Positions 1 through 46,726 of a stretch of 46,726 nucleotides of DNA are shown here, piece after piece (positions within the stretch are counted from its first letter, which is position 1; each line of letters starts with the position of its first letter). The stretch comes from a virus, in IMG/VR virus record IMGVR_UViG_3300035224_000093, positions 1 through 46,726 of that record; one strand, given 5' to 3'. The position numbers and the translations under genes were made by a program. The notes beneath the pieces are model-generated. The model was not told the origin of the DNA, made no database searches, and saw only the letters and a program-made list of their open reading frames with translations.

Positions 1-36
1 TAGTTAAAGAACAAGAACGAGGAACGAGTTCCCCGT

Positions 37-82
37 GTAGGATTAAGTCCTACAGGAAAGGCACAAATGCCCTTAGTGTAAG
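37..82 (-). promoter_or_regulatory. Two-hairpin RNA element, copy A
   Basis: Read on the minus strand, a 7-bp hairpin (AAGGGCA, loop TTTG, TGCCTTT) is followed after TCC by a 6-bp hairpin (GTAGGA, loop CTTAA, TCCTAC). The leading CTTACACT and the linker TTCCTGTAGGA are shared with copy B at 46390-46433, while the first stem differs in sequence but still pairs. Copy B is the leader of a KTSC-like gene. Copy A would be the leader of the KTSC-like gene cut by the right edge if the window ends join. The function is unknown; leader regulation or RNA processing are possible. Confidence 0.6.
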
Positions 83-84
83 AT

Positions 85-282
85 TTACTCGAAGGAGTGA
101 GTAAGGATTGGTTCAATATCATGTTGAGCGGTTGTATAACCTAACTCAAGTTCAAGAATCCAACCCTCATCACCATCAATGATTGCTTGATAGTAAGCAC
201 ATAATGCATCGAAGATGGATATATCATGTTCGAACATATCGAAGTGCTCACCATCTTCAGTTGCAACGTAGAAGTTGTTCAT
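85..282 (-). CDS. Small acidic early protein, unknown function
   Basis: This 65-residue acidic protein (MNNFYVATEDGEHF start) contains FDALCAYYQAIIDGDEGW in the middle. I recognise no family. It lies in the early region between a hairpin at 307-325 with a CGATACGACA site at 285-294, and the two-hairpin element A. The start codon lies two bases after the 10-mer. If that 10-mer is a phage promoter with T7-like geometry, the transcript would begin inside the gene and a later Met (residue 16) would be used. The codon pattern and position support a real gene. Confidence 0.65.
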   Translation of the reverse strand: MNNFYVATEDGEHFDMFEHDISIFDALCAYYQAIIDGDEGWILELELGYTTAQHDIEPILTHSFE

Positions 283-284
283 AG

Positions 285-294
285 TGTCGTATCG
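285..294 (-). promoter_or_regulatory. CGATACGACA site
   Basis: Minus-strand CGATACGACA, one of six copies in control or intergenic DNA. It shares ATACGAC with the T7 promoter upstream block. It follows a 7-bp GC-rich hairpin (307-325) and precedes the 65-residue gene. A phage RNA polymerase promoter role is an inference. Confidence 0.45.
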
Positions 295-306
295 AAAGAA
301 TAGAAT

Positions 307-325
307 GAGCGAAGCGAGTTCGCTC
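307..325 (-). other. Hairpin, possible terminator or processing site
   Basis: Minus-strand GAGCGAA, loop CTCGC, TTCGCTC: a 7-bp perfect stem just downstream of a small gene and upstream of the 285-294 site. There is no clean U-run, so a strong intrinsic terminator is unlikely. An RNase-processed hairpin between early cistrons, as in T7, is possible. Confidence 0.4.
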
Positions 326-345
326 GTGTATACCGTAGTGGATAG

Positions 346-519
346 TCAACGCTTAGAGAATCTCTTCATCATACGTGCATGTTGTTCAGGTGTACGTTGA
401 GGAGTTTCATTACCTTTTGGCGCACTATGAGAGAAACGTTGTGATGCGTTCCTATCATGTTCCTGTACATGTTCCATTGAACCTAGGCGGAACCTATCGT
501 ATGCTCTTACATTACTCAT
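346..519 (-). CDS. Small basic early protein, unknown function
   Basis: This 57-residue basic protein begins MSNVRAYDRFRLGSMEHV and ends MMKRFSKR. Its ATG overlaps the stop of the preceding 37-residue frame (ATGA overlap), which indicates translational coupling. An AGG about 8 nt upstream can serve as ribosome binding site. It is the third small cistron after the tandem sigma70 promoters at 856-1034, so it is probably transcribed immediately after infection. I recognise no family. Such small early proteins often target host factors, but nothing in this sequence shows that. Confidence 0.6.
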   Translation of the reverse strand: MSNVRAYDRFRLGSMEHVQEHDRNASQRFSHSAPKGNETPQRTPEQHARMMKRFSKR

Positions 520-629
520 TTGTTTACCTGATTAATCTTTGCAAGTGCGCGATACTCCCAACTCTTCTTAGTTCCAAGAGTTGATTTGTATTTAGTTCTT
601 ACCTGTTTGATAGGTTTTGGTGGGAACAT
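516..629 (-). CDS. Small basic early protein, possibly the C-terminal part of a frameshifted gene
   Basis: From its first ATG this frame encodes 37 residues (MFPPKPIKQVRTKYKSTL start). The same frame is open and protein-like further upstream, back to a TAA at 672-674, reading PCDVNNALNQLKSMFPPKP. That stretch joins smoothly to the frame ending at 661 by a +1 shift at CCC TTG TGA (661-669). Either this is a separate small cistron, or it is the second half of a roughly 95-residue protein split by a frameshift or a sequencing indel. The function is unknown. Confidence 0.5.
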   Translation of the reverse strand: MFPPKPIKQVRTKYKSTLGTKKSWEYRALAKINQVNK

Positions 630-660
630 TGATTTCAATTGATTCAAGGCATTATTTACA

Positions 661-807
661 TCACAAGGGTTTTACATCTGTTGTGTAGATGTATTCTACC
701 GGTATCTTGTTAACTCCCGCAACACCTCGAATGATGTAATCTTGCGAGTAACAAAGCAACCGTCTGTCTGCAGTATCAGCAGGATAACTAAGTGATGGGA
801 CACTTAC
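661..807 (-). CDS. Early ORF without a canonical start, probable first part of a frameshifted gene
   Basis: A 48-codon frame (VSVPSLSYPADTADRRLLCY in its first part, VNKIPVEYIYTTDVKPL at its end) looks protein-like but has no in-frame ATG, GTG or TTG before the upstream stop. The only Shine-Dalgarno-spaced start nearby (AAGGG then GTG) lies in another frame. It is the first cistron after the promoter at 856-884. It ends at CCC TTG TGA, where a +1 shift would continue into the 516-629 frame. A mis-called base is possible. The end is clear and the start coordinate is arbitrary. Confidence 0.4.
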   Translation of the reverse strand, partial: VSVPSLSYPADTADRRLLCYSQDYIIRGVAGVNKIPVEYIYTTDVKPL

Positions 808-855
808 CCTTATTCAGTTGTCGGTGTGGGTGGCTGGTGCCTCTCCCACTCCTTT

Positions 856-884
856 AATATACCAGAGTGGAGGTGGTTTGTCAA
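856..884 (-). promoter_or_regulatory. Sigma70-type early promoter P1
   Basis: Minus-strand -35 TTGACA (879-884), a 17-nt spacer and -10 TATATT (856-861): six of six and five of six consensus matches at ideal spacing. Transcription runs toward position 1. The base context around the -10 (GTATATTAAA) is the same in P2 upstream, so the two look like duplicated early promoters for host RNA polymerase. Confidence 0.8.
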
Positions 885-1005
885 GCGGTTTAGGTGACGC
901 TTAACAATGTTGTAACAGTTCGACTCCGTTTACCGGTTCTACTGTGTCACGAGGTGAGAGGTGGTTTAAGCGGTGGCGTTCCGCTCTCCTTTCCTCCACC
1001 CTTTT

Positions 1006-1034
1006 AATATACACGAGTGTAGGGTGCTTTGCAA
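1006..1034 (-). promoter_or_regulatory. Sigma70-type early promoter P2
   Basis: Minus-strand -35 TTGCAA (1029-1034), a 17-nt spacer and -10 TATATT (1006-1011), in the same orientation as P1 and 150 bp upstream of it. A short GTG-started frame of about 32 codons lies between P2 and P1, but I cannot support it as a gene. The tandem arrangement resembles the multiple host promoters at the early end of T7-type genomes. Confidence 0.75.
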
Positions 1035-1102
1035 GCGTTTGTTGTAATGCTTAACAGTAGCTGTGCTGATGAGTGTGATGAGTATATTTGATGAGTGCAG
1101 GT

Positions 1103-1112
1103 TGTCGTATCG
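1103..1112 (-). promoter_or_regulatory. CGATACGACA site
   Basis: Minus-strand copy of the recurrent 10-mer, in gene-free DNA about 70 bp upstream of the sigma70 promoter P2 and just after a GNRA-loop hairpin. Confidence 0.45.
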
Positions 1113-1288
1113 ATATTAGTTAGCAGCGCATCTTGCGATGCATTTAGTGTTGATTAGTTAGTATAACATACATAGCTCTGTATGCTCCTGTATTGATAGA
1201 TAGTAGTGTTTGGATAGGTTATACCTGATGATGTATTGAAGGGCCTCACAGGCTCATATAGAGGGCTTAGAGTAAGCGTTAGCCTCGG

Positions 1289-1298
1289 TGTCGTATCG
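1289..1298 (-). promoter_or_regulatory. CGATACGACA site
   Basis: Second minus-strand copy in the same gene-free control region, followed by CCGAGG. Like the other copies it points toward the early genes. Confidence 0.45.
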
Positions 1299-1508
1299 TA
1301 AGTGGTGATGCATACAGATACTCTACAATTTGTGAGACGTAGATGACACTAACTAGTGTCTAATACGTGCCACTAATTGATACTTAGGGGCAATCGATTG
1401 AGTCAATCAGATTAGATAGGCAATCTAATCGGCAAAGCAAGGGCCCCCCAGGGGGTAAACTGCCTCCTTGCCCATACGATATAAGGGTTTGGAAATTTAT
1501 CCCAAAAT

Positions 1509-1877
1509 CTAGGTGACCATCTTTGTCTCTGAACAAGGGTTTTCCTCTTCCATCGCTTCTGAAGCAAAGGAAGTATCCTTTCTCCCGTTCGCTATGTCGC
1601 CTTCGGCTCCTTCGCTCACTCCCTTTGCCGAATCAGATGACCACTTCTCAATCTGTGGAGCACTATATTCATCATACATAGCCAGACACCATTCTTTGAG
1701 AGCCTTACCAGTATCAGTGAACTTAGCAGTACCTAAGGTTCTCCAACAGTCTTTAGGATCATAATGAAGTCTTGAGGAGTTCTTGTAGTAACTAACAAAG
1801 TAGTTCGGACCTTCTCTTACACGGTGATATTCGTACCTCATGTATTGGGAGTTATCTGGGAACTGTATTGGTAGCAT
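1509..1877 (-). CDS. Hypothetical protein after the terminase terminator
   Basis: This 122-residue protein has a compact N-terminal half rich in Tyr, Trp and Arg (MRYEYHRV, YFVSYY, CWRTLGTAKFTDTG, LKEWCLAMYDEYSAP) and a low-complexity acidic, Ser/Ala/Glu-rich C-terminal third. I recognise no family. It lies beyond the terminator at 2050-2073 and upstream of the early control region, so it may be the first gene of the phage left end or a leftover at the terminal repeat. No clear ribosome binding site precedes the ATG. The opposite-strand frame over the same interval is treated as a shadow. Confidence 0.55.
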   Translation of the reverse strand: MLPIQFPDNSQYMRYEYHRVREGPNYFVSYYKNSSRLHYDPKDCWRTLGTAKFTDTGKALKEWCLAMYDEYSAPQIEKWSSDSAKGVSEGAEGDIANGRKDTSFASEAMEEENPCSETKMVT

Positions 1878-2049
1878 ATTGAACGTAGTGAAATACTATG
1901 TACTAGTTGTTGTTGTATTGGTGAAGTAGAATAAGATTCACAGAGTAATCTGTAGGGATTACATTGAGAATTTAGATTCATTCCTAATCTTCCTAAGTTG
2001 TGGGTAGAACTGTGTCTTTTGAGGATTATCCATTCAAGAGGATAATAAT

Positions 2050-2073
2050 AAAAGGGAAGATTTGTGTCTTCCC
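2050..2073 (-). terminator. Intrinsic terminator after large terminase
   Basis: Minus-strand stem GGGAAGA, loop CACAAA, TCTTCCC followed by TTTTATTATT. A second hairpin (ATTATCC/GGATAAT) follows immediately. It lies about 60 nt after the terL stop and would end the late transcript, like the late terminator of T7-type genomes. Confidence 0.85.
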
Positions 2074-2129
2074 ATTTGTACAGGAGTCGGATCCACCCTT
2101 TCCTTCTCCTGTTATGGGCCGGTATCTGG

Positions 2130-3860
2130 TTAAACCCAATGGTGCACTGAATTATTACCAGTGATCAATCTAGCCTTTTGTCTAGTATTTAAGTCCATCC
2201 CAAAGGCGAGATGATTAGCAGCTGATTGGGGATCATTTAACCAGGCGTCTTCCATATCTTGCCAGTCATCATGTCTAGCCATTTTAATCTGTTCGTAGGC
2301 TGAGATAGACAATGCGTCAGTGAAGTACTGGACACCCTGGCTTAGGCAGTCCAATCTGTCATCGTGTCTAACTGCACCTTTCTCTCTGCACATTCTAGAC
2401 ATCTGATAGAAGAGCATGTAGAGGAGGCGTTCTTCTGGGGCAGCATCAGGATTAGATTTAAAGTCCCATTCAATGACTTTACGGTCTACTACTAGACGGT
2501 GTTGATTCATGACTGGTTCTAGGGCATCAATGATACGGTCTTCTTTACGGACATTAGCTCGAACTTCTTCTACATCCATATGTTGTTTAGTTTGCATCAT
2601 ATGTTTTTTAAAGAGTTCACCAATCATGCCATCACCGAAGTTAGTTTCAATGAGTAATTTAGTAGCACCGAATTTCTTACAACCTTTTAGAATATCGAGT
2701 AATGTTTTATCGGAATACCCATCTTTGTAAGCACGCATTTCGTGCAAGTACAGGAAACCGTTTCGTTGTGAGATATAAGCTGCTGCAGTTTCATCCGAGC
2801 CACGACCCGACGGATCAACGCTGCAGATTGTTTCGGAGTAAGGGTGCCATTCTCCTTGGAGGAGCATTGGACTGTAGAAATAATCTCCAGGTAGCCCCAC
2901 AATTGGGAGGTCTTTGATGGTGTTGCTTGGATCGGAGCACCAAACCACAGCATCAGGGCAGCTAGTGGGATTAATGCTAGTGATAACGAGGTCAGCACAT
3001 TTAAGTGGGAATTTTTCAGCATCGGATAGTGAAGTATCAAGCATGAATTGCAACATGAAGTTGCTACGTCCCATAGCTGCTTCACGTTCAATCAGGTCAT
3101 CATTAGAGAAGCGATCAGGGTCAGTTACATCCCAGTTATCAGCTCCTTGGTCAATGTCTTCAGCCAGTTGTGGTGCTAGTAGACCTTCGTAGTTAGCGAT
3201 GGACCTTGGGTATCTAGCAGGCCAAACAAAGGGCTTATAGTTGCGTTCAGCGAGCTTACGATATACAGTAAAGACTGTTTGTGGAGTACCTAGGAAGAGG
3301 ATACGTGAGTCTTTCTTAGGTGTAAGGATAGATTCAGCCTCTGTACAGAGTTGGAGGAGTTTCTCTCTCATCAGTTCTGTCATAGAGTTACCAGGAACTT
3401 CAATATCGTCTAGTACCATCAAATCCGCACGACTGCCTGTGAGCTGACCTGTGATGCCGACGGATTTAACTGACGGTGCCTGGTGAGGAGCACAAGCAAT
3501 ATCAAAACTAATACGTGACCACCTACTGTTGTCATCCTTAGGAATCATATGTTTTAACCATGGGGTTTCCATGATTAACTTCTGAAGGAAGATAGACATG
3601 TTATCTGCTCTCTCTTTAGAGGCAGAGATGATCATGATCTTCTTTTCGTTGTCATTAAATAGGGTCCACAGTACAAAAGCTCCGGTGATCCAGGATTTAC
3701 CAACTCCCCGGAAGGCCTGTACTTGTAAGCGTTTAGGACCGTGTTGTAAGTAGTCTGCAATGGCATATTGAGCACGAGTTGGACTGGGGAGATCCAACTG
3801 TGACCACATAGCCTGCAGGAAGAGTTTGAAGTCACTCTTCAGGAGGTCTAAGGTATTCAT
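2130..3860 (-). CDS. terL: Terminase large subunit (T7 gp19-like DNA packaging ATPase/nuclease)
   Basis: This 576-residue protein is the motor that pumps phage DNA into the prohead and cuts the concatemer. The ATPase half shows Walker A RGVGKS (about residues 51-56) and Walker B LMVLDD (about 147-152). The nuclease half shows the acidic motifs SVDPSGRG, ETNFGDG and DDRLDC. The length matches T7 gp19 (586 residues). It is the last gene of the virion block and is followed by a strong terminator. Its start abuts the end of the upstream Pro-rich gene. The identification is confident from motifs and position. Confidence 0.95.
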   Translation of the reverse strand: MNTLDLLKSDFKLFLQAMWSQLDLPSPTRAQYAIADYLQHGPKRLQVQAFRGVGKSWITGAFVLWTLFNDNEKKIMIISASKERADNMSIFLQKLIMETPWLKHMIPKDDNSRWSRISFDIACAPHQAPSVKSVGITGQLTGSRADLMVLDDIEVPGNSMTELMREKLLQLCTEAESILTPKKDSRILFLGTPQTVFTVYRKLAERNYKPFVWPARYPRSIANYEGLLAPQLAEDIDQGADNWDVTDPDRFSNDDLIEREAAMGRSNFMLQFMLDTSLSDAEKFPLKCADLVITSINPTSCPDAVVWCSDPSNTIKDLPIVGLPGDYFYSPMLLQGEWHPYSETICSVDPSGRGSDETAAAYISQRNGFLYLHEMRAYKDGYSDKTLLDILKGCKKFGATKLLIETNFGDGMIGELFKKHMMQTKQHMDVEEVRANVRKEDRIIDALEPVMNQHRLVVDRKVIEWDFKSNPDAAPEERLLYMLFYQMSRMCREKGAVRHDDRLDCLSQGVQYFTDALSISAYEQIKMARHDDWQDMEDAWLNDPQSAANHLAFGMDLNTRQKARLITGNNSVHHWV

Positions 3861-4852
3861 TATACGTTAGTGGATAGATTAGCGAAAAGTTCAGGGTTAT
3901 TGAGGATGATTTCATGACGTTCAGCATAAGGTAGGTGTCCGTACTTCTTCATGAAAGCTTTATAGCGTGCGTTTTGTACTTTATCGATAGCAAGTTCATC
4001 TAACCAACCCAGTCTAAGTTGAAGTGCTAGTTGTTGGTCTTCAGGCATATCTTTAATGAAGGTACCGTAGAATGTATCTAAGGAACGATCTTTTTCATTA
4101 GTCACAACTCCTTCTTTTTGACGAAGTTCGTCAGCTAATTGATGGACTACTTTATGATCAGTACTTTTAATGTCAGCTTTCTTACCACCTTGAGTGAAGA
4201 CACCATCATACAAGGACTCTAGGTTCTCTTCTACATTACCAATATATAGGCCACCAGTTTCGAGATTTGATCTTCGTGTATCCATTTGCTGGGGTGTCTT
4301 ACCAGCTACGAATGCTTGTTGGTCTTGAATCCCCATACGGTGGTGTGGTGTAAAAGGTCGAGAGTCTTGTCTATTCAAAGTAGCTTGGCCAGTTTGAGCT
4401 TGGATGTATTCAGGTCGATCTTCCATACGGATAGCTAATCCTTTATTACCTGCTTGAATATCACCTGTAATACCACGAAAGTCAGCATTATTAGTTACTT
4501 CTGTTCGTTTAGGGTAAGTATTAGTATCTACACCAGCATCACGTTGTTCTTTAGTCCATTTAGCTCTAGGAGGTTTAACTTTCTTAGGTGGTTTACCTTC
4601 ACGTGCTAGCTGTCGAGTAGACTCATATACATCAGTCTTGGCATCTAGTAGTGCTTGTTCTGGAGAGACAGGATTATCTTGAACCTGTTTAGGAATAGGT
4701 GGCGGTGTAGGAGTTGTAGCTTTAGGTGCTTTTGGCTTAGGTGCTCTAGGTGTCGGTGCCTGTTTTGCAGCTGTTGTTGCTACTTCAACGCCTGCTTTTA
4801 AACCTGCCCTAGCCTTATTTTTAACAAGTGCTTTAATAAAATGATGAGGCAT
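3860..4852 (-). CDS. Pro/Lys-rich late protein, unknown function
   Basis: This 330-residue protein begins MPHHFIKALVKNKARAG. A long Pro/Ala/Lys/Thr-rich linker (about 30-75) is followed by a more structured part with many Lys/Asp/Gln repeats, ending PELFANLSTNV. The start was set at the ATG directly after the terminator at 4853-4877. An earlier in-frame ATG would place the terminator hairpin inside the coding region. The possible ribosome binding site (AAAGGGG) lies within the terminator stem. The last base of the stop coincides with the terL start. I recognise no family; its place just before terL suggests a virion or packaging accessory. Confidence 0.75.
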   Translation of the reverse strand: MPHHFIKALVKNKARAGLKAGVEVATTAAKQAPTPRAPKPKAPKATTPTPPPIPKQVQDNPVSPEQALLDAKTDVYESTRQLAREGKPPKKVKPPRAKWTKEQRDAGVDTNTYPKRTEVTNNADFRGITGDIQAGNKGLAIRMEDRPEYIQAQTGQATLNRQDSRPFTPHHRMGIQDQQAFVAGKTPQQMDTRRSNLETGGLYIGNVEENLESLYDGVFTQGGKKADIKSTDHKVVHQLADELRQKEGVVTNEKDRSLDTFYGTFIKDMPEDQQLALQLRLGWLDELAIDKVQNARYKAFMKKYGHLPYAERHEIILNNPELFANLSTNV

Positions 4853-4877
4853 AAAAAAAGCGCCCCTTTCGGAGCGC
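4853..4877 (-). terminator. Intrinsic terminator touching a start codon
   Basis: Minus-strand GCGCTCC, loop GAAA, GGGGCGC followed by seven T, then directly ATG of the 330-residue gene. The tetraloop and U-run make it a textbook terminator. Its GGGG strand is also the only plausible Shine-Dalgarno for that gene. Confidence 0.85.
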
Positions 4878-4899
4878 GAAAAATTCATTTAGTTAGTGT

Positions 4900-5535
4900 T
4901 TACTTCTTCTTACCGGGCTTGTAGTTCTTTTCTAACCAGCTACGTGGCTTAGTAGAACGACCAATCTTTAGTTCCTTAGCACCTGACTGACCTTTCTTAA
5001 CTTTCTTAGCCAGTTCAGGATGAGCTTTAGCCCATTGCTGCATAGGTGTCAGCTTCTTAGAGGAAGTTGCTGCAGGTTTAGCGGGTTTAGTTTTAGTAGG
5101 AGTACGAGTAGGAGTAGGAGTACGAGTAGGAGTGGGTTTCGGCTTATTATTAACAGGAGCAGGCCTTAGGATCTGGCTATTAGAGTTGCCACTTGACCGA
5201 CTTTTAGCCTTCTCACGAGCAGCACGTTCCTTCTTCAGCTGTGCATTGATTGCTGCAGCGTTGTTTGGTGTAGACTTAGTAGGTGTAGACTTAGTAGGTG
5301 TAGACTTAGTAGGTGTAGACTTAGTAGGTGTAGACTTACGATTCTCACCTTTTTTATAAGAACCAGCTGTGGAACCTGTGTAGATAGCGTTACCAGCTGA
5401 ACCTTTAGGGATTGACTTCCAATTACCGTTGCCGTCTGCAACTACTCGTTTACCGTTGAGTACTGCTCGTTGTCCCTTATGAACAACGTTTTTCTTAGCA
5501 GTGGGGCGTGATTGCCGATTACCTGATCTAGCCAT
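4900..5535 (-). CDS. Lys/Pro/Thr-rich basic repeat protein
   Basis: This 211-residue, strongly basic protein begins MARSGNRQSRPTAKKN. A TPTKS pentapeptide repeat (about five copies, encoded by a 15-bp minisatellite) and a Thr/Pro/Arg tract precede a C-terminal globular-looking stretch (LTPMQQWAKAHPELAKKVKK) and the basic end NYKPGKKK. The charge suggests nucleic acid binding, but no fold is recognisable. The start was chosen at MARSG, one nucleotide after the stop of the HNH gene (TAAAATG), instead of an upstream in-frame codon that would overlap that gene. It is followed by the terminator at 4853-4877. Confidence 0.7.
   Translation of the reverse strand: MARSGNRQSRPTAKKNVVHKGQRAVLNGKRVVADGNGNWKSIPKGSAGNAIYTGSTAGSYKKGENRKSTPTKSTPTKSTPTKSTPTKSTPNNAAAINAQLKKERAAREKAKSRSSGNSNSQILRPAPVNNKPKPTPTRTPTPTRTPTKTKPAKPAATSSKKLTPMQQWAKAHPELAKKVKKGQSGAKELKIGRSTKPRSWLEKNYKPGKKK
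5267..5338. repeat. 15-bp minisatellite inside the basic repeat protein gene
   Basis: The plus-strand unit GGTGTAGACTTAGTA is repeated about 4.8 times with no mismatches seen. It encodes the TPTKS repeats. Perfect copies suggest recent expansion, so length variation between relatives is likely. Confidence 0.9.
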
Positions 5536-5536
5536 T

Positions 5537-5863
5537 TTAATTAATGTGTTGAAGAATAAGTTGTTCTCGTTTAGTGATGCCAAACCGATCTCTCATGAAA
5601 GAGAGCCAGTTATTACTTCCTTTGGCTTGATTACATTTGACACAAGCAGGTACGAGGTTACTTGTGATATCTTTACCGCCAAAGGTTTTAGGGCGGACGT
5701 GGTCCAATGTAAGTTCTTGTAGGTCATAAGATTCTCCGCAATAGACACATGTACAATTAAAGTGCTCTTTAATAGCTCTTCTCCAGAGCTTTTTAGCCTC
5801 AGGACTTGTCATGGTTATTAGGTTATAAAGGTAATGGTTTGGTGTAGGAAGTAATGGTGTCAT
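5537..5863 (-). CDS. HNH endonuclease
   Basis: This protein of up to 108 residues has a typical zinc-ribbon HNH core: CVYCGESYDLQELTLDHVRP, then NLVPACVKCNQAKGS. This is the CxxC, DH, N and CxxCN pattern of the McrA/HNH family, which nicks or cuts DNA. The start is uncertain. The frame opens at 5863, eight bases after the preceding stop, but MTSPEAKKLWRR at 5812 fits the usual family start. HNH genes next to terminase genes are common in phages and may assist packaging cleavage or act as homing enzymes. Confidence 0.85.
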   Translation of the reverse strand: MTPLLPTPNHYLYNLITMTSPEAKKLWRRAIKEHFNCTCVYCGESYDLQELTLDHVRPKTFGGKDITSNLVPACVKCNQAKGSNNWLSFMRDRFGITKREQLILQHIN

Positions 5864-5871
5864 GTAAAGGT

Positions 5872-6120
5872 TTAACGCTTAGAGTTGGTTTTCTTAGCTC
5901 CCTTTTGCCTATTGGCTTTACGGGAAATGCATTTGAGATTATTGCGGTTGTTATTCATGGCGTTGTTGTCCTTATGGTCAACTTCTTTACCAGCACCGCA
6001 TTTCATCTTCCGCCTAGCGCGGGTACGCATCTTGTCCTTTACTTTGTTCTTTTTACGGTATGCTTTAATCTTGTCAGACCTAGCGGCATACTCTTTCTTG
6101 TAGTTACGTGCGCTTGCCAT
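5872..6120 (-). CDS. Small HNH-family endonuclease
   Basis: This 82-residue, very basic protein has KEVDHKDNNAMNNNRNNLKC, followed by SRKANRQKG. That is the H-N-N pattern of small phage HNH nucleases that lack zinc-binding cysteine pairs. The N-terminal half (NYKKEYAARSDKIKAYRKKN) is a positively charged helix likely to bind DNA. It overlaps the end of the terS-like gene by 17 nt and is followed directly by a second HNH gene of a different subtype. Tandem HNH genes beside terminase fit a packaging or homing role; I cannot tell which. Confidence 0.75.
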   Translation of the reverse strand: MASARNYKKEYAARSDKIKAYRKKNKVKDKMRTRARRKMKCGAGKEVDHKDNNAMNNNRNNLKCISRKANRQKGAKKTNSKR

Positions 6121-6349
6121 AAAGTCTTGTTTGCACTAATTCAGGATCTATTGTTGGCATTAGTTTTGCCAACTTATCTAGTGGGTTACCTTCAAAAGCA
6201 ATCCCACTAATATCATTTGTTTTGAGCCAATCACAAGCTGCTTTTAAGTCAGCCGTAGAAGCCTCACCGCTTTTCACACGGGCAAGGAATTCTTTGGTAA
6301 CTAAATTGTGCAACTCATTGAATTGGTCTTCCGTTGCCTTGTTTTTCAT
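6104..6349 (-). CDS. terS: Terminase small subunit / DNA maturase A (T7 gp18-like)
   Basis: This 81-residue protein has the layout of T7-group gp18 proteins: an N-terminal helix (EDQFNELHNLVTKEFLARV), the KSGEASTADLKAACDWLKTN segment, then NPLDKLAKLMPTIDPE. It recognises the concatemer and loads the large terminase. Size and position just upstream of terL (with two HNH and two other genes between) agree. Its first 34 coding nucleotides are duplicated at 7765-7798 on the far side of the tailspike gene, which suggests that gene was inserted at the terS start. Confidence 0.8.
   Translation of the reverse strand: MKNKATEDQFNELHNLVTKEFLARVKSGEASTADLKAACDWLKTNDISGIAFEGNPLDKLAKLMPTIDPELVQTRLYGKRT
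6316..6349. repeat. Direct repeat, terS-start copy
   Basis: The first 34 nt of terS match 7765-7798 with three mismatches, at nucleotides 18, 27 and 33 of the coding sequence. Two of the three changes are silent third-position differences seen in the shared MKNKATEDQFN peptide. Confidence 0.9.
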
Positions 6350-6355
6350 AACTTA

Positions 6356-7711
6356 TTAAGGATTCAATCTTGACCAGACATTGCCGACATCATTAGTTTT
6401 TACATAAAGACCAACATTACTCCTAATCATTACAGCACCTTTAGAAGCAGAAGCTGCTGGACTTCCTGCATCGTTGGGATCGTAAGCGCCAAAATAAAGA
6501 GCACTTCCACCAGAAGAGTCGCCTTGAATATGAACACCTTTATCAGCAGTCATTGACATCCCCCATGCTGGTTCCTGCGACCATCCATAAGACGAAAAAG
6601 TAGAAGAACCCCTAAAATCAGCTTTATAGTGCATTGAGTCATTACCCTGTAAATCAAGAGGGTTGCCATAGGTAGTTATGTTGCTAGACCTTTCATAACC
6701 TGTGACGCCAGCAGCAATAACGACAGGACCATCGGTTACCGGAAAATAACTTGTCCAGTTTGTCTTAAATATGTTATCTGCAATTTGTAGGGTATTACAT
6801 TTTTGGACATCGATAGCAGTAGCAGCACCACCACCAGCGAAAGTATTACCTCGTATTTGAACTTGAGAAATTGGTCGGGTGTTAGAAACAAACCTGATAC
6901 CACAACTTGTTGCATCAGGGCCAATATTTACCCAATTATTAAGGATTTTAATAGAACCTAAACTATTGGATTCAACTTCATCAGGTTCAAGCAGAATAGC
7001 TACAGCATTTGCATACGTTTGATCGACAATGTTACCACTAATTAGGATCTCTAAGCCTGCTTTAACAGCAATACCTGGGTTACTTGCCTGAATAGTGTTA
7101 TTAAAGATACGTGTGCCTTCAGGTTGAACAGAAGCACCATCTCTATTTAATTCAATACCCTTATCATTAAATTGCATCATACATCCAGTAATGTATGAAT
7201 TCATTAATGGACCAGAAGATTTAATGCAAGTTTCGTTAAAAAGAAATTGACAATCACTGATACAGGTTAAGTTGCTGTTACCTTGTATTGCTATTTTAAA
7301 TCTGGTAAACTGACAGTTACTGATAAAGGTTGGCCTATCATCCATCTCTTGTTCGTCAGCGATGCATGTTTTTGTGTAGCCACTAGTTTCATCTGTGGTG
7401 AAGGTAAGGCCATTGAAATTTACTTTTCCGCCAGGAACCCTAAACAGAGACCCAGAACCCGTGAATTTAATAATTGAGTTTGGGTATTGACCTTGAAAGG
7501 ATCTATTACTACTATCACTACTGGACGGCAGAGTTAAAGTGCTAGAGACAATGAATGTACCAGGCGGGATAATGAGATTCTTTTCCGCTGCCATAGCGGC
7601 CTGAAATGCAGCAGTGTCATCAGTTACTCCATCACCCTTAGCACCAAAATCTAAAATGCTAACTGCATTATTGGGCCAGTTAGCTAGGGCCCGTGTTTTT
7701 GTTCGTGTCAT
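6356..7711 (-). CDS. Tailspike-like protein with pectate-lyase-type beta-helix
   Basis: This 451-residue protein opens with the hallmark of the Pectate_lyase_3 family, VSILDFGAKGDGVTDDTAAF (about residues 18-37). Many short hydrophobic repeats follow (LTCISDCQF, ILNNWVNIG, QIRGNTFAGGG, LQIADNIFK), typical of a right-handed parallel beta-helix. The C-terminal part (about 350-451) is Gly/Ser-rich and may be a binding or trimerisation tip. Such proteins bind or cleave cell-surface polysaccharide. It sits between the tail fibre and terS, flanked by a duplicated terS start, so it looks like an acquired extra host-range module. Enzymatic activity cannot be shown here. Confidence 0.85.
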   Translation of the reverse strand: MTRTKTRALANWPNNAVSILDFGAKGDGVTDDTAAFQAAMAAEKNLIIPPGTFIVSSTLTLPSSSDSSNRSFQGQYPNSIIKFTGSGSLFRVPGGKVNFNGLTFTTDETSGYTKTCIADEQEMDDRPTFISNCQFTRFKIAIQGNSNLTCISDCQFLFNETCIKSSGPLMNSYITGCMMQFNDKGIELNRDGASVQPEGTRIFNNTIQASNPGIAVKAGLEILISGNIVDQTYANAVAILLEPDEVESNSLGSIKILNNWVNIGPDATSCGIRFVSNTRPISQVQIRGNTFAGGGAATAIDVQKCNTLQIADNIFKTNWTSYFPVTDGPVVIAAGVTGYERSSNITTYGNPLDLQGNDSMHYKADFRGSSTFSSYGWSQEPAWGMSMTADKGVHIQGDSSGGSALYFGAYDPNDAGSPAASASKGAVMIRSNVGLYVKTNDVGNVWSRLNP

Positions 7712-7729
7712 AATTTAAAGAGATACTAT

Positions 7730-7798
7730 TTAGCTGCGTCGATAAGGAATGAGGTCATAATATCCGTTGAACTGGTCTTCAGTTGCCTTGTTTTTCAT
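7730..7798 (-). pseudogene. terS 5'-end remnant
   Basis: A ribosome binding site (AAAAGGAAAATG) leads into a 22-codon frame reading MKNKATEDQFN, then GYYDLIPYRRS and stop. The first 11 residues are identical to TerS at 6349. It is best read as the original terS start, orphaned when the tailspike gene and a new terS start were inserted downstream of it. Confidence 0.8.
7765..7798. repeat. Direct repeat, remnant copy
   Basis: Partner of 6316-6349, 31 of 34 identical. The two copies bracket the 451-residue tailspike gene, so recombination between them would remove it precisely and restore one intact terS. Confidence 0.9.
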
Positions 7799-7805
7799 TT
7801 TCCTT

Positions 7806-10391
7806 TTAAGAAGTAGGGCTTGTGTTTAAGTTCGAGACAACTGCACCCGAGATAGCTGCGTATTGAGTCGTGACAACTAGCCGAGCGCCTGCGGAAGGGC
7901 TGCCACTAAGCACGATAAAAACTCGACGTTCTGTGTCGTAGTAGTAATTCATTTTGCTTAATGTAGAAGTCGGTCCATATTGAAGATTGAATGATGAAAT
8001 CTTATATCTCACAAGCTCAGTTGTCGGAGAAAGTGAATACTGAGAAGGAGTTACTAAAGTACCGCCGTTATCCCTATACCTCAGAGCGACACTAGAAAAC
8101 TTGGTCATATCGGCTTCATTCTCAATATGAAAACTCCAGCCAAGGATTAAACAATTTTCAGGCACTGCCTCAAAGAAATTCATGGTTCCAGTCTCTGTTC
8201 CATTAAATGCGATGATCGAAGTATGCTCTTTGATCATATCTAAGTTTGTACTTAAGGGTCTGGATGTATCAGTAAACATTCCAGACGAAACTCCTAGGCG
8301 ATAATTAGCGGCAATTGACGCTGTTGTTGCAATCTCAACATGCCGATAAGACTCTACGGTTCCGCCAACGGCTGTGTTCTCGATATTGAGTTTTGCTTCT
8401 GCTGATGCAGTGCTTGAGCTATATGATCCAGGAGCACCAACAACCTTTAGGTTTTCAACTTTAATTGCAGATTCTTGAGTTAGCTGCAGTATCCCCGTGT
8501 TGTTGGATGAATTGACATTGGACTTGACTCCATAAGTCTGAAAGATATTATTAACGGCAGTAACATTCTTGATAATACCTTTGCAGTATGACTCGTTTTG
8601 GATTGCAGCACGTTGGAAGTTCTCGACGTATACACCGTCAATCACGTAATCGTAACAATTACAGACAGAGATTGGAAAACCTTTGCTGCCTGATCCTGAG
8701 ATGCGATTGTAGTTTGCTCTAATATTTCGTATGTAACCCTGCTCTACTGCACGAATGAGAACACTAGAACGGTAAAGAGCAACATTCTCAATGCCTTGAT
8801 TTTTGCTATTTCTTAATTCAATAACCCTATCGTCTTCTTCAGTAGGTCTGGCGTCTGAGCCTTCATAGCGTTGAAATTTAATGTTTTTAAACACCACGTC
8901 TTTAGGTAACCCATCAGCACCCTGGCCTATAATTCTTCGATTATTATCTGTTGATTGAGAATCAGCATTAAATGCTTCTGGTACGCCTCGACTTAATGTG
9001 ATTGCGTTGCCAGTAATGTCTGTGATTTCAGCTGAATAATAATATATAGCCTCAGCATCATCGTAGGCATTGTCAATGATTCTAACTTGTACCTCTTCGC
9101 CTTCATAAAAATCAGATGCGTCAGCGACGTTATAAACCAAATCTCCAACTGCATAGGCACCAGTCAGAATGCTTTGGTTAGTGGTTGTTGAAATTGATCT
9201 AAAGGCGGTAGGACCTCCCCCCATTGAACCACCAGGAGCAACCCTAGCGTTAAAAATAATCTTACACATATTGCCATTAACAATAGTGCTGCTTCCTACG
9301 TAAGCGCCAGTGTCTCCCCATTGCGTACTCTGTGACGCATACATTAGATAGATTCTTTGCCCATTAAAATTAACAGTACCGCCACCCTGCGACTTAATTG
9401 CATCAAAAGCATTTTGTATGTACTGGCTGCAATTAACTGCTGCTGTATCAGTTCCAGCTGGGATAAAATCATCCACGTAAACAGTAGATTCCAACCGTTT
9501 TTGAAGCGTTTGCGACTCACCACCTGGATAGGTGTAGTTAACATCAGTCGCTTGACCAGCAGTAGCAATAGGAATGTTGTTGATACAATAAATTCCAACT
9601 ACATCACCTTCCAGTAATGGTTGAGTAACTGTAATCTTAGTAGTTGAGTTTACAATATAATCAACATCTTTTTGCTGTAAAGCACCATTAATATAAACCT
9701 GTACTAGACCAATTGAGATAGCAAATACTGGTACACCATTTACACCACTTTCAAGGACTGTATCACCTTGTGTAGCCGTGTAATAGACATAAGCATATGC
9801 AGTTGCTTCTGTGTTACCACCGAACTTCTCATCAACATAATACTTGTTAGCAGCATCAGTACCATCTACAGGATCAGGAACACCAGTCAGTTGGAAGTCA
9901 TCCATATCCAACGGACCTTCCATGGTGTCACCAGTAATCCTGACGAAACCTTGGTAGTTCTCAATGAACTGGTAGAGCCTGCCTTCTACATCTTGTAGTG
10001 CAAGTAGGATCTGAGTGAAGTTATTATTTAAATCCTGTGCACGAACTGGGGAACCAGGATAGAAATATGCCACCATCTGACAAATGTCAGTCTGGCGGAT
10101 AATAATTACATTACTGAAGTCATCAGGACGATCAGTAGGTGGCAGACCAGGAGCAACGCAGAATGTTAGATCGACCGGTGTGGAACTTGTAAAATAGTAT
10201 TCAGTTGTTGAACCACTACAGGATCCAGAGTTGGATACCTGAGTGCATAAATCAAACGTTTCAGTTGTCTCATTCCACAAATAGACTGCAATGTCTGAAG
10301 TCTCAATATAAGGGAATGCAAAGGAGTATTTAGTTGTTAAGCCATCACCCTGGTATAACGCAGGGGGTCGAGCGCATGTGTTGTTTGCCAT
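7806..10391 (-). CDS. Tail fibre (T7 gp17-like N-terminus, beta-helix body)
   Basis: This 861-residue protein has an N-terminal domain (about 1-165: YQGDGLTTKYSFAFPYIETS, DNNFTQILLALQDVEGRLYQ) that matches the T7 gp17 tail-attachment domain. A linker follows (LDMDDFQLTGVPDPVDGTDA), then a second adapter-like repeat. From about 305 a pectate-lyase-type beta-helix begins (FIPAGTDTAAVNCSQYIQNA, GGGTVNFNGQRIYLM). The C-terminal 130 residues form the probable receptor-binding tip. It attaches to the tail and recognises the cell surface. It follows the internal core genes, as in T7. The confident parts are the N-terminal domain and the position. Confidence 0.9.
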   Translation of the reverse strand: MANNTCARPPALYQGDGLTTKYSFAFPYIETSDIAVYLWNETTETFDLCTQVSNSGSCSGSTTEYYFTSSTPVDLTFCVAPGLPPTDRPDDFSNVIIIRQTDICQMVAYFYPGSPVRAQDLNNNFTQILLALQDVEGRLYQFIENYQGFVRITGDTMEGPLDMDDFQLTGVPDPVDGTDAANKYYVDEKFGGNTEATAYAYVYYTATQGDTVLESGVNGVPVFAISIGLVQVYINGALQQKDVDYIVNSTTKITVTQPLLEGDVVGIYCINNIPIATAGQATDVNYTYPGGESQTLQKRLESTVYVDDFIPAGTDTAAVNCSQYIQNAFDAIKSQGGGTVNFNGQRIYLMYASQSTQWGDTGAYVGSSTIVNGNMCKIIFNARVAPGGSMGGGPTAFRSISTTTNQSILTGAYAVGDLVYNVADASDFYEGEEVQVRIIDNAYDDAEAIYYYSAEITDITGNAITLSRGVPEAFNADSQSTDNNRRIIGQGADGLPKDVVFKNIKFQRYEGSDARPTEEDDRVIELRNSKNQGIENVALYRSSVLIRAVEQGYIRNIRANYNRISGSGSKGFPISVCNCYDYVIDGVYVENFQRAAIQNESYCKGIIKNVTAVNNIFQTYGVKSNVNSSNNTGILQLTQESAIKVENLKVVGAPGSYSSSTASAEAKLNIENTAVGGTVESYRHVEIATTASIAANYRLGVSSGMFTDTSRPLSTNLDMIKEHTSIIAFNGTETGTMNFFEAVPENCLILGWSFHIENEADMTKFSSVALRYRDNGGTLVTPSQYSLSPTTELVRYKISSFNLQYGPTSTLSKMNYYYDTERRVFIVLSGSPSAGARLVVTTQYAAISGAVVSNLNTSPTS

Positions 10392-13300
10392 TTACTTGTG
10401 CATAGTTTGTAAGTCTTTAAGAGCTTCTTCACGCCCTTTTCGGTTACCTGATTTGGTGTTGTAGTTAAGACGATCAATACCGCGTTGTTCTTCTATCAGT
10501 TCTTGTACACGTGGATCTTTGGTAATATCTGCCCAAGCCTTCTTACGTGCTCTATCGAATGCACGTTTGATTAGTCGGTTGTGTAGGTAATCCATAGGTT
10601 CACCCATCTTTGAAGGTCCACCTTTATCTCGGTCAGCATTCATCTGCCTCACCGACAGCTGTACATCTTCACGTGCAGCTAAGTTATTGAGCTTGAGATC
10701 TAAACCTTGGTTACCCATAGACTTCTGAAACTCAGACCTAAGTACTGCGTTATCCCGAAGACTAATTGGAGGATTAGAAGGTGCAGACATAACAGACATA
10801 CGCATGTCATACTGACTTTCAAATAGCATCTTTCTGCCTGGTGTCTCATCCAAGTTGAATTGAATAGGACTTACCATGTTGAACATCTTGGTAGGTAGAT
10901 CCCACTCTTTGATTGGCTTACCACTGAGCATGTCGTACTTAATGGGAAGTGCATCACCAGCAAGTAGTTCAAAACCTTGGTTACGGTTACGGATTTGATC
11001 AGTAATACTAGAACTTAGTTCACGCATACCAGGGCTCAATACCTTACCGATTTCATTCCTCAGTGAAGACAAAGGAACAGTGTTGTTAGCTAGACCTGCG
11101 ACCATCCTTGGAAAAGCCTTAGGGTCACCAGCAAATATGTCTACAAACTGCTGTAATCCAGCCATGTATGACTTACTTGTCACACCACCAGCAACAATCA
11201 TCGAGATCTTCTGAAATTGATCTTTAGTCCACTCTTCACCCATCAACTGACTGTGGTCAGAGATATCAGCAATAGTGGTAAGAAGAACATTGAATGGTTC
11301 AAATGCTTCGAAGTTCACCCATAGGTCACCGATCTTTACGGTGTTAGGTTTCCATCCAGCATCCTTCCATACCTGACGCATACGACGGTCAGTAGGACCA
11401 TTGCCACGTAGGTTGCCACTCATTGCAGCCATAGTTGCCATAGAGACAACTCCATAGCCAATAGCTTCACGACCTTTGATTAGAGCCTTAGCATTAGCTA
11501 GTTGGTCTGGATTAGTGATGCCATACTTAGCAACTGACTCCAGGTTCTCTGTAGTAGCAGATCTAATTGCTACGTTCTCTTTAATGAAACGATTGACAAT
11601 AGGTGTGTGCTTACCCATCAGTTCCAATCCATTCACACTGGTACGTGCAAACAGGAAGAAAGGTTTAGCCCACGGTGTACGTTGAAAGACATCATCTAGA
11701 CCAGCAGCAAAGCCCTCTAGCTGCTTAGTGAGGGTGACTTCTTTTGTGGCGTAGTCAAGAGCACCATCTCTAATAGTTCCATCAGCATCAATAATTTGAG
11801 CTTGAAATTTAGCCTCATAATCCTTCATCAATTGGGGTGTAATCTCTGTACCATTCTGCATGGCATCCATCATTGCCATCTGTCTAGCTTGACCACGAGC
11901 CATCAATTGCTTGAAAGTTTCGTCAGTAGCTTGCATCAGTTTGGTTGAATACGTCAGCAACTTATTGCTGTTCATATTCCTAGCAATGTTGGCTGCCTGC
12001 CAAGCATATTTTTCACCAGCAGTAGCAGCATCAGATTCATAATACTTACCCATCAATTCCCACTCAACAGCATCTTTAGCCTTGGGGCCTTCGAAATACC
12101 TGTTGAAGTCAGAGTTGATGTTCCCGGCAAAGGAAGAGTTGATCTTTGATTTAAAAAGACTGAATGCTTCAGGTATCATCTGCACCATTGCATTGACGTT
12201 AGCCAATGAAGCACGTGCTACCTGTCCATTACCACCCAGAGCAGCCCCTAAGGCAGTTGATAATGGCCTGAGGAAGGTTGCACTACTTGTGCCCATGATC
12301 GCCCTTACAGGCGTTTTAGGACCACTTAGAACGCTATGTACCATTACCTTGCCGAGTTCATCAACAAGCTTTCCAGTCTCCTTAGCTTTACCGTCTAGTT
12401 GTCCACCTTTAAGTTTACGTCTTGCCCAACCTTCTAGGTCTTCGAAGTTACGTAGTTCATTGGATTGAGATACATACTCGAACAATGACTTCATCATTGT
12501 GTCATCAGTATCTTTGTTAGCAAGCTTCAGAACAGCAAAGATAGCTTCCTTTGATTCTTGCTTCAGTTCCTTCAGAACCTCTTGTCCTTCTCTTTTCAGT
12601 GACTTACTAGGCTTGCGTTCCACACCAGCAGCAAGTTCTTTACCACTAGCAGACCAGTCAAATCTAGCCTTCTTGGTTTCAGTCAGTAGGGTAACCATCT
12701 TATCGACAAGTTGTTCTGCAGGACCATCCTTAGCGCCTAGGTCAGCGATGTCTCCCAGTTCACGTCCTACCAGTCCAAGGTCACGTGCCTCACGTACTAG
12801 TGAACCAACAACAAGATCAGTAGCAGCAACCTTAGAAGGACTCATCAGTTCCACACCTTCTTTTGTGTAGGAGCCTTTCATCAATACATCCAAGAACTCC
12901 TCAGTAGGTACATCAGCTGCATTCCTACCTTGAACGATCTCTTGGTACATCTCTACGGATTCACCCCAGATCTCTTTAGGTGTAGCTCTACCAGCTTTGA
13001 TCTCCTTCATTCCGGTTTCAAACCGTTCAGAAGTCATCAAGTCCTTAGCTACCTTTTCGATGATTTCATCATCAAGTCCACTGGACTGCACATAACGATT
13101 GAGTTCAGCAGGAGTGGTAACACTGGTAGTACTACCCATCTCTGCACCCCATTCATTGCGGGTACGGCTTAACTGTTCAAATGCTTGACCAGCCTTACCT
13201 GTTGAGGTAGGTGAACCCTGCCAAGGATCAGAGATTGGTTCATTCTTGTAGGCACCAAAGCCTTCTTCATTGAACTGTTCCTTACCTCGTGTTTCTACCT

Positions 13301-14171
13301 GTTCTTTGATACTGTCAGAGCGTTTGATTGCATCGTCAGTAGCTTTTACTTCTGCAGGTACTTCTACCTCTACACCTTTTGCTCCCTTTACTTTCTTCAT
13401 CCCTTTCCCCAGCATAAAGCCAAGGCCATCAAAAACTATACCAATACCCATTCCTTCAACAACATTCTTGAATGTCATCATTGCAGGGTGATCAGTATCC
13501 TTTGTAGAGATAGGAGTATCAATCCAGTTGTAGTGATCTCTCATCATTCCCAATGCATTCTGCTCTTGGGAGTATTTAGAACCAAGGTCAGAGATACCAC
13601 CTAATGCAGCACCTCTAGCTATTCCAGTAGCAAGGCCAGCAGCTTTACTACCGCCAGCTACCCAGCCTGCAGCTGCACTAACGCCAGCTCCGATACCTAG
13701 AGCAGCAATACCTTTGGCAGCAAGAACAGTACCTGCAGCCATTGTACCGAAGTGGACAGTACCTCTAAGAAGTCCTCCCCACCAAGTCTTTGTCTCGATC
13801 TTGTTCTCACCATCAGCACCCGTAGGGTCCCATTCAGGTTTGTAATCATCACCGGCTGCTTCCATCTCACCATTGAACATGTCAGCAACACGTTCAGGTG
13901 CAGTTGCAACGGATGACACTGTATCCTGTACACCACCACCTAAGGCGGCTCCAAGTTCATTACCTATATCTTGAATATTCCAACCCACACCATCAGCGCG
14001 TGGGTCATCTAGTTGTGCGTTTTCTTGTTTTTCAGCCGTAGCTGTTTCTTCTGCCTTTGCCTCGTTTTGTTTAACAAGGTCAGCATTCTCTTGGAGTTGT
14101 GTCTCCAGTTCATCTGCTTGTTGTCCTACTGCATCAGCATCTACATCGATGCCTGGCATGAAACTATTCAT
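10392..14171 (-). CDS. Internal core / ejection protein (T7 gp16-like)
   Basis: This 1259-residue internal virion protein occupies the gp16 place, between the gp15-like and tail-fibre genes. The N-terminal 130 residues are acidic and Gln-rich. A Gly/Ala-rich hydrophobic region (about 140-200: GTMAAGTVLAAKGIAALGIG) could cross the host membrane during ejection. The rest is long helical sequence ending in a basic tail (RKKAWADITKDPRVQELIEE). In T7, gp14-gp15-gp16 form the tube that carries DNA across the envelope. No lytic domain is evident here; it is instead in the neighbouring gene. The start overlaps the preceding stop by one base (TAATG). Confidence 0.85.
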   Translation of the reverse strand: MNSFMPGIDVDADAVGQQADELETQLQENADLVKQNEAKAEETATAEKQENAQLDDPRADGVGWNIQDIGNELGAALGGGVQDTVSSVATAPERVADMFNGEMEAAGDDYKPEWDPTGADGENKIETKTWWGGLLRGTVHFGTMAAGTVLAAKGIAALGIGAGVSAAAGWVAGGSKAAGLATGIARGAALGGISDLGSKYSQEQNALGMMRDHYNWIDTPISTKDTDHPAMMTFKNVVEGMGIGIVFDGLGFMLGKGMKKVKGAKGVEVEVPAEVKATDDAIKRSDSIKEQVETRGKEQFNEEGFGAYKNEPISDPWQGSPTSTGKAGQAFEQLSRTRNEWGAEMGSTTSVTTPAELNRYVQSSGLDDEIIEKVAKDLMTSERFETGMKEIKAGRATPKEIWGESVEMYQEIVQGRNAADVPTEEFLDVLMKGSYTKEGVELMSPSKVAATDLVVGSLVREARDLGLVGRELGDIADLGAKDGPAEQLVDKMVTLLTETKKARFDWSASGKELAAGVERKPSKSLKREGQEVLKELKQESKEAIFAVLKLANKDTDDTMMKSLFEYVSQSNELRNFEDLEGWARRKLKGGQLDGKAKETGKLVDELGKVMVHSVLSGPKTPVRAIMGTSSATFLRPLSTALGAALGGNGQVARASLANVNAMVQMIPEAFSLFKSKINSSFAGNINSDFNRYFEGPKAKDAVEWELMGKYYESDAATAGEKYAWQAANIARNMNSNKLLTYSTKLMQATDETFKQLMARGQARQMAMMDAMQNGTEITPQLMKDYEAKFQAQIIDADGTIRDGALDYATKEVTLTKQLEGFAAGLDDVFQRTPWAKPFFLFARTSVNGLELMGKHTPIVNRFIKENVAIRSATTENLESVAKYGITNPDQLANAKALIKGREAIGYGVVSMATMAAMSGNLRGNGPTDRRMRQVWKDAGWKPNTVKIGDLWVNFEAFEPFNVLLTTIADISDHSQLMGEEWTKDQFQKISMIVAGGVTSKSYMAGLQQFVDIFAGDPKAFPRMVAGLANNTVPLSSLRNEIGKVLSPGMRELSSSITDQIRNRNQGFELLAGDALPIKYDMLSGKPIKEWDLPTKMFNMVSPIQFNLDETPGRKMLFESQYDMRMSVMSAPSNPPISLRDNAVLRSEFQKSMGNQGLDLKLNNLAAREDVQLSVRQMNADRDKGGPSKMGEPMDYLHNRLIKRAFDRARKKAWADITKDPRVQELIEEQRGIDRLNYNTKSGNRKGREEALKDLQTMHK

Positions 14172-17038
14172 TATGCTGAATTCCCATGTAAGAATGTATA
14201 TTGTTTACCCGTAGGTAGTTCGATTGTTACTAGATCACCATTACCACCGCTATCAACAGAGCTAATTACTTTGGCTCCGTTCTTCACATATAGCTTTGTA
14301 CCGGAATAAGTACCGTAGTCAATCCCGTGTGATCCTCTGCTTGTATGACTGTTCCAATTACCTGTAATACCAACCTTACTTAAAGGGACAGTACCGTGTT
14401 CTGGATCATCTACTTCAACATATTTGTCTAATGCATTGTCTGCAAATTGCTGACCATCTATACTCTTAACATCTAAATGCTGCCCTGTATAAGCAGCGCC
14501 ATTACCGATGTTACCTGTGACATAAGCAAGCTTACGGATACCAGGAGTTAGAACATCAGGTTGGTTATAAGGATCAAGGGATGCATAAGCAGCATTGATC
14601 TGTGCTTGAGGTACTTTACGTAACCCAATCCACTCATCATTAAGACTAGACAAACCAAAGTTATTTACTCTCCACCGAGCACGACTAGTAGCCATACGAT
14701 CTTGAGTAGCAGGGTCAAATACAGTGTCATTAGAAAGACCTAGCTCATCAGCTACTTCTTTAAATGTACCTCTGATGAACTGATAACGTCCAGCAGCATG
14801 TAGTTCCCCATTAGCTTGTAGCTTCTTGATCTCACCAACAGTTAGTTGTGAGATAGGTTTACCATATCGCTTATCTTCTAAGCTATTACCAGAACCAAAG
14901 GCAGTCTCACCACCATTAGCTCCTCCTGTGTTATAAGCATCATAGCCACCAAAAGCTTCACTCTCTTCAGAAGCAACAAGATCTAAGAACCGTGTGTCTC
15001 CACTACCAACCATTGCCTGACGTGTTCGTGCAGACGTAGGACGGTACTTAAGGAGTCGTTGGAACTCAGCACTCTGTTCTGAAGTTACTTGTTCAGCTGC
15101 TGGTGGCACCATGTCTTTCCCAGTGGCAGCCATGTATTGTGCTCTGGCAAGGTCAAATGCAGACATATCGCGACGGCTTGCAGAGAGCTGTTGGTAGATA
15201 GGGGGGATCTTATTAATACCATTCTTTTGATAATTGATTAAAGCTTTGATATCGTCTTCAGTGCCTGGAATTACTTGTGTAGAAGCTAAACGTCCAAATG
15301 GTACATCTTTATCTAGTGCCCATTTTTCTAAGGTTCGTAATCCTTCTACTACTTTGGCTCCATGCTTTTGATTTAGTGCAGCATCATACTCTTCAGTGAA
15401 CTGACCAGCAGCAATAGCATCTCTTGTCTGCCCCATTGCTACGTTATATGCCTCTTGTGGGCTAGCCTCTGACATCGCAGCTTCTTGATACCTAAGTCTA
15501 AAGAAGTCTTGTGCTCTGCCAGTAATGCGTTTCCAGAGAGGAGACTCCTGACCCAAGGCGGCAGTTGACTCAGTCTTGTCAGTAACTAAGGAATCAATTT
15601 CACCCTTAGCACGTTTAGAGCTTTCAGAATTAAGTGGATTAGGACCTGCTTCTTTTTGTACTTGACCTACATATTGCTGAAAGAGTTCAGGTGAAGCATT
15701 ACGTAGGTCAGCAAATGTAATAGGTTGACCATTACGTTGCTTCTGTATCAGTAGGGGTTTGATTTTGTCATCACCTACATCCTGCTTAGTCCTTAGATTC
15801 TGTAGAGATGGATCAACATAACCAAACTCATCCATTGATTCTTTGATGAGTTGATCTTTCTGATCTTCAGTTAGATACTCTCCACGTTCTTCGTTATCAC
15901 TCCACTGCTGCCTTAGATTCTGTGCAAACTTCTTACCATCCATCTCCTTAGTAGCTTGATCAGCTTTAAAGTCATTCATTCCTTCGTTGATAACTTCCTG
16001 CTCAAGGTCACCAAATTCTGCCCACATCTCCTTGACTTTCTTTGTGCCAAGTCCTTCAATGGTTATACTTGAATTTGCGAGAGCAGTAGCAGTATCCTTA
16101 TCAATAGCACCACTCTTGATACCGAGCCTGATGACTCTTAGTGCCTCTGTTCTTGCTTCTTTCCTGCCACCTAAATCACCTGCAGTCTGATTAATAAATG
16201 ATAGTGCTGCTTCACCAGGATTAGTAGCACCATTAATTGCTGAAGTTAATAGGTCACTAGCTCGTGTAACACGATCCTTCTTAATAGCCTCTCCGCGTTC
16301 CCTAGAGAACCGTAGAAGAGCCTTGCCTTCCTGATCTCTCATAGAGGGAAACAGGTACTTATTCAATAGAGCAGGGTTCATCCCTGAATATTGCTTAAGG
16401 AACTCAGAACGGATCTGTGATTGAACAGCTGCATATTCAGCAGGTGTATTAGCAGTAGCTAAAGTAAGTGGTTTTACTTCACCTGACTCAGTGGTTACAT
16501 TCACCACAGTGTCAGCTGCTTGTGCTTGGAAGACTGCATAGTCTTGACCACCCTGTTGAGCCTTACCCATGGCATATCCATAGGCTGCCCATCCAGACAT
16601 ACTCCTTACTTTTTCACCTAGGAATACATTACCTGTTTTTCCTTCAATCTTATTTGCAGCCTTGATTGTTGACTCGTTAAGAGTATTTAATTCTTGCTCT
16701 TCTGCGTCGAATGCATCCTGTTGTTCTTGAGGCACGCCATCGGTAAAGGCCATAGCCATACCACGTTGCATCTCCTCTTCATTCTTCTTCTTTTTATCCT
16801 CTACAAGTTTCTCAGTGAGAGTAGAAGAGAATGCAGAGAGTGCTTCAAGATCTTTATTCGACTGTCTAACGTTAGCTTCGTTGACAGCATTGTTATCTCT
16901 GATTGACTGAGCCTGTGTTGCTTGATTACGTTGTGCTTGTGCATCACGTTCAGCACGTTGCTTATCAAACTTAGCTCGTTTCTTGGGTTGGAATCCAGCC
17001 TGTTGTACTAGGCCAGATTGATATGCTCTTTGTTCCAT
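14171..17038 (-). CDS. Internal core protein (gp15-like) with C-terminal muralytic domains
   Basis: This 955-residue protein has a long, charged, helical N-terminal two-thirds typical of phage internal core proteins. From about residue 700 a lysozyme/transglycosylase-like region appears (ASEESEAFGGYDAY, then AAGRYQFIRGTFKEVADELG; GRYQF is typical of phage muramidase folds). The end resembles an M23/LysM-associated peptidase beta-domain (GSHGIDYGTYSGTKLYVKNG, then QYTFLHG). These would open peptidoglycan during DNA entry. In T7 the transglycosylase is on gp16, so its place on the gp15-position protein is a domain relocation. The metal ligands of M23 are incomplete, so peptidase activity is doubtful. 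Confidence 0.8.
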   Translation of the reverse strand: MEQRAYQSGLVQQAGFQPKKRAKFDKQRAERDAQAQRNQATQAQSIRDNNAVNEANVRQSNKDLEALSAFSSTLTEKLVEDKKKKNEEEMQRGMAMAFTDGVPQEQQDAFDAEEQELNTLNESTIKAANKIEGKTGNVFLGEKVRSMSGWAAYGYAMGKAQQGGQDYAVFQAQAADTVVNVTTESGEVKPLTLATANTPAEYAAVQSQIRSEFLKQYSGMNPALLNKYLFPSMRDQEGKALLRFSRERGEAIKKDRVTRASDLLTSAINGATNPGEAALSFINQTAGDLGGRKEARTEALRVIRLGIKSGAIDKDTATALANSSITIEGLGTKKVKEMWAEFGDLEQEVINEGMNDFKADQATKEMDGKKFAQNLRQQWSDNEERGEYLTEDQKDQLIKESMDEFGYVDPSLQNLRTKQDVGDDKIKPLLIQKQRNGQPITFADLRNASPELFQQYVGQVQKEAGPNPLNSESSKRAKGEIDSLVTDKTESTAALGQESPLWKRITGRAQDFFRLRYQEAAMSEASPQEAYNVAMGQTRDAIAAGQFTEEYDAALNQKHGAKVVEGLRTLEKWALDKDVPFGRLASTQVIPGTEDDIKALINYQKNGINKIPPIYQQLSASRRDMSAFDLARAQYMAATGKDMVPPAAEQVTSEQSAEFQRLLKYRPTSARTRQAMVGSGDTRFLDLVASEESEAFGGYDAYNTGGANGGETAFGSGNSLEDKRYGKPISQLTVGEIKKLQANGELHAAGRYQFIRGTFKEVADELGLSNDTVFDPATQDRMATSRARWRVNNFGLSSLNDEWIGLRKVPQAQINAAYASLDPYNQPDVLTPGIRKLAYVTGNIGNGAAYTGQHLDVKSIDGQQFADNALDKYVEVDDPEHGTVPLSKVGITGNWNSHTSRGSHGIDYGTYSGTKLYVKNGAKVISSVDSGGNGDLVTIELPTGKQYTFLHGNSA

Positions 17039-17797
17039 TTATAATAACCTGTTTGTAGATGTTGACCAGTCAAGCGATCCGCCAGGTGTAAATTGTCCCG
17101 AACTTGCATTTGGTATTTTGGATCCACCACCCCAATCAAAAGCCTTAGGAGCTTTGAGAGATTGAGCTTGTCCATAGGCACCTACACCAGCTTGTGCAAT
17201 GCCTAAGGCAAGGCCAAGACCAGAAGGCCCCTTCTCCATCTGAGGCTTCTGTGGAGCCATGTCAGGTATCGGAGCGAACGCAACCTGATCAAAGGCTGAC
17301 TCATTCTCATCCCGTTGCTGTCTACGAATATCCTCAACTTGTTGTTGATACCCTTCTTTAGAACTAGCAAGACTTGCTGCTTTAGCTGAGTTATTACGGC
17401 CAAAGGCTGCCATCATTGAGTCATCAACACGTTGTGCAGATCTGCCTGTTTGACCAGATGCTGCCATTACTCCTGTACTCTCTAACAGTTTGATCATGTC
17501 ACCCTGTTCAGAGAATGCAGCTGCCTTGAACTGTTCGTTGAGTTGACGTTGAGCACGTGCATATCCCTCCTGAGCAGCAAAGGAGTTATCAGCTACAGAC
17601 TCCTCATAGTTGATCTTATCGTTCTCCCATTGAGAAGTAGCACGCTTCCAATTGTTTTCTCGTACTTTTAATTGATGCTTATAATTTGCAACCCTACCAG
17701 CATTAGCTGCATCGGTTGCATTTTGTTGTCCTACGTGGCCAGCAACAGAACTAGCTGCTCCCAATACACCACTGATAATACTAACTGGTTCGCACAC
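17039..17797 (-). CDS. Internal core protein (T7 gp14-like)
   Basis: This protein of about 252 residues begins MCEPVSIISGVLGAASSVAG from a GTG codon. The MCEP start followed by a small hydrophobic helix is typical of gp14-type internal virion proteins. An earlier TTG would add four residues. The middle is a long Gln/Ala-rich coiled helix with ATGs and small residues, and the C-terminal part is Gly/Pro-rich. gp14 forms the outer-membrane pore of the ejection complex in T7. The gene overlaps the upstream gp13-like gene by 17 nt and precedes the gp15-like gene directly. Confidence 0.85.
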   Translation of the reverse strand: MCEPVSIISGVLGAASSVAGHVGQQNATDAANAGRVANYKHQLKVRENNWKRATSQWENDKINYEESVADNSFAAQEGYARAQRQLNEQFKAAAFSEQGDMIKLLESTGVMAASGQTGRSAQRVDDSMMAAFGRNNSAKAASLASSKEGYQQQVEDIRRQQRDENESAFDQVAFAPIPDMAPQKPQMEKGPSGLGLALGIAQAGVGAYGQAQSLKAPKAFDWGGGSKIPNASSGQFTPGGSLDWSTSTNRLL

Positions 17798-18221
17798 GGC
17801 AAAATTCAATAAAGGTCAAGTTGTTAGGACCATGTTTGAGTTCACGTAAGAAATGAAAACCTAAGAACTTTAGTAGCTTTAGATGCACTCTATTACGTTT
17901 ATCAACTATGTTCCAAAGTAGTCGTTCTGGTCTAGACTCAATATACTTTTTAGCTTGTCTTACAAATAGGTGTGGATATTTTTCCACTTCAGGAGTGCAT
18001 AGCATCCAGACAGAACCTAGTTCATCGACACCGGCTAATCCGGCAGTCTTGCCGTTAGGCACAGTGAAGTATATTGAATTAGGAAGATCCATAGCAAGTG
18101 GTAGAACGACCATAGGATCATGCCCATGGCCTTCTACTACTTCTCTATAATCATCCGGTCTTAAGTTAGCAGCTACATCTAATGCAGCTTCCATTGTCAA
18201 AGGGTGGATGTATTTAGACAC
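17781..18221 (-). CDS. gp13-like internal virion protein (GNAT-like fold)
   Basis: This 146-residue protein reads like an acetyltransferase-type fold without obvious catalytic needs: TAGLAGVDELGSVWMLCTPE, FVRQAKKYIES, VHLKLLKFLGFHFL. It matches the phage T7 gp13-type family (DUF2833) in size, order and the ending KHGPNNLTFIEFCRVR. In T7, gp13 assists virion assembly and is present in low copy. It overlaps the tail tube B gene by 8 nt upstream and the gp14-like gene downstream. The assignment is from pattern and position. Confidence 0.8.
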   Translation of the reverse strand: MSKYIHPLTMEAALDVAANLRPDDYREVVEGHGHDPMVVLPLAMDLPNSIYFTVPNGKTAGLAGVDELGSVWMLCTPEVEKYPHLFVRQAKKYIESRPERLLWNIVDKRNRVHLKLLKFLGFHFLRELKHGPNNLTFIEFCRVRTS

Positions 18222-20877
18222 TTTTATAATAACGTGGATTATAATCCCCTTCCCAGTTCATTGATAACAATGTACAGGCACAAGGATAGTCTGATGTAAG
18301 TCGTAAGTTCATGTTAGTATTACGTTCATATACAGAGATTGTTTGATCCTTATCCCTTAGGAAAGGGACTGCATCAGCTCTGTAAGCATCAGATGGTGTT
18401 GATTCGTGGAGGTGCTCATAATCAGCTTTACCTCTACGGAATAATGTTGTCTTGTAGATGTTTGTATCTTCTAGGTTTAACTTGATACGTTGAACTACAA
18501 GAGAAGAGCGGATGTCAGATCTAACTGATTCACCCTGTTTCTGTTGTGGGTAGATCGTAGGGAAGTCAACTAACATCTCATAGCCAACACCAAGTGTCAG
18601 AGGTGTCGTTGTCCAATCACCTAGAAGTGTTACTTGGTCACCCTCTACCGTGGCTGATCCCCACCTAGCTTCTAAGTCATAGGTAAACCCTTTGACATCC
18701 CTTGTAGGCTTGAATTCATCAGGCTTAGTGAATGTTGTGGTTTGGGTGCTGGGGTTAAACGTCAGATTATCTACTGGGATAGTGACTTGATTATCTAGGT
18801 AAGCACTCTTATCAGCTAAGAAGTAAGTGTCATTAGGTCTGATACCAATTGATTGCAATGTAATACCACCACTACCACTGATAACAGCATAGTAAACATC
18901 TTCCATGATGACGTGATATAACACGTTGCCAGGTAATGTCCACTTAACCCAAGCTGATTGGATACGTTTCTCACCACTGTTCAAGTAACGATATATCCAT
19001 ACAGTGTTATTACTAGGACTAGCTAAAGCTACAAAGCTATTCTCTTTGGACTCAGCAATCTCTTTATAACCTGCCGGTATCATCTTAGATACAAGCTTTG
19101 ACTGTTCAATGAGTTGTGGTTCAACATCTCTGCTGACACCAACCATCTCAAACATTCGTGTATAAGGACCACCTTGATTCAAGAATGCAATGGTAGTGCC
19201 TAGTGATACCGGGTTTGTTTTTACGTCATACCTATAAGTAGATAGTGCATTGATCTTAGCAGTACGTGGACTAAAGACATCACTGTCAGTAGTCATTAGG
19301 AACTGTTGGTTCTCAGCAAACATAACAAGACCTGCATTGGTCTCTAGTGCTTCATACAGAACAGCAGGAGTCTGGCTACTACAAGATAGATCGATAGGGT
19401 CAATAGGAACGACAGTTGTAGCTGTCTTAGCCCAGAAGTTAAAGAAGTCTCCTGGTCTAGATAAGACGATGTTCTCATCAGACAAGATGCCTAACCTATT
19501 CCTAAAGAAGACTATCTTGTTAATAGTCTTGCCTACGAAGGAAGGTTCTTGATTGGTTGTATTGTCACCAACTAACCTGTTTTCCCATACTGTAGTTTCA
19601 AGGTTAAATGATCCATCACTCTGCCGCACTAATTGCACAGGCATAGTAGAAGCATCAAAGCTTGTTTTAAGGTCAGGTGCGACTGTCTCTTCCCATACAC
19701 CAGGACCATCTCCATTGTCACCTACGAACTTGACGTAGTAATCGTCTTCATCCTCTCCACTGTTAGCGATCTTGACGATATATCCGTCCTTACAGCTTGA
19801 AGGTAGTTGAGATACATCATCAGCACTATTCTGAATGACGGTCATCAATGTGTCATCTGGAGCAGAAACAACAAAGGGTGAACTACGGGTGATATAAATA
19901 CCAGAACCGATCAGCTTAACAGTGAAACCAGCAGCCTGTAAAGGTGTAGTGATGCCTTGTAAAATAGAATCAGCATCAGCCCCAAGCCCTTCAAATGGTG
20001 TAGGTGAAGGACGTACTAATGCAATGTTGGCACGAGCAGTTACAGGAGAAACAGCAGTAACTCTTATTGCCCAGGATCCATTCTCTTTAGAGTTGGTCAT
20101 TGTAACTTGATGAGTTGTTCCTATGCCTTGATTCTCACCACCAAACCTTAAAGTAGCAGTATTAGTAAAGACATCATAGTACTCTTGGTTGTCACTATCA
20201 GTTGGGATAGGACTACTAGTACAACGTGAATCTATTTCAAACCATACGTTATTATTGGATGAAAATAACTGTCTTCCTGCATATCTACAGTCACCCTTAG
20301 GTTGACCGGGGTAACTTGTACCTGTCCACTCATCTGGAATGGATACGATTTCAATATTAGTAGCTCGTTCAAATGTATGGCTTATACCACTACCTGGTGT
20401 ACTAACATCTAAAGCATATTGAGTGCCAGGCTTTATCTGTTTAAGTGAAATAAATGCTTGGTTTACCTTTTCAGGACTCTTACTAGATGACATCCGTGTC
20501 ACCTTCTTCCTATTTGTAAGGAAGGTATAGTCATTAACTGAGAGAACTTGAATATCTTCAGGGTCAGAATAGTTAAGGTAACTATCACTCTGTGTTGTCT
20601 TAAGTGAACCTGTAAGAGCATCCCAGATACGAACAGTACCACTGGTTACTTGTCCAATGTATTGTTCATTGTCATCCCTGTAGATGCTGAACCAATGACC
20701 ACTAGAGCTAGCACCAAGACTACCCTTCAGTACAGTACCTGAACGTTTCTGTAGGCCACGGGTTACATCAGGTAGTCCGTTAATACAATCTCTTACTTGA
20801 CCCGGTACTTTTAGTTCATCCGGTTGTTCTGATATCCCAAAGATATAGTTTGGGACCTGTTGTGTAATGCCAGCCAT
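18214..20877 (-). CDS. Tail tubular protein B (T7 gp12-like nozzle)
   Basis: This 887-residue protein begins MAGITQQVPNYIFGISEQPD and continues PGQVRDCINGLPDVTRGLQK, the conserved start of T7-type nozzle proteins (tailed by RPG and KRSG motifs). The body is beta-rich. The end NWEGDYNPRYYKSV is also family-like. It forms the distal tail nozzle that connects to the fibres and opens for DNA release. The length is larger than T7 gp12 (794 residues), as usual in cyanopodoviruses. It follows gp11-like with no gap. Confidence 0.95.
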   Translation of the reverse strand: MAGITQQVPNYIFGISEQPDELKVPGQVRDCINGLPDVTRGLQKRSGTVLKGSLGASSSGHWFSIYRDDNEQYIGQVTSGTVRIWDALTGSLKTTQSDSYLNYSDPEDIQVLSVNDYTFLTNRKKVTRMSSSKSPEKVNQAFISLKQIKPGTQYALDVSTPGSGISHTFERATNIEIVSIPDEWTGTSYPGQPKGDCRYAGRQLFSSNNNVWFEIDSRCTSSPIPTDSDNQEYYDVFTNTATLRFGGENQGIGTTHQVTMTNSKENGSWAIRVTAVSPVTARANIALVRPSPTPFEGLGADADSILQGITTPLQAAGFTVKLIGSGIYITRSSPFVVSAPDDTLMTVIQNSADDVSQLPSSCKDGYIVKIANSGEDEDDYYVKFVGDNGDGPGVWEETVAPDLKTSFDASTMPVQLVRQSDGSFNLETTVWENRLVGDNTTNQEPSFVGKTINKIVFFRNRLGILSDENIVLSRPGDFFNFWAKTATTVVPIDPIDLSCSSQTPAVLYEALETNAGLVMFAENQQFLMTTDSDVFSPRTAKINALSTYRYDVKTNPVSLGTTIAFLNQGGPYTRMFEMVGVSRDVEPQLIEQSKLVSKMIPAGYKEIAESKENSFVALASPSNNTVWIYRYLNSGEKRIQSAWVKWTLPGNVLYHVIMEDVYYAVISGSGGITLQSIGIRPNDTYFLADKSAYLDNQVTIPVDNLTFNPSTQTTTFTKPDEFKPTRDVKGFTYDLEARWGSATVEGDQVTLLGDWTTTPLTLGVGYEMLVDFPTIYPQQKQGESVRSDIRSSLVVQRIKLNLEDTNIYKTTLFRRGKADYEHLHESTPSDAYRADAVPFLRDKDQTISVYERNTNMNLRLTSDYPCACTLLSMNWEGDYNPRYYKSV

Positions 20878-21513
20878 TTATCTTGCAAGTGTTTGAAAGG
20901 GTTGATATGGACGGTAAGCAGTATGACCAGGCCAGCCCATAAAGGTGTAGTCACCCTGGCTGCATTCGTACTCCATACACGATGCACGTGAGAAGGCTTC
21001 CTGTTGAGCTATGAGCTGTGTTAACTGTGGGTTAGTCACTAACTGTGTAGCAGCTCTTGCAGAGGCCTTGTAGGTGATATACCGCTTGAATACAGTGGGT
21101 AGATCATTGAATGGAAATAACCAAACAATGTCAAAGTTGACAGGAGAGTCAAACTTATAGGTATGGTTCAGCTTGTCGTAGATCTTACCGTTCCTACGGA
21201 CTAGATCTGTGTATCTGAATACCTGTCCTTCTGTTACATCAATACGTAGGATGTTCTCAGGTACTGGTAACTCATTAAATGTATTTAGTTTTATAGGGTA
21301 ATTGTATTCTGTATTGAATACCCACCCTTCACTCTGTACATCTACACAACATTCCATCAGGATGTTATAGACAAAGGAGATCTCAGGATTCTCGTAGTCA
21401 AGAGTGGTGATAGGTGACTGACCAATCGCACCCAGTACTGAGTTCACGCTGGACAGTTCGGTGTCAGTATTAAAAATAGTTGGTACTGGTTCTGGAAAGG
21501 TTGATGCAGTCAT
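20878..21513 (-). CDS. Tail tubular protein A (T7 gp11-like)
   Basis: This 211-residue protein begins MTASTFPEPVPTIFNTDTEL and has SSVNSVLGAIGQSPITTLDY and MECCVDVQSEGWVFNTEYNY, the conserved gp11 core that joins portal to nozzle. The start was set after the terminator at 21542-21568. An upstream in-frame codon would put the hairpin inside the coding region. The last residues (GYTFMGWPGH-like QGDYTFMGWPGHTAYRPYQP) are family-typical. The gene is directly followed by gp12-like. Confidence 0.92.
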   Translation of the reverse strand: MTASTFPEPVPTIFNTDTELSSVNSVLGAIGQSPITTLDYENPEISFVYNILMECCVDVQSEGWVFNTEYNYPIKLNTFNELPVPENILRIDVTEGQVFRYTDLVRRNGKIYDKLNHTYKFDSPVNFDIVWLFPFNDLPTVFKRYITYKASARAATQLVTNPQLTQLIAQQEAFSRASCMEYECSQGDYTFMGWPGHTAYRPYQPFQTLAR

Positions 21514-21541
21514 AATGATTATCGTTCTCAGATGAATAGAT

Positions 21542-21568
21542 AAAAAAAAGGAGCCCCGAAGGACTCCC
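21542..21568 (-). terminator. Intrinsic terminator after the capsid gene group
   Basis: Minus-strand GGAGTCC, loop TTCG, GGGCTCC followed by eight T. It is 8 nt after the stop of the 51-residue gene. It resembles the T7 terminator after gene 10, which also lies between capsid and gp11. Confidence 0.9.
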
Positions 21569-21575
21569 ATAGTTA

Positions 21576-21731
21576 TCAGCTAGTAGGTGCTAGCCGAGTT
21601 GTTGAAGCGGCAGGTGGGTAAGCCACACCACCAGTCCACTGCTCAGTCTCAGACTTAACAGTAGAACCGAGTACAGCAGTGCCGTACCCTTTTGCAGTCT
21701 TTGCTACACAGTAGCGAGTTGTAGTTGCCAT
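21576..21731 (-). CDS. Small late protein downstream of capsid
   Basis: This 51-residue Thr/Ala-rich protein (MATTTRYCVAKTAKGYGTAV start) ends just before the terminator. The codon pattern is regular and the ATG has an A/T-rich leader similar to that of the preceding gene (TTATTATGGC versus CATTATGGC). I recognise no family; co-transcription with the capsid gene suggests a minor virion or decoration protein. Confidence 0.65.
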   Translation of the reverse strand: MATTTRYCVAKTAKGYGTAVLGSTVKSETEQWTGGVAYPPAASTTRLAPTS

Positions 21732-21740
21732 AATAAATTA

Positions 21741-21926
21741 TTAAGGTGTAGGAGTTTGATCGGGTATTGGAGCCCCACTACTTCCTGTAGTTGTATAAGC
21801 AGACGTTGCAGAATTGTTGCCTGCCTCAACAGGTGTCAACGGGTCCTGAGTAATAGAACCCGCCAAACCTGTAGGGGAGGTTACTTCTGCATACTGCTGA
21901 GTACCAGCGGTAATATTAGAAGCCAT
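21741..21926 (-). CDS. Small Ser/Thr-rich late protein downstream of capsid
   Basis: This 61-residue protein (MASNITAGTQQYAEVTSPTG start, PIPDQTPTP end) starts 5 nt after the capsid stop. A three-residue longer version would overlap the capsid gene. It is low complexity and acidic, and shares the MA-(S/T) start and late-operon context with the next small gene. The function is unknown; a capsid accessory is plausible. Confidence 0.65.
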   Translation of the reverse strand: MASNITAGTQQYAEVTSPTGLAGSITQDPLTPVEAGNNSATSAYTTTGSSGAPIPDQTPTP

Positions 21927-21931
21927 AATGA

Positions 21932-22978
21932 TCAAGCAGCCTGCAGTTCAATAGCAGCGGCAGGGTTCAACCAATCTGCACCCATTGCCAAGCGACCAAT
22001 AATCATGTCGCCTTGATACATAGCCTTAACGTCTCCGCCGGTTGTCTGTACAGAAGGACCAATGCCTTCGACAACAGCAGCTGCGTCACGACCGTAGATA
22101 AGTCCACAGTGAGCAGCGAAGTCACCAGAGTAATCGTTGTTCTCACCATCGACACGTGCAACAGTACCGGCCATGAATGGAAGGTTGTTGGAGCGTTTGA
22201 TGGAGATACCAGCGATCTCATAGAGACCTTCACCGGAGTTCATGTTGCCCTGTGAGGAGCCATAGTCACGGTTAAGGATGTTGCTATCGACCTGAGAGAT
22301 CAGGGCGTAGTACTGACGAGGAGACAGCACAGCAGAGCGACCTGCCCGTGGCACATTTTTCTCATCGAGAATTGAAGCAGCTTCAAAGAAGCTATCAACA
22401 ATTGCTTGAGCGTTAAACTCATTTCCAGCGCCGAGCTTGATTACAGAGCCACCGGGTTCGGGGCCTGGAGCAGCGGTGATGGGGTGAGCTTGACGAGCAG
22501 ACAATGCGATAGTTCGGAAAATTTTCTTATCATAAGCCTCTGCTAGTGCATGACCAATCTTCGCAGAGATTTCTGAACGCAAAGAATAGTGAGCCAACGT
22601 CTCGTCCAGGTCATAAAGGAATGCTGAGGCGACCAGAAGGTCATCCATCAACACAGTCTTTTCTGCCACTGGAGGATCGCCAGAGCCAAGGATAGGAGTA
22701 CCAGGCTGATGATAATCAGCAGTCATACGTCCTGTATAGATGAACTGCAATGACTTGCCGTTCTTAAGGGTACGATTCTGAACTGTGCCTTTGGCGATGC
22801 AGCTGGACTCGTAAGCTTTGATCATCTCACCACTGAAAAGTTTCAGATAGGTGGCATATTTAGCATCGTAATCTGCTCCACCTTGGGTAAGACCAAGACC
22901 GGGAGTCTTGTTAATGTTGCCTGTAGCAGTAAGCGTGGTGTTAGGAGCAACACCAGGACTAGGTGACCATGTAGTCAT
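21932..22978 (-). CDS. Major capsid protein (T7 gp10-like)
   Basis: This 348-residue HK97-fold capsid protein is close in size to T7 gp10A (345). Family-typical segments are YATYLKLFSGEMIKAYESSC, LQFIYTGRMTADYHQPGTPI, VLMDDLLVASAFLYDLDETL and the C-terminal GRLAMGADWLNPAAAIELQA. It assembles the icosahedral head around the scaffold. It follows a structured leader of about 150 nt and is separated from scaffold by hli, psbA and an accessory cassette. The identification is certain. Confidence 0.95.
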   Translation of the reverse strand: MTTWSPSPGVAPNTTLTATGNINKTPGLGLTQGGADYDAKYATYLKLFSGEMIKAYESSCIAKGTVQNRTLKNGKSLQFIYTGRMTADYHQPGTPILGSGDPPVAEKTVLMDDLLVASAFLYDLDETLAHYSLRSEISAKIGHALAEAYDKKIFRTIALSARQAHPITAAPGPEPGGSVIKLGAGNEFNAQAIVDSFFEAASILDEKNVPRAGRSAVLSPRQYYALISQVDSNILNRDYGSSQGNMNSGEGLYEIAGISIKRSNNLPFMAGTVARVDGENNDYSGDFAAHCGLIYGRDAAAVVEGIGPSVQTTGGDVKAMYQGDMIIGRLAMGADWLNPAAAIELQAA

Positions 22979-23132
22979 AGTAATAAAAAGAGAGTTGTTT
23001 ACTTTGAACTCTCAAAACGTTTTGAGTTATTTAATTTGTATTGTGGTCTGTCCCACCGTCTAGACGGTAAAGGGTATCCGCTTACGGGCCTCTACCAATA
23101 CCCAAGGGAGGAATCGAACCCCCCTAAAACCA
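22979..23132 (-). promoter_or_regulatory. Structured leader of the capsid gene
   Basis: This gene-free leader holds several minus-strand structures. They are the T-arm-like minihelix (23099-23140), a possible GGGTAT/ATACCC stem closing a CCG-TAAG-CGG hairpin (23072-23103), the palindrome ACCGTCTAGACGGT (23055-23068) and the palindrome CTCAAAACGTTTTGAG (23011-23026). The last is about 30 nt before the capsid ATG. No good Shine-Dalgarno or sigma70 promoter is seen. The leader probably controls processing, stability or translation of the abundant capsid mRNA. Confidence 0.55.
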
Positions 23133-23140
23133 TTAGGGTA
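23099..23140 (-). ncRNA. tRNA T-arm-like minihelix upstream of capsid gene
   Basis: Minus strand: outer stem TACCC/GGGTA (5 bp), an 11-nt connector, a T-arm-like hairpin of up to 6 bp with the 7-nt loop TTCGATT, and a 2-nt connector. The stop codon of the 51-residue gene is the first part of the connector. The layout matches the element before psbA (27425-27464). It could be a processing signal, a tRNA-derived remnant or a chance fold, but the second copy argues against chance. Confidence 0.5.
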
Positions 23141-23288
23141 GTAATGCTATTCGTACTTTAGCGACGAGAAGATCATCTAAAGGGTTGTCTGTTTTCTTAG
23201 CTAAAGCTACTAAAAGGTCAATAACTAATTTCCTGACACTACGAGAAGATACAAATTGAAGCAAGATTGGTCTAATTAAAGTGATCAT
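23133..23288 (-). CDS. Small amphipathic protein of the lysis-like cassette
   Basis: This 51-residue protein (MITLIRPILLQFVSSRSVRK start, then LVIDLLVALAKKTDNPLDDL) has two hydrophobic helices and an ATGA overlap with the preceding gene. The pattern suits a membrane-associated peptide such as a small holin-like or accessory protein, but no family is recognised. Its stop codon lies in the T-arm-like element that precedes the capsid gene. Confidence 0.65.
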   Translation of the reverse strand: MITLIRPILLQFVSSRSVRKLVIDLLVALAKKTDNPLDDLLVAKVRIALLP

Positions 23289-23524
23289 GGTTTTTGAATA
23301 ATAATGTTATCAAGCTTGGTCTCTATTCGTACCATGTGAGTTTCAACTCGTTCTATGATTGTATTAAAACAATCTTTGGATACGTAATCCTTAGCAACTG
23401 ACAACTCAATGGCATCTACTTTTTTATCTAAAATGTCTAATTGCTTGCTATATCTAGAAGTAAGAACTCCTAACCCAGTTAAGGTTGCTATAACACTTGT
23501 TACAATTACTTCTAAAAAAGGCAT
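23285..23524 (-). CDS. Membrane-anchored coiled-coil protein, holin- or spanin-like candidate
   Basis: This 79-residue protein has an N-terminal transmembrane segment (FLEVIVTSVIATLTGLGVLT) followed by a heptad-like helix (RYSKQLDILDKKVDAIELSV and VETHMVRIETKLDNIIIQ). Type II membrane proteins of this build serve as class-II holins or inner-membrane spanins in other phages. It lies 12 nt after a cysteine-peptidase gene and near a lipobox protein, so a lysis role is inferred. Confidence 0.6.
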   Translation of the reverse strand: MPFLEVIVTSVIATLTGLGVLTSRYSKQLDILDKKVDAIELSVAKDYVSKDCFNTIIERVETHMVRIETKLDNIIIQKP

Positions 23525-23536
23525 GGTATACAGGTA

Positions 23537-24202
23537 TTAAGGTTTAACTATCATGCACCAACCATCGTTCTTCCCACCTGGTGACCATCGAGGTTCCCAG
23601 TTCTTATAGGAATACTTGAGGCTTGCACCATTCAAGTTGTTTGTATAACCACCACTGACAAGGTTAGCCTCACCGTTGGGGTCATTCATAATTACACCAC
23701 TTTCATAAGTGCCAATAACCACACTCCAGTGACCGCCGCCACTAGGAGAGCTTAATGGCCCGTGATGCAGCCAACCAACACCAACAGGGTGGCCATTATC
23801 AATCTCATTCTGGAGTGTCTGAACGGATGCATTAGTTACAAAGGATGGGTTAAGTCCTAAGGAACGAAGAGCTGCTAACTGTGCAGATGCATCAGTTGTA
23901 TCTCCATACTTAGAACGGATACGGTTATATTCATCATCGTTCTGTACCTTGCCCCAATACATAGCAATCATTGCCATGGATGAGGAGAAGCATTCACGAT
24001 AACCGGTTCCAGAAGCATTATCATTCTGTGATTGATACTCCACTACAAGTGGATTAGCAACTAGACCTTCTGGTTTAGCTCTATATTTTTGTCCGAAAAT
24101 CTCAAGGGTAGTAGGGTCTACCTGTGTCTGCAGCCATTCAAAGGCTTCTACTTGCTGACTCTCTTCTTTGTAGTAGAGAGCAGCATCTGTAAGTTTAATC
24201 AT
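23537..24202 (-). CDS. C39-like cysteine peptidase (putative endolysin or virion peptidase)
   Basis: This 221-residue protein is of the Peptidase_C39_2 type. The nucleophile is in GYRECFSSSMAMIAMYWG (Cys about 71), the catalytic His in GGGHWSVVIGTYE (His about 158), and the Asn/Asp in IMNDPNGE (about 173-174). The N-terminal 50 residues form a separate small domain. It probably cleaves peptide cross-links, and with neighbouring membrane proteins and a lipoprotein it could form the lysis set, since no T7 gp3.5-type amidase is seen elsewhere. The ATG overlaps the previous stop (ATGA). Confidence 0.75.
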   Translation of the reverse strand: MIKLTDAALYYKEESQQVEAFEWLQTQVDPTTLEIFGQKYRAKPEGLVANPLVVEYQSQNDNASGTGYRECFSSSMAMIAMYWGKVQNDDEYNRIRSKYGDTTDASAQLAALRSLGLNPSFVTNASVQTLQNEIDNGHPVGVGWLHHGPLSSPSGGGHWSVVIGTYESGVIMNDPNGEANLVSGGYTNNLNGASLKYSYKNWEPRWSPGGKNDGWCMIVKP

Positions 24203-24378
24203 TTTTCAGCTGCGTATAGTGCAAAACTTTGGGCGGTAATATATGTCATGAGTTCAGACACCTTAGATCCAGTACATTTATCTGAGTTAGTACTAAAGCA
24301 TCCAATTAGAACTCCAGCCATTATTAAAAGCTGGATGGAAATCACTCCGGCAACCAATCTAAAGGCTGCCTTTTTCAT
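24199..24378 (-). CDS. Small lipoprotein-like membrane protein
   Basis: This 59-residue protein has a Lys-rich start (MKKAAFRLVAG), a hydrophobic core (VISIQLLIMAGVLIG) and Cys 27 in a lipobox-like LIGC, followed by Ser/Thr/Asn-rich sequence. It overlaps the gene before (TAATG) and after (ATGA), so it is translationally coupled to the cysteine peptidase. An outer-membrane spanin (Rz1-like) is one possibility, though Pro enrichment is lacking; a plain anchored protein is the alternative. Confidence 0.6.
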   Translation of the reverse strand: MKKAAFRLVAGVISIQLLIMAGVLIGCFSTNSDKCTGSKVSELMTYITAQSFALYAAEK

Positions 24379-24530
24379 TAACTCGCTACTTTCTCTACTG
24401 CGTCAGGTGATACCTTGATGCATTGTGCAAGTTGATTAGCCTTTGATGCTTCGGGTGCATTCACTGGAATGAACAACCGATCACCTGTAGTCTTCACTGT
24501 GTATTCAACTGTAAGTCCGGTGTAAGCCAT
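24378..24530 (-). CDS. Small hypothetical protein of the psbA-capsid cassette
   Basis: This 50-residue protein (MAYTGLTVEYTVKTTGDRLF start, QLAQCIKVSPDAVEKVAS end) looks like a short beta-hairpin plus helix. Its ATG follows an A/T-rich leader (AATTATTATGGC) like those of the small late genes at 21731 and 21926. It overlaps the next gene by one base. No family is recognised. Confidence 0.65.
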   Translation of the reverse strand: MAYTGLTVEYTVKTTGDRLFIPVNAPEASKANQLAQCIKVSPDAVEKVAS

Positions 24531-24539
24531 AATAATTAG

Positions 24540-24902
24540 TTAGTTGTGTTGTGCAAATCTGAGTTCATTTATTTCTTGGGTAGTTATGGATGGTCCGGGT
24601 GAGCCAGCAAAGGTTCTATTAGGGGAAGCAACTTCAATTAGATAGACATCCCACGCAACAGGGGGTTCTCCTTGGAAGTTAATGTGATGACCAGTATCAA
24701 AGGTAGGAGCTGTTAATTCAACCCCATCTTCGTCATAGGTGCCTGGAAGCGTCTGTATGGGTCCTACCTCGTCAATGGCTCTATCATGCGTGTAAGGTAT
24801 TACAACAGCCTCAGGGGCTTCCTCAGAGGGCTCAGAGAGCCATCCAAGGTTTCCACAGGCTGCTAGAAAGGTATCCTTATCTGGGAATCGGTAGCAGTAC
24901 AT
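24540..24902 (-). CDS. Hypothetical protein of the psbA-capsid cassette
   Basis: This 120-residue acidic, Pro-rich protein (MYCYRFPDKDTFLAACGNLG start) contains EAPEAVVIPYTHDRAIDEVG and WDVYLIEVASPNRTFAG. It resembles small tail-fibre-associated or chaperone-like proteins found after adhesin genes, but I do not recognise a family. It starts 3 nt after the lectin-like gene and is probably co-translated with it, which may mean a joint virion role. Confidence 0.6.
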   Translation of the reverse strand: MYCYRFPDKDTFLAACGNLGWLSEPSEEAPEAVVIPYTHDRAIDEVGPIQTLPGTYDEDGVELTAPTFDTGHHINFQGEPPVAWDVYLIEVASPNRTFAGSPGPSITTQEINELRFAQHN

Positions 24903-24905
24903 AGT

Positions 24906-26276
24906 TTACTTAGTTAGGTTGATTAGTTCTTGATCAGTCTTACGGGTTGTGAAGTACGCAAGGCGGGTGATGTGGCCGTTTAGATAATAACTTGATTGAG
25001 AGGCTCGATATCCAATTGACATCTGAGTCATGTTGGTAGGAAGTGCAGATGTGTTACTACTTGAATCACCAGAGACCCCATCTACAAAAAACTTGAAATT
25101 ATCAGTGGCTGCCGCTTTGAAACTAACAAAAGATGTGCTGTAAGACCCAGCTGATTGTTGTTGACTTTGATTGCCTTGCCCCTGAATTGTTAATTTAACC
25201 TTATCAGCATTACTGTCAAATCTAATAGTTCTCCTATTAGTTACAGTGCCGTTAGATGTTTCAAAAACATCACCTGAAGATTGTGGCATATTGAGAACTT
25301 CAACAAACGTCGTCCCTTCACTTTGGTTATACCAAGAGCTAAAGTTCGTGCCTTCAATACTTGCGATGTCAGGTGCACGGGTTACGACGCTGTCGGTTGT
25401 GGGGATGTAGGAGGTTGGGAAAGAACCGGCTTCTAGTTGGACTCCCCATAAGTAAGCGCCTGATGTTCCGTTTCCTGCATAACTAGGATTCCTAGAGTTT
25501 CTGTCAGCGTCTAGGGTAATATATACAGGACCGCCCGTAGACGCAGAAGACCCTGACGTGGCTATTACAGTGCATTTATACCAACCGTTGGGGTAAGCCT
25601 GAATTTCCTTGTCTAACTCACCTCCTCCGGTAAAGCCAAATGAACCCGTGCCTGTTAAGTTAAAATTCACCCAAGCATTGGGGTTGGAAAATGAAGAACT
25701 AAACAGCAGTTGCAGGAATGTGTACCCATTTGGTTTAACAAAGATTGAGTAAGAGTAAGCTGTGCTAGCCGTAAGGTTGATGGATGTGTTGTATGATGAA
25801 TGAATACTATTTGTTATGTCAGGCGTTATCACTGTTGCCGCTGTAGTACCGTCAGGAGAAACACCAGAGTTTGCGGTGGCGGTTGAATTTTGTTCGGTAA
25901 AATAATCCGCCAAGTTTCTGCTATTCGTAATCAAATTTGTCCTACTTTCTTCAATCAACAACCCCAGACTTTCACCAGTCACGGGGTCATGATCAAATCG
26001 TGGTGCATCGGCTACAGCGGTCTTAATCAACCCATCACTACCAACATACGTCCCAGTACTGGCACGGCTGAAGGTGACGAGATCACCAATGGATTTAGTG
26101 CTGGCAAAGTTAAGGTCGAGGGTTGCGTCTCCAAAGAGGTTGTCAATTAAAAATACTGGTTTTGTATATCGAGTCACAGTATCGGTAACTTGATAACCAT
26201 CTTTACTTGTAATGTATTCTACATAAGGTGAGTTGTAATTGGTTAAAGTTACCAACTTTCTGTGATCAATAGTCAT
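24906..26276 (-). CDS. Virion-associated lectin/LamG-like adhesin
   Basis: This 456-residue beta-rich protein contains the phage-typical stretch LVTFSRASTGTYVGSDGLIK followed by APRFDHDPVTGESLGLLIEE and SRTNLITNS (about 65-125). A jelly-roll carbohydrate-binding-like region follows (about 125-290, WYKCTVIATSG, GAYLWGVQLEAG). The C-terminal part (about 310-456) is ConA/LamG-like (TTFVEVLNMP, FKFFVDGVSG, LNGHITRLAYF). Proteins with this pattern are common virion decorations or tail components in cyanophages. It starts 3 nt after the psbA stop, so it shares the psbA transcript. Confidence 0.75.
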   Translation of the reverse strand: MTIDHRKLVTLTNYNSPYVEYITSKDGYQVTDTVTRYTKPVFLIDNLFGDATLDLNFASTKSIGDLVTFSRASTGTYVGSDGLIKTAVADAPRFDHDPVTGESLGLLIEESRTNLITNSRNLADYFTEQNSTATANSGVSPDGTTAATVITPDITNSIHSSYNTSINLTASTAYSYSIFVKPNGYTFLQLLFSSSFSNPNAWVNFNLTGTGSFGFTGGGELDKEIQAYPNGWYKCTVIATSGSSASTGGPVYITLDADRNSRNPSYAGNGTSGAYLWGVQLEAGSFPTSYIPTTDSVVTRAPDIASIEGTNFSSWYNQSEGTTFVEVLNMPQSSGDVFETSNGTVTNRRTIRFDSNADKVKLTIQGQGNQSQQQSAGSYSTSFVSFKAAATDNFKFFVDGVSGDSSSNTSALPTNMTQMSIGYRASQSSYYLNGHITRLAYFTTRKTDQELINLTK

Positions 26277-26279
26277 TTA

Positions 26280-27359
26280 TTATCCAATTGAGGGAGCGAT
26301 TAAGGCCACAGGTGACCCGCCACTCGACGCAAGATCGAGCGGGAAGTTGTGAGCGTTGCGTTCGTGCATGACTTCCATTCCGAGACCAGCTCGGTTGAGG
26401 ATGTCTGCCCAGGTGTTGATGACGTGTCCGTCACTGGACTGGATGGACTGGTTGAAGTTGAAGCCATTAAGATTGAATGCCATTGTGCTTACACCGAGGG
26501 CGGCAAACCAAATACCAACCACCGGCCAAGCGGCGAGAAAAAAGTGGAGGCTACGGCTATTATTGAATGATGCATATTGAAAGATCAAACGTCCGAAGTA
26601 ACCATGTGCAGCTACGATGTTATATGTCTCTTCTTCTTGACCAAACTTGTAGCCATAGTTCTGGCTGACCTCTTCAGAAGTTTCACGAATAAGTGAGGAC
26701 GTAACAAGCGACCCGTGCATAGCACTGAATAACGACCCACCAAAAACTCCAGCAACACCGAGCATGTGGAAGGGGTGCATGAGAATGTTATGCTCGGCTT
26801 GAAAGACGAACATGTAGTTGAAGGTTCCTGAAATACCCAGAGGCATAGCATCGGAGAACGAGCCTTGACCAAAGGGGTACACCAGGAATACTGCGGACGC
26901 AGCCGCAACAGGAGCAGAGTATGCGACAAAGATCCAAGGCCTCATTCCAAGTCGATAACTAAGTTCCCATTCCCGTCCCATGTAAGAGAAGACACCGATA
27001 AGGAAGTGGAAGATAACGAGTTGAAAGGGACCTCCGTTATAGAGCCATTCGTCGAGTGAGGCTGCCTCCCAGACCGGGTAAAAGTGTAGTCCGATAGCAT
27101 TGCTAGACGGGACAACTGCTCCCGATATAATGTTGTTTCCATAGAGGAGCGATCCTGCAACTGGTTCACGAATGCCATCGATATCTACTGGGGGTGCTGC
27201 GATAAACGCAATAATAAAACAAGTGGTTGCTGCAAGCAGCGTTGGAATCATCAGGACTCCGAACCATCCCACATAGAGACGGTTATTGGTGCTAGTTACC
27301 CAGCTGCAAAAGTCCTGCCAAGTATTCTGTTGTCTTTGTAGCGAGATTGTAGCTGTCAT
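26280..27359 (-). CDS. psbA: Photosystem II D1 protein
   Basis: This 359-residue, full-length D1 keeps photosystem II repaired during infection. Key residues are intact by count: Tyr161 (YZ), His190, His198, His215, His272, Asp170, Glu189, Ser264, His332, Glu333, His337, Asp342 and Ala344, with a 15-residue C-terminal extension after Ala344 for processing. Residue 130 is Glu ([12 protein letters not shown]), the high-light D1:2 state. No intron is present. Upstream are a T-arm-like minihelix and hli-cassette genes; a lectin-like gene follows after 3 nt. The gene is of host origin, as known in cyanophages. Confidence 0.98.
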
Positions 27360-27457
27360 GAAAGTAAGAATGCATAGTTTTTAAGACGATTAAGTAAGAT
27401 CCGTTTTAGGCCAGGACAGGCAATAGCTTTACCGGGAATTGCACCCGGCTTATTCTA
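27360..27457 (-). other. psbA leader
   Basis: About 100 nt separate psbA from the 44-residue gene. The upstream part is the T-arm-like minihelix (27425-27464), and the remainder is A/T-rich (TTAAAAACTATGCATTC near the start codon). No convincing promoter or Shine-Dalgarno is visible. Confidence 0.5.
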
Positions 27458-27464
27458 TTAAGCT
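27425..27464 (-). ncRNA. tRNA T-arm-like minihelix upstream of psbA
   Basis: Minus strand: outer stem AGCTT/AAGCT (5 bp), an 11-nt A/T-rich connector, a T-arm-like hairpin CCGGG-TGCAATT-CCCGG with a 7-nt loop, then TA. It is followed by ATTG, as is the capsid element (TATTG). The stop codon of the 44-residue gene lies at the start of the connector, as in the capsid case. The loop differs from a tRNA T-loop mainly at the second base. Confidence 0.5.
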
Positions 27465-27592
27465 TTTTTCTTTTTAGTTTTACGTTTAACCTTCTTAGGA
27501 AGATCCTTCCACTGTTTAATCTTCAGTTTATCCTGTTCGTTCTTAGCACCACGGGTGTTATAGTCCTTAAGATACTTACTTTTAAAAGCCAT
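27458..27592 (-). CDS. Small Lys-rich protein between the RlpA-like gene and psbA
   Basis: This 44-residue, extremely basic protein begins MAFKSKYLKDYNTRGAKNEQ and ends KKVKRKTKKKKA. Its ATG overlaps the stop of the RlpA-like gene (TAATG), so translation is coupled. The charge suggests RNA, DNA or membrane-surface binding. No family is recognised. Its last codon and stop form part of the T-arm-like structure that precedes psbA. Confidence 0.7.
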   Translation of the reverse strand: MAFKSKYLKDYNTRGAKNEQDKLKIKQWKDLPKKVKRKTKKKKA

Positions 27593-27888
27593 TAGTTCAA
27601 CCTAGTTACAGTAACATTTCCTATACCTGAGTGGAGAAGTCCAATACGTCTAGCTGTTCCTTCACTAAGATCTAGATCCCTTCCGTGAATGAAGGGACCA
27701 CGGTCATTGATCCTTACCACTTCACAGCCCTTAAAACAAACCCGTAACCTTGTATTGAAAGGAAGGGTTTTGTGGGCTGCGGTAGATGAATGCTTGTTAA
27801 ATGTTTCTCCGTTCGCTGTAAGGCGTCCGTGAAATCCAATTCCGTAGTAGCTAGCAAGGAGAGTAAGAGTAGCTCCGACACCAATCAC
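27592..27888 (-). CDS. RlpA-like double-psi beta-barrel protein
   Basis: This 98-residue protein has an N-terminal hydrophobic segment (MIGVGATLTLLASYYG) that could anchor or export it. A nearly complete RlpA domain follows: ASYYG, FHGRLTANGE, TAAHKTLPF, RINDRGPF and RDLDLSEGTA. RlpA proteins are lytic transglycosylases acting on denuded glycan. The His (about 39) and Asp (about 62) used by active RlpA are both present. It overlaps hli by 4 nt (ATGA). A lysis or virion-entry role is likely; placement beside psbA and hli is unusual for a cell-wall enzyme. Confidence 0.8.
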   Translation of the reverse strand: MIGVGATLTLLASYYGIGFHGRLTANGETFNKHSSTAAHKTLPFNTRLRVCFKGCEVVRINDRGPFIHGRDLDLSEGTARRIGLLHSGIGNVTVTRLN

Positions 27889-28076
27889 CAGACACCAGGA
27901 ATCACTTGTCCGGTTACCGCGTAGGCACCCAAGGCTGCGATGATACCCATCATTGCAAATCGTCCGTTAAGGCGTTCAGCTCGTGTGTTGTGTTCTTCGT
28001 TCACTTCAATAATCTCCATAGGGGGTTCAGTTGCATACATGTTGAGACGTCCGCCGTCTTCTTTAACTGTTGTCAT
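27885..28076 (-). CDS. hli: High-light-inducible protein (chlorophyll-binding stress protein)
   Basis: This 63-residue protein has the one-helix Hlip signature AERLNGRFAMMGIIAALGAY (ExxNGRxAMxG, about residues 33-52) and the ending GQVIPGVW. Hlips bind chlorophyll and protect photosystem II under stress. With psbA it forms the photosynthesis-maintenance pair of cyanophages. Its start abuts the scaffold stop (shared base) and its end overlaps the RlpA-like gene. Confidence 0.95.
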   Translation of the reverse strand: MTTVKEDGGRLNMYATEPPMEIIEVNEEHNTRAERLNGRFAMMGIIAALGAYAVTGQVIPGVW

Positions 28077-28861
28077 TAGTAATCAATGTTAGATCGTGAG
28101 AGTTTTTCAAATACATCGTTCCTGTATGCAGGATCGTTGTCATACCTAGGGTCAGCCATTGCTTGTACAACTTCTGCTTGACTACGGAATGCATCCACTT
28201 GTTGTGGAGCACCTTTGCCAGATAGCATCCGACCTTCGTAACCATTCACCTGTTCATACTGTGACCGAAGTCCAGCAACAGCAATGGTGATAGCTTCTAC
28301 GTTTCCACTCTCAACGATGTTGTCGAAAGCAGCTACGTACTGATCAGGTAAGTTCTCACCTGCCCAAGAGACGAGTGTGTTGTAAGACTCTTCACCGCCA
28401 GCTTGGTTCTTGATGTAGTTGACTTGTGATTCAGAGAGGTCAGCAACAGGTGCTGCTTCCTCTTGTGGGTTGTTAGCCCGGTGTTGCATGTATGCTTCAA
28501 CCAATTCTTGGGAAGACATACTGCCGAACTTCTCCATAGTCTCAGGAGATAGTTCACCACTCTCAGCAAACTCTACAGAAGCATCAGTGATAAGTACTTC
28601 ACCAGCTGATACCTCTACCTCTTCTTCTTCTGTCTCCTCTTCTTCTACTGAAGAGGGGGTTCCATCTTCTTCTTCACCACCACCTAATTTCTTTTGCAGT
28701 TCGATATAAGCTTTCTCTAGTTCCTCAGCATTTTGATATTTACCTGCAAGTAACTGCTGTTCAGACTCTTGCATCTCCTCACCACGTTGTAGTGAGTCGA
28801 GTTCCTCTTCAGAGAATTCAGGCTGATCCGCCGGGGTGGGATCATAAGTTAACGTGGCCAT
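28076..28861 (-). CDS. Capsid assembly scaffold protein (T7 gp9-like)
   Basis: This 261-residue, highly acidic protein (Glu-rich at 85-110, EEEETEEEEVEVSAGEVLIT) has mostly helical sequence. The composition, the place after portal and before capsid, and the basic helical C-terminus (AYRNDVFEKLSRSNIDY), which would bind capsid protein, fit phage scaffolds. It shapes the prohead and is lost at packaging. Sequence recognition alone is modest; the context is strong. Confidence 0.88.
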   Translation of the reverse strand: MATLTYDPTPADQPEFSEEELDSLQRGEEMQESEQQLLAGKYQNAEELEKAYIELQKKLGGGEEEDGTPSSVEEEETEEEEVEVSAGEVLITDASVEFAESGELSPETMEKFGSMSSQELVEAYMQHRANNPQEEAAPVADLSESQVNYIKNQAGGEESYNTLVSWAGENLPDQYVAAFDNIVESGNVEAITIAVAGLRSQYEQVNGYEGRMLSGKGAPQQVDAFRSQAEVVQAMADPRYDNDPAYRNDVFEKLSRSNIDY

Positions 28862-29078
28862 GTGCAGTAAGTACTTCTAGTTTTCCGAGTCCAACAGTCT
28901 CTACGTAGTTGGGTGTGCGTCCTAAAGTTGGTGTTCCAACCTTTCGGGTTTTCATATTGCCTAACTTGGCAACAGGTTCCTCAACAATTAGTTCAGGCTT
29001 TTCATTCGGTGGGTTCTCCACCTTGCGGGCCGTCCGTTCCGGCTCCGTCTGGGTTGGCTTGCGCCTCTTGATCGCCAT
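28842..29078 (-). CDS. Small basic protein overlapping portal and scaffold genes
   Basis: This 78-residue protein has a basic, Glu/Pro-rich N-terminus (MAIKRRKPTQTEPERTARKV) and a compact end (VGLGKLEVLTAHGHVNL). It overlaps the portal gene by 77 nt and scaffold by 20 nt in different frames, and the codon pattern continues past both overlaps. No family is recognised. Its place between gp8-like and gp9-like genes suggests a minor head protein. Confidence 0.65.
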   Translation of the reverse strand: MAIKRRKPTQTEPERTARKVENPPNEKPELIVEEPVAKLGNMKTRKVGTPTLGRTPNYVETVGLGKLEVLTAHGHVNL

Positions 29079-30624
29079 TTAAATTAGGGTTTTTACTTGG
29101 GTCCATCATTGGAGCACCTGCAAGTTGACCAGCTTGATCAACAAGTGATTGCTGTTGTTGCATCTGCATCTGCTCTTGCTTCTCACCTTGCATCTGTTGT
29201 GGTGTCTTAATCAAGCCGAGGTAATCAATACCTTGTGCTGCAGCAAGACGCTTTAGATACTCAGTGGGATCAATGTATTTTTGGATTGCTTCAGGACCCA
29301 TTGTCTGAGCAATCGTTGTAATGAATTGGGTAAGGCTTTGTTGATCTTGACCACGACCTAGTGCATTAACACCAGCCACGATCTGTGGACGTACAAAGTC
29401 TTTAGGGATCTTAGGTAGCTGACCACTACGTTGTAGAACAAGTAAGGTACGTGCTAGATAGGGACGAAGGAACTCTTCAGTTAGTAGACTGAATAGTCCA
29501 CCAAGTTGTTGTTCCAATTCTAGTTGTGTTAGTTGAACCTCTTGTGCAGTGGTTCGTTCTGACTGTCGGACGGCAAGGATAAGGAACGCATCTTGTAGAC
29601 GACGTTCAATATTGCTTGCCATCTCTGCAGCTGTTCTAAAGTCAGCTGTCTTCCCTACTTGTACAACACCGATGTCATCAGGTCTCCCTTGAATGATCGC
29701 TCCGTTGCCTGCCTTCTGCAGGGCTGCGGGTTTAGTAGTACTTGAGGGGGATACAGTAAAGATAACTTTAGCGGCTGCTGCAGAGCCTTCTACGAGTGCC
29801 TGAGAGAGTGCCTCAAGTGACTTAAAGTCTCCTAAGAATTCTTCTACACGACCACGACCATAATCTTCTCCATCGACATTCGCAAAGCGAAGAACTAACC
29901 AGGGTGAGGCAGACTTAGGTGCGGTGCTACGGCTTCCAGGGATGATCTTGTCATCTACTTCCTGATGCCAGGTCCACCGACCACTCTTCTCATCCATACG
30001 GACATAGGTATACACCTCTACGTCATCATCTTTACCGTTGGAGTTGATACCATCGTGACCGACAGCATTAGGTTTAGGTTCAGGGATATCAAATCCTAGA
30101 AGCTGTTTAGCTATGATCTCTTTCGTTACTATCTCATGTACATTTCCATTACCATCTCTGTTGACAACAAAGCGGTTCAATGGGAAACACTTAAGACCTT
30201 CCTTATGCATATAGATCAGTGCATTACCACTAACAATCAAGTGTTTGATTGCTTGGTTTAATACAACACGATCATTAGATGCATTGATATAATCCATGAC
30301 CATCCGTTCCATCTTAGAGAAGGAGAGTTCCATCTCAGACTTCATCTCAAGTGGTAGTTCAGTGCCGAGCTTATCGTCACGTAACTGCAGCTTAAAAAAT
30401 GTAGTCTGTGGAGGTAGGAGAGCCAGCATCAACTTAGAAGTTAAGTTGACAACTGATTTAGCTCCTACTGATTGCCAAGGAGTAGGTAATCTCTTATGTG
30501 TTTCACCACTGTCATCATCTTTGACAAGGTAAGGAAGTGTAAGGCGAGAACATTCACGAGCTACATCAAGGAACTGTGAACGTCCCCCTTGTAGTTCTGC
30601 GTAACGTAGTCTTGCCTTATACAT
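29002..30624 (-). CDS. Portal / head-tail connector (T7 gp8-like)
   Basis: This 540-residue protein has T7-type portal sequence throughout: RSQFLDVARECSRLTLPYLV, PWQSVGAKSVVNLTSKLMLA, LNQAIKHLIVSGNALIYMHK, GRGRVEEFLGDFKSLEALSQ and RTTAQEVQLTQLELEQQLGG. Twelve copies form the ring through which DNA passes. The C-terminal tail is Gln/Met/Pro/Gly-rich and disordered. The length equals T7 gp8 (536). The identification is certain. Confidence 0.95.
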   Translation of the reverse strand: MYKARLRYAELQGGRSQFLDVARECSRLTLPYLVKDDDSGETHKRLPTPWQSVGAKSVVNLTSKLMLALLPPQTTFFKLQLRDDKLGTELPLEMKSEMELSFSKMERMVMDYINASNDRVVLNQAIKHLIVSGNALIYMHKEGLKCFPLNRFVVNRDGNGNVHEIVTKEIIAKQLLGFDIPEPKPNAVGHDGINSNGKDDDVEVYTYVRMDEKSGRWTWHQEVDDKIIPGSRSTAPKSASPWLVLRFANVDGEDYGRGRVEEFLGDFKSLEALSQALVEGSAAAAKVIFTVSPSSTTKPAALQKAGNGAIIQGRPDDIGVVQVGKTADFRTAAEMASNIERRLQDAFLILAVRQSERTTAQEVQLTQLELEQQLGGLFSLLTEEFLRPYLARTLLVLQRSGQLPKIPKDFVRPQIVAGVNALGRGQDQQSLTQFITTIAQTMGPEAIQKYIDPTEYLKRLAAAQGIDYLGLIKTPQQMQGEKQEQMQMQQQQSLVDQAGQLAGAPMMDPSKNPNLNGDQEAQANPDGAGTDGPQGGEPTE

Positions 30625-30868
30625 TCAATCCTCCTTCTGGTGTTTTATCAGTACCAGTATTGAGAGGGATTCGTAGTTGACTTGTACCTTTATTAGTGAT
30701 ACCTGCAGTTTCCCTAGCACTAGTCTTAGCTTTCAACTTAGTACCTTCTTTATTAGACTGAAGGTCTGTTGGAGCTGGAGCTGGTTCAGGAGCTGGAGCT
30801 GGTGGTGGTGTGGCTGGTGGTAAAGTTTGTGGCTTTGGAGTTGAAGGTCTTGATCCGCCTAAACACAT
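30617..30868 (-). CDS. gp7.3-like small tail/virion protein
   Basis: This 83-residue protein starts MCLGGSRPSTPKPQTLPPAT. A Pro/Ala-rich linker leads to a basic, Gly-rich end (TSQLRIPLNTGTDKTPEGGL, then NV). The MCxGG start and the RIPLN...GGLN ending resemble T7-group gp7.3-type proteins (T7 gp7.3 ends SSGGGINI), and its position immediately before portal is the same. gp7.3 is needed for stable tail-fibre attachment and ejection in T7. The family call is tentative. Confidence 0.6.
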   Translation of the reverse strand: MCLGGSRPSTPKPQTLPPATPPPAPAPEPAPAPTDLQSNKEGTKLKAKTSARETAGITNKGTSQLRIPLNTGTDKTPEGGLNV

Positions 30869-30870
30869 GG

Positions 30871-31059
30871 TTAATTCTGCAATTGATTAAAGAACCACTC
30901 CACAACATCTCGTTGACCTGCTTGATACATGATCTGTTCGATTGGTTGTGAAGGGTTGGGTTGTACTGGTGGGAATGTTTCATTCATCTCTTGTACTAAG
31001 GCATTCATTTGAATACCTTTAGTCTCTAAGAGGTTAAGCGTATGAGGGGAGGTTGACAT
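30871..31059 (-). CDS. Small hypothetical protein after ribonucleotide reductase
   Basis: A frame of 62 residues (MSTSPHTLNLLETKGIQMNA start) ends MYQAGQRDVVEWFFNQLQN. The start at 31059 overlaps the nrdB-like gene by 26 nt. An alternative ATG at 31008 (MNALVQEMNE) has a better Shine-Dalgarno (AAAGG, 8 nt) and no overlap. The C-terminal helix is amphipathic. The function is unknown; it lies at the boundary of the replication and head blocks. Confidence 0.6.
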   Translation of the reverse strand: MSTSPHTLNLLETKGIQMNALVQEMNETFPPVQPNPSQPIEQIMYQAGQRDVVEWFFNQLQN

Positions 31060-31750
31060 TTGAATGCTCAAAGAATGCTGGCATACGAGCTGATTTGGTG
31101 GCAGAAAGTTGAGGTGCTTTGCCCTCATACATCAACCGATCACTAGAATCGAGCCAGAATTTTTTATCTAAATATTGAGAGGTAGTATTATTACCTAGTG
31201 GTTGCATAACCCAATTGATAGTTGCCTTACGCAACTTATCTAAAGAGGGGGAAGCCACGAGGTTAAGTTCTTTACAGACGATTGAATTAGCCCCGACATG
31301 GATCTGTTCATCTCGTGACACGTCGGCTGAAACTGTACGCATTCCAGCGTCACCATTAAACCGTAGAAAGGGAAGTAGAACGAAGAAAATCGCACGCTCG
31401 GCCACCATCGCTTTAAGGATCGTATGGTCTGGATGCGCAATCCAAGCTTCTCGGAGCGCCAACGCTTCTTTCTCCGCCTTTGGATCCACGCCGTGAGCAT
31501 TGGCAATGAAATTGAGAGCCAAATCGTGTCTCTCCTCATCTTTGACATTGGAAAGTAACAACTCCCGCGCCAATTCTGGTACGTCATTGGCAAGAGCATC
31601 AGTTATAAAATCTCCCACAGGTAGTTCCATATGTCGTAGCGCAATTACACGGTGCAGGGTCTCCTGGCTTCCATCCCTGACTGTACCGGCAGTGGTCTGG
31701 ACTGGTGTCCATTTTCTTTTTCTTGATAGTAGTTTCTGATACGGGTTCAT
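31034..31750 (-). CDS. nrdB: Ribonucleotide reductase small subunit (ferritin-like)
   Basis: This 238-residue protein has the four-helix dimetal pattern: Glu about 42, then DEERH with Glu 72 and His 75, Glu 118 (MVAERAIF) and DEQIH with Glu 148 and His 151. Four residues after His 75, where the radical tyrosine of E. coli NrdB stands, there is Leu (EERHDLAL). The start overlaps nrdA by 4 nt (ATGA). It would generate the radical needed by the large subunit, supplying dNTPs for replication. It is shorter than usual NrdB (about 325-375 residues), as phage forms can be. Confidence 0.82.
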   Translation of the reverse strand: MNPYQKLLSRKRKWTPVQTTAGTVRDGSQETLHRVIALRHMELPVGDFITDALANDVPELARELLLSNVKDEERHDLALNFIANAHGVDPKAEKEALALREAWIAHPDHTILKAMVAERAIFFVLLPFLRFNGDAGMRTVSADVSRDEQIHVGANSIVCKELNLVASPSLDKLRKATINWVMQPLGNNTTSQYLDKKFWLDSSDRLMYEGKAPQLSATKSARMPAFFEHSNVNLPSYA

Positions 31751-33126
31751 TCTTGACAGTCACAGGTAAGTGGTTCGAGGTTTGATTCGTTAAATAATGA
31801 AGCTAAATAGTCGTCCACGTCACCTTCGTCAAGAGCCGCGTAAGCGTTACTCTTATCCTGAGTGTCACCCATAACTTGCAGACTGTAATAGAGGCTAGTT
31901 TGTGGTCCTAGCAGCCAAGTCTTGATGAACTGATCGTCGTAAGTAACAACGTCAGACCACGAGTTGTAAGAGTAGCCGTGAGATAGGCCAGTTTGTTGAA
32001 GTAGGGTCATGATGCCATCGGCAACACGTGTATAGTCCAACCAACCAACTTCTGAGGCAACTTCTACGTCACCATAATTATATGTCTGTACTCCAAATGC
32101 CCCGCTGTCTCGATCAACAGTACGGGAGATAGGTGGTGCAATTTCTGGTGTACAAGTAAAGCCATCAACATCTTGTGAGCGATAACTACAAGATGCAGTA
32201 GGAGCAATAGCAAATGCTCTACTCATATTATGTACACGTGCAATAGCAGCAGCTTGTTCAATACCTGAAGCAAACTGTTCTACCAGTGCAAAGCTAGGAC
32301 ATTGAATGATCTCCCCATCAATGTATTGATCTAAAGCAACTCCAAAGTCACGATAGGTAACTCCATATCGCATGAGGAGATTTGCCAATCCCAACATTCC
32401 AAGTCCAACTTGTCTATCGATATCAGACGAGAGGTATTCACCAGATTCTCCAACACCTGTTTGGCTATGGAGCTTGCACAACTCGGACATGCCTTCAACA
32501 AAAGCACGGGGGATAGTGTCGAATTCACAGGCACCGAGATTGACATGTTGTAAGAGGCAAGTTCCTCGTGAGGGCAAATAAACCTCAAGGCAGACGTTAC
32601 CGTATATTCTGTTTCCATCATTGTCGTATCGTACTTTGTTTAACCAGACATCGCCTGATTTAATAGAGTGTAAGATCTGTTCCTTAAACGAACAATTCTC
32701 CCACCACTCTTCGGTGATGTTGATGCATCGTTTGACCCAAGGTAGTTCGGATCTGTTAGCAGTAACAAACTCAAGTGAATCAGGATGGGATAAATCAAGA
32801 TGCAGCACAATAGCTCCATTCTTGTAAATCCCGCCACGTCGGAGGATTTCATTTAGTGTGCTATATATTTTACCGAAGCTGACAGGGCCAGATGCAACAA
32901 CACCTGACTCTCTGACATAACCCTTAGGGTCAAGATCAGATAGGTGAATAGCACAACCTGCTCCATATCTCAAAGCATGAGACGCGAACTTCCAGCTGGC
33001 TTCAATGCCTTCAGGGCCTTCCATTTCATTGGAGACCTTAAATACTGTGCAGGATACTGGTAGACGCCCTGTAGGGTCATCCATCCAGGATTGAACACGC
33101 CCTGTGCGTGAGATTAGATTAGTCAT
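31747..33126 (-). CDS. nrdA: Ribonucleotide reductase large (catalytic) subunit
   Basis: This 459-residue reductase has no ATP cone. RNR-typical stretches are RLPVSCTVFKV (first thiol region), ASHALRYGAGCAIHLSDLDP, RQVGLGMLGLANLLMRYGVT, AIAPTASCSYRSQDVDGFTC and a C-terminal thiol pair in PLTCDCQE. The active-site loop reads QHVNLGACEF (about 194-202) where class I enzymes have NLCxE. The spacing of Cys and Glu is therefore shifted. It pairs with the overlapping small-subunit gene. A CGATACGACA copy occurs within the coding region at 32622-32631. Confidence 0.85.
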   Translation of the reverse strand: MTNLISRTGRVQSWMDDPTGRLPVSCTVFKVSNEMEGPEGIEASWKFASHALRYGAGCAIHLSDLDPKGYVRESGVVASGPVSFGKIYSTLNEILRRGGIYKNGAIVLHLDLSHPDSLEFVTANRSELPWVKRCINITEEWWENCSFKEQILHSIKSGDVWLNKVRYDNDGNRIYGNVCLEVYLPSRGTCLLQHVNLGACEFDTIPRAFVEGMSELCKLHSQTGVGESGEYLSSDIDRQVGLGMLGLANLLMRYGVTYRDFGVALDQYIDGEIIQCPSFALVEQFASGIEQAAAIARVHNMSRAFAIAPTASCSYRSQDVDGFTCTPEIAPPISRTVDRDSGAFGVQTYNYGDVEVASEVGWLDYTRVADGIMTLLQQTGLSHGYSYNSWSDVVTYDDQFIKTWLLGPQTSLYYSLQVMGDTQDKSNAYAALDEGDVDDYLASLFNESNLEPLTCDCQE

Positions 33127-33127
33127 T

Positions 33128-33505
33128 TTAAATTAAGTCTTTGAATTCTGCTTTCTTAAAGTTGGGTCCCTTCAGAACCTTTCCATCGCCTCTGTAGATA
33201 GGCTTACCGTCTTCCCCTAGCTTCGACATGTTCGCTCTGTGAACACGTCTCATAGCTTCGTCTAGGTCCCAATCCTGGGATGCTGCATACTGAAAGCATA
33301 CATAAACTAAGTCAGCTAGTTCGTTGAGTTGATTCTCTTCTGGTTCGTGGTGATAAGCCTCGTGGAATTCACTCCACTCCTCATCGATCAAACATTTCTG
33401 GATCAGTCGTCCACTCTTCCCAGTCGCAACTAAATTGTAAGCTGTTCGGAATTCCGTTGCTTGGTCCAGTAAGCTCTGATTCATATATTGTTTGTTCAAG
33501 TTCAT
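33128..33505 (-). CDS. MazG-like nucleotide pyrophosphohydrolase
   Basis: This 125-residue protein has the all-alpha NTP-PPase pattern: LIDEEWSEFHEAYHH (ExxE type) then NQLNELADLVYVCFQYA (ExxD type), ending DGKPIYRGDGKVLKGPNFKK. Such enzymes hydrolyse (d)NTPs to the monophosphate and are frequent in cyanophages. The first 40 codons overlap the end of the DUF3310-like gene in another frame by up to 125 nt. An internal ATG at 33484 would shorten the overlap slightly. It lies next to nrdA, fitting nucleotide metabolism. Confidence 0.78.
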   Translation of the reverse strand: MNLNKQYMNQSLLDQATEFRTAYNLVATGKSGRLIQKCLIDEEWSEFHEAYHHEPEENQLNELADLVYVCFQYAASQDWDLDEAMRRVHRANMSKLGEDGKPIYRGDGKVLKGPNFKKAEFKDLI

Positions 33506-33671
33506 GTTGTAGGTAGTGGATTGCTTTGGTTAGGTCGTTTACTTTGTCGCCTTTGAATTCACAACGGCAGATGTACTTGACTGCATTAGCTTGAAAGAAA
33601 CTAAGGTTCTGTTCAACTATGAAGTCTCCTACTTTCCAGTTGTTTCCGTAATGCTCGGGTGAGAAGGCCAT
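33381..33671 (-). CDS. DUF3310-like protein
   Basis: This 96-residue protein begins MAFSPEHYGNNWKVGDFIVE and continues FFQANAVKYICRCEFKGDKV, then DLTKAIHYLQHEL. That is the HY...VGDFI...KYI.R...K....DL.KA..YL pattern of DUF3310 (often called SaV-like or nucleotide-kinase-like) in phages. It overlaps nblA by 43 nt and the MazG-like gene by 125 nt. The biochemical role is unproven; the neighbourhood is nucleotide metabolism. The start was set at the family-typical MAFSPEHYG rather than an earlier codon. Confidence 0.75.
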   Translation of the reverse strand: MAFSPEHYGNNWKVGDFIVEQNLSFFQANAVKYICRCEFKGDKVNDLTKAIHYLQHELEQTIYESELTGPSNGIPNSLQFSCDWEEWTTDPEMFDR

Positions 33672-33871
33672 TGTTTTACTAGTTGGGATACGTTGTTGCC
33701 TAAGACATAACACTGCTCTTGCAGTGCCATGAATAGTGTGATGATGTCTTTTTTGTCCGCCTTAGGTAGCAGGTCGTCAAGCCTTCTTAACTTGAACTCC
33801 TGTTCCATCGTCAATTCCGTGATAGGCATTGGTGGGATCCCAAAGGATTGGTTGTTTTGCTGTGTTGTCAT
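33629..33871 (-). CDS. nblA: NblA-like phycobilisome-degradation adaptor
   Basis: This 80-residue protein carries the NblA pattern: ELTMEQEFKLRRLDDLL (about 19-35), then DIITLFMALQEQCYVLGNN and SQLVKQW (about 42-68). The LxxEQEFxLRR block and the LxxQ...xNN..QL helix are family hallmarks. NblA tethers phycobiliproteins to the Clp protease so the antenna is degraded. It has an extra N-terminal 16 and C-terminal 12 residues. It begins inside the 3' end of the exonuclease gene (95-nt overlap) and ends within the DUF3310-like gene. Viral NblA is known in cyanophages. The call is by motif only. Confidence 0.82.
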   Translation of the reverse strand: MTTQQNNQSFGIPPMPITELTMEQEFKLRRLDDLLPKADKKDIITLFMALQEQCYVLGNNVSQLVKQWPSHPSITETTGK

Positions 33872-34544
33872 ACTCTTCATTGGTTAAGATCTTTGCAAGG
33901 CGTGCATTCATTAGTGCTACATCCTCACCAAGATCTTTCTCAGCAAAGGCACCAACAATAGTTTTCCAGTTGTATCCGTGTTCTTCAAACAAAGCTACTG
34001 CTCGTTTGATTCCAATACCAGGTACTCCGCTGTATCCATCTGTCTGATCACCAGCTAGTGCTTGGATGTAATGCCATCGCATCCCCTCTTCTGGTGTTAC
34101 AACGATGGTCTCATCCATGTTGTAAACCATTCCTGGGATTTGTTTCATGTCCTTGTCAGGACTACATATGACATTACCAGGATAATCTGTAGCGTAAATG
34201 CCCATAGCATCGTCCGCCTCAAGAGTTGGTAACTTGATAACTTCATAGCGATTGCCTAGTTCGTTTATGACACGTTTGTAGCCACATGGCTTCTTACGAT
34301 TTCGATGTCCTTTATAATCGGGACAAATTTCTTTGCGGAAATTCTTGGAGTCACTAAAGAAGAGGATCATCTCTTCACTGTCAAAGAAGTTATCTCGGAT
34401 ACGTTTAAGGTCGCGCTCTACGCACTTCATTGCTTCACTGAATTGACTGGTGACAACAATTACGTCATCTCCAAAGTCAATCTCTGTTTCGCAACTAGCA
34501 CAGCACTTATAAACGATATAGTCGGCATCAATTAGGAGCTTCAT
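33777..34544 (-). CDS. 5'-3' exonuclease (T7 gp6-like, FEN family)
   Basis: This 255-residue FEN-type nuclease shows LLIDADYIVY (first acidic motif), CPDYKGHRNRKKPCGYKR (helical arch), LEADDAMG, ICSPDKDMKQIPG and AGDQTDGYSGVPGIGIKRA (H3TH). It degrades host DNA, removes primers and generates recombinogenic ends in T7-type replication. Its ATG shares a base with the polymerase stop (TGATG). Its last 30 codons are overprinted by nblA. Confidence 0.92.
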   Translation of the reverse strand: MKLLIDADYIVYKCCASCETEIDFGDDVIVVTSQFSEAMKCVERDLKRIRDNFFDSEEMILFFSDSKNFRKEICPDYKGHRNRKKPCGYKRVINELGNRYEVIKLPTLEADDAMGIYATDYPGNVICSPDKDMKQIPGMVYNMDETIVVTPEEGMRWHYIQALAGDQTDGYSGVPGIGIKRAVALFEEHGYNWKTIVGAFAEKDLGEDVALMNARLAKILTNEEYDNTAKQPILWDPTNAYHGIDDGTGVQVKKA

Positions 34545-35806
34545 CAGTGTGTCTGGCTCCAGTTATTTCCTTGTTTTGCTTCTGCACCAATTGGGCAGCG
34601 GATTCGATAGTATTCGCCAGCCTCTGTTGCGCTAAGTACCAGGGATGTACCCAAGTCCTCGGCGTGTTCAGGGGTGACTTCAAATTGTATTTCGTCATGA
34701 ATGAATGCAAGCTGTGAACAACAAAGTCCCAGCTGCTTAATGTTTGTATTGTTGATAACCATCCATCTCTTCGCCAGAACAGCGGAGGATGACTGGAGTA
34801 AATAGTTGAGGGCACAATGAGGAGAGGTAAGATATACCTTCCTGCCATCAATAGATTTTAGATAACCTTCTTTAGCCTTCTCTTTAACTGCCGAAAGAAG
34901 CTCCTTGAGGCCTGGAATAGCCGAGATGTACGCTTCACGAAGTTCTTTACCCTTCGTCTTTGCCTTGTTCTCGGAAAGCTGTTTGTCATAAGAGTACCCT
35001 AGTTTTGCATCACCAGCTCCGTACAGGAATGCATAGGTGATTGTTTTGACCTGAGATCTTGAGACACCAATCTTGTCAGCATTGACTTGATGTATATCTC
35101 CGTTCAGCAGGATGTCTGCATAACGGTTAGAATCGTATCGTGATAAATAATGTGAGAGCATTCTCAGCTCGATGCCACTTAAGTCAGCCGCTACCATGAC
35201 CTGTCCAGGACTAGCAGTGAATAACTCTCGACATCTACCCTCACTAGGTACTTGAGCTAGGTTGGGATTACGATGGCTACATCTAAAAGTAGCAGTGGTA
35301 GTTGAACAATGATGATGTATGCGACTAGAGGTCGTACATAGCTTTAGCCATGCGTTCACGCCTTCGGATATCATCCCCAGTATCTTCGTTAAATCCAACA
35401 TCCTCAAGCACATCTGCGCGAAGGGTATGTCCAGATCTTTTAGTACCACCTCGTCGATAACCACCTTCCCGGATACAGTCAGCGATGTAGGAGTCCAGCC
35501 ATAATGTGTTTGAAGTATCCATGCGATATGATCTCTCGATGTAGGGTTAAAGTCTTTTAGACGGGTAAACGGAGCGTCTTTGACATAGCCGCTGGTCCGA
35601 TTAGGTCGTTTAGGAGTAAATACTGATCCGGCAACGTAAGGATGCCTGTCGCAAAGTAGTTCACGAGTTTCTTGAAGTTCTTTTCTGAGAGTTTGTGCAA
35701 GCTCGAATGCAGCTCGCTCATTAAAAAACCATCCATGTTCTTCCTGCTTTTGTAATAGTTGTGCTACTTGGTGTTCAAGTTGTACCCACTCGGGTAAGAT
35801 TGTCAT
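34544..35806 (-). CDS. DNA polymerase, polymerase-domain part of a split gene
   Basis: This 420-residue polymerase domain is of family A (T7 gp5-like). It starts MTILPEWVQLEHQVAQLLQK, equivalent to the region just after the exonuclease domain in intact enzymes. Motif A is VMVAADLSGIELRML, motif B is SQVKTITYAFLYGAG and motif C is LAFIHDEIQFEV. The proofreading domain is encoded separately at 36020-36556, with an HNH gene between. The start overlaps the HNH end by 32 nt. Earlier in-frame codons exist, but they would translate the HNH gene out of frame. The two parts presumably assemble into one polymerase. Confidence 0.88.
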   Translation of the reverse strand: MTILPEWVQLEHQVAQLLQKQEEHGWFFNERAAFELAQTLRKELQETRELLCDRHPYVAGSVFTPKRPNRTSGYVKDAPFTRLKDFNPTSRDHIAWILQTHYGWTPTSLTVSGKVVIDEVVLKDLDIPFAQMCLRMLDLTKILGMISEGVNAWLKLCTTSSRIHHHCSTTTATFRCSHRNPNLAQVPSEGRCRELFTASPGQVMVAADLSGIELRMLSHYLSRYDSNRYADILLNGDIHQVNADKIGVSRSQVKTITYAFLYGAGDAKLGYSYDKQLSENKAKTKGKELREAYISAIPGLKELLSAVKEKAKEGYLKSIDGRKVYLTSPHCALNYLLQSSSAVLAKRWMVINNTNIKQLGLCCSQLAFIHDEIQFEVTPEHAEDLGTSLVLSATEAGEYYRIRCPIGAEAKQGNNWSQTH

Positions 35807-36080
35807 AGGAATGTATGCTGTGGCAATTAGCGCAGAGGACTCGACACTTTTCAATCTCTGCTTGTATTCGGGGCCAGCCGTGTGTGTTAGATACAGCTTC
35901 GCCAATGTTAAATTCTTTTTTTGATGGGTCAATATGATCGAATTGAAGTGCAGCAGGGTGTTCGTTATATCCACAAATCTCACAACCAAGAGCCATCTTG
36001 ATTGCGCTAACTGCGTCTCTTAACCTTTTTTTGTGCTCTCTTTTCCGTCTTGCCCCATCTTCTTTTGAAGATGTTCCCAT
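35775..36080 (-). CDS. HNH endonuclease interrupting the DNA polymerase gene
   Basis: This 101-residue, basic HNH protein reads LGCEICGYNEHPAALQFDHI, then KKEFNIGEAV and CRVLCANCHSIHS. CxxC, DH and CxxCH give a zinc-HNH core. It starts inside the exonuclease-domain gene (61-nt overlap, different frame) and ends inside the polymerase-domain gene (32-nt overlap). It is placed exactly at the junction of proofreading and polymerase domains, a typical homing-nuclease position. The insert is too short to include a group I intron core besides the ORF, and frame changes argue against an intein. Confidence 0.88.
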   Translation of the reverse strand: MGTSSKEDGARRKREHKKRLRDAVSAIKMALGCEICGYNEHPAALQFDHIDPSKKEFNIGEAVSNTHGWPRIQAEIEKCRVLCANCHSIHSYDNLTRVGTT

Positions 36081-36556
36081 AATTTAGTTGTTACTTTTAC
36101 GTCTAATTCGCAGTAGTCCTGCATGTCTTGTGACCATTTCTTCCAGTCAGTTGTCTTGCCGAAACAACCTTTGTATTCACCTAACCTGTAGCCGTAGCTT
36201 TCAAGTGAATGTCGTCCATAAAGTTGTAGTGGCATTCCTCGCCACTTATGCTTCTTGTCAACCTCTAACATATTTGGATGATAGAGACGTGATAAGAGCA
36301 GGGTGTCTACAACCCCTTCAGTTCTGGTAAACCAAGGGTAGAACTTACGAATTACAGGCATATCAAAACCAATGATGTTATGACCACTGATTTGATCAGC
36401 TGAATCTAAGTAGGTAATACCACGAACAATTGGTTCTTGATCTCCTTCATCATTGTAAGTAGTTAGTTTTTCCTCCTCTGTGTCATAGATTGATAGACAA
36501 TGTATCTTTGTGCATTGAGTTAAGAAACCATCAGTCTCTAAATCAAATAACAACAT
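36020..36556 (-). CDS. DNA polymerase, 3'-5' exonuclease part of a split gene
   Basis: This 178-residue DnaQ-type proofreading domain shows Exo I MLLFDLETDGFL, Exo II QISGHNIIGFDMP and Exo III MQDYCELDVKVTTKLWEHL. The conserved region ends at LQKK. The final dozen residues (MGQDGKESTKKG) come from the HNH insertion. The partner polymerase domain follows at 35806. Its ATG shares a base with the stop of the preceding 42-residue gene (TGATG). Confidence 0.88.
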   Translation of the reverse strand: MLLFDLETDGFLTQCTKIHCLSIYDTEEEKLTTYNDEGDQEPIVRGITYLDSADQISGHNIIGFDMPVIRKFYPWFTRTEGVVDTLLLSRLYHPNMLEVDKKHKWRGMPLQLYGRHSLESYGYRLGEYKGCFGKTTDWKKWSQDMQDYCELDVKVTTKLWEHLQKKMGQDGKESTKKG

Positions 36557-36684
36557 CAGCGTCCAGTCCAGGTATAGGTTTTATCTACAAACTGAGCACG
36601 TTGAATAGCTTCAGCAGTAGGTGGGTTAGGTTTGTTTAATGTAATAGGGGTGTCATAACACCATTTAGAAATCTGTTGTGGCAT
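36556..36684 (-). CDS. Small hypothetical protein between primase-helicase and polymerase
   Basis: This 42-residue protein (MPQQISKWCYDTPITLNKPN start, FVDKTYTWTGR end) begins inside the 3' end of the primase-helicase gene (20-nt overlap) and abuts the exonuclease-domain start (TGATG). Tight packing on both sides and a regular codon pattern support it, although it is short. No family is recognised. Confidence 0.65.
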   Translation of the reverse strand: MPQQISKWCYDTPITLNKPNPPTAEAIQRAQFVDKTYTWTGR

Positions 36685-38272
36685 CGAATTCTTTTGTAGC
36701 TTCATGTTCAGTAAATGAGCAGGTTTCTAGGTCGTATTTCAAAGTGCAGGCAACGCCAGTCTCGCCGCTATATCTCTGCTTAAGGACTCGCAGAGTTGTT
36801 GAATTGTCACCATTGTCGGCCTGTTGATCTCGTTCGAGTGCAAGGCAAGTGTCAGATAATTGGCTAATGCTTGCGCTGCCTCTGAGTTGTCCAAGCGTGA
36901 CTCTTCCTCCCTCTTCATGGGAATGTTCTCCAGTTGGTCTTTTAAGATGTGATACCAGGAAGAGCGTTATTCCTGTGCGTTCTACTAATGACCTCAAGCG
37001 GGTCATGGTGATATCAATTGTGCGTCGTTCATCTCCATCCAATCCACTAATAAGGATTGAGAGGTGATCAAGGAAGATGAATTTACATTCAAGTCCTGTA
37101 GCTAAGTATTCGATCCGGTTATAAATGATATCAGGATCAAAAGAACCGAAGCCATCAAAAAGATAAAGCTTCCAGTTATTAATACTGGAATCAAACGCTT
37201 TTGTAAGTTCGTCATGTGTTGGTTCTCCTAAGTGAAGACTTTTTCCAACAGCTGCAGACATAAGTCCTAATGCTGTTCGCCTGTTTGACTCCTCAAGTGC
37301 CACGTAACCGACTGGGTGTCCTTCCTGGAGAAGGTCAACAGCAAGGTCCCTACAGAAACTAGACTTTCCGGCTCCAGTTCCTGCACACACCGAGATAAGT
37401 TCTCCATACCTGATCCCGTGCAATTTATCTTGAAGGCCTTTGAATTTGTACTCATGAACACAAGGTGGATTAGGTGTAGTTACAAGATCTAGTAATGTTT
37501 TGGCATCAATGATTCCATCAGGTCGGTATGCTCTTGCATCCCATACAGCTCTACTAATTGCATCAGTGTCTTTAGCACTTAGTGCATCACTGGCATCTTT
37601 GTAGTCATTCTGTATGTGGGCAATCTTTACCCGTCCTGGCGGCAAGACTGAAGCCGCTTCCTCCGTCGCTTGACGGCCTGGCTCGTCATTGTCGAAGAAC
37701 AGGACAATCTCTTCATAGCCCTGTAGCCATTGAAGATTTCGCTGCATCGCTTTCTTGGCACTCGCACACCCGGACGGCAGTGAAACCACTGGCCAGCCAG
37801 GCATGGCTTGATAACAGCTCGCTGCATCCAGTTCGCCCTCAGTAATAACAACTCGCTTTCCGTTGGAGGGGAAGAGATGTTGCCCATAGAACGTGCCATC
37901 TGATTCTCCTTCATAAGTGAATACTTTGTTTGGTGTTTTACATTTGGCTCCCTTAAGGATCCCGTCAGGAGAGAAGTAATAGAACCGTAAGATGTTCCCA
38001 TCTCGGTATATCTTGTACTTCTGACAGGTCTCCTCATACAAGCCACGTTTAGGTAGGCGGACTGCCTCACCTTTCATGGTTACTTTGTTCAAGGTAAATG
38101 TCGTATCGGAATGTTCTCCTGGTTTCCAGGCATGACAAACAAAACAAAAAGTGTGGCCATCTGTATAAAGGCTATTGCCATCAGATGAACCACATTCAGT
38201 ACAATGAGTATGTCTATCAAACTCGCTTTCTACGTCAGCCAGTCGATTGGAATGTTGGTGTAACTGGTCCAT
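36665..38272 (-). CDS. DNA primase/helicase (T7 gp4-like)
   Basis: This 535-residue bifunctional replication protein has an N-terminal zinc site (CTECG and CFVCH, Cys about 24, 27, 43, 46). The TOPRIM primase has VVITEGELDAA (Glu about 145) and LFFDNDEPGRQA (Asp about 194 and 196). The hexameric DnaB-type helicase has Walker A CAGTGAGKSS (about 296-305), Walker B KFIFLDHLSIL and FLVSHLKRP. It unwinds the fork and lays down primers. Its 5' end overlaps the endonuclease gene by 43 nt. A CGATACGACA copy lies within it at 38099-38108, which may be coincidental. Confidence 0.95.
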   Translation of the reverse strand: MDQLHQHSNRLADVESEFDRHTHCTECGSSDGNSLYTDGHTFCFVCHAWKPGEHSDTTFTLNKVTMKGEAVRLPKRGLYEETCQKYKIYRDGNILRFYYFSPDGILKGAKCKTPNKVFTYEGESDGTFYGQHLFPSNGKRVVITEGELDAASCYQAMPGWPVVSLPSGCASAKKAMQRNLQWLQGYEEIVLFFDNDEPGRQATEEAASVLPPGRVKIAHIQNDYKDASDALSAKDTDAISRAVWDARAYRPDGIIDAKTLLDLVTTPNPPCVHEYKFKGLQDKLHGIRYGELISVCAGTGAGKSSFCRDLAVDLLQEGHPVGYVALEESNRRTALGLMSAAVGKSLHLGEPTHDELTKAFDSSINNWKLYLFDGFGSFDPDIIYNRIEYLATGLECKFIFLDHLSILISGLDGDERRTIDITMTRLRSLVERTGITLFLVSHLKRPTGEHSHEEGGRVTLGQLRGSASISQLSDTCLALERDQQADNGDNSTTLRVLKQRYSGETGVACTLKYDLETCSFTEHEATKEFDATTDF

Positions 38273-38583
38273 GGTATGGATAACTTGTCGCAGTACATTG
38301 CATATGTAGTCTTAGAGCGTTTACTAATAGTGTTAAAGGGGTTTTGAAATACCATGCGTAGATCAATATCAGGATGTAAGGTTTTCACAGCCTTGATCTT
38401 GCGTCTATCATCTGAATCCCAATAGCCCTTAGTCTCTAAGTAAATACCATTGATTAAATGAAAGTCAGGGGTATAATTGTGTTGAATAACATAAGGAATC
38501 TTTGTGCTCTCATATTCATAAATAACACCCAACTCATCAAAGAGAGCTGCTACCTTCTCTTCGAGTTTGGATCGATAAGCCAT
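38230..38583 (-). CDS. Endonuclease I, Holliday-junction resolvase (T7 gp3-like)
   Basis: This 117-residue protein has the PD-(D/E)xK core YTPDFHLINGIYLETKGYW (Asp, Glu and Lys all present) after SKLEEKVAALFDELG, which carries the conserved N-terminal Glu. T7 endonuclease I resolves branched DNA before packaging and helps break host DNA. Size, order (between SSB and primase-helicase) and motif agree with T7 gp3. Its ATG shares a base with the SSB stop. Confidence 0.93.
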   Translation of the reverse strand: MAYRSKLEEKVAALFDELGVIYEYESTKIPYVIQHNYTPDFHLINGIYLETKGYWDSDDRRKIKAVKTLHPDIDLRMVFQNPFNTISKRSKTTYAMYCDKLSIPWTSYTNIPIDWLT

Positions 38584-39155
38584 TAGAAGTCTTCTAGTGG
38601 TTCACCATCACCAGTGGCCTCTACGTTCGGCTCAGAGGCTTTGTAGCCCTTAGTGGACCCAAATAGAGCTGCAACGTCTGCAGCGTCCATGTCACCGCTA
38701 TCTACACCTGCCTCACCGCCATTAAGGCTGACTACTTGTACACCAAGACATTTAAGTGATGTACCATAGGTGACACCATCCTTCAGGATGTAAGGCTTCT
38801 GATAGAAAGCTACCTTCACCTTACTACCTGAGTAGATAGGTGTACGTTCATCAGTAATGACAGTACCTTCAGTATCTACAATTGGTGGCTTATTCTCTTC
38901 ATTCCAAGAGAACTTGATCTTGTAGACACCATCAGTAACTTCTTCCCAAGGCTCAGGTTTAGCAACTGAACGCTTAGGATTCTTCAATTTAGACTCGCAC
39001 CACTTAACAAGTTCAGCGCGGTCAGCTTCTAGTTTCTCAATTAGTTCTTCACCAATTTGAGTAGCAAGGGAGTAGCCAAATTTAGATGGTTTCAGAATTG
39101 CTTGGTATCCCTCAAGGACAACAGGCTCATCGGTTTTAAATACGTTCTTAGGCAT
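38583..39155 (-). CDS. ssb: Single-stranded DNA-binding protein (T7 gp2.5-like)
   Basis: This 190-residue protein has an OB-fold-like core (VFKTDEPVVLEGYQAILKPS, GVYKIKFSWNEENKPPIVDT, SKVKVAFYQKPYILKDGVTY, LKCLGVQVVSLNGG) and an acidic C-terminal tail ending DGEPLEDF with terminal Phe. In T7 gp2.5 that tail contacts polymerase and primase-helicase. The gene lies between RNA polymerase and endonuclease I, sharing a base with each neighbour. Confidence 0.9.
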   Translation of the reverse strand: MPKNVFKTDEPVVLEGYQAILKPSKFGYSLATQIGEELIEKLEADRAELVKWCESKLKNPKRSVAKPEPWEEVTDGVYKIKFSWNEENKPPIVDTEGTVITDERTPIYSGSKVKVAFYQKPYILKDGVTYGTSLKCLGVQVVSLNGGEAGVDSGDMDAADVAALFGSTKGYKASEPNVEATGDGEPLEDF

Positions 39156-41497
39156 TAACAGAAAAAGTAGGTTGATTCGATTACTTCGGAGGGTTCAAGG
39201 TCTCCGATAATCGGTGGTTGCTCTTCGGCACCAATTTGTTCAGCCCAAGACGTTAAGTAGTCCTGGTCTGCAAAGATGTGCATGTATGTCTCACGTACCT
39301 TAGTGGAGAGTAAGGACATATCAGTCGCTCGGCATAACACCGAGTCGTGTATTAGAGAGATCGGTTGATTGAACTCTAAAGCGGTTAAATGTAATATGGA
39401 TGCGTCCAGGCTATGGATTAGGTTAGGTGCAGTGGCGTTCTTATGGTGGTTAATGTCCACCTTGTTACCATCACCAGTAGCTATCTTTACCTCACATCGG
39501 CCAAGGATCTTTAGATCGCAGACTTGTGTGAGTTGCTTCATCAGTTTCTGAGTGACAACAAAGCCAGATGGTGTTACCCATTGGATCTCTTTGTCTCCCC
39601 GTTTGATGCACTTAGCTACCTCTTGTTCTATCCATGTCATTACTGCCATAGGACCAGGAACAACAACGTCCATGGCATCTCTAACAGCCCTGACAGTAGC
39701 TGTAAGGTCATCCTTTGTTATCTCTATATTTTTTTCTTTTAGTGCATCTCTGATATAGCCCCTATTCGAGTAGGGTTTGGCGTTATATGGCACTGTCATG
39801 ACAACGCGTTTGACCACCTTTCTATCTAGGTAAGGCCGTATCGAAGCAGGACAATAAGGTTTAGCAGTCTCAGCTACTACTTTGTAGGCATCTTGTGGTT
39901 CTTCACTAGGTAAGACATTAACAAGTGTGGCTGTTGAGGCGTCCCTGGCGAGTCCTGCGAGCACTTGTAGACCACTGCACGTGGCATCGGTGGCAACACA
40001 AAGACTAGTGTACTGACGGTCGCAGATAACAACACAATGATAATATTCCTCACATGCAGCGAGGAATTGGAATGGTTCATCAATGTTTTCCCAGTCATGT
40101 AAGTTACCAATAGGATCTGTTGCTACTCGTTCAATTAGGTCTAGGTTATCTATGACCCAATCTTGTCTTTCCTTCATTGAAGCTTTATCCTGTCCACCAC
40201 ATGTGGCAACTTGGAAGGCTAACCATCCTTCTGCTTCTGGTGTCATAAATGACGCATCAGCAAACCTAAGTAAGCTCTTACCCCAATCGGTACACTGTGG
40301 AGTAAGAAAAGCAGGTATTGGATAAGCACGACCACGGTAGTCCAGAGACCAGGGTAAGAAGAATCGTTCCCTATTCTTGAATCTCTGTACTGCTTCCATG
40401 GTCATTCTTGTTCTACATGACCTCTTAAACTCCTGAGCATTTTTATTCATTGCTTCAGCAGTCCGTCTCCTGTAGTCCTTCCTTGCTAACTCATTGGTTG
40501 CAATATCAGGTGGTTTAACAGGGAGTTCGTGGTGATGTATTGGTAGAAATTTACCAACGTGATAGCCTCTACGTTCAAGCTCTTCCGAGACTTCAACAAT
40601 AAAGGGGTTCAGGGTGTAAGCAACCTTCTGAATCTTGTTCAGAAACTTGTAAATCTTCTCATCCTGTAATGGGCCGGTATCTCCCCTACGGACCATTTCA
40701 TGGCCTCTCATTACCTCATTGAGTAGGTAACCTCCTTGCCTATGTGGTTCCCAGTCATTAGGTTCAATAGTCATAGGCCATGCAATTGGAGAGAATAACT
40801 CTGCATTACTCATGACTTCGTCCTTAATCTCTAAGAACTCTGCCGTTGGAACAATATAGTTATTGGTTTTTCTACCTTCTCTACGTAATTCTTTAGTGAA
40901 CCATCCGCTAGCTCCGATGACACAATCTAGCAACCAAGCACCTAGTTTAATTCTATTAGCAGCTCCCCAAGCATCCCAACGTTTCACGTCGTATCGATTC
41001 ATTAGTGTTTGAATCACTGTGATCTTTTGTTGAGTACCAATTGATCTGTGCCAATAGTTTTCACAAAGGATATGTAGGAGTCCAGGTGCCTCTCTTTCGT
41101 AGTGTCTCATCTGACACTCTTGTTCTACCGCTTGTCCGATGCTTTCGCATACCTTGGTGAGCTTGTCGCTGCCTTCCTTAACTGAGAACACTTTGTCTAC
41201 AGTTATTTTACAAGCAATAGCGGCCGCGGCTAAAGGTTCAACATCCTTGAGATACACCATGATCTCTTTGAATGCTACACCTGTTTTACCTCTTTTAATT
41301 TTATACTCAACGGTTTCTTCAATTCGCCGACATACCAGTGGTAGCAGTGTATCTATCGCAGCAACACCATAAATAGCAGCTGATGCATACTCTTTATCTT
41401 CTAGCTTCCTGGTATTATCACGTAACCGCTTGAGACCTTGAGCGATTTGATCTCTCTCCAATTGGACTTGCTCTTCAATCTGAGCTGGTGTGGCCAT
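39155..41497 (-). CDS. T7-type single-subunit RNA polymerase
   Basis: This 780-residue polymerase transcribes the phage middle and late genes. Recognisable parts are PWSLDYRGRAYPIPAF (about 382-397), the catalytic Asp in VATDATCSGLQV (Asp 504), RVVMTVPYNAKPYSNRG with the Tyr that selects ribonucleotides (about 571), the specificity loop (about 650-681, ILGRCEVKIATGDG) and the second Asp in SLIHDSV (718). It ends FFC rather than FAFA. It is about 100 residues shorter than T7 gp1, mostly in the N-terminal domain. In the specificity loop, the position aligned by eye with T7 Asn748 is Asp. Confidence 0.95.
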   Translation of the reverse strand: MATPAQIEEQVQLERDQIAQGLKRLRDNTRKLEDKEYASAAIYGVAAIDTLLPLVCRRIEETVEYKIKRGKTGVAFKEIMVYLKDVEPLAAAAIACKITVDKVFSVKEGSDKLTKVCESIGQAVEQECQMRHYEREAPGLLHILCENYWHRSIGTQQKITVIQTLMNRYDVKRWDAWGAANRIKLGAWLLDCVIGASGWFTKELRREGRKTNNYIVPTAEFLEIKDEVMSNAELFSPIAWPMTIEPNDWEPHRQGGYLLNEVMRGHEMVRRGDTGPLQDEKIYKFLNKIQKVAYTLNPFIVEVSEELERRGYHVGKFLPIHHHELPVKPPDIATNELARKDYRRRTAEAMNKNAQEFKRSCRTRMTMEAVQRFKNRERFFLPWSLDYRGRAYPIPAFLTPQCTDWGKSLLRFADASFMTPEAEGWLAFQVATCGGQDKASMKERQDWVIDNLDLIERVATDPIGNLHDWENIDEPFQFLAACEEYYHCVVICDRQYTSLCVATDATCSGLQVLAGLARDASTATLVNVLPSEEPQDAYKVVAETAKPYCPASIRPYLDRKVVKRVVMTVPYNAKPYSNRGYIRDALKEKNIEITKDDLTATVRAVRDAMDVVVPGPMAVMTWIEQEVAKCIKRGDKEIQWVTPSGFVVTQKLMKQLTQVCDLKILGRCEVKIATGDGNKVDINHHKNATAPNLIHSLDASILHLTALEFNQPISLIHDSVLCRATDMSLLSTKVRETYMHIFADQDYLTSWAEQIGAEEQPPIIGDLEPSEVIESTYFFC

Positions 41498-41525
41498 AGG
41501 CTATTACCTCCAATAAGTGAGCATT

Positions 41526-41554
41526 AAAAAAGGACCTAAGTAACACTTAAGTCC
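41526..41554 (-). terminator. Intrinsic terminator between integrase and RNA polymerase
   Basis: Minus-strand GGACTTAAGT, loop GTT, ACTTAGGTCC (10 bp, one G-T pair) followed by six T. It ends the early transcript after integrase, so polymerase expression depends on read-through or on its own start. The stem shares its inner part with the terminator at 45455-45482. Confidence 0.88.
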
Positions 41555-41592
41555 AGTACAATTAATTAGATAGTGAGGAAACGATGCCCCAT

Positions 41593-42447
41593 CTAGCTAA
41601 AAACACTAGATAGCGCCTCATCCCTTGCCTTATCTGTCGCCTTGGCATAGCGCAAGACGGTCTTGTAAAGCTTCCAGCCACCAAGGTCCATAAGCACTCT
41701 TAGTGGTACTCCTGCTTCTACACTCCAGGTTGCAAAGCTATGTCGTAACGAATGGAATACATAGTGTGGCTCCTTGCCAATTCGTTTAGTGGCTTTCTTG
41801 AAGTGCCAAAGCACCTGCTTACCATCAGTCCATTCATCACCAAAGATTGCACAGTCTGGGTGTGTTCCAATGACACGCTTCTCTAAGATGTTACGGATGG
41901 GATCAGCGATAGGTATAGCTCTCCAATCACCATTCTTGGTGTTGAATCCTGGCCTACCTCCAAAGTACAACTTGTTCTGTTGTAAATCAATGTCCTTAGC
42001 CTTGATGGTTAAGCATTCAGTCATGCGTCCACCAGTACAAACAGCGAACCTGATTAACTCAGATAATGCAGGTCTGGTAGTACTACATAACGCATCAACT
42101 TCATCCCTAGTAAAGAACCAAGGGCGTCCTTGTGCTTCTTTGTATTGTTTGACCTTAGGTGGTGCAAACTCAATCTCTTCCTCATCGTAGAGGTGAGCTA
42201 ATACTGTGGTTACTGGTGCAATCCTCCGATTGATAGTAGAACCAGGCATCTTTCTATCCTCACATGCCTGCTGATAGAACTTAAGGTACTTCCTTGTAAT
42301 ATCCACTAAGGGATAATCATCTCCAGCAAACTTGGTGAAGTGGTTGCAGTTGATGAGTGCGGTGTTTCTACCTCCTCCATGTTTCCATGAATAACGTGTG
42401 TTGAATGTGTAGTCCATGCCCTGTTTCCAGGTAGTGATTTCAGTCAT
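41593..42447 (-). CDS. int: Tyrosine recombinase / integrase
   Basis: This 284-residue site-specific recombinase has a SAM-like N-terminal domain (about 1-105) and a catalytic domain with Arg 141 (CTGGRMTE), a Lys in TKNGDWR (about 171), HSLRH (His 232, Arg 235), Trp 258 (LGGW) and Tyr 267 (VLRYAKA). All catalytic residues are present. T7-like cyanophages often carry such integrases beside RNA polymerase. No tRNA-derived attP is recognisable next to the gene. It overlaps the MarR-like gene by 8 nt and is followed by a terminator. Confidence 0.93.
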   Translation of the reverse strand: MTEITTWKQGMDYTFNTRYSWKHGGGRNTALINCNHFTKFAGDDYPLVDITRKYLKFYQQACEDRKMPGSTINRRIAPVTTVLAHLYDEEEIEFAPPKVKQYKEAQGRPWFFTRDEVDALCSTTRPALSELIRFAVCTGGRMTECLTIKAKDIDLQQNKLYFGGRPGFNTKNGDWRAIPIADPIRNILEKRVIGTHPDCAIFGDEWTDGKQVLWHFKKATKRIGKEPHYVFHSLRHSFATWSVEAGVPLRVLMDLGGWKLYKTVLRYAKATDKARDEALSSVFS

Positions 42448-42745
42448 TTAAGATTGAAAGTATTTGGTCAATGAATACTTTGCCTTTTGTTGAAAGTCGG
42501 CAAAGTAGACGGCGAGATCCATCAGTTTCTACAGTCGTCTCCACTAGGCCCATTCCTGGTTTACCATTGCGTTTTTTGCTGGTTAACCACTGCAGGTTCC
42601 TAGAGGCAGAAGCAGTAGTGAACTCCAAGTCCTCCTCTATAGCCATTTTATGGCAAGGATTATGAGAGGCTATGTAAAGGAACATACCCACTACTTGACC
42701 TGGAACTTCCCTATCGAACTCCCTAAACTTTTCGTTGACCAACAT
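42440..42745 (-). CDS. MarR-like winged-helix regulator
   Basis: This protein of about 101 residues is a winged helix: VPGQVVGMFLYIASHN, MAIEEDLEFTTASASRNLQW (recognition helix), LTSKKRNGKPGMGLVET and the wing GSRRLLCRLSTKGKVF. Such genes accompany integrase in marine cyanopodoviruses. The same frame stays open upstream and reads DYDPLKRLLTNDQAYRLMLV, so the protein may start earlier at a non-standard codon near 42800. A strong sigma70 promoter and a palindrome at its start point lie directly upstream, suggesting autoregulation. Confidence 0.78.
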   Translation of the reverse strand: MLVNEKFREFDREVPGQVVGMFLYIASHNPCHKMAIEEDLEFTTASASRNLQWLTSKKRNGKPGMGLVETTVETDGSRRLLCRLSTKGKVFIDQILSILND

Positions 42746-42805
42746 CAAGCGGTAAGCCTGATCGTTGGTGAGAAGACGTTTTAGAGGGTCGTAGTCGATT
42801 GGGGA

Positions 42806-42817
42806 TAGAGATCTCTA
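42806..42817. promoter_or_regulatory. Palindromic operator candidate
   Basis: The perfect 12-bp palindrome TAGAGATCTCTA covers the expected transcription start of the promoter at 42823-42851. Its place between the promoter and a winged-helix regulator gene makes it a candidate binding site for that regulator. Confidence 0.5.
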
Positions 42818-42822
42818 GAATC

Positions 42823-42851
42823 ACTATACCACAGTGGATGTTCAATGTAAA
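42823..42851 (-). promoter_or_regulatory. Sigma70-type promoter for the regulator-integrase unit
   Basis: Minus-strand -35 TTTACA (42846-42851), a 17-nt spacer and -10 TATAGT (42823-42828). It points toward the MarR-like gene and integrase. A CGATACGACA site lies 14 bp upstream. Confidence 0.75.
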
Positions 42852-42865
42852 CCGTTCAACCCAGA

Positions 42866-42875
42866 TGTCGTATCG
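42866..42875 (-). promoter_or_regulatory. CGATACGACA site
   Basis: Minus-strand copy of the recurrent 10-mer immediately upstream of the sigma70 promoter that serves the regulator-integrase unit. Dual host and phage promoters at one site would allow early and late expression. Confidence 0.45.
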
Positions 42876-42948
42876 GGTAGGTTCAAAGGAAAGAAATATG
42901 TCCATGAACTTATGATGAGCTACATTTTTACATGAGAATGGTTATCAC

Positions 42949-43071
42949 CTAAAAGTTTGCACTATCGGGACCATGCTTCTCTAGCCAATCCCGTGCTGCC
43001 TCATCTATTATCTCGATGAGGGTGCGGTTAGAATTCAAGGCGTGTAGCTTTAGCTTCCGATGTGTCTCCAA
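42949..43071 (-). CDS. Tiny early ORF, possible gene with non-ATG start
   Basis: A 40-codon frame from a TTG reads HALNSNRTLIEIIDEAARDW and then LEKHGPDSANF. The second half is a convincing amphipathic helix. No ATG is available. The 5' part overlaps the preceding gene by 44 nt. It could be a small regulator or a decayed gene end. I report it because the sequence quality is protein-like, not because a start can be shown. Confidence 0.35.
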   Translation of the reverse strand: METHRKLKLHALNSNRTLIEIIDEAARDWLEKHGPDSANF

Positions 43072-43219
43072 GGAGAACAGAGCTGTCACGCGCTTCAAGT
43101 GATGCAACATCAGTGACGTCCATCATATTGTACATTTCTACATCAAGCAGTGATTCAAGTTCCTCATCTTCTGGTGTCATACCATAGGCAAGGTAGAAGG
43201 CGTAATCAATTTCATCCAT
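43028..43219 (-). CDS. Small acidic early protein
   Basis: This 63-residue, strongly acidic protein (MDEIDYAFYLAYGMTPEDEE start, LLDVEMYNMMDVTDVASLEA middle) has a GAGG about 9 nt before the chosen ATG at 43219. A longer frame from 43273 would overlap the upstream gene. The charge is reminiscent of DNA-mimic or polymerase-binding early proteins, but that is speculation. No family is recognised. Confidence 0.6.
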   Translation of the reverse strand: MDEIDYAFYLAYGMTPEDEELESLLDVEMYNMMDVTDVASLEARDSSVLLGDTSEAKATRLEF

Positions 43220-43223
43220 GGTT

Positions 43224-43547
43224 TCAGTCCTCGAGTAGTGAATGGAGTTCATAAGATGTTTGGCCAATTGCATTTTGAGTAGCGATAGTTAATGTGTTAT
43301 TAGGATCAGAGATTAGTTTCTCTATCTTGTTTTGAGCACTCTTATATTGCTGATAGGTGTGTTCAGTTACCTTGCCAGTCTTAGTGTTTTCACAACGTAT
43401 AACAGCAGCAATCGTATCGGGAAGTTCCCAACTACATACTCTCCACTCAATCATCTCATCGAACTCAATAGGTTCGAAGTATTCAGATGGTGCAGATTGA
43501 ATGCGTCGTACATTATTAGGAAAATACTTTTTCTTACCACTCATCAT
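43224..43547 (-). CDS. Hypothetical early protein
   Basis: This 107-residue protein (MMSGKKKYFPNNVRRIQSAP start) has a central beta-rich stretch (MIEWRVCSWELPDTIAAVIR, CENTKTGKVTEHTYQ) followed by helices (SAQNKIEKLISDPNN). No family is recognised. It overlaps the preceding 48-residue gene by 14 nt and lies in the early operon downstream of the methyltransferase. Confidence 0.65.
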   Translation of the reverse strand: MMSGKKKYFPNNVRRIQSAPSEYFEPIEFDEMIEWRVCSWELPDTIAAVIRCENTKTGKVTEHTYQQYKSAQNKIEKLISDPNNTLTIATQNAIGQTSYELHSLLED

Positions 43548-43680
43548 TTAATCTCACGTTGATTAGTTTACTGTTGCGTTCTATCGATAGTTCTAAGGCT
43601 GCATAGGCTGCATCCATGGAGGTACGTGCAAGTAGAAACCACGTCCCTGTACTAAGTGTTACCTCAAATTGTTTAATCAT
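43534..43680 (-). CDS. Small hypothetical protein after the methyltransferase
   Basis: This 48-residue protein (MIKQFEVTLSTGTWFLLART start, NSKLINVRLNDEW end) folds plausibly as beta-hairpin, helix and strand. Its ATG overlaps the methyltransferase stop (ATGA), so the two are translationally coupled. No family is recognised. Confidence 0.65.
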   Translation of the reverse strand: MIKQFEVTLSTGTWFLLARTSMDAAYAALELSIERNSKLINVRLNDEW

Positions 43681-44711
43681 GATCGATTGAGTGTTAGTTG
43701 AGAGTGTTCGATTCGTAGCCTTGCGATGTTGCAATACTCTTCATCTAGCTCCATGCCAATGAAGTTGAAACCAAGACCAACTGCTGCCATCCCAGTAGAA
43801 CCAGAACCCATAAATGGATCAAGAGTAGTTCCACCAGGTGGTGTGATTAGCTTGACTAAATACTCCATCAGTCGTAACGGTTTAACTGTTGGATGATTGT
43901 TTTTGCTAGGAATGAATGGTCGGTTTGCTCGTTCAGGAATAGCAGCACCTTCATGAGACCATTCCTTATCTTTCAATCCGTCACATCCAACATCGCGTTC
44001 CTTCTTGTTTGCTTTTGCGCAATAAAAGAAACGTGAAGCGGAACCTTCATCACCAATGGTTTCGTTTAGTGGATGATTAACATCGAATTTTCCATAACAT
44101 CTGCCATCAGGAGAACCATCAGTGTGGCGAGTATGTTGTGGCCCCATCTTTCCAGACTTAGTGTATGGAAACTGACTCACTACCTCATCACTACCATCGT
44201 GGATGAAGTTAGCTGGATAACGTTCACCAACTTGTGAACCTTTGATGTTAATCCCACCTGTCCTATGTTCTAGGACGTTATCAACAACAGTCCCTTTGAA
44301 CGGCTTACGTGCCATAACAATAGGCTCATGACTCGGCTTGAGTGCTGTACCCCAACCATCCCACTCTGTGTGTAATTCATAGTGAGCTTTCTTGTTGAGA
44401 GCTTTACCTACATTGTGACTCTTTGGGAACCCAGAACCATAAACCCACATGATTTGATCTCTAATCTCAAATCCTGCATCTTCTACATTGACTACCATTC
44501 GATGATAAGTCCTTGCAGATGAGAAGGATAAGAGATGCCCACCAGGCTTCAATACCCTGAAAACTTCTTTCCAAAGTTCAACAGTTGGTACATCATAGTC
44601 CCATGCTTTACCCATAAAAGATAAACCATAAGGTGGGTCAGTCGTAACGGAATCTACACTATTTTCAGGGAGAGTCCGTAGCAGTTCAATGTTGTTCCCT
44701 TGTAATATCAT
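43677..44711 (-). CDS. DNA methyltransferase, beta-class (N4-cytosine or N6-adenine)
   Basis: This 344-residue amino-methyltransferase has the catalytic motif TTDPPYG at about 23-29. The S-adenosylmethionine motif is at the other end (TLDPFMGSGSTGMAAVGLGF, about 296-315), followed by GMELDEEYCNIARLRI. Motif IV before motif I defines the beta class. The middle third (about 110-240) holds a probable target-recognition region (HELTEWDG-like YELHTEWDGWGTALKPSHEP). It could protect phage DNA from host restriction, alone or with the adjacent putative nuclease. Its ATG overlaps the stop of that gene (ATGA). Confidence 0.9.
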   Translation of the reverse strand: MILQGNNIELLRTLPENSVDSVTTDPPYGLSFMGKAWDYDVPTVELWKEVFRVLKPGGHLLSFSSARTYHRMVVNVEDAGFEIRDQIMWVYGSGFPKSHNVGKALNKKAHYELHTEWDGWGTALKPSHEPIVMARKPFKGTVVDNVLEHRTGGINIKGSQVGERYPANFIHDGSDEVVSQFPYTKSGKMGPQHTRHTDGSPDGRCYGKFDVNHPLNETIGDEGSASRFFYCAKANKKERDVGCDGLKDKEWSHEGAAIPERANRPFIPSKNNHPTVKPLRLMEYLVKLITPPGGTTLDPFMGSGSTGMAAVGLGFNFIGMELDEEYCNIARLRIEHSQLTLNRS

Positions 44712-45283
44712 ATTGTTTGTAAATCAGAGATAGTAATGTTTTGAAATTGATCTTTATGCGTTAAAGATCTAACGTTGTCAATGTCGTAGAAGAAATCAAG
44801 AGCCCAAACAAATGACTTCAACAAACCAAACACTTCAGAATGAGTTCTGCTTGATTTGATTCTTTGCACTTCATCGAAACCATCAACATCTCCATTAGCT
44901 TTGAATCTTGGTGCAACTCTTGGCGAAACAGTTAAAAAGATAATTTCAGGGATGTTGATAGGTGATAGTCCACATCTCATTGCTTCACCTGTTGTGGTGT
45001 TGAGATAGTTATTTAGATTCTTGCCAAAGTTACTGTTGATTGCTTTGACTAGAAGCGCAACTTTGACAACTCCATCTTTTAATAATGCAATGTCTAGTTT
45101 GAATGCCCCGCCATAACAATCGGGAACCTCATACTCATATGCAATGTCATAGTCTTGAAGTTGTGGCATTGCCTCCATCAAGTCATTAAGAACGCATCGA
45201 TGAAGAGAATTTGTTCTATTAGAAGAACGTATGTTGTGAAAACTGGTTGGAATCCAGTCTTCTAGGCATGTTATACTGGACAA
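44708..45283 (-). CDS. Restriction-endonuclease-like protein coupled to the methyltransferase
   Basis: This 191-residue protein starts at TTG and is translationally coupled (ATGA) to the methyltransferase. The core GGAFKLDIALLKDGVVKVAL, then LVKAINSNFGKNLNNYLN, has the beta-strand layout of a PD-(D/E)xK nuclease: Asp 64 and Lys 80. The residue two before Lys is Leu 78 where Asp or Glu is expected. Glu 49, 51 and 52 lie just upstream. It may be a type II restriction enzyme, a diverged or inactive one, or an unrelated partner. I recognise no exact family. The context is the strongest argument. Confidence 0.5.
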   Translation of the reverse strand: MSSITCLEDWIPTSFHNIRSSNRTNSLHRCVLNDLMEAMPQLQDYDIAYEYEVPDCYGGAFKLDIALLKDGVVKVALLVKAINSNFGKNLNNYLNTTTGEAMRCGLSPINIPEIIFLTVSPRVAPRFKANGDVDGFDEVQRIKSSRTHSEVFGLLKSFVWALDFFYDIDNVRSLTHKDQFQNITISDLQTI

Positions 45284-45454
45284 GTGATGGTAAAGTCATC
45301 ACATCGGGGAGTTGTTTCAGCAACTCTCCACCCCAATGTGTTGTCAGGCGTAGGGTTTTAAGTCGGTTTTAGGAGTAGGCATCGACTAGGTGAACCTTCG
45401 GGCGAACCCTCAGGTGCGTCCTTGCCCTGTGTCGTATCGAAACAGGCAGGCATT
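45284..45454 (-). promoter_or_regulatory. Structured leader of the methyltransferase unit
   Basis: This gene-free stretch contains CGATACGACA at 45430-45439 just after the upstream terminator, and a TTCG-CC-CGAA palindrome. A stem of eight paired bases (GGAGAGTTG with CAACTCCCC, one mismatch) lies near 45320. A weak sigma70-like pair (ATGACT, 18 nt, TATAAC) ends at the TTG start of the nuclease-like gene. The combination suggests a new transcription unit starting after the terminator. Confidence 0.5.
45430..45439 (-). promoter_or_regulatory. CGATACGACA site
   Basis: Minus-strand copy 15 nt after the U-run of the terminator at 45455-45482, followed by CAGGGCAAGG. The terminator-then-site order is what is expected for the start of a separate transcription unit. 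Confidence 0.5.
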
Positions 45455-45482
45455 AAAAACCCCCTAAGTATTACTTAGAGGG
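45455..45482 (-). terminator. Intrinsic terminator in the early region
   Basis: Minus-strand CCCTCTAAGT, loop AAT, ACTTAGGGGG (10 bp with one T-G pair) followed by TTTTTAAT. It closes the small-gene operon (45485-46133) and is two bases after its last stop. The inner stem CTAAGT/ACTTAG is nearly shared with the integrase terminator. Confidence 0.88.
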
Positions 45483-45484
45483 AT

Positions 45485-45598
45485 TCAGATAATCTCATTT
45501 GGTTTGATGAATTGGGCCTTTAAAGCTTCAGCTTTGGCCTTCAATCTCTTGAGTTGAGTTTGTACCCAAACGGTTTGAAAACCGGCTTTTGGTGTCAT
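45485..45598 (-). CDS. Small basic helical protein, overlapping frame
   Basis: A 37-residue frame (MTPKAGFQTVWVQTQLKRLK, then AKAEALKAQFIKPNEII) forms a strong amphipathic helix and ends right before the terminator. It overlaps the membrane-protein gene by 71 nt in another frame. A +1 shift near GACACCAAAAGCC would fuse the membrane segment to this helix. It may be a separate gene or the true C-terminus of the membrane protein. Confidence 0.5.
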   Translation of the reverse strand: MTPKAGFQTVWVQTQLKRLKAKAEALKAQFIKPNEII

Positions 45599-45701
45599 AG
45601 TATCTAGAGGTAATACGGTTTGCTCGTTGATATACTGTTGCTGTAGCAAATAATCCAACCATACCAATAACAGCGAGGATGATTGTGGTTTCAGTTGGCA
45701 T
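45528..45701 (-). CDS. Small single-pass membrane protein
   Basis: This 57-residue protein (MPTETTIILAVIGMVGLFAT start) has one transmembrane helix followed by YQRANRITSRYYDTK. The last part (SRFSNRLGTNSTQEIEGQS) is less protein-like than the alternative frame that begins at 45598. The start was chosen at MPTETT rather than upstream because the earlier segment overlaps the next gene leader. The function is unknown. Confidence 0.6.
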   Translation of the reverse strand: MPTETTIILAVIGMVGLFATATVYQRANRITSRYYDTKSRFSNRLGTNSTQEIEGQS

Positions 45702-45748
45702 AGAATAGTTTTTTGATAAAGGATGGGATTCCGAACCAATCAAATGGT

Positions 45749-45982
45749 TCAGACAATTCTGCAGGACATATGTTCTCTCGCAGATTCTGGTGCTTCATGT
45801 AGTTCATAGTGATTTGTTGATATGCCACATATCTTTTCGTGGCGTTTCTTTAGTGTTTGATAGAGCATTGCAGTAATCCAAGAACTTGGTCCCTTAGTTA
45901 ATACTTCACGTTCTACCTCTAATGAACAGAAAGGTAGTAATTCTTTTGCCCATTCATCTATTACTCTTTTGTTAGTTGGCAT
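45749..45982 (-). CDS. Hypothetical early protein
   Basis: This 77-residue protein (MPTNKRVIDEWAKELLPFCS start) is mostly helical, with LTKGPSSWITAMLYQTLKKR and several His/Cys near the end (HYELHEAPESAREHMSCRIV). It has a good Shine-Dalgarno (AAGGAG) located inside the end of the upstream 53-residue gene. No family is recognised. Confidence 0.65.
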   Translation of the reverse strand: MPTNKRVIDEWAKELLPFCSLEVEREVLTKGPSSWITAMLYQTLKKRHEKICGISTNHYELHEAPESAREHMSCRIV

Positions 45983-46133
45983 TAAACATCTCCTTGTGTA
46001 GGTTTAGGTTTTGTTCTTTGTATTCACGAGTGAGACGTAATATCTCCTCTCGACATGAATCAGCCTGTTGGCTGTGATAATACATTTGCTCACGCAGTTT
46101 GTTTTGTTTGTAGTTGCGCTCAGTAATAGTCAT
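45972..46133 (-). CDS. Small helical early protein
   Basis: This 53-residue charged helical protein (MTITERNYKQNKLREQMYYH start, LRLTREYKEQNLNLHKEMFN near the end) starts immediately after CGATACGACA (46134-46143). It overlaps the next gene by 11 nt, its last codons carrying that gene's ribosome binding site. If the 10-mer is a T7-like promoter, this start codon would lie upstream of the transcript start and an internal Met would be used. Confidence 0.55.
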   Translation of the reverse strand: MTITERNYKQNKLREQMYYHSQQADSCREEILRLTREYKEQNLNLHKEMFNAN

Positions 46134-46143
46134 TGTCGTATCG
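46134..46143 (-). promoter_or_regulatory. CGATACGACA site
   Basis: Minus-strand copy in the 12-nt gap between the KTSC-like gene and the 53-residue gene, directly followed by ATG. Confidence 0.45.
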
Positions 46144-46145
46144 AT

Positions 46146-46370
46146 TCAGTTGATAACAGTAACCATGTTGCCCTTGCAGTATGCATTGACAAACTTGCCG
46201 ATTGACTCAAACTCACCGCAGACAAAGTCAAGCAATGCATCGAAGTCTACGTTGTTGTAAAGGTATGACTTAGAGTCATTGGTGTACTTAACCACAACTT
46301 GATTGTTGATAGGTGACACTTTGATGTCAGATACAGCAGAGGAAGTGATAGTAGAAGGAGTGAAAAACAT
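46146..46370 (-). CDS. KTSC-like domain protein
   Basis: This 74-residue protein (MFFTPSTITSSAVSDIKVSP start) contains NNQVVVKYTNDSKSYLYNNV, then FVCGEFESIGKFVNAYCKGN. The layout of two strands with a xYxYxxV turn followed by a helix and a small C-terminal element resembles the KTSC domain of lysyl-tRNA-synthetase-associated and phage proteins. A paralogous sequence occurs at the right edge (46492-46725). The leader is the two-hairpin element B. The molecular role is unknown. Confidence 0.65.
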   Translation of the reverse strand: MFFTPSTITSSAVSDIKVSPINNQVVVKYTNDSKSYLYNNVDFDALLDFVCGEFESIGKFVNAYCKGNMVTVIN

Positions 46371-46389
46371 GTGTTTAGTTATAAAGAAC

Positions 46390-46433
46390 GTAGGAGAATC
46401 CTACAGGAAAGACTCGTAAGTCTTAAGTGTAAG
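46390..46433 (-). promoter_or_regulatory. Two-hairpin RNA element, copy B
   Basis: Minus strand: CTTACACTT, a 6-bp hairpin (AAGACT, loop TACG, AGTCTT), linker TCCT, then a 6-bp hairpin (GTAGGA, loop TTC, TCCTAC). It ends about 20 nt before the ATG of the KTSC-like gene. Compared with copy A, the second stem and flanks are identical while the first stem has changed on both sides, which is compensatory. Confidence 0.6.
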
Positions 46434-46449
46434 AATCAGTTAGTTGGCT

Positions 46450-46468
46450 GAGTGCTAACGAAGCACTC
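46450..46468 (-). other. Hairpin after the edge gene
   Basis: Minus-strand GAGTGC, loop TTCGTTA, GCACTC: a 6-bp stem between the stop of the edge gene and element B. There is no U-run. It may be an RNA-processing hairpin, like the one at 307-325. Confidence 0.4.
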
Positions 46469-46491
46469 TATACCTGAGTGGAGAGTTAGAC

Positions 46492-46725
46492 TCAAGCAAA
46501 GGTTTGGTTATAAACAAAACGATATGCTCGCTCATAACTAACACGAGCATTCTCTTTAAGGTTATCATTAACCCAGAAGCCTAAACTCATGTTACGGTTG
46601 AAATAGAGGTTCAACATTGCACGCTTAGAAACGTTGGTGTATGTATAAGTTGAACCATTCTTGTAAGAAACAAGAGCGAAACCTGCTAATACATTGCAAG
46701 AGATTGAACGGATAGCATTTGATGT
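46492..46725 (-). CDS. KTSC-like protein, 5' end cut by the window edge
   Basis: Seventy-seven codons and a stop remain (TSNAIRSISCNVLAGFALVS first, then YKNGSTYTYTNVSKRAMLNL). The YTYTNV turn and following helix resemble the KTSC-like gene at 46146-46370. The frame is open to the right edge. If the two window edges are joined, the frame continues into the left end as FFNY before the first visible residues, and element A lies just upstream, mirroring the layout of the second copy. No standard start codon is found across that join, so a few bases may be missing. Confidence 0.65.
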   Translation of the reverse strand, partial: TSNAIRSISCNVLAGFALVSYKNGSTYTYTNVSKRAMLNLYFNRNMSLGFWVNDNLKENARVSYERAYRFVYNQTFA

Positions 46726-46726
46726 A

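Follow-up and report, generated by a model that had tools for sequence, protein, structure and literature searches.

The start of the small terminase gene, terS, occurs twice in the phage genome described here, once at the head of the gene itself and once on the far side of a tailspike gene, and the question raised by this locus is how a fragment of one gene came to stand next to another. The window, meaning the whole stretch of 46,726 nucleotides that was analysed (IMG/VR record IMGVR_UViG_3300035224_000093), is the genome of a T7-like cyanophage with psbA and with genes for a phage RNA polymerase, capsid, nozzle and large terminase, and its hosts are presumably marine cyanobacteria. Read in the coding direction, with everything on the minus strand, a tail fibre is followed by a gap of 94 nt, a spike, 6 nt, terS and two HNH genes. 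The features of this region are:

7806 to 10391, minus strand: primary tail fibre of 861 amino acids with a T7 gp17-like N-terminus (PF03906, 2.4e-4; phrog_2710, 7.9e-23; PDB profile match)
7799 to 7805, minus strand: AAGGAAA, resembling a ribosome binding site and preceding the terS stub (from the sequence)
7765 to 7798, minus strand: terS-start stub, most simply the first 11 codons of a foreign terS allele (31 of 34 nt identical to 6316-6349)
7726 to 7758, minus strand: endolysin-start stub, MTSFLIDAAK and then TAG (matches the start of the intact endolysin gene in the relatives L081 and L169)
7596 to 7711, minus strand: conserved spike start (MTRTKTRALANWPNNAVSxLDFGA...GDGVTDD), common to otherwise unrelated spikes (sequence comparison)
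6356 to 7711, minus strand: accessory tailspike of 451 amino acids, a pectate-lyase-like beta-helix (PF12708, 1.1e-11; tail-spike PHROGs)
6104 to 6349, minus strand: intact terS (terminase small subunit) of 81 amino acids (PF11123, 6.9e-18; PHROG 891)
5527 to 6350, minus strand: block 96.5% identical to the related contig L083, running from the terS start codon; a recombination boundary (sequence comparison)
5872 to 6120, minus strand: small HNH_3 gene of 82 amino acids, overlapping the end of terS (PF13392, 3.9e-6)
5537 to 5863, minus strand: HNH endonuclease of 108 amino acids, typical of T7-like cyanophages (PF14279, 1.4e-13) and annotated at the same place in P-SSP7, S-RIP2 and others

Downstream of terS, a conserved terminator-like sequence, CGCGCTCCGAAAGGGGCGCTTTTTTT, was found at the start of one of the genes in this direction in several cyanophages, L003, L004, L035, L037, L065 and L074, and at about 4860-4888 in the window.

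The repetition itself is beyond doubt. The original prediction, made from the window alone, had placed a copy of the first 34 nt of terS (6316-6349) at 7765-7798 with 31 of 34 positions identical, a ribosome binding site (AAGGAAA directly upstream of the outer copy) and a pectate-lyase-type gene of 451 residues between the repeats, and all of this was correct on recheck. A 34-mer allowing both forms matches twice in the window and not once in 100 dinucleotide shuffles. The outer copy agrees with terS for 11 codons and then continues as an open reading frame of 22 amino acids that ends at about 7730. From this arrangement it had been proposed that insertion of the spike into the start of terS duplicated about 34 nt, and that recombination between the two copies can remove the spike again. 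The repeats do flank the interval, and recombination between them would restore an intact terS behind the ribosome binding site, but the evidence set out below makes this course of events improbable.

The first objection comes from the terS stub. Three positions set it apart from the resident terS, all of them synonymous third-codon positions, a pattern with a chance of about 0.4% under unconstrained drift according to a simple count. Its 22-nt core is an exact match to terS of L168, S-RIP2, L194 and L260. Because the differences are only synonymous and the core matches the terS alleles of other cyanophages, the stub appears to come from another lineage, most simply as the start of that lineage's working terS.

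The second objection is a further gene-start remnant, overlooked in the original prediction, which lies just past the terS remnant in the same gap. This piece, ATGACCTCATTCCTTATCGACGCAGCTAAATAG (7758-7726), is the start of an endolysin gene that is kept intact upstream of terS in L081 and in L169/L170. The gap is thus made up of two truncated gene starts one after the other, first the terS piece and then that of the endolysin, which separates the terS stub from the spike. Intact arrangements of this kind are known: cyanophage P60 has an endolysin between fibre and terS, L169 has an endolysin before terS, and L081 has fibre, spike, endolysin, a spanin-like gene and terS, all intact, which is the proposed source arrangement. 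The window's own lysis genes are found at 23.1-24.4 kb, where a candidate C39-peptidase-like endolysin (23537-24202) is accompanied by a spanin-like gene and a small gene. Unlike the lysis genes of P60 and L081, which stand between fibre and terS, this group (23136-24378) is located between capsid and psbA and thus resembles a relocated lysis cassette.

The third objection comes from the relatives that carry the same family of spikes. The closest, L083, is 96.5% identical to the window over 825 nt, a stretch that opens one base ahead of the terS start codon and takes in terS and the HNH genes, and 88.6% identical over 166 nt spanning the endolysin stub and the spike start, while the body of its spike has no match to that of the window. 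Its spike lies between two endolysin stubs (31 nt, 90% identical) instead of two terS stubs, and in L082 both terS and endolysin stubs are found on both sides of the spike. L171 has a terS-endolysin composite like that of the window (72 nt at 88.9%); there it follows a different spike and precedes another gene, whereas in the window it lies upstream of the spike. Found before one spike and after another, the composite did not arise through a landing of the window's spike in terS. The identity of the allele and the composite terS-endolysin junction also led to the rejection of a tandem duplication of terS caused by insertion of the spike.

What is left of the original idea of a host-range gene landing in the start of terS is the mobility of the spike, an accessory gene that comes and goes in the interval from fibre to terS; in L083 a different spike body occupies the same site. 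Landing and duplication do not fit with the foreign allele, the endolysin stub and the junction in L171. In principle the spike could be excised cleanly through the 34-nt repeats, with terS restored, but the two copies agree exactly over no more than 17 nt at a stretch, and a search of the IMG/VR contigs for the excised form gave no contig with the exact junction of fibre to terS without the spike. Nor did any arrangement of fibre and terS without an insert appear among the relatives or the IMG/VR contigs, and a fibre ending within 700 nt of terS was seen in no relative with a recognisable fibre. Phase variation of the spike, also suggested at the outset, is unsupported.

The spikes show a sharp division between a conserved start and a variable body. 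Judged by its sequence, the spike of the window has a beta-helix fold of depolymerase type (PF12708, 1.1e-11, and tail-spike PHROGs, with PDB matches to beta-helix enzymes and to a preneck appendage). Six spikes, from the window and five IMG/VR contigs, have about 45 N-terminal residues in common and little or nothing beyond. Among four of them 34 of 45 N-terminal positions are invariant and the bodies are unrelated, and no relative of the body of the window's spike was found in phage records or IMG/VR. An N-terminal spike search with a generic beta-helix motif returned mostly unrelated spikes. The conserved start probably includes an attachment peptide. The adjoining fibre (7806-10391) is a first receptor-binding protein (RBP) with a T7-like anchor, with a T7 gp17-type N-terminus and a PDB profile match to T7 gp17 and other podovirus fibres. 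It has a shared domain around residues 200-270, a region to which no solved structure assigns a docking domain of the T4gp10-like kind or any other.

The entry into the beta-helix of the accessory spike (7595-7663 in the window, 37-105 in L083, 119-183 in L082 and the reverse complement of 1694-1753 in L168) is 83-87% identical in DNA to the matching stretch of the primary fibre of relatives, and therefore offers homology for exchange of bodies between fibre and spike. In L081 (3-599) a 42-nt tandem repeat (ALQSIQALQST) closes the fibre, which lacks a beta-helix and is directly followed by the accessory spike, as if this fibre were an anchor only.

The stubs may have been retained because they are useful, either as translated leaders or start signals that couple translation of fibre and spike, or as recognised recombination sites. 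The endolysin stub occurs in five places in well-conserved form, its changes being mostly synonymous, and a good ribosome binding site precedes the terS stub, whereas none is obvious at the spike start. On the other hand, the terS stub has lost its start codon in L171, the spikes of L168 and L081 have no stub upstream, and the coding strand is without a promoter-like or terminator-like site. A retained function is therefore very unlikely to explain the stubs. That the remnant is an independent conserved small gene, an outcome that would have spoken against the original prediction, was also ruled out, by the loss of the start in L171 and the absence of an upstream stub from almost all of 160-166 other terS loci.

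Scans for stubs point to the same restricted distribution. When segments of terS were searched for a second copy near terS, only the start segment was found, at 3 loci per scan, and interior segments gave 0 (160-166 distinct terS loci). In a scan of all genes, start windows gave 180 places, early windows 195 and middle windows 262; this broad scan is too noisy to reveal a start bias in general, and no such claim is made. Outside open reading frames of at least 60 amino acids, the stubs were starts of terS or endolysin in spike-family contigs and in Synechococcus phage 7B11-B, and the other hits were terminators or short genes. Gene-start stubs are thus almost confined to contigs with the window's spike family, phage 7B11-B being the exception.

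This exception suggests another origin. In the cultured phage 7B11-B (L286, 4540-5060), a 9-codon terS stub, ATGAAAAAGAAAAAAGCAACTGAAGAC, and a stop are followed by an endonuclease VII gene and an intact, diverged terS, while WH11-B and S-B28 (L284 and L285) have the same upstream sequence with terS directly there, that is, an empty site. Homing with replacement of the target gene is a possible reading of 7B11-B. In L168, likewise, a fibre, a few nt and a spike precede a terS stub of 23 nt, after which come an endonuclease VII gene (PF02945, 1.3e-25) and terS, an order that is suggestive, though no relative with an empty site accompanies it. Cyanophage S-PM2 encodes F-CphI, a homing endonuclease that has been characterised and that carries an endonuclease VII-type catalytic motif (PMC6083498), and homing genes often cluster near terminase genes (PMC10448857). 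In standing at the start of terS (7B11-B and L168) and in having relatives with an empty site (7B11-B), the endonuclease VII genes resemble such free-standing homing endonucleases but differ in that their insertions leave a 5' stub of the target gene. In enterobacterial T7-like phages (L291-L297), genes for endonuclease VII are tightly packed between those for internal virion proteins or lie a short way ahead of the RNA polymerase gene.

The case of 7B11-B together with F-CphI and the position of homing genes near terminase makes homing a plausible origin of such stubs. Endonuclease VII-type genes would then target the start of terS, where cleavage by such an enzyme is putative, leave a 5' stub and bring their own terS, and the spike lineage would have inherited stubs after loss of the endonuclease. 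However, a nuclease gene at the insertion and a relative with an empty site are found together in 7B11-B and not in the window, where the insert is a spike and no such nuclease flanks the stub. The neighbourhood of terS yielded no endonuclease VII gene in the window, L171 or the short contigs L082 and L083; the stubs in these four stop at other codons, and the endolysin stubs have no nuclease partner. Homing may have started the stub-bearing interval, but as the general explanation of the stubs it is doubtful.

Exchange between relatives is the preferred explanation of the stubs. Comparison of the sequences reveals swapping of spike bodies at a fixed place, joins at gene starts, a stub of foreign type and a composite junction shared with another contig, and the interval between fibre and terS is probably a site of repeated exchange among co-infecting relatives, where spikes are swapped and joins at gene starts leave stubs behind. 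In a mixed infection, the left parent would contribute the fibre together with the beginning of the gene after it, and a module and an intact terS would come from the right parent, with the surviving joins located at gene starts. The stubs would stay short if longer duplications recombine away or overfill the capsid. The repeats around the spikes (the terS start in the window, the endolysin start in L083 and both in L082) could serve as homology for later swaps or rare loss, and the conserved spike start could do the same. We can only infer the order of these events, because the spike-family sample consists of five related IMG/VR contigs, three of them about 4 kb long. A more far-reaching version, in which the stubs are reusable short homology sockets and a lytic marine lineage swaps tailspike cassettes bounded by terS or endolysin starts, a system seeded at terS by endonuclease VII homing and lacking a dedicated recombinase, seems rather unlikely.

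An exchangeable second spike has counterparts in the systems of Autographiviridae with two RBPs, anchor and branch, such as Klebsiella KP32viruses and K1-5 (PMC6872550), where a T7-like anchored fibre is likewise followed by a spike with a depolymerase fold. KP32viruses have a second RBP with a conserved N-terminal peptide of 29 amino acids and swapped enzymatic domains (PMC6872550). The spike of the window, here known by sequence, is similar in that it lacks an anchor domain and joins a replaceable body to a short N-terminal peptide that is conserved. In contrast to these systems, the window belongs to a presumed phage of cyanobacteria, the conserved peptide is a different one (MTRTKTRALANWPNN), and the spike is located between fibre and terS amid gene-start stubs. 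By analogy with KP32-like systems, it is a putative depolymerase that would dock on the fibre.

In metaviromic islands of marine phages, genes for host recognition and for the terminase small subunit are among the commonest in under-recruiting islands (PMC3909814). Those islands were defined by read recruitment, whereas the join points in the window are resolved to the base. Modular exchange itself is already known, and what is new is an unusually legible set of gene-start scars. The cultured phages 7B11-B, WH11-B and S-B28 are those in which an insertion of endonuclease VII type at the terS start is directly testable. For T7-like cyanophages as a group, the locus gives a view at base resolution of where host-recognition genes are traded, and a readable record of past joins.

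Follow-up and report, generated by a model that had tools for sequence, protein, structure and literature searches.

The 46.7 kb record of an uncultured virus in IMG/VR, analysed here as one stretch (the window), very probably carries a functional viral nblA gene that was captured 3′ of the gp6-like exonuclease gene, with its leader lying over the old exonuclease end and its product serving as an adaptor for degradation of the light-harvesting antenna. The frame (33871-33629, minus strand) runs from ATG to stop over 80 uninterrupted codons in a replication and nucleotide module of the order pol - exo - nblA - DUF3310 - mazG - RNR (Table 1). A further in-frame ATG at 33880 would add three codons to nblA; the relatives keep the ATG at 33871. 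For comparison, 119 relatives were confirmed in IMG/VR contigs and 80 of them retained, together with 37 phage records in INPHARED.

Table 1. Location of nblA, its overlaps and neighbouring genes in the window.
Feature	Position	Strand	Evidence or remark
nblA, 80 aa (MTTQQNNQSFGIPPMPITELTMEQEFKLRR...LVKQWPSHPSITETTGK)	33629..33871	-	open frame; Pfam PF04485; open in relatives
NblA domain	33671..33817	-	Pfam positions 1-49 of 50
T7 gp6-like 5′-3′ exonuclease, 255 aa	33777..34544	-	Pfam 5_3_exonuc_N E=2e-10; phrog_107 E=3e-65
nblA 5′ end inside exonuclease 3′ end: 95-nt overlap, nblA in +1	33777..33871	-	38-110 nt in 92 loci
Part A of overlap: nblA start codon and leader over the old exonuclease terminus, reaching the PILWDP motif at exonuclease codon 237	33834..33871	-	
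Part B of overlap: exonuclease C-terminal tail (TNAYHGIDDGTGVQVKKA and stop) over NblA conserved block	33777..33833	-	
DUF3310 gene, ATG 33671 (GTG alternative 33713)	33381..33671	-	Pfam DUF3310 E=1.4e-8
MazG/PRA-PH-like pyrophosphohydrolase	33128..33505	-	Pfam; phrog_671; overlaps DUF3310
Ribonucleotide reductase	31747..33126	-	Pfam Ribonuc_red_lgC
psbA (D1), full length	26280..27359	-	Pfam Photo_RC E=1.2e-87
hli-like gene, 63 aa	27885..28076	-	Chloroa_b-bind E=0.009, below cut-off; RAERLNGRFAMMG motif

The first-pass annotation had proposed NblA on the strength of an EQEFKLRR block, which is present in the product, and had named a profile search of the family as the check. The single sequence of the window protein passed the Pfam NblA model PF04485 narrowly (E=1.2e-5, 26.1 bits against a gathering cut-off of 25), and when the whole record was searched by profile, PF04485 was passed again and this frame was the sole NblA match. 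Among the phage relatives, 35 of 39 matched PF04485 at E≤0.01 (best 5e-9), with 28.0 bits for the S-TIP37 protein. A profile built from the 39 relatives in turn reached the NblA crystal structure 3cs5 (E=1.4e-4, profile positions 12-65), and 1ojh, 2q8v and 2qdo at E-values of 0.05-0.2, one non-NblA chain being ranked last. Residues L20, E23, Q24, L35, A49, L50, Q51, Q53, N59, L64 and W68 were invariant across the 39 sequences, and both the block and the C-terminal LVKxW region typical of NblA were conserved. The cut-off of the NCBIfam equivalog NF045916, which is stricter than the family and does not define PF04485 membership, was not reached by the window protein (17 vs 100 bits), and the P-SSP7 copy fell below the reach of the NblA model in the genome search. 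An AlphaFold model, computed from an alignment of the window and IMG/VR loci only, predicted a small helix-loop-helix with helices at residues 22-37 and 40-67 (pLDDT ca. 82-92 over residues 21-70, pTM 0.43). Foldseek searches of this model against PDB and BFVD returned nothing significant and no NblA structure, as expected since a two-helix hairpin with a pTM of 0.43 gives too little for Foldseek. By homology the frame is thus identified as NblA, its activity being predicted.

The closest known counterparts are the nblA genes of clade B T7-like cyanopodoviruses, such as S-TIP37 and P-SSP7 (PSSP7_019A), which are alike in the gene and in its place between the exonuclease and DUF3310/mazG/RNR. 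Their overlaps with the exonuclease gene are 95 nt and 107 nt, respectively, against 95 nt in the window, and only sequence divergence sets them apart, their products being 64% and 54% identical to that of the window. Some public records, that of P-SSP7 among them, already carry this gene under an uncharacterized or hypothetical label. With cyanobacterial NblA (PF04485; 1ojh, 2q8v, 2qdo, 3cs5) the window protein shares the L-x-x-EQ-F-x-x-R block, two helices and L..K.W near the C-terminus, whereas overall identity is low, and it has its own N-terminal leader, which contains proline and is encoded on top of exonuclease codons, and its own C-terminal extension of about 12 residues, overlapping DUF3310. 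The freshwater cyanophages Ma-LMM01, MaMV-DC and PaV-LD, which are other phage types, also carry nblA with reported phycobilin loss, but according to PMC9602691 their genes group apart from those of marine cyanopodoviruses in the nblA tree.

Viral nblA beside psbA and hli in T7-like cyanophages is already published (Nadel et al. 2019; Nadel et al. 2025). A 2022 paper refers to Nadel et al. 2019 for nblA predicted in 14 cyanopodovirus isolates and states that phage NblAs on expression lead to phycobilin loss (PMC9602691), and psbA with hli is described as typical of clade B T7-like cyanophages in PMC9381782. Nadel et al. 2025 (Nature 648:434), as cited in PMC12892361 and PMC13386980, report that viral NblA affects oceanic photosynthesis, and a review citing that work puts the estimated effect at as much as 5% of photosynthetic light capture worldwide (PMC12892361). 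Viral NblA alters light capture of infected marine cyanobacteria, and this genome is another carrier; the present comparison shows, region by region, which frame is constrained. The open literature, taken without Nadel et al. 2019 and 2025, yielded no discussion of the exonuclease/nblA overlap, for which we claim no priority.

The 95-nt overlap in another frame described earlier is exact, and the arrangement is conserved: exonuclease and nblA overlapped, by 38-110 nt, in all 92 loci in which both could be placed, always with nblA in +1 relative to the exonuclease. This set includes some near-duplicates and leaves out S-RIP2, the exonuclease of which gave two separate matches, probably owing to a broken frame in that record. 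In seven related cyanopodoviruses in which nblA was not detected, the exonuclease reached no more than two residues past a PIL-x-TP-like motif. At 19 of the 92 carrier loci it likewise stopped soon after PILxTP and short of the NblA block, which leaves an overlap of ≤56 nt. At the remaining loci it read on, and the added residues (e.g. YRIDDGTGVQ) are what the NblA block ELTMEQEFKLRR encodes in the exonuclease frame. The ancestral exonuclease end is covered by the leader of NblA only, some 13 codons including the start codon, and the last ca. 18 exonuclease residues, which lie over the block, are variable or absent among relatives.

Constraint was compared by entropy at NblA codon positions 1/2/3. 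Values in the leader were 0.88/0.85/0.98, showing mixed constraint with both frames of importance, and in the block over the exonuclease tail (codons 15-31) 0.71/0.25/1.34, so that NblA is the constrained frame there. Synonymous differences in the NblA block, compared with nblA-only codons, were 0.346 vs 0.49 where the exonuclease tail overlaps and 0.373 vs 0.342 where the exonuclease stops earlier, the pairs in both cases not being independent. Silent NblA changes are thus somewhat suppressed only under the tail, and the tail is at most weakly constrained. This paired comparison of long and short tails was used in place of a codon-shuffle null, which was dropped as it ignores relatedness and the set had been picked for long tails.

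The order of events may be read as follows. An ancestral phage of this T7-like group most likely took up nblA 3′ of its exonuclease gene. The nblA start would have been taken from exonuclease TAT-GAC codons in +1, so that the leader overprints the old exonuclease end, and in most lineages the exonuclease would in turn have read over the NblA block and so acquired a C-terminal tail, which is 18 residues long here. The earlier description of nblA as overprinted on the exonuclease accordingly stands for the start codon and leader, which cover ancestral exonuclease codons, and fails for the conserved block, where the NblA frame is the constrained one. Similarly, the block does lie inside the present 3′ end of the exonuclease gene, but the tail found there is variable or absent and the ancestral end was at PILxTP.

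Two readings that deny a captured gene were weighed against these data. The frame could be a spurious ORF that exists by chance where the exonuclease and DUF3310 genes run over it, as both of its ends and much of its length are overlapped and it is left unannotated in the S-TIP37, S-SBP1 and NATL1A-7 records. Codons 32-66, which are free of exonuclease overlap and for the most part of DUF3310 overlap, nevertheless displayed conserved residues and a strong codon-position bias (0.75/0.42/1.39), a protein-coding signature, and the frame was open in every relative examined, so the stops in close relatives that the first-pass annotation had named as counter-evidence did not appear. The frame is under purifying selection, and a chance origin, refuted by this conservation, has a negligible likelihood. 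True de novo overprinting, in which the frame arose inside the exonuclease and merely resembles NblA, would account for the long +1 overlap in all carriers and for the start codon and leader covering old exonuclease codons. Only for that start codon and leader is it true that the new frame originates inside the older one. Most of the NblA body is situated past the point where the ancestral exonuclease ended, and its homology to cellular NblA means that it did not originate within the exonuclease in another frame; the overlapped tail is absent from the nblA-less phages, and over the block the constrained frame is that of NblA. As the matches in Pfam and in the PDB profile search extend over the entire body, de novo overprinting is strongly disfavoured and we regard it as exceedingly improbable.

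Capture by an exonuclease-bearing phage is the reading preferred here. In 9515-10a and NATL2A-133 no nblA was found at this place and the exonuclease runs straight into DUF3310. A scan of genome contigs identified no cellular nblA donor, since all matches were exonuclease- or RNR-flanked on phage-like contigs within MAGs or single-cell genomes. As a separate observation, a contig binned as Planctomycetota, divergent and cyanopodovirus-like (L114), holds an nblA-like frame at the exonuclease end (1423-1716); its exonuclease and RNR have 41% and 65% identity, respectively, and its exonuclease ends immediately ahead of the NblA block.

The nblA ATG of most carriers arises from the conserved exonuclease codons TAT-GAC (Tyr-Asp) when these are read in +1, and several carriers with TAC instead of TAT use an ATG slightly further downstream. 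The start is set some 30 codons into the 3′ part of the exonuclease gene, and a Shine-Dalgarno (SD)-like motif at normal spacing was found at one of 56 distinct nblA starts, compared with 22 of 42 for the exonuclease and 11% for ATGs in general. SD-independent initiation is common in cyanobacteria. The SD-less start is consistent with such initiation or with help from ribosomes crossing the exonuclease gene, and a start inside the exonuclease without a ribosome-binding site suggests why nblA often escapes annotation. It is conceivable, though rather doubtful, that NblA output depends on exonuclease translation, a tie which the first-pass annotation had drawn from the overprinting. This would couple antenna destruction to a DNA-degrading/recombination enzyme, the tail existing solely through this arrangement.

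As to function, the product would be a small helix-hairpin adaptor that probably acts as the cyanobacterial NblA does, forming dimers, binding phycobiliproteins and handing them to the host ClpC protease, in line with the mechanism of NblA as a ClpC adaptor that binds phycobilisome proteins, reviewed in PMC7966870. Phycobilisome breakdown would free amino acids and lower light harvesting during infection, while the phage psbA and hli would sustain photosystem II. A protein of NblA fold could also have shifted to another job, e.g. steering ClpC to other host proteins. Some relatives infect Prochlorococcus (P-SSP7, P-SSP3, NATL1A-7), which to our knowledge is without phycobilisomes, and the low NF045916 score may be read in the same direction. 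P-GSP1, infecting Prochlorococcus MED4, has kept a strongly diverged NblA-like frame (L095, 2180-2407), and since the P-SSP7 copy was missed by the model, NblA function may not be uniform. Such a shift is nonetheless improbable for the window protein, as the typical block and LVKxW region are conserved and phycobilin loss is attributed to phage NblAs (PMC9602691). A role in antenna degradation remains the favoured function.

The neighbourhood was largely as first described. Overlap of the nblA end with a DUF3310-like gene was borne out, at 43 nt from ATG 33671 or 85 nt from GTG 33713, as was the presence of psbA in the same genome. The hli claim holds less firmly, as the Pfam match of that frame is weak and its putative identity is based on an ExxNGRxAM motif and on psbA being close by. 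The overlaps form a chain (33128-33871, minus strand), with DUF3310 and mazG also overlapping out of frame (33381-33505, 125 nt). The DNA polymerase region (36556-34544, minus strand) is split into two frames, 36556-36020 and 35989-34544. An HNH-endonuclease ORF (36080-35775) spans the gap between them, and a similar two-frame polymerase was noted in the S-TIP37 record. The window also contains a phage integrase gene (41593-42447, minus strand; Pfam E=3e-21).
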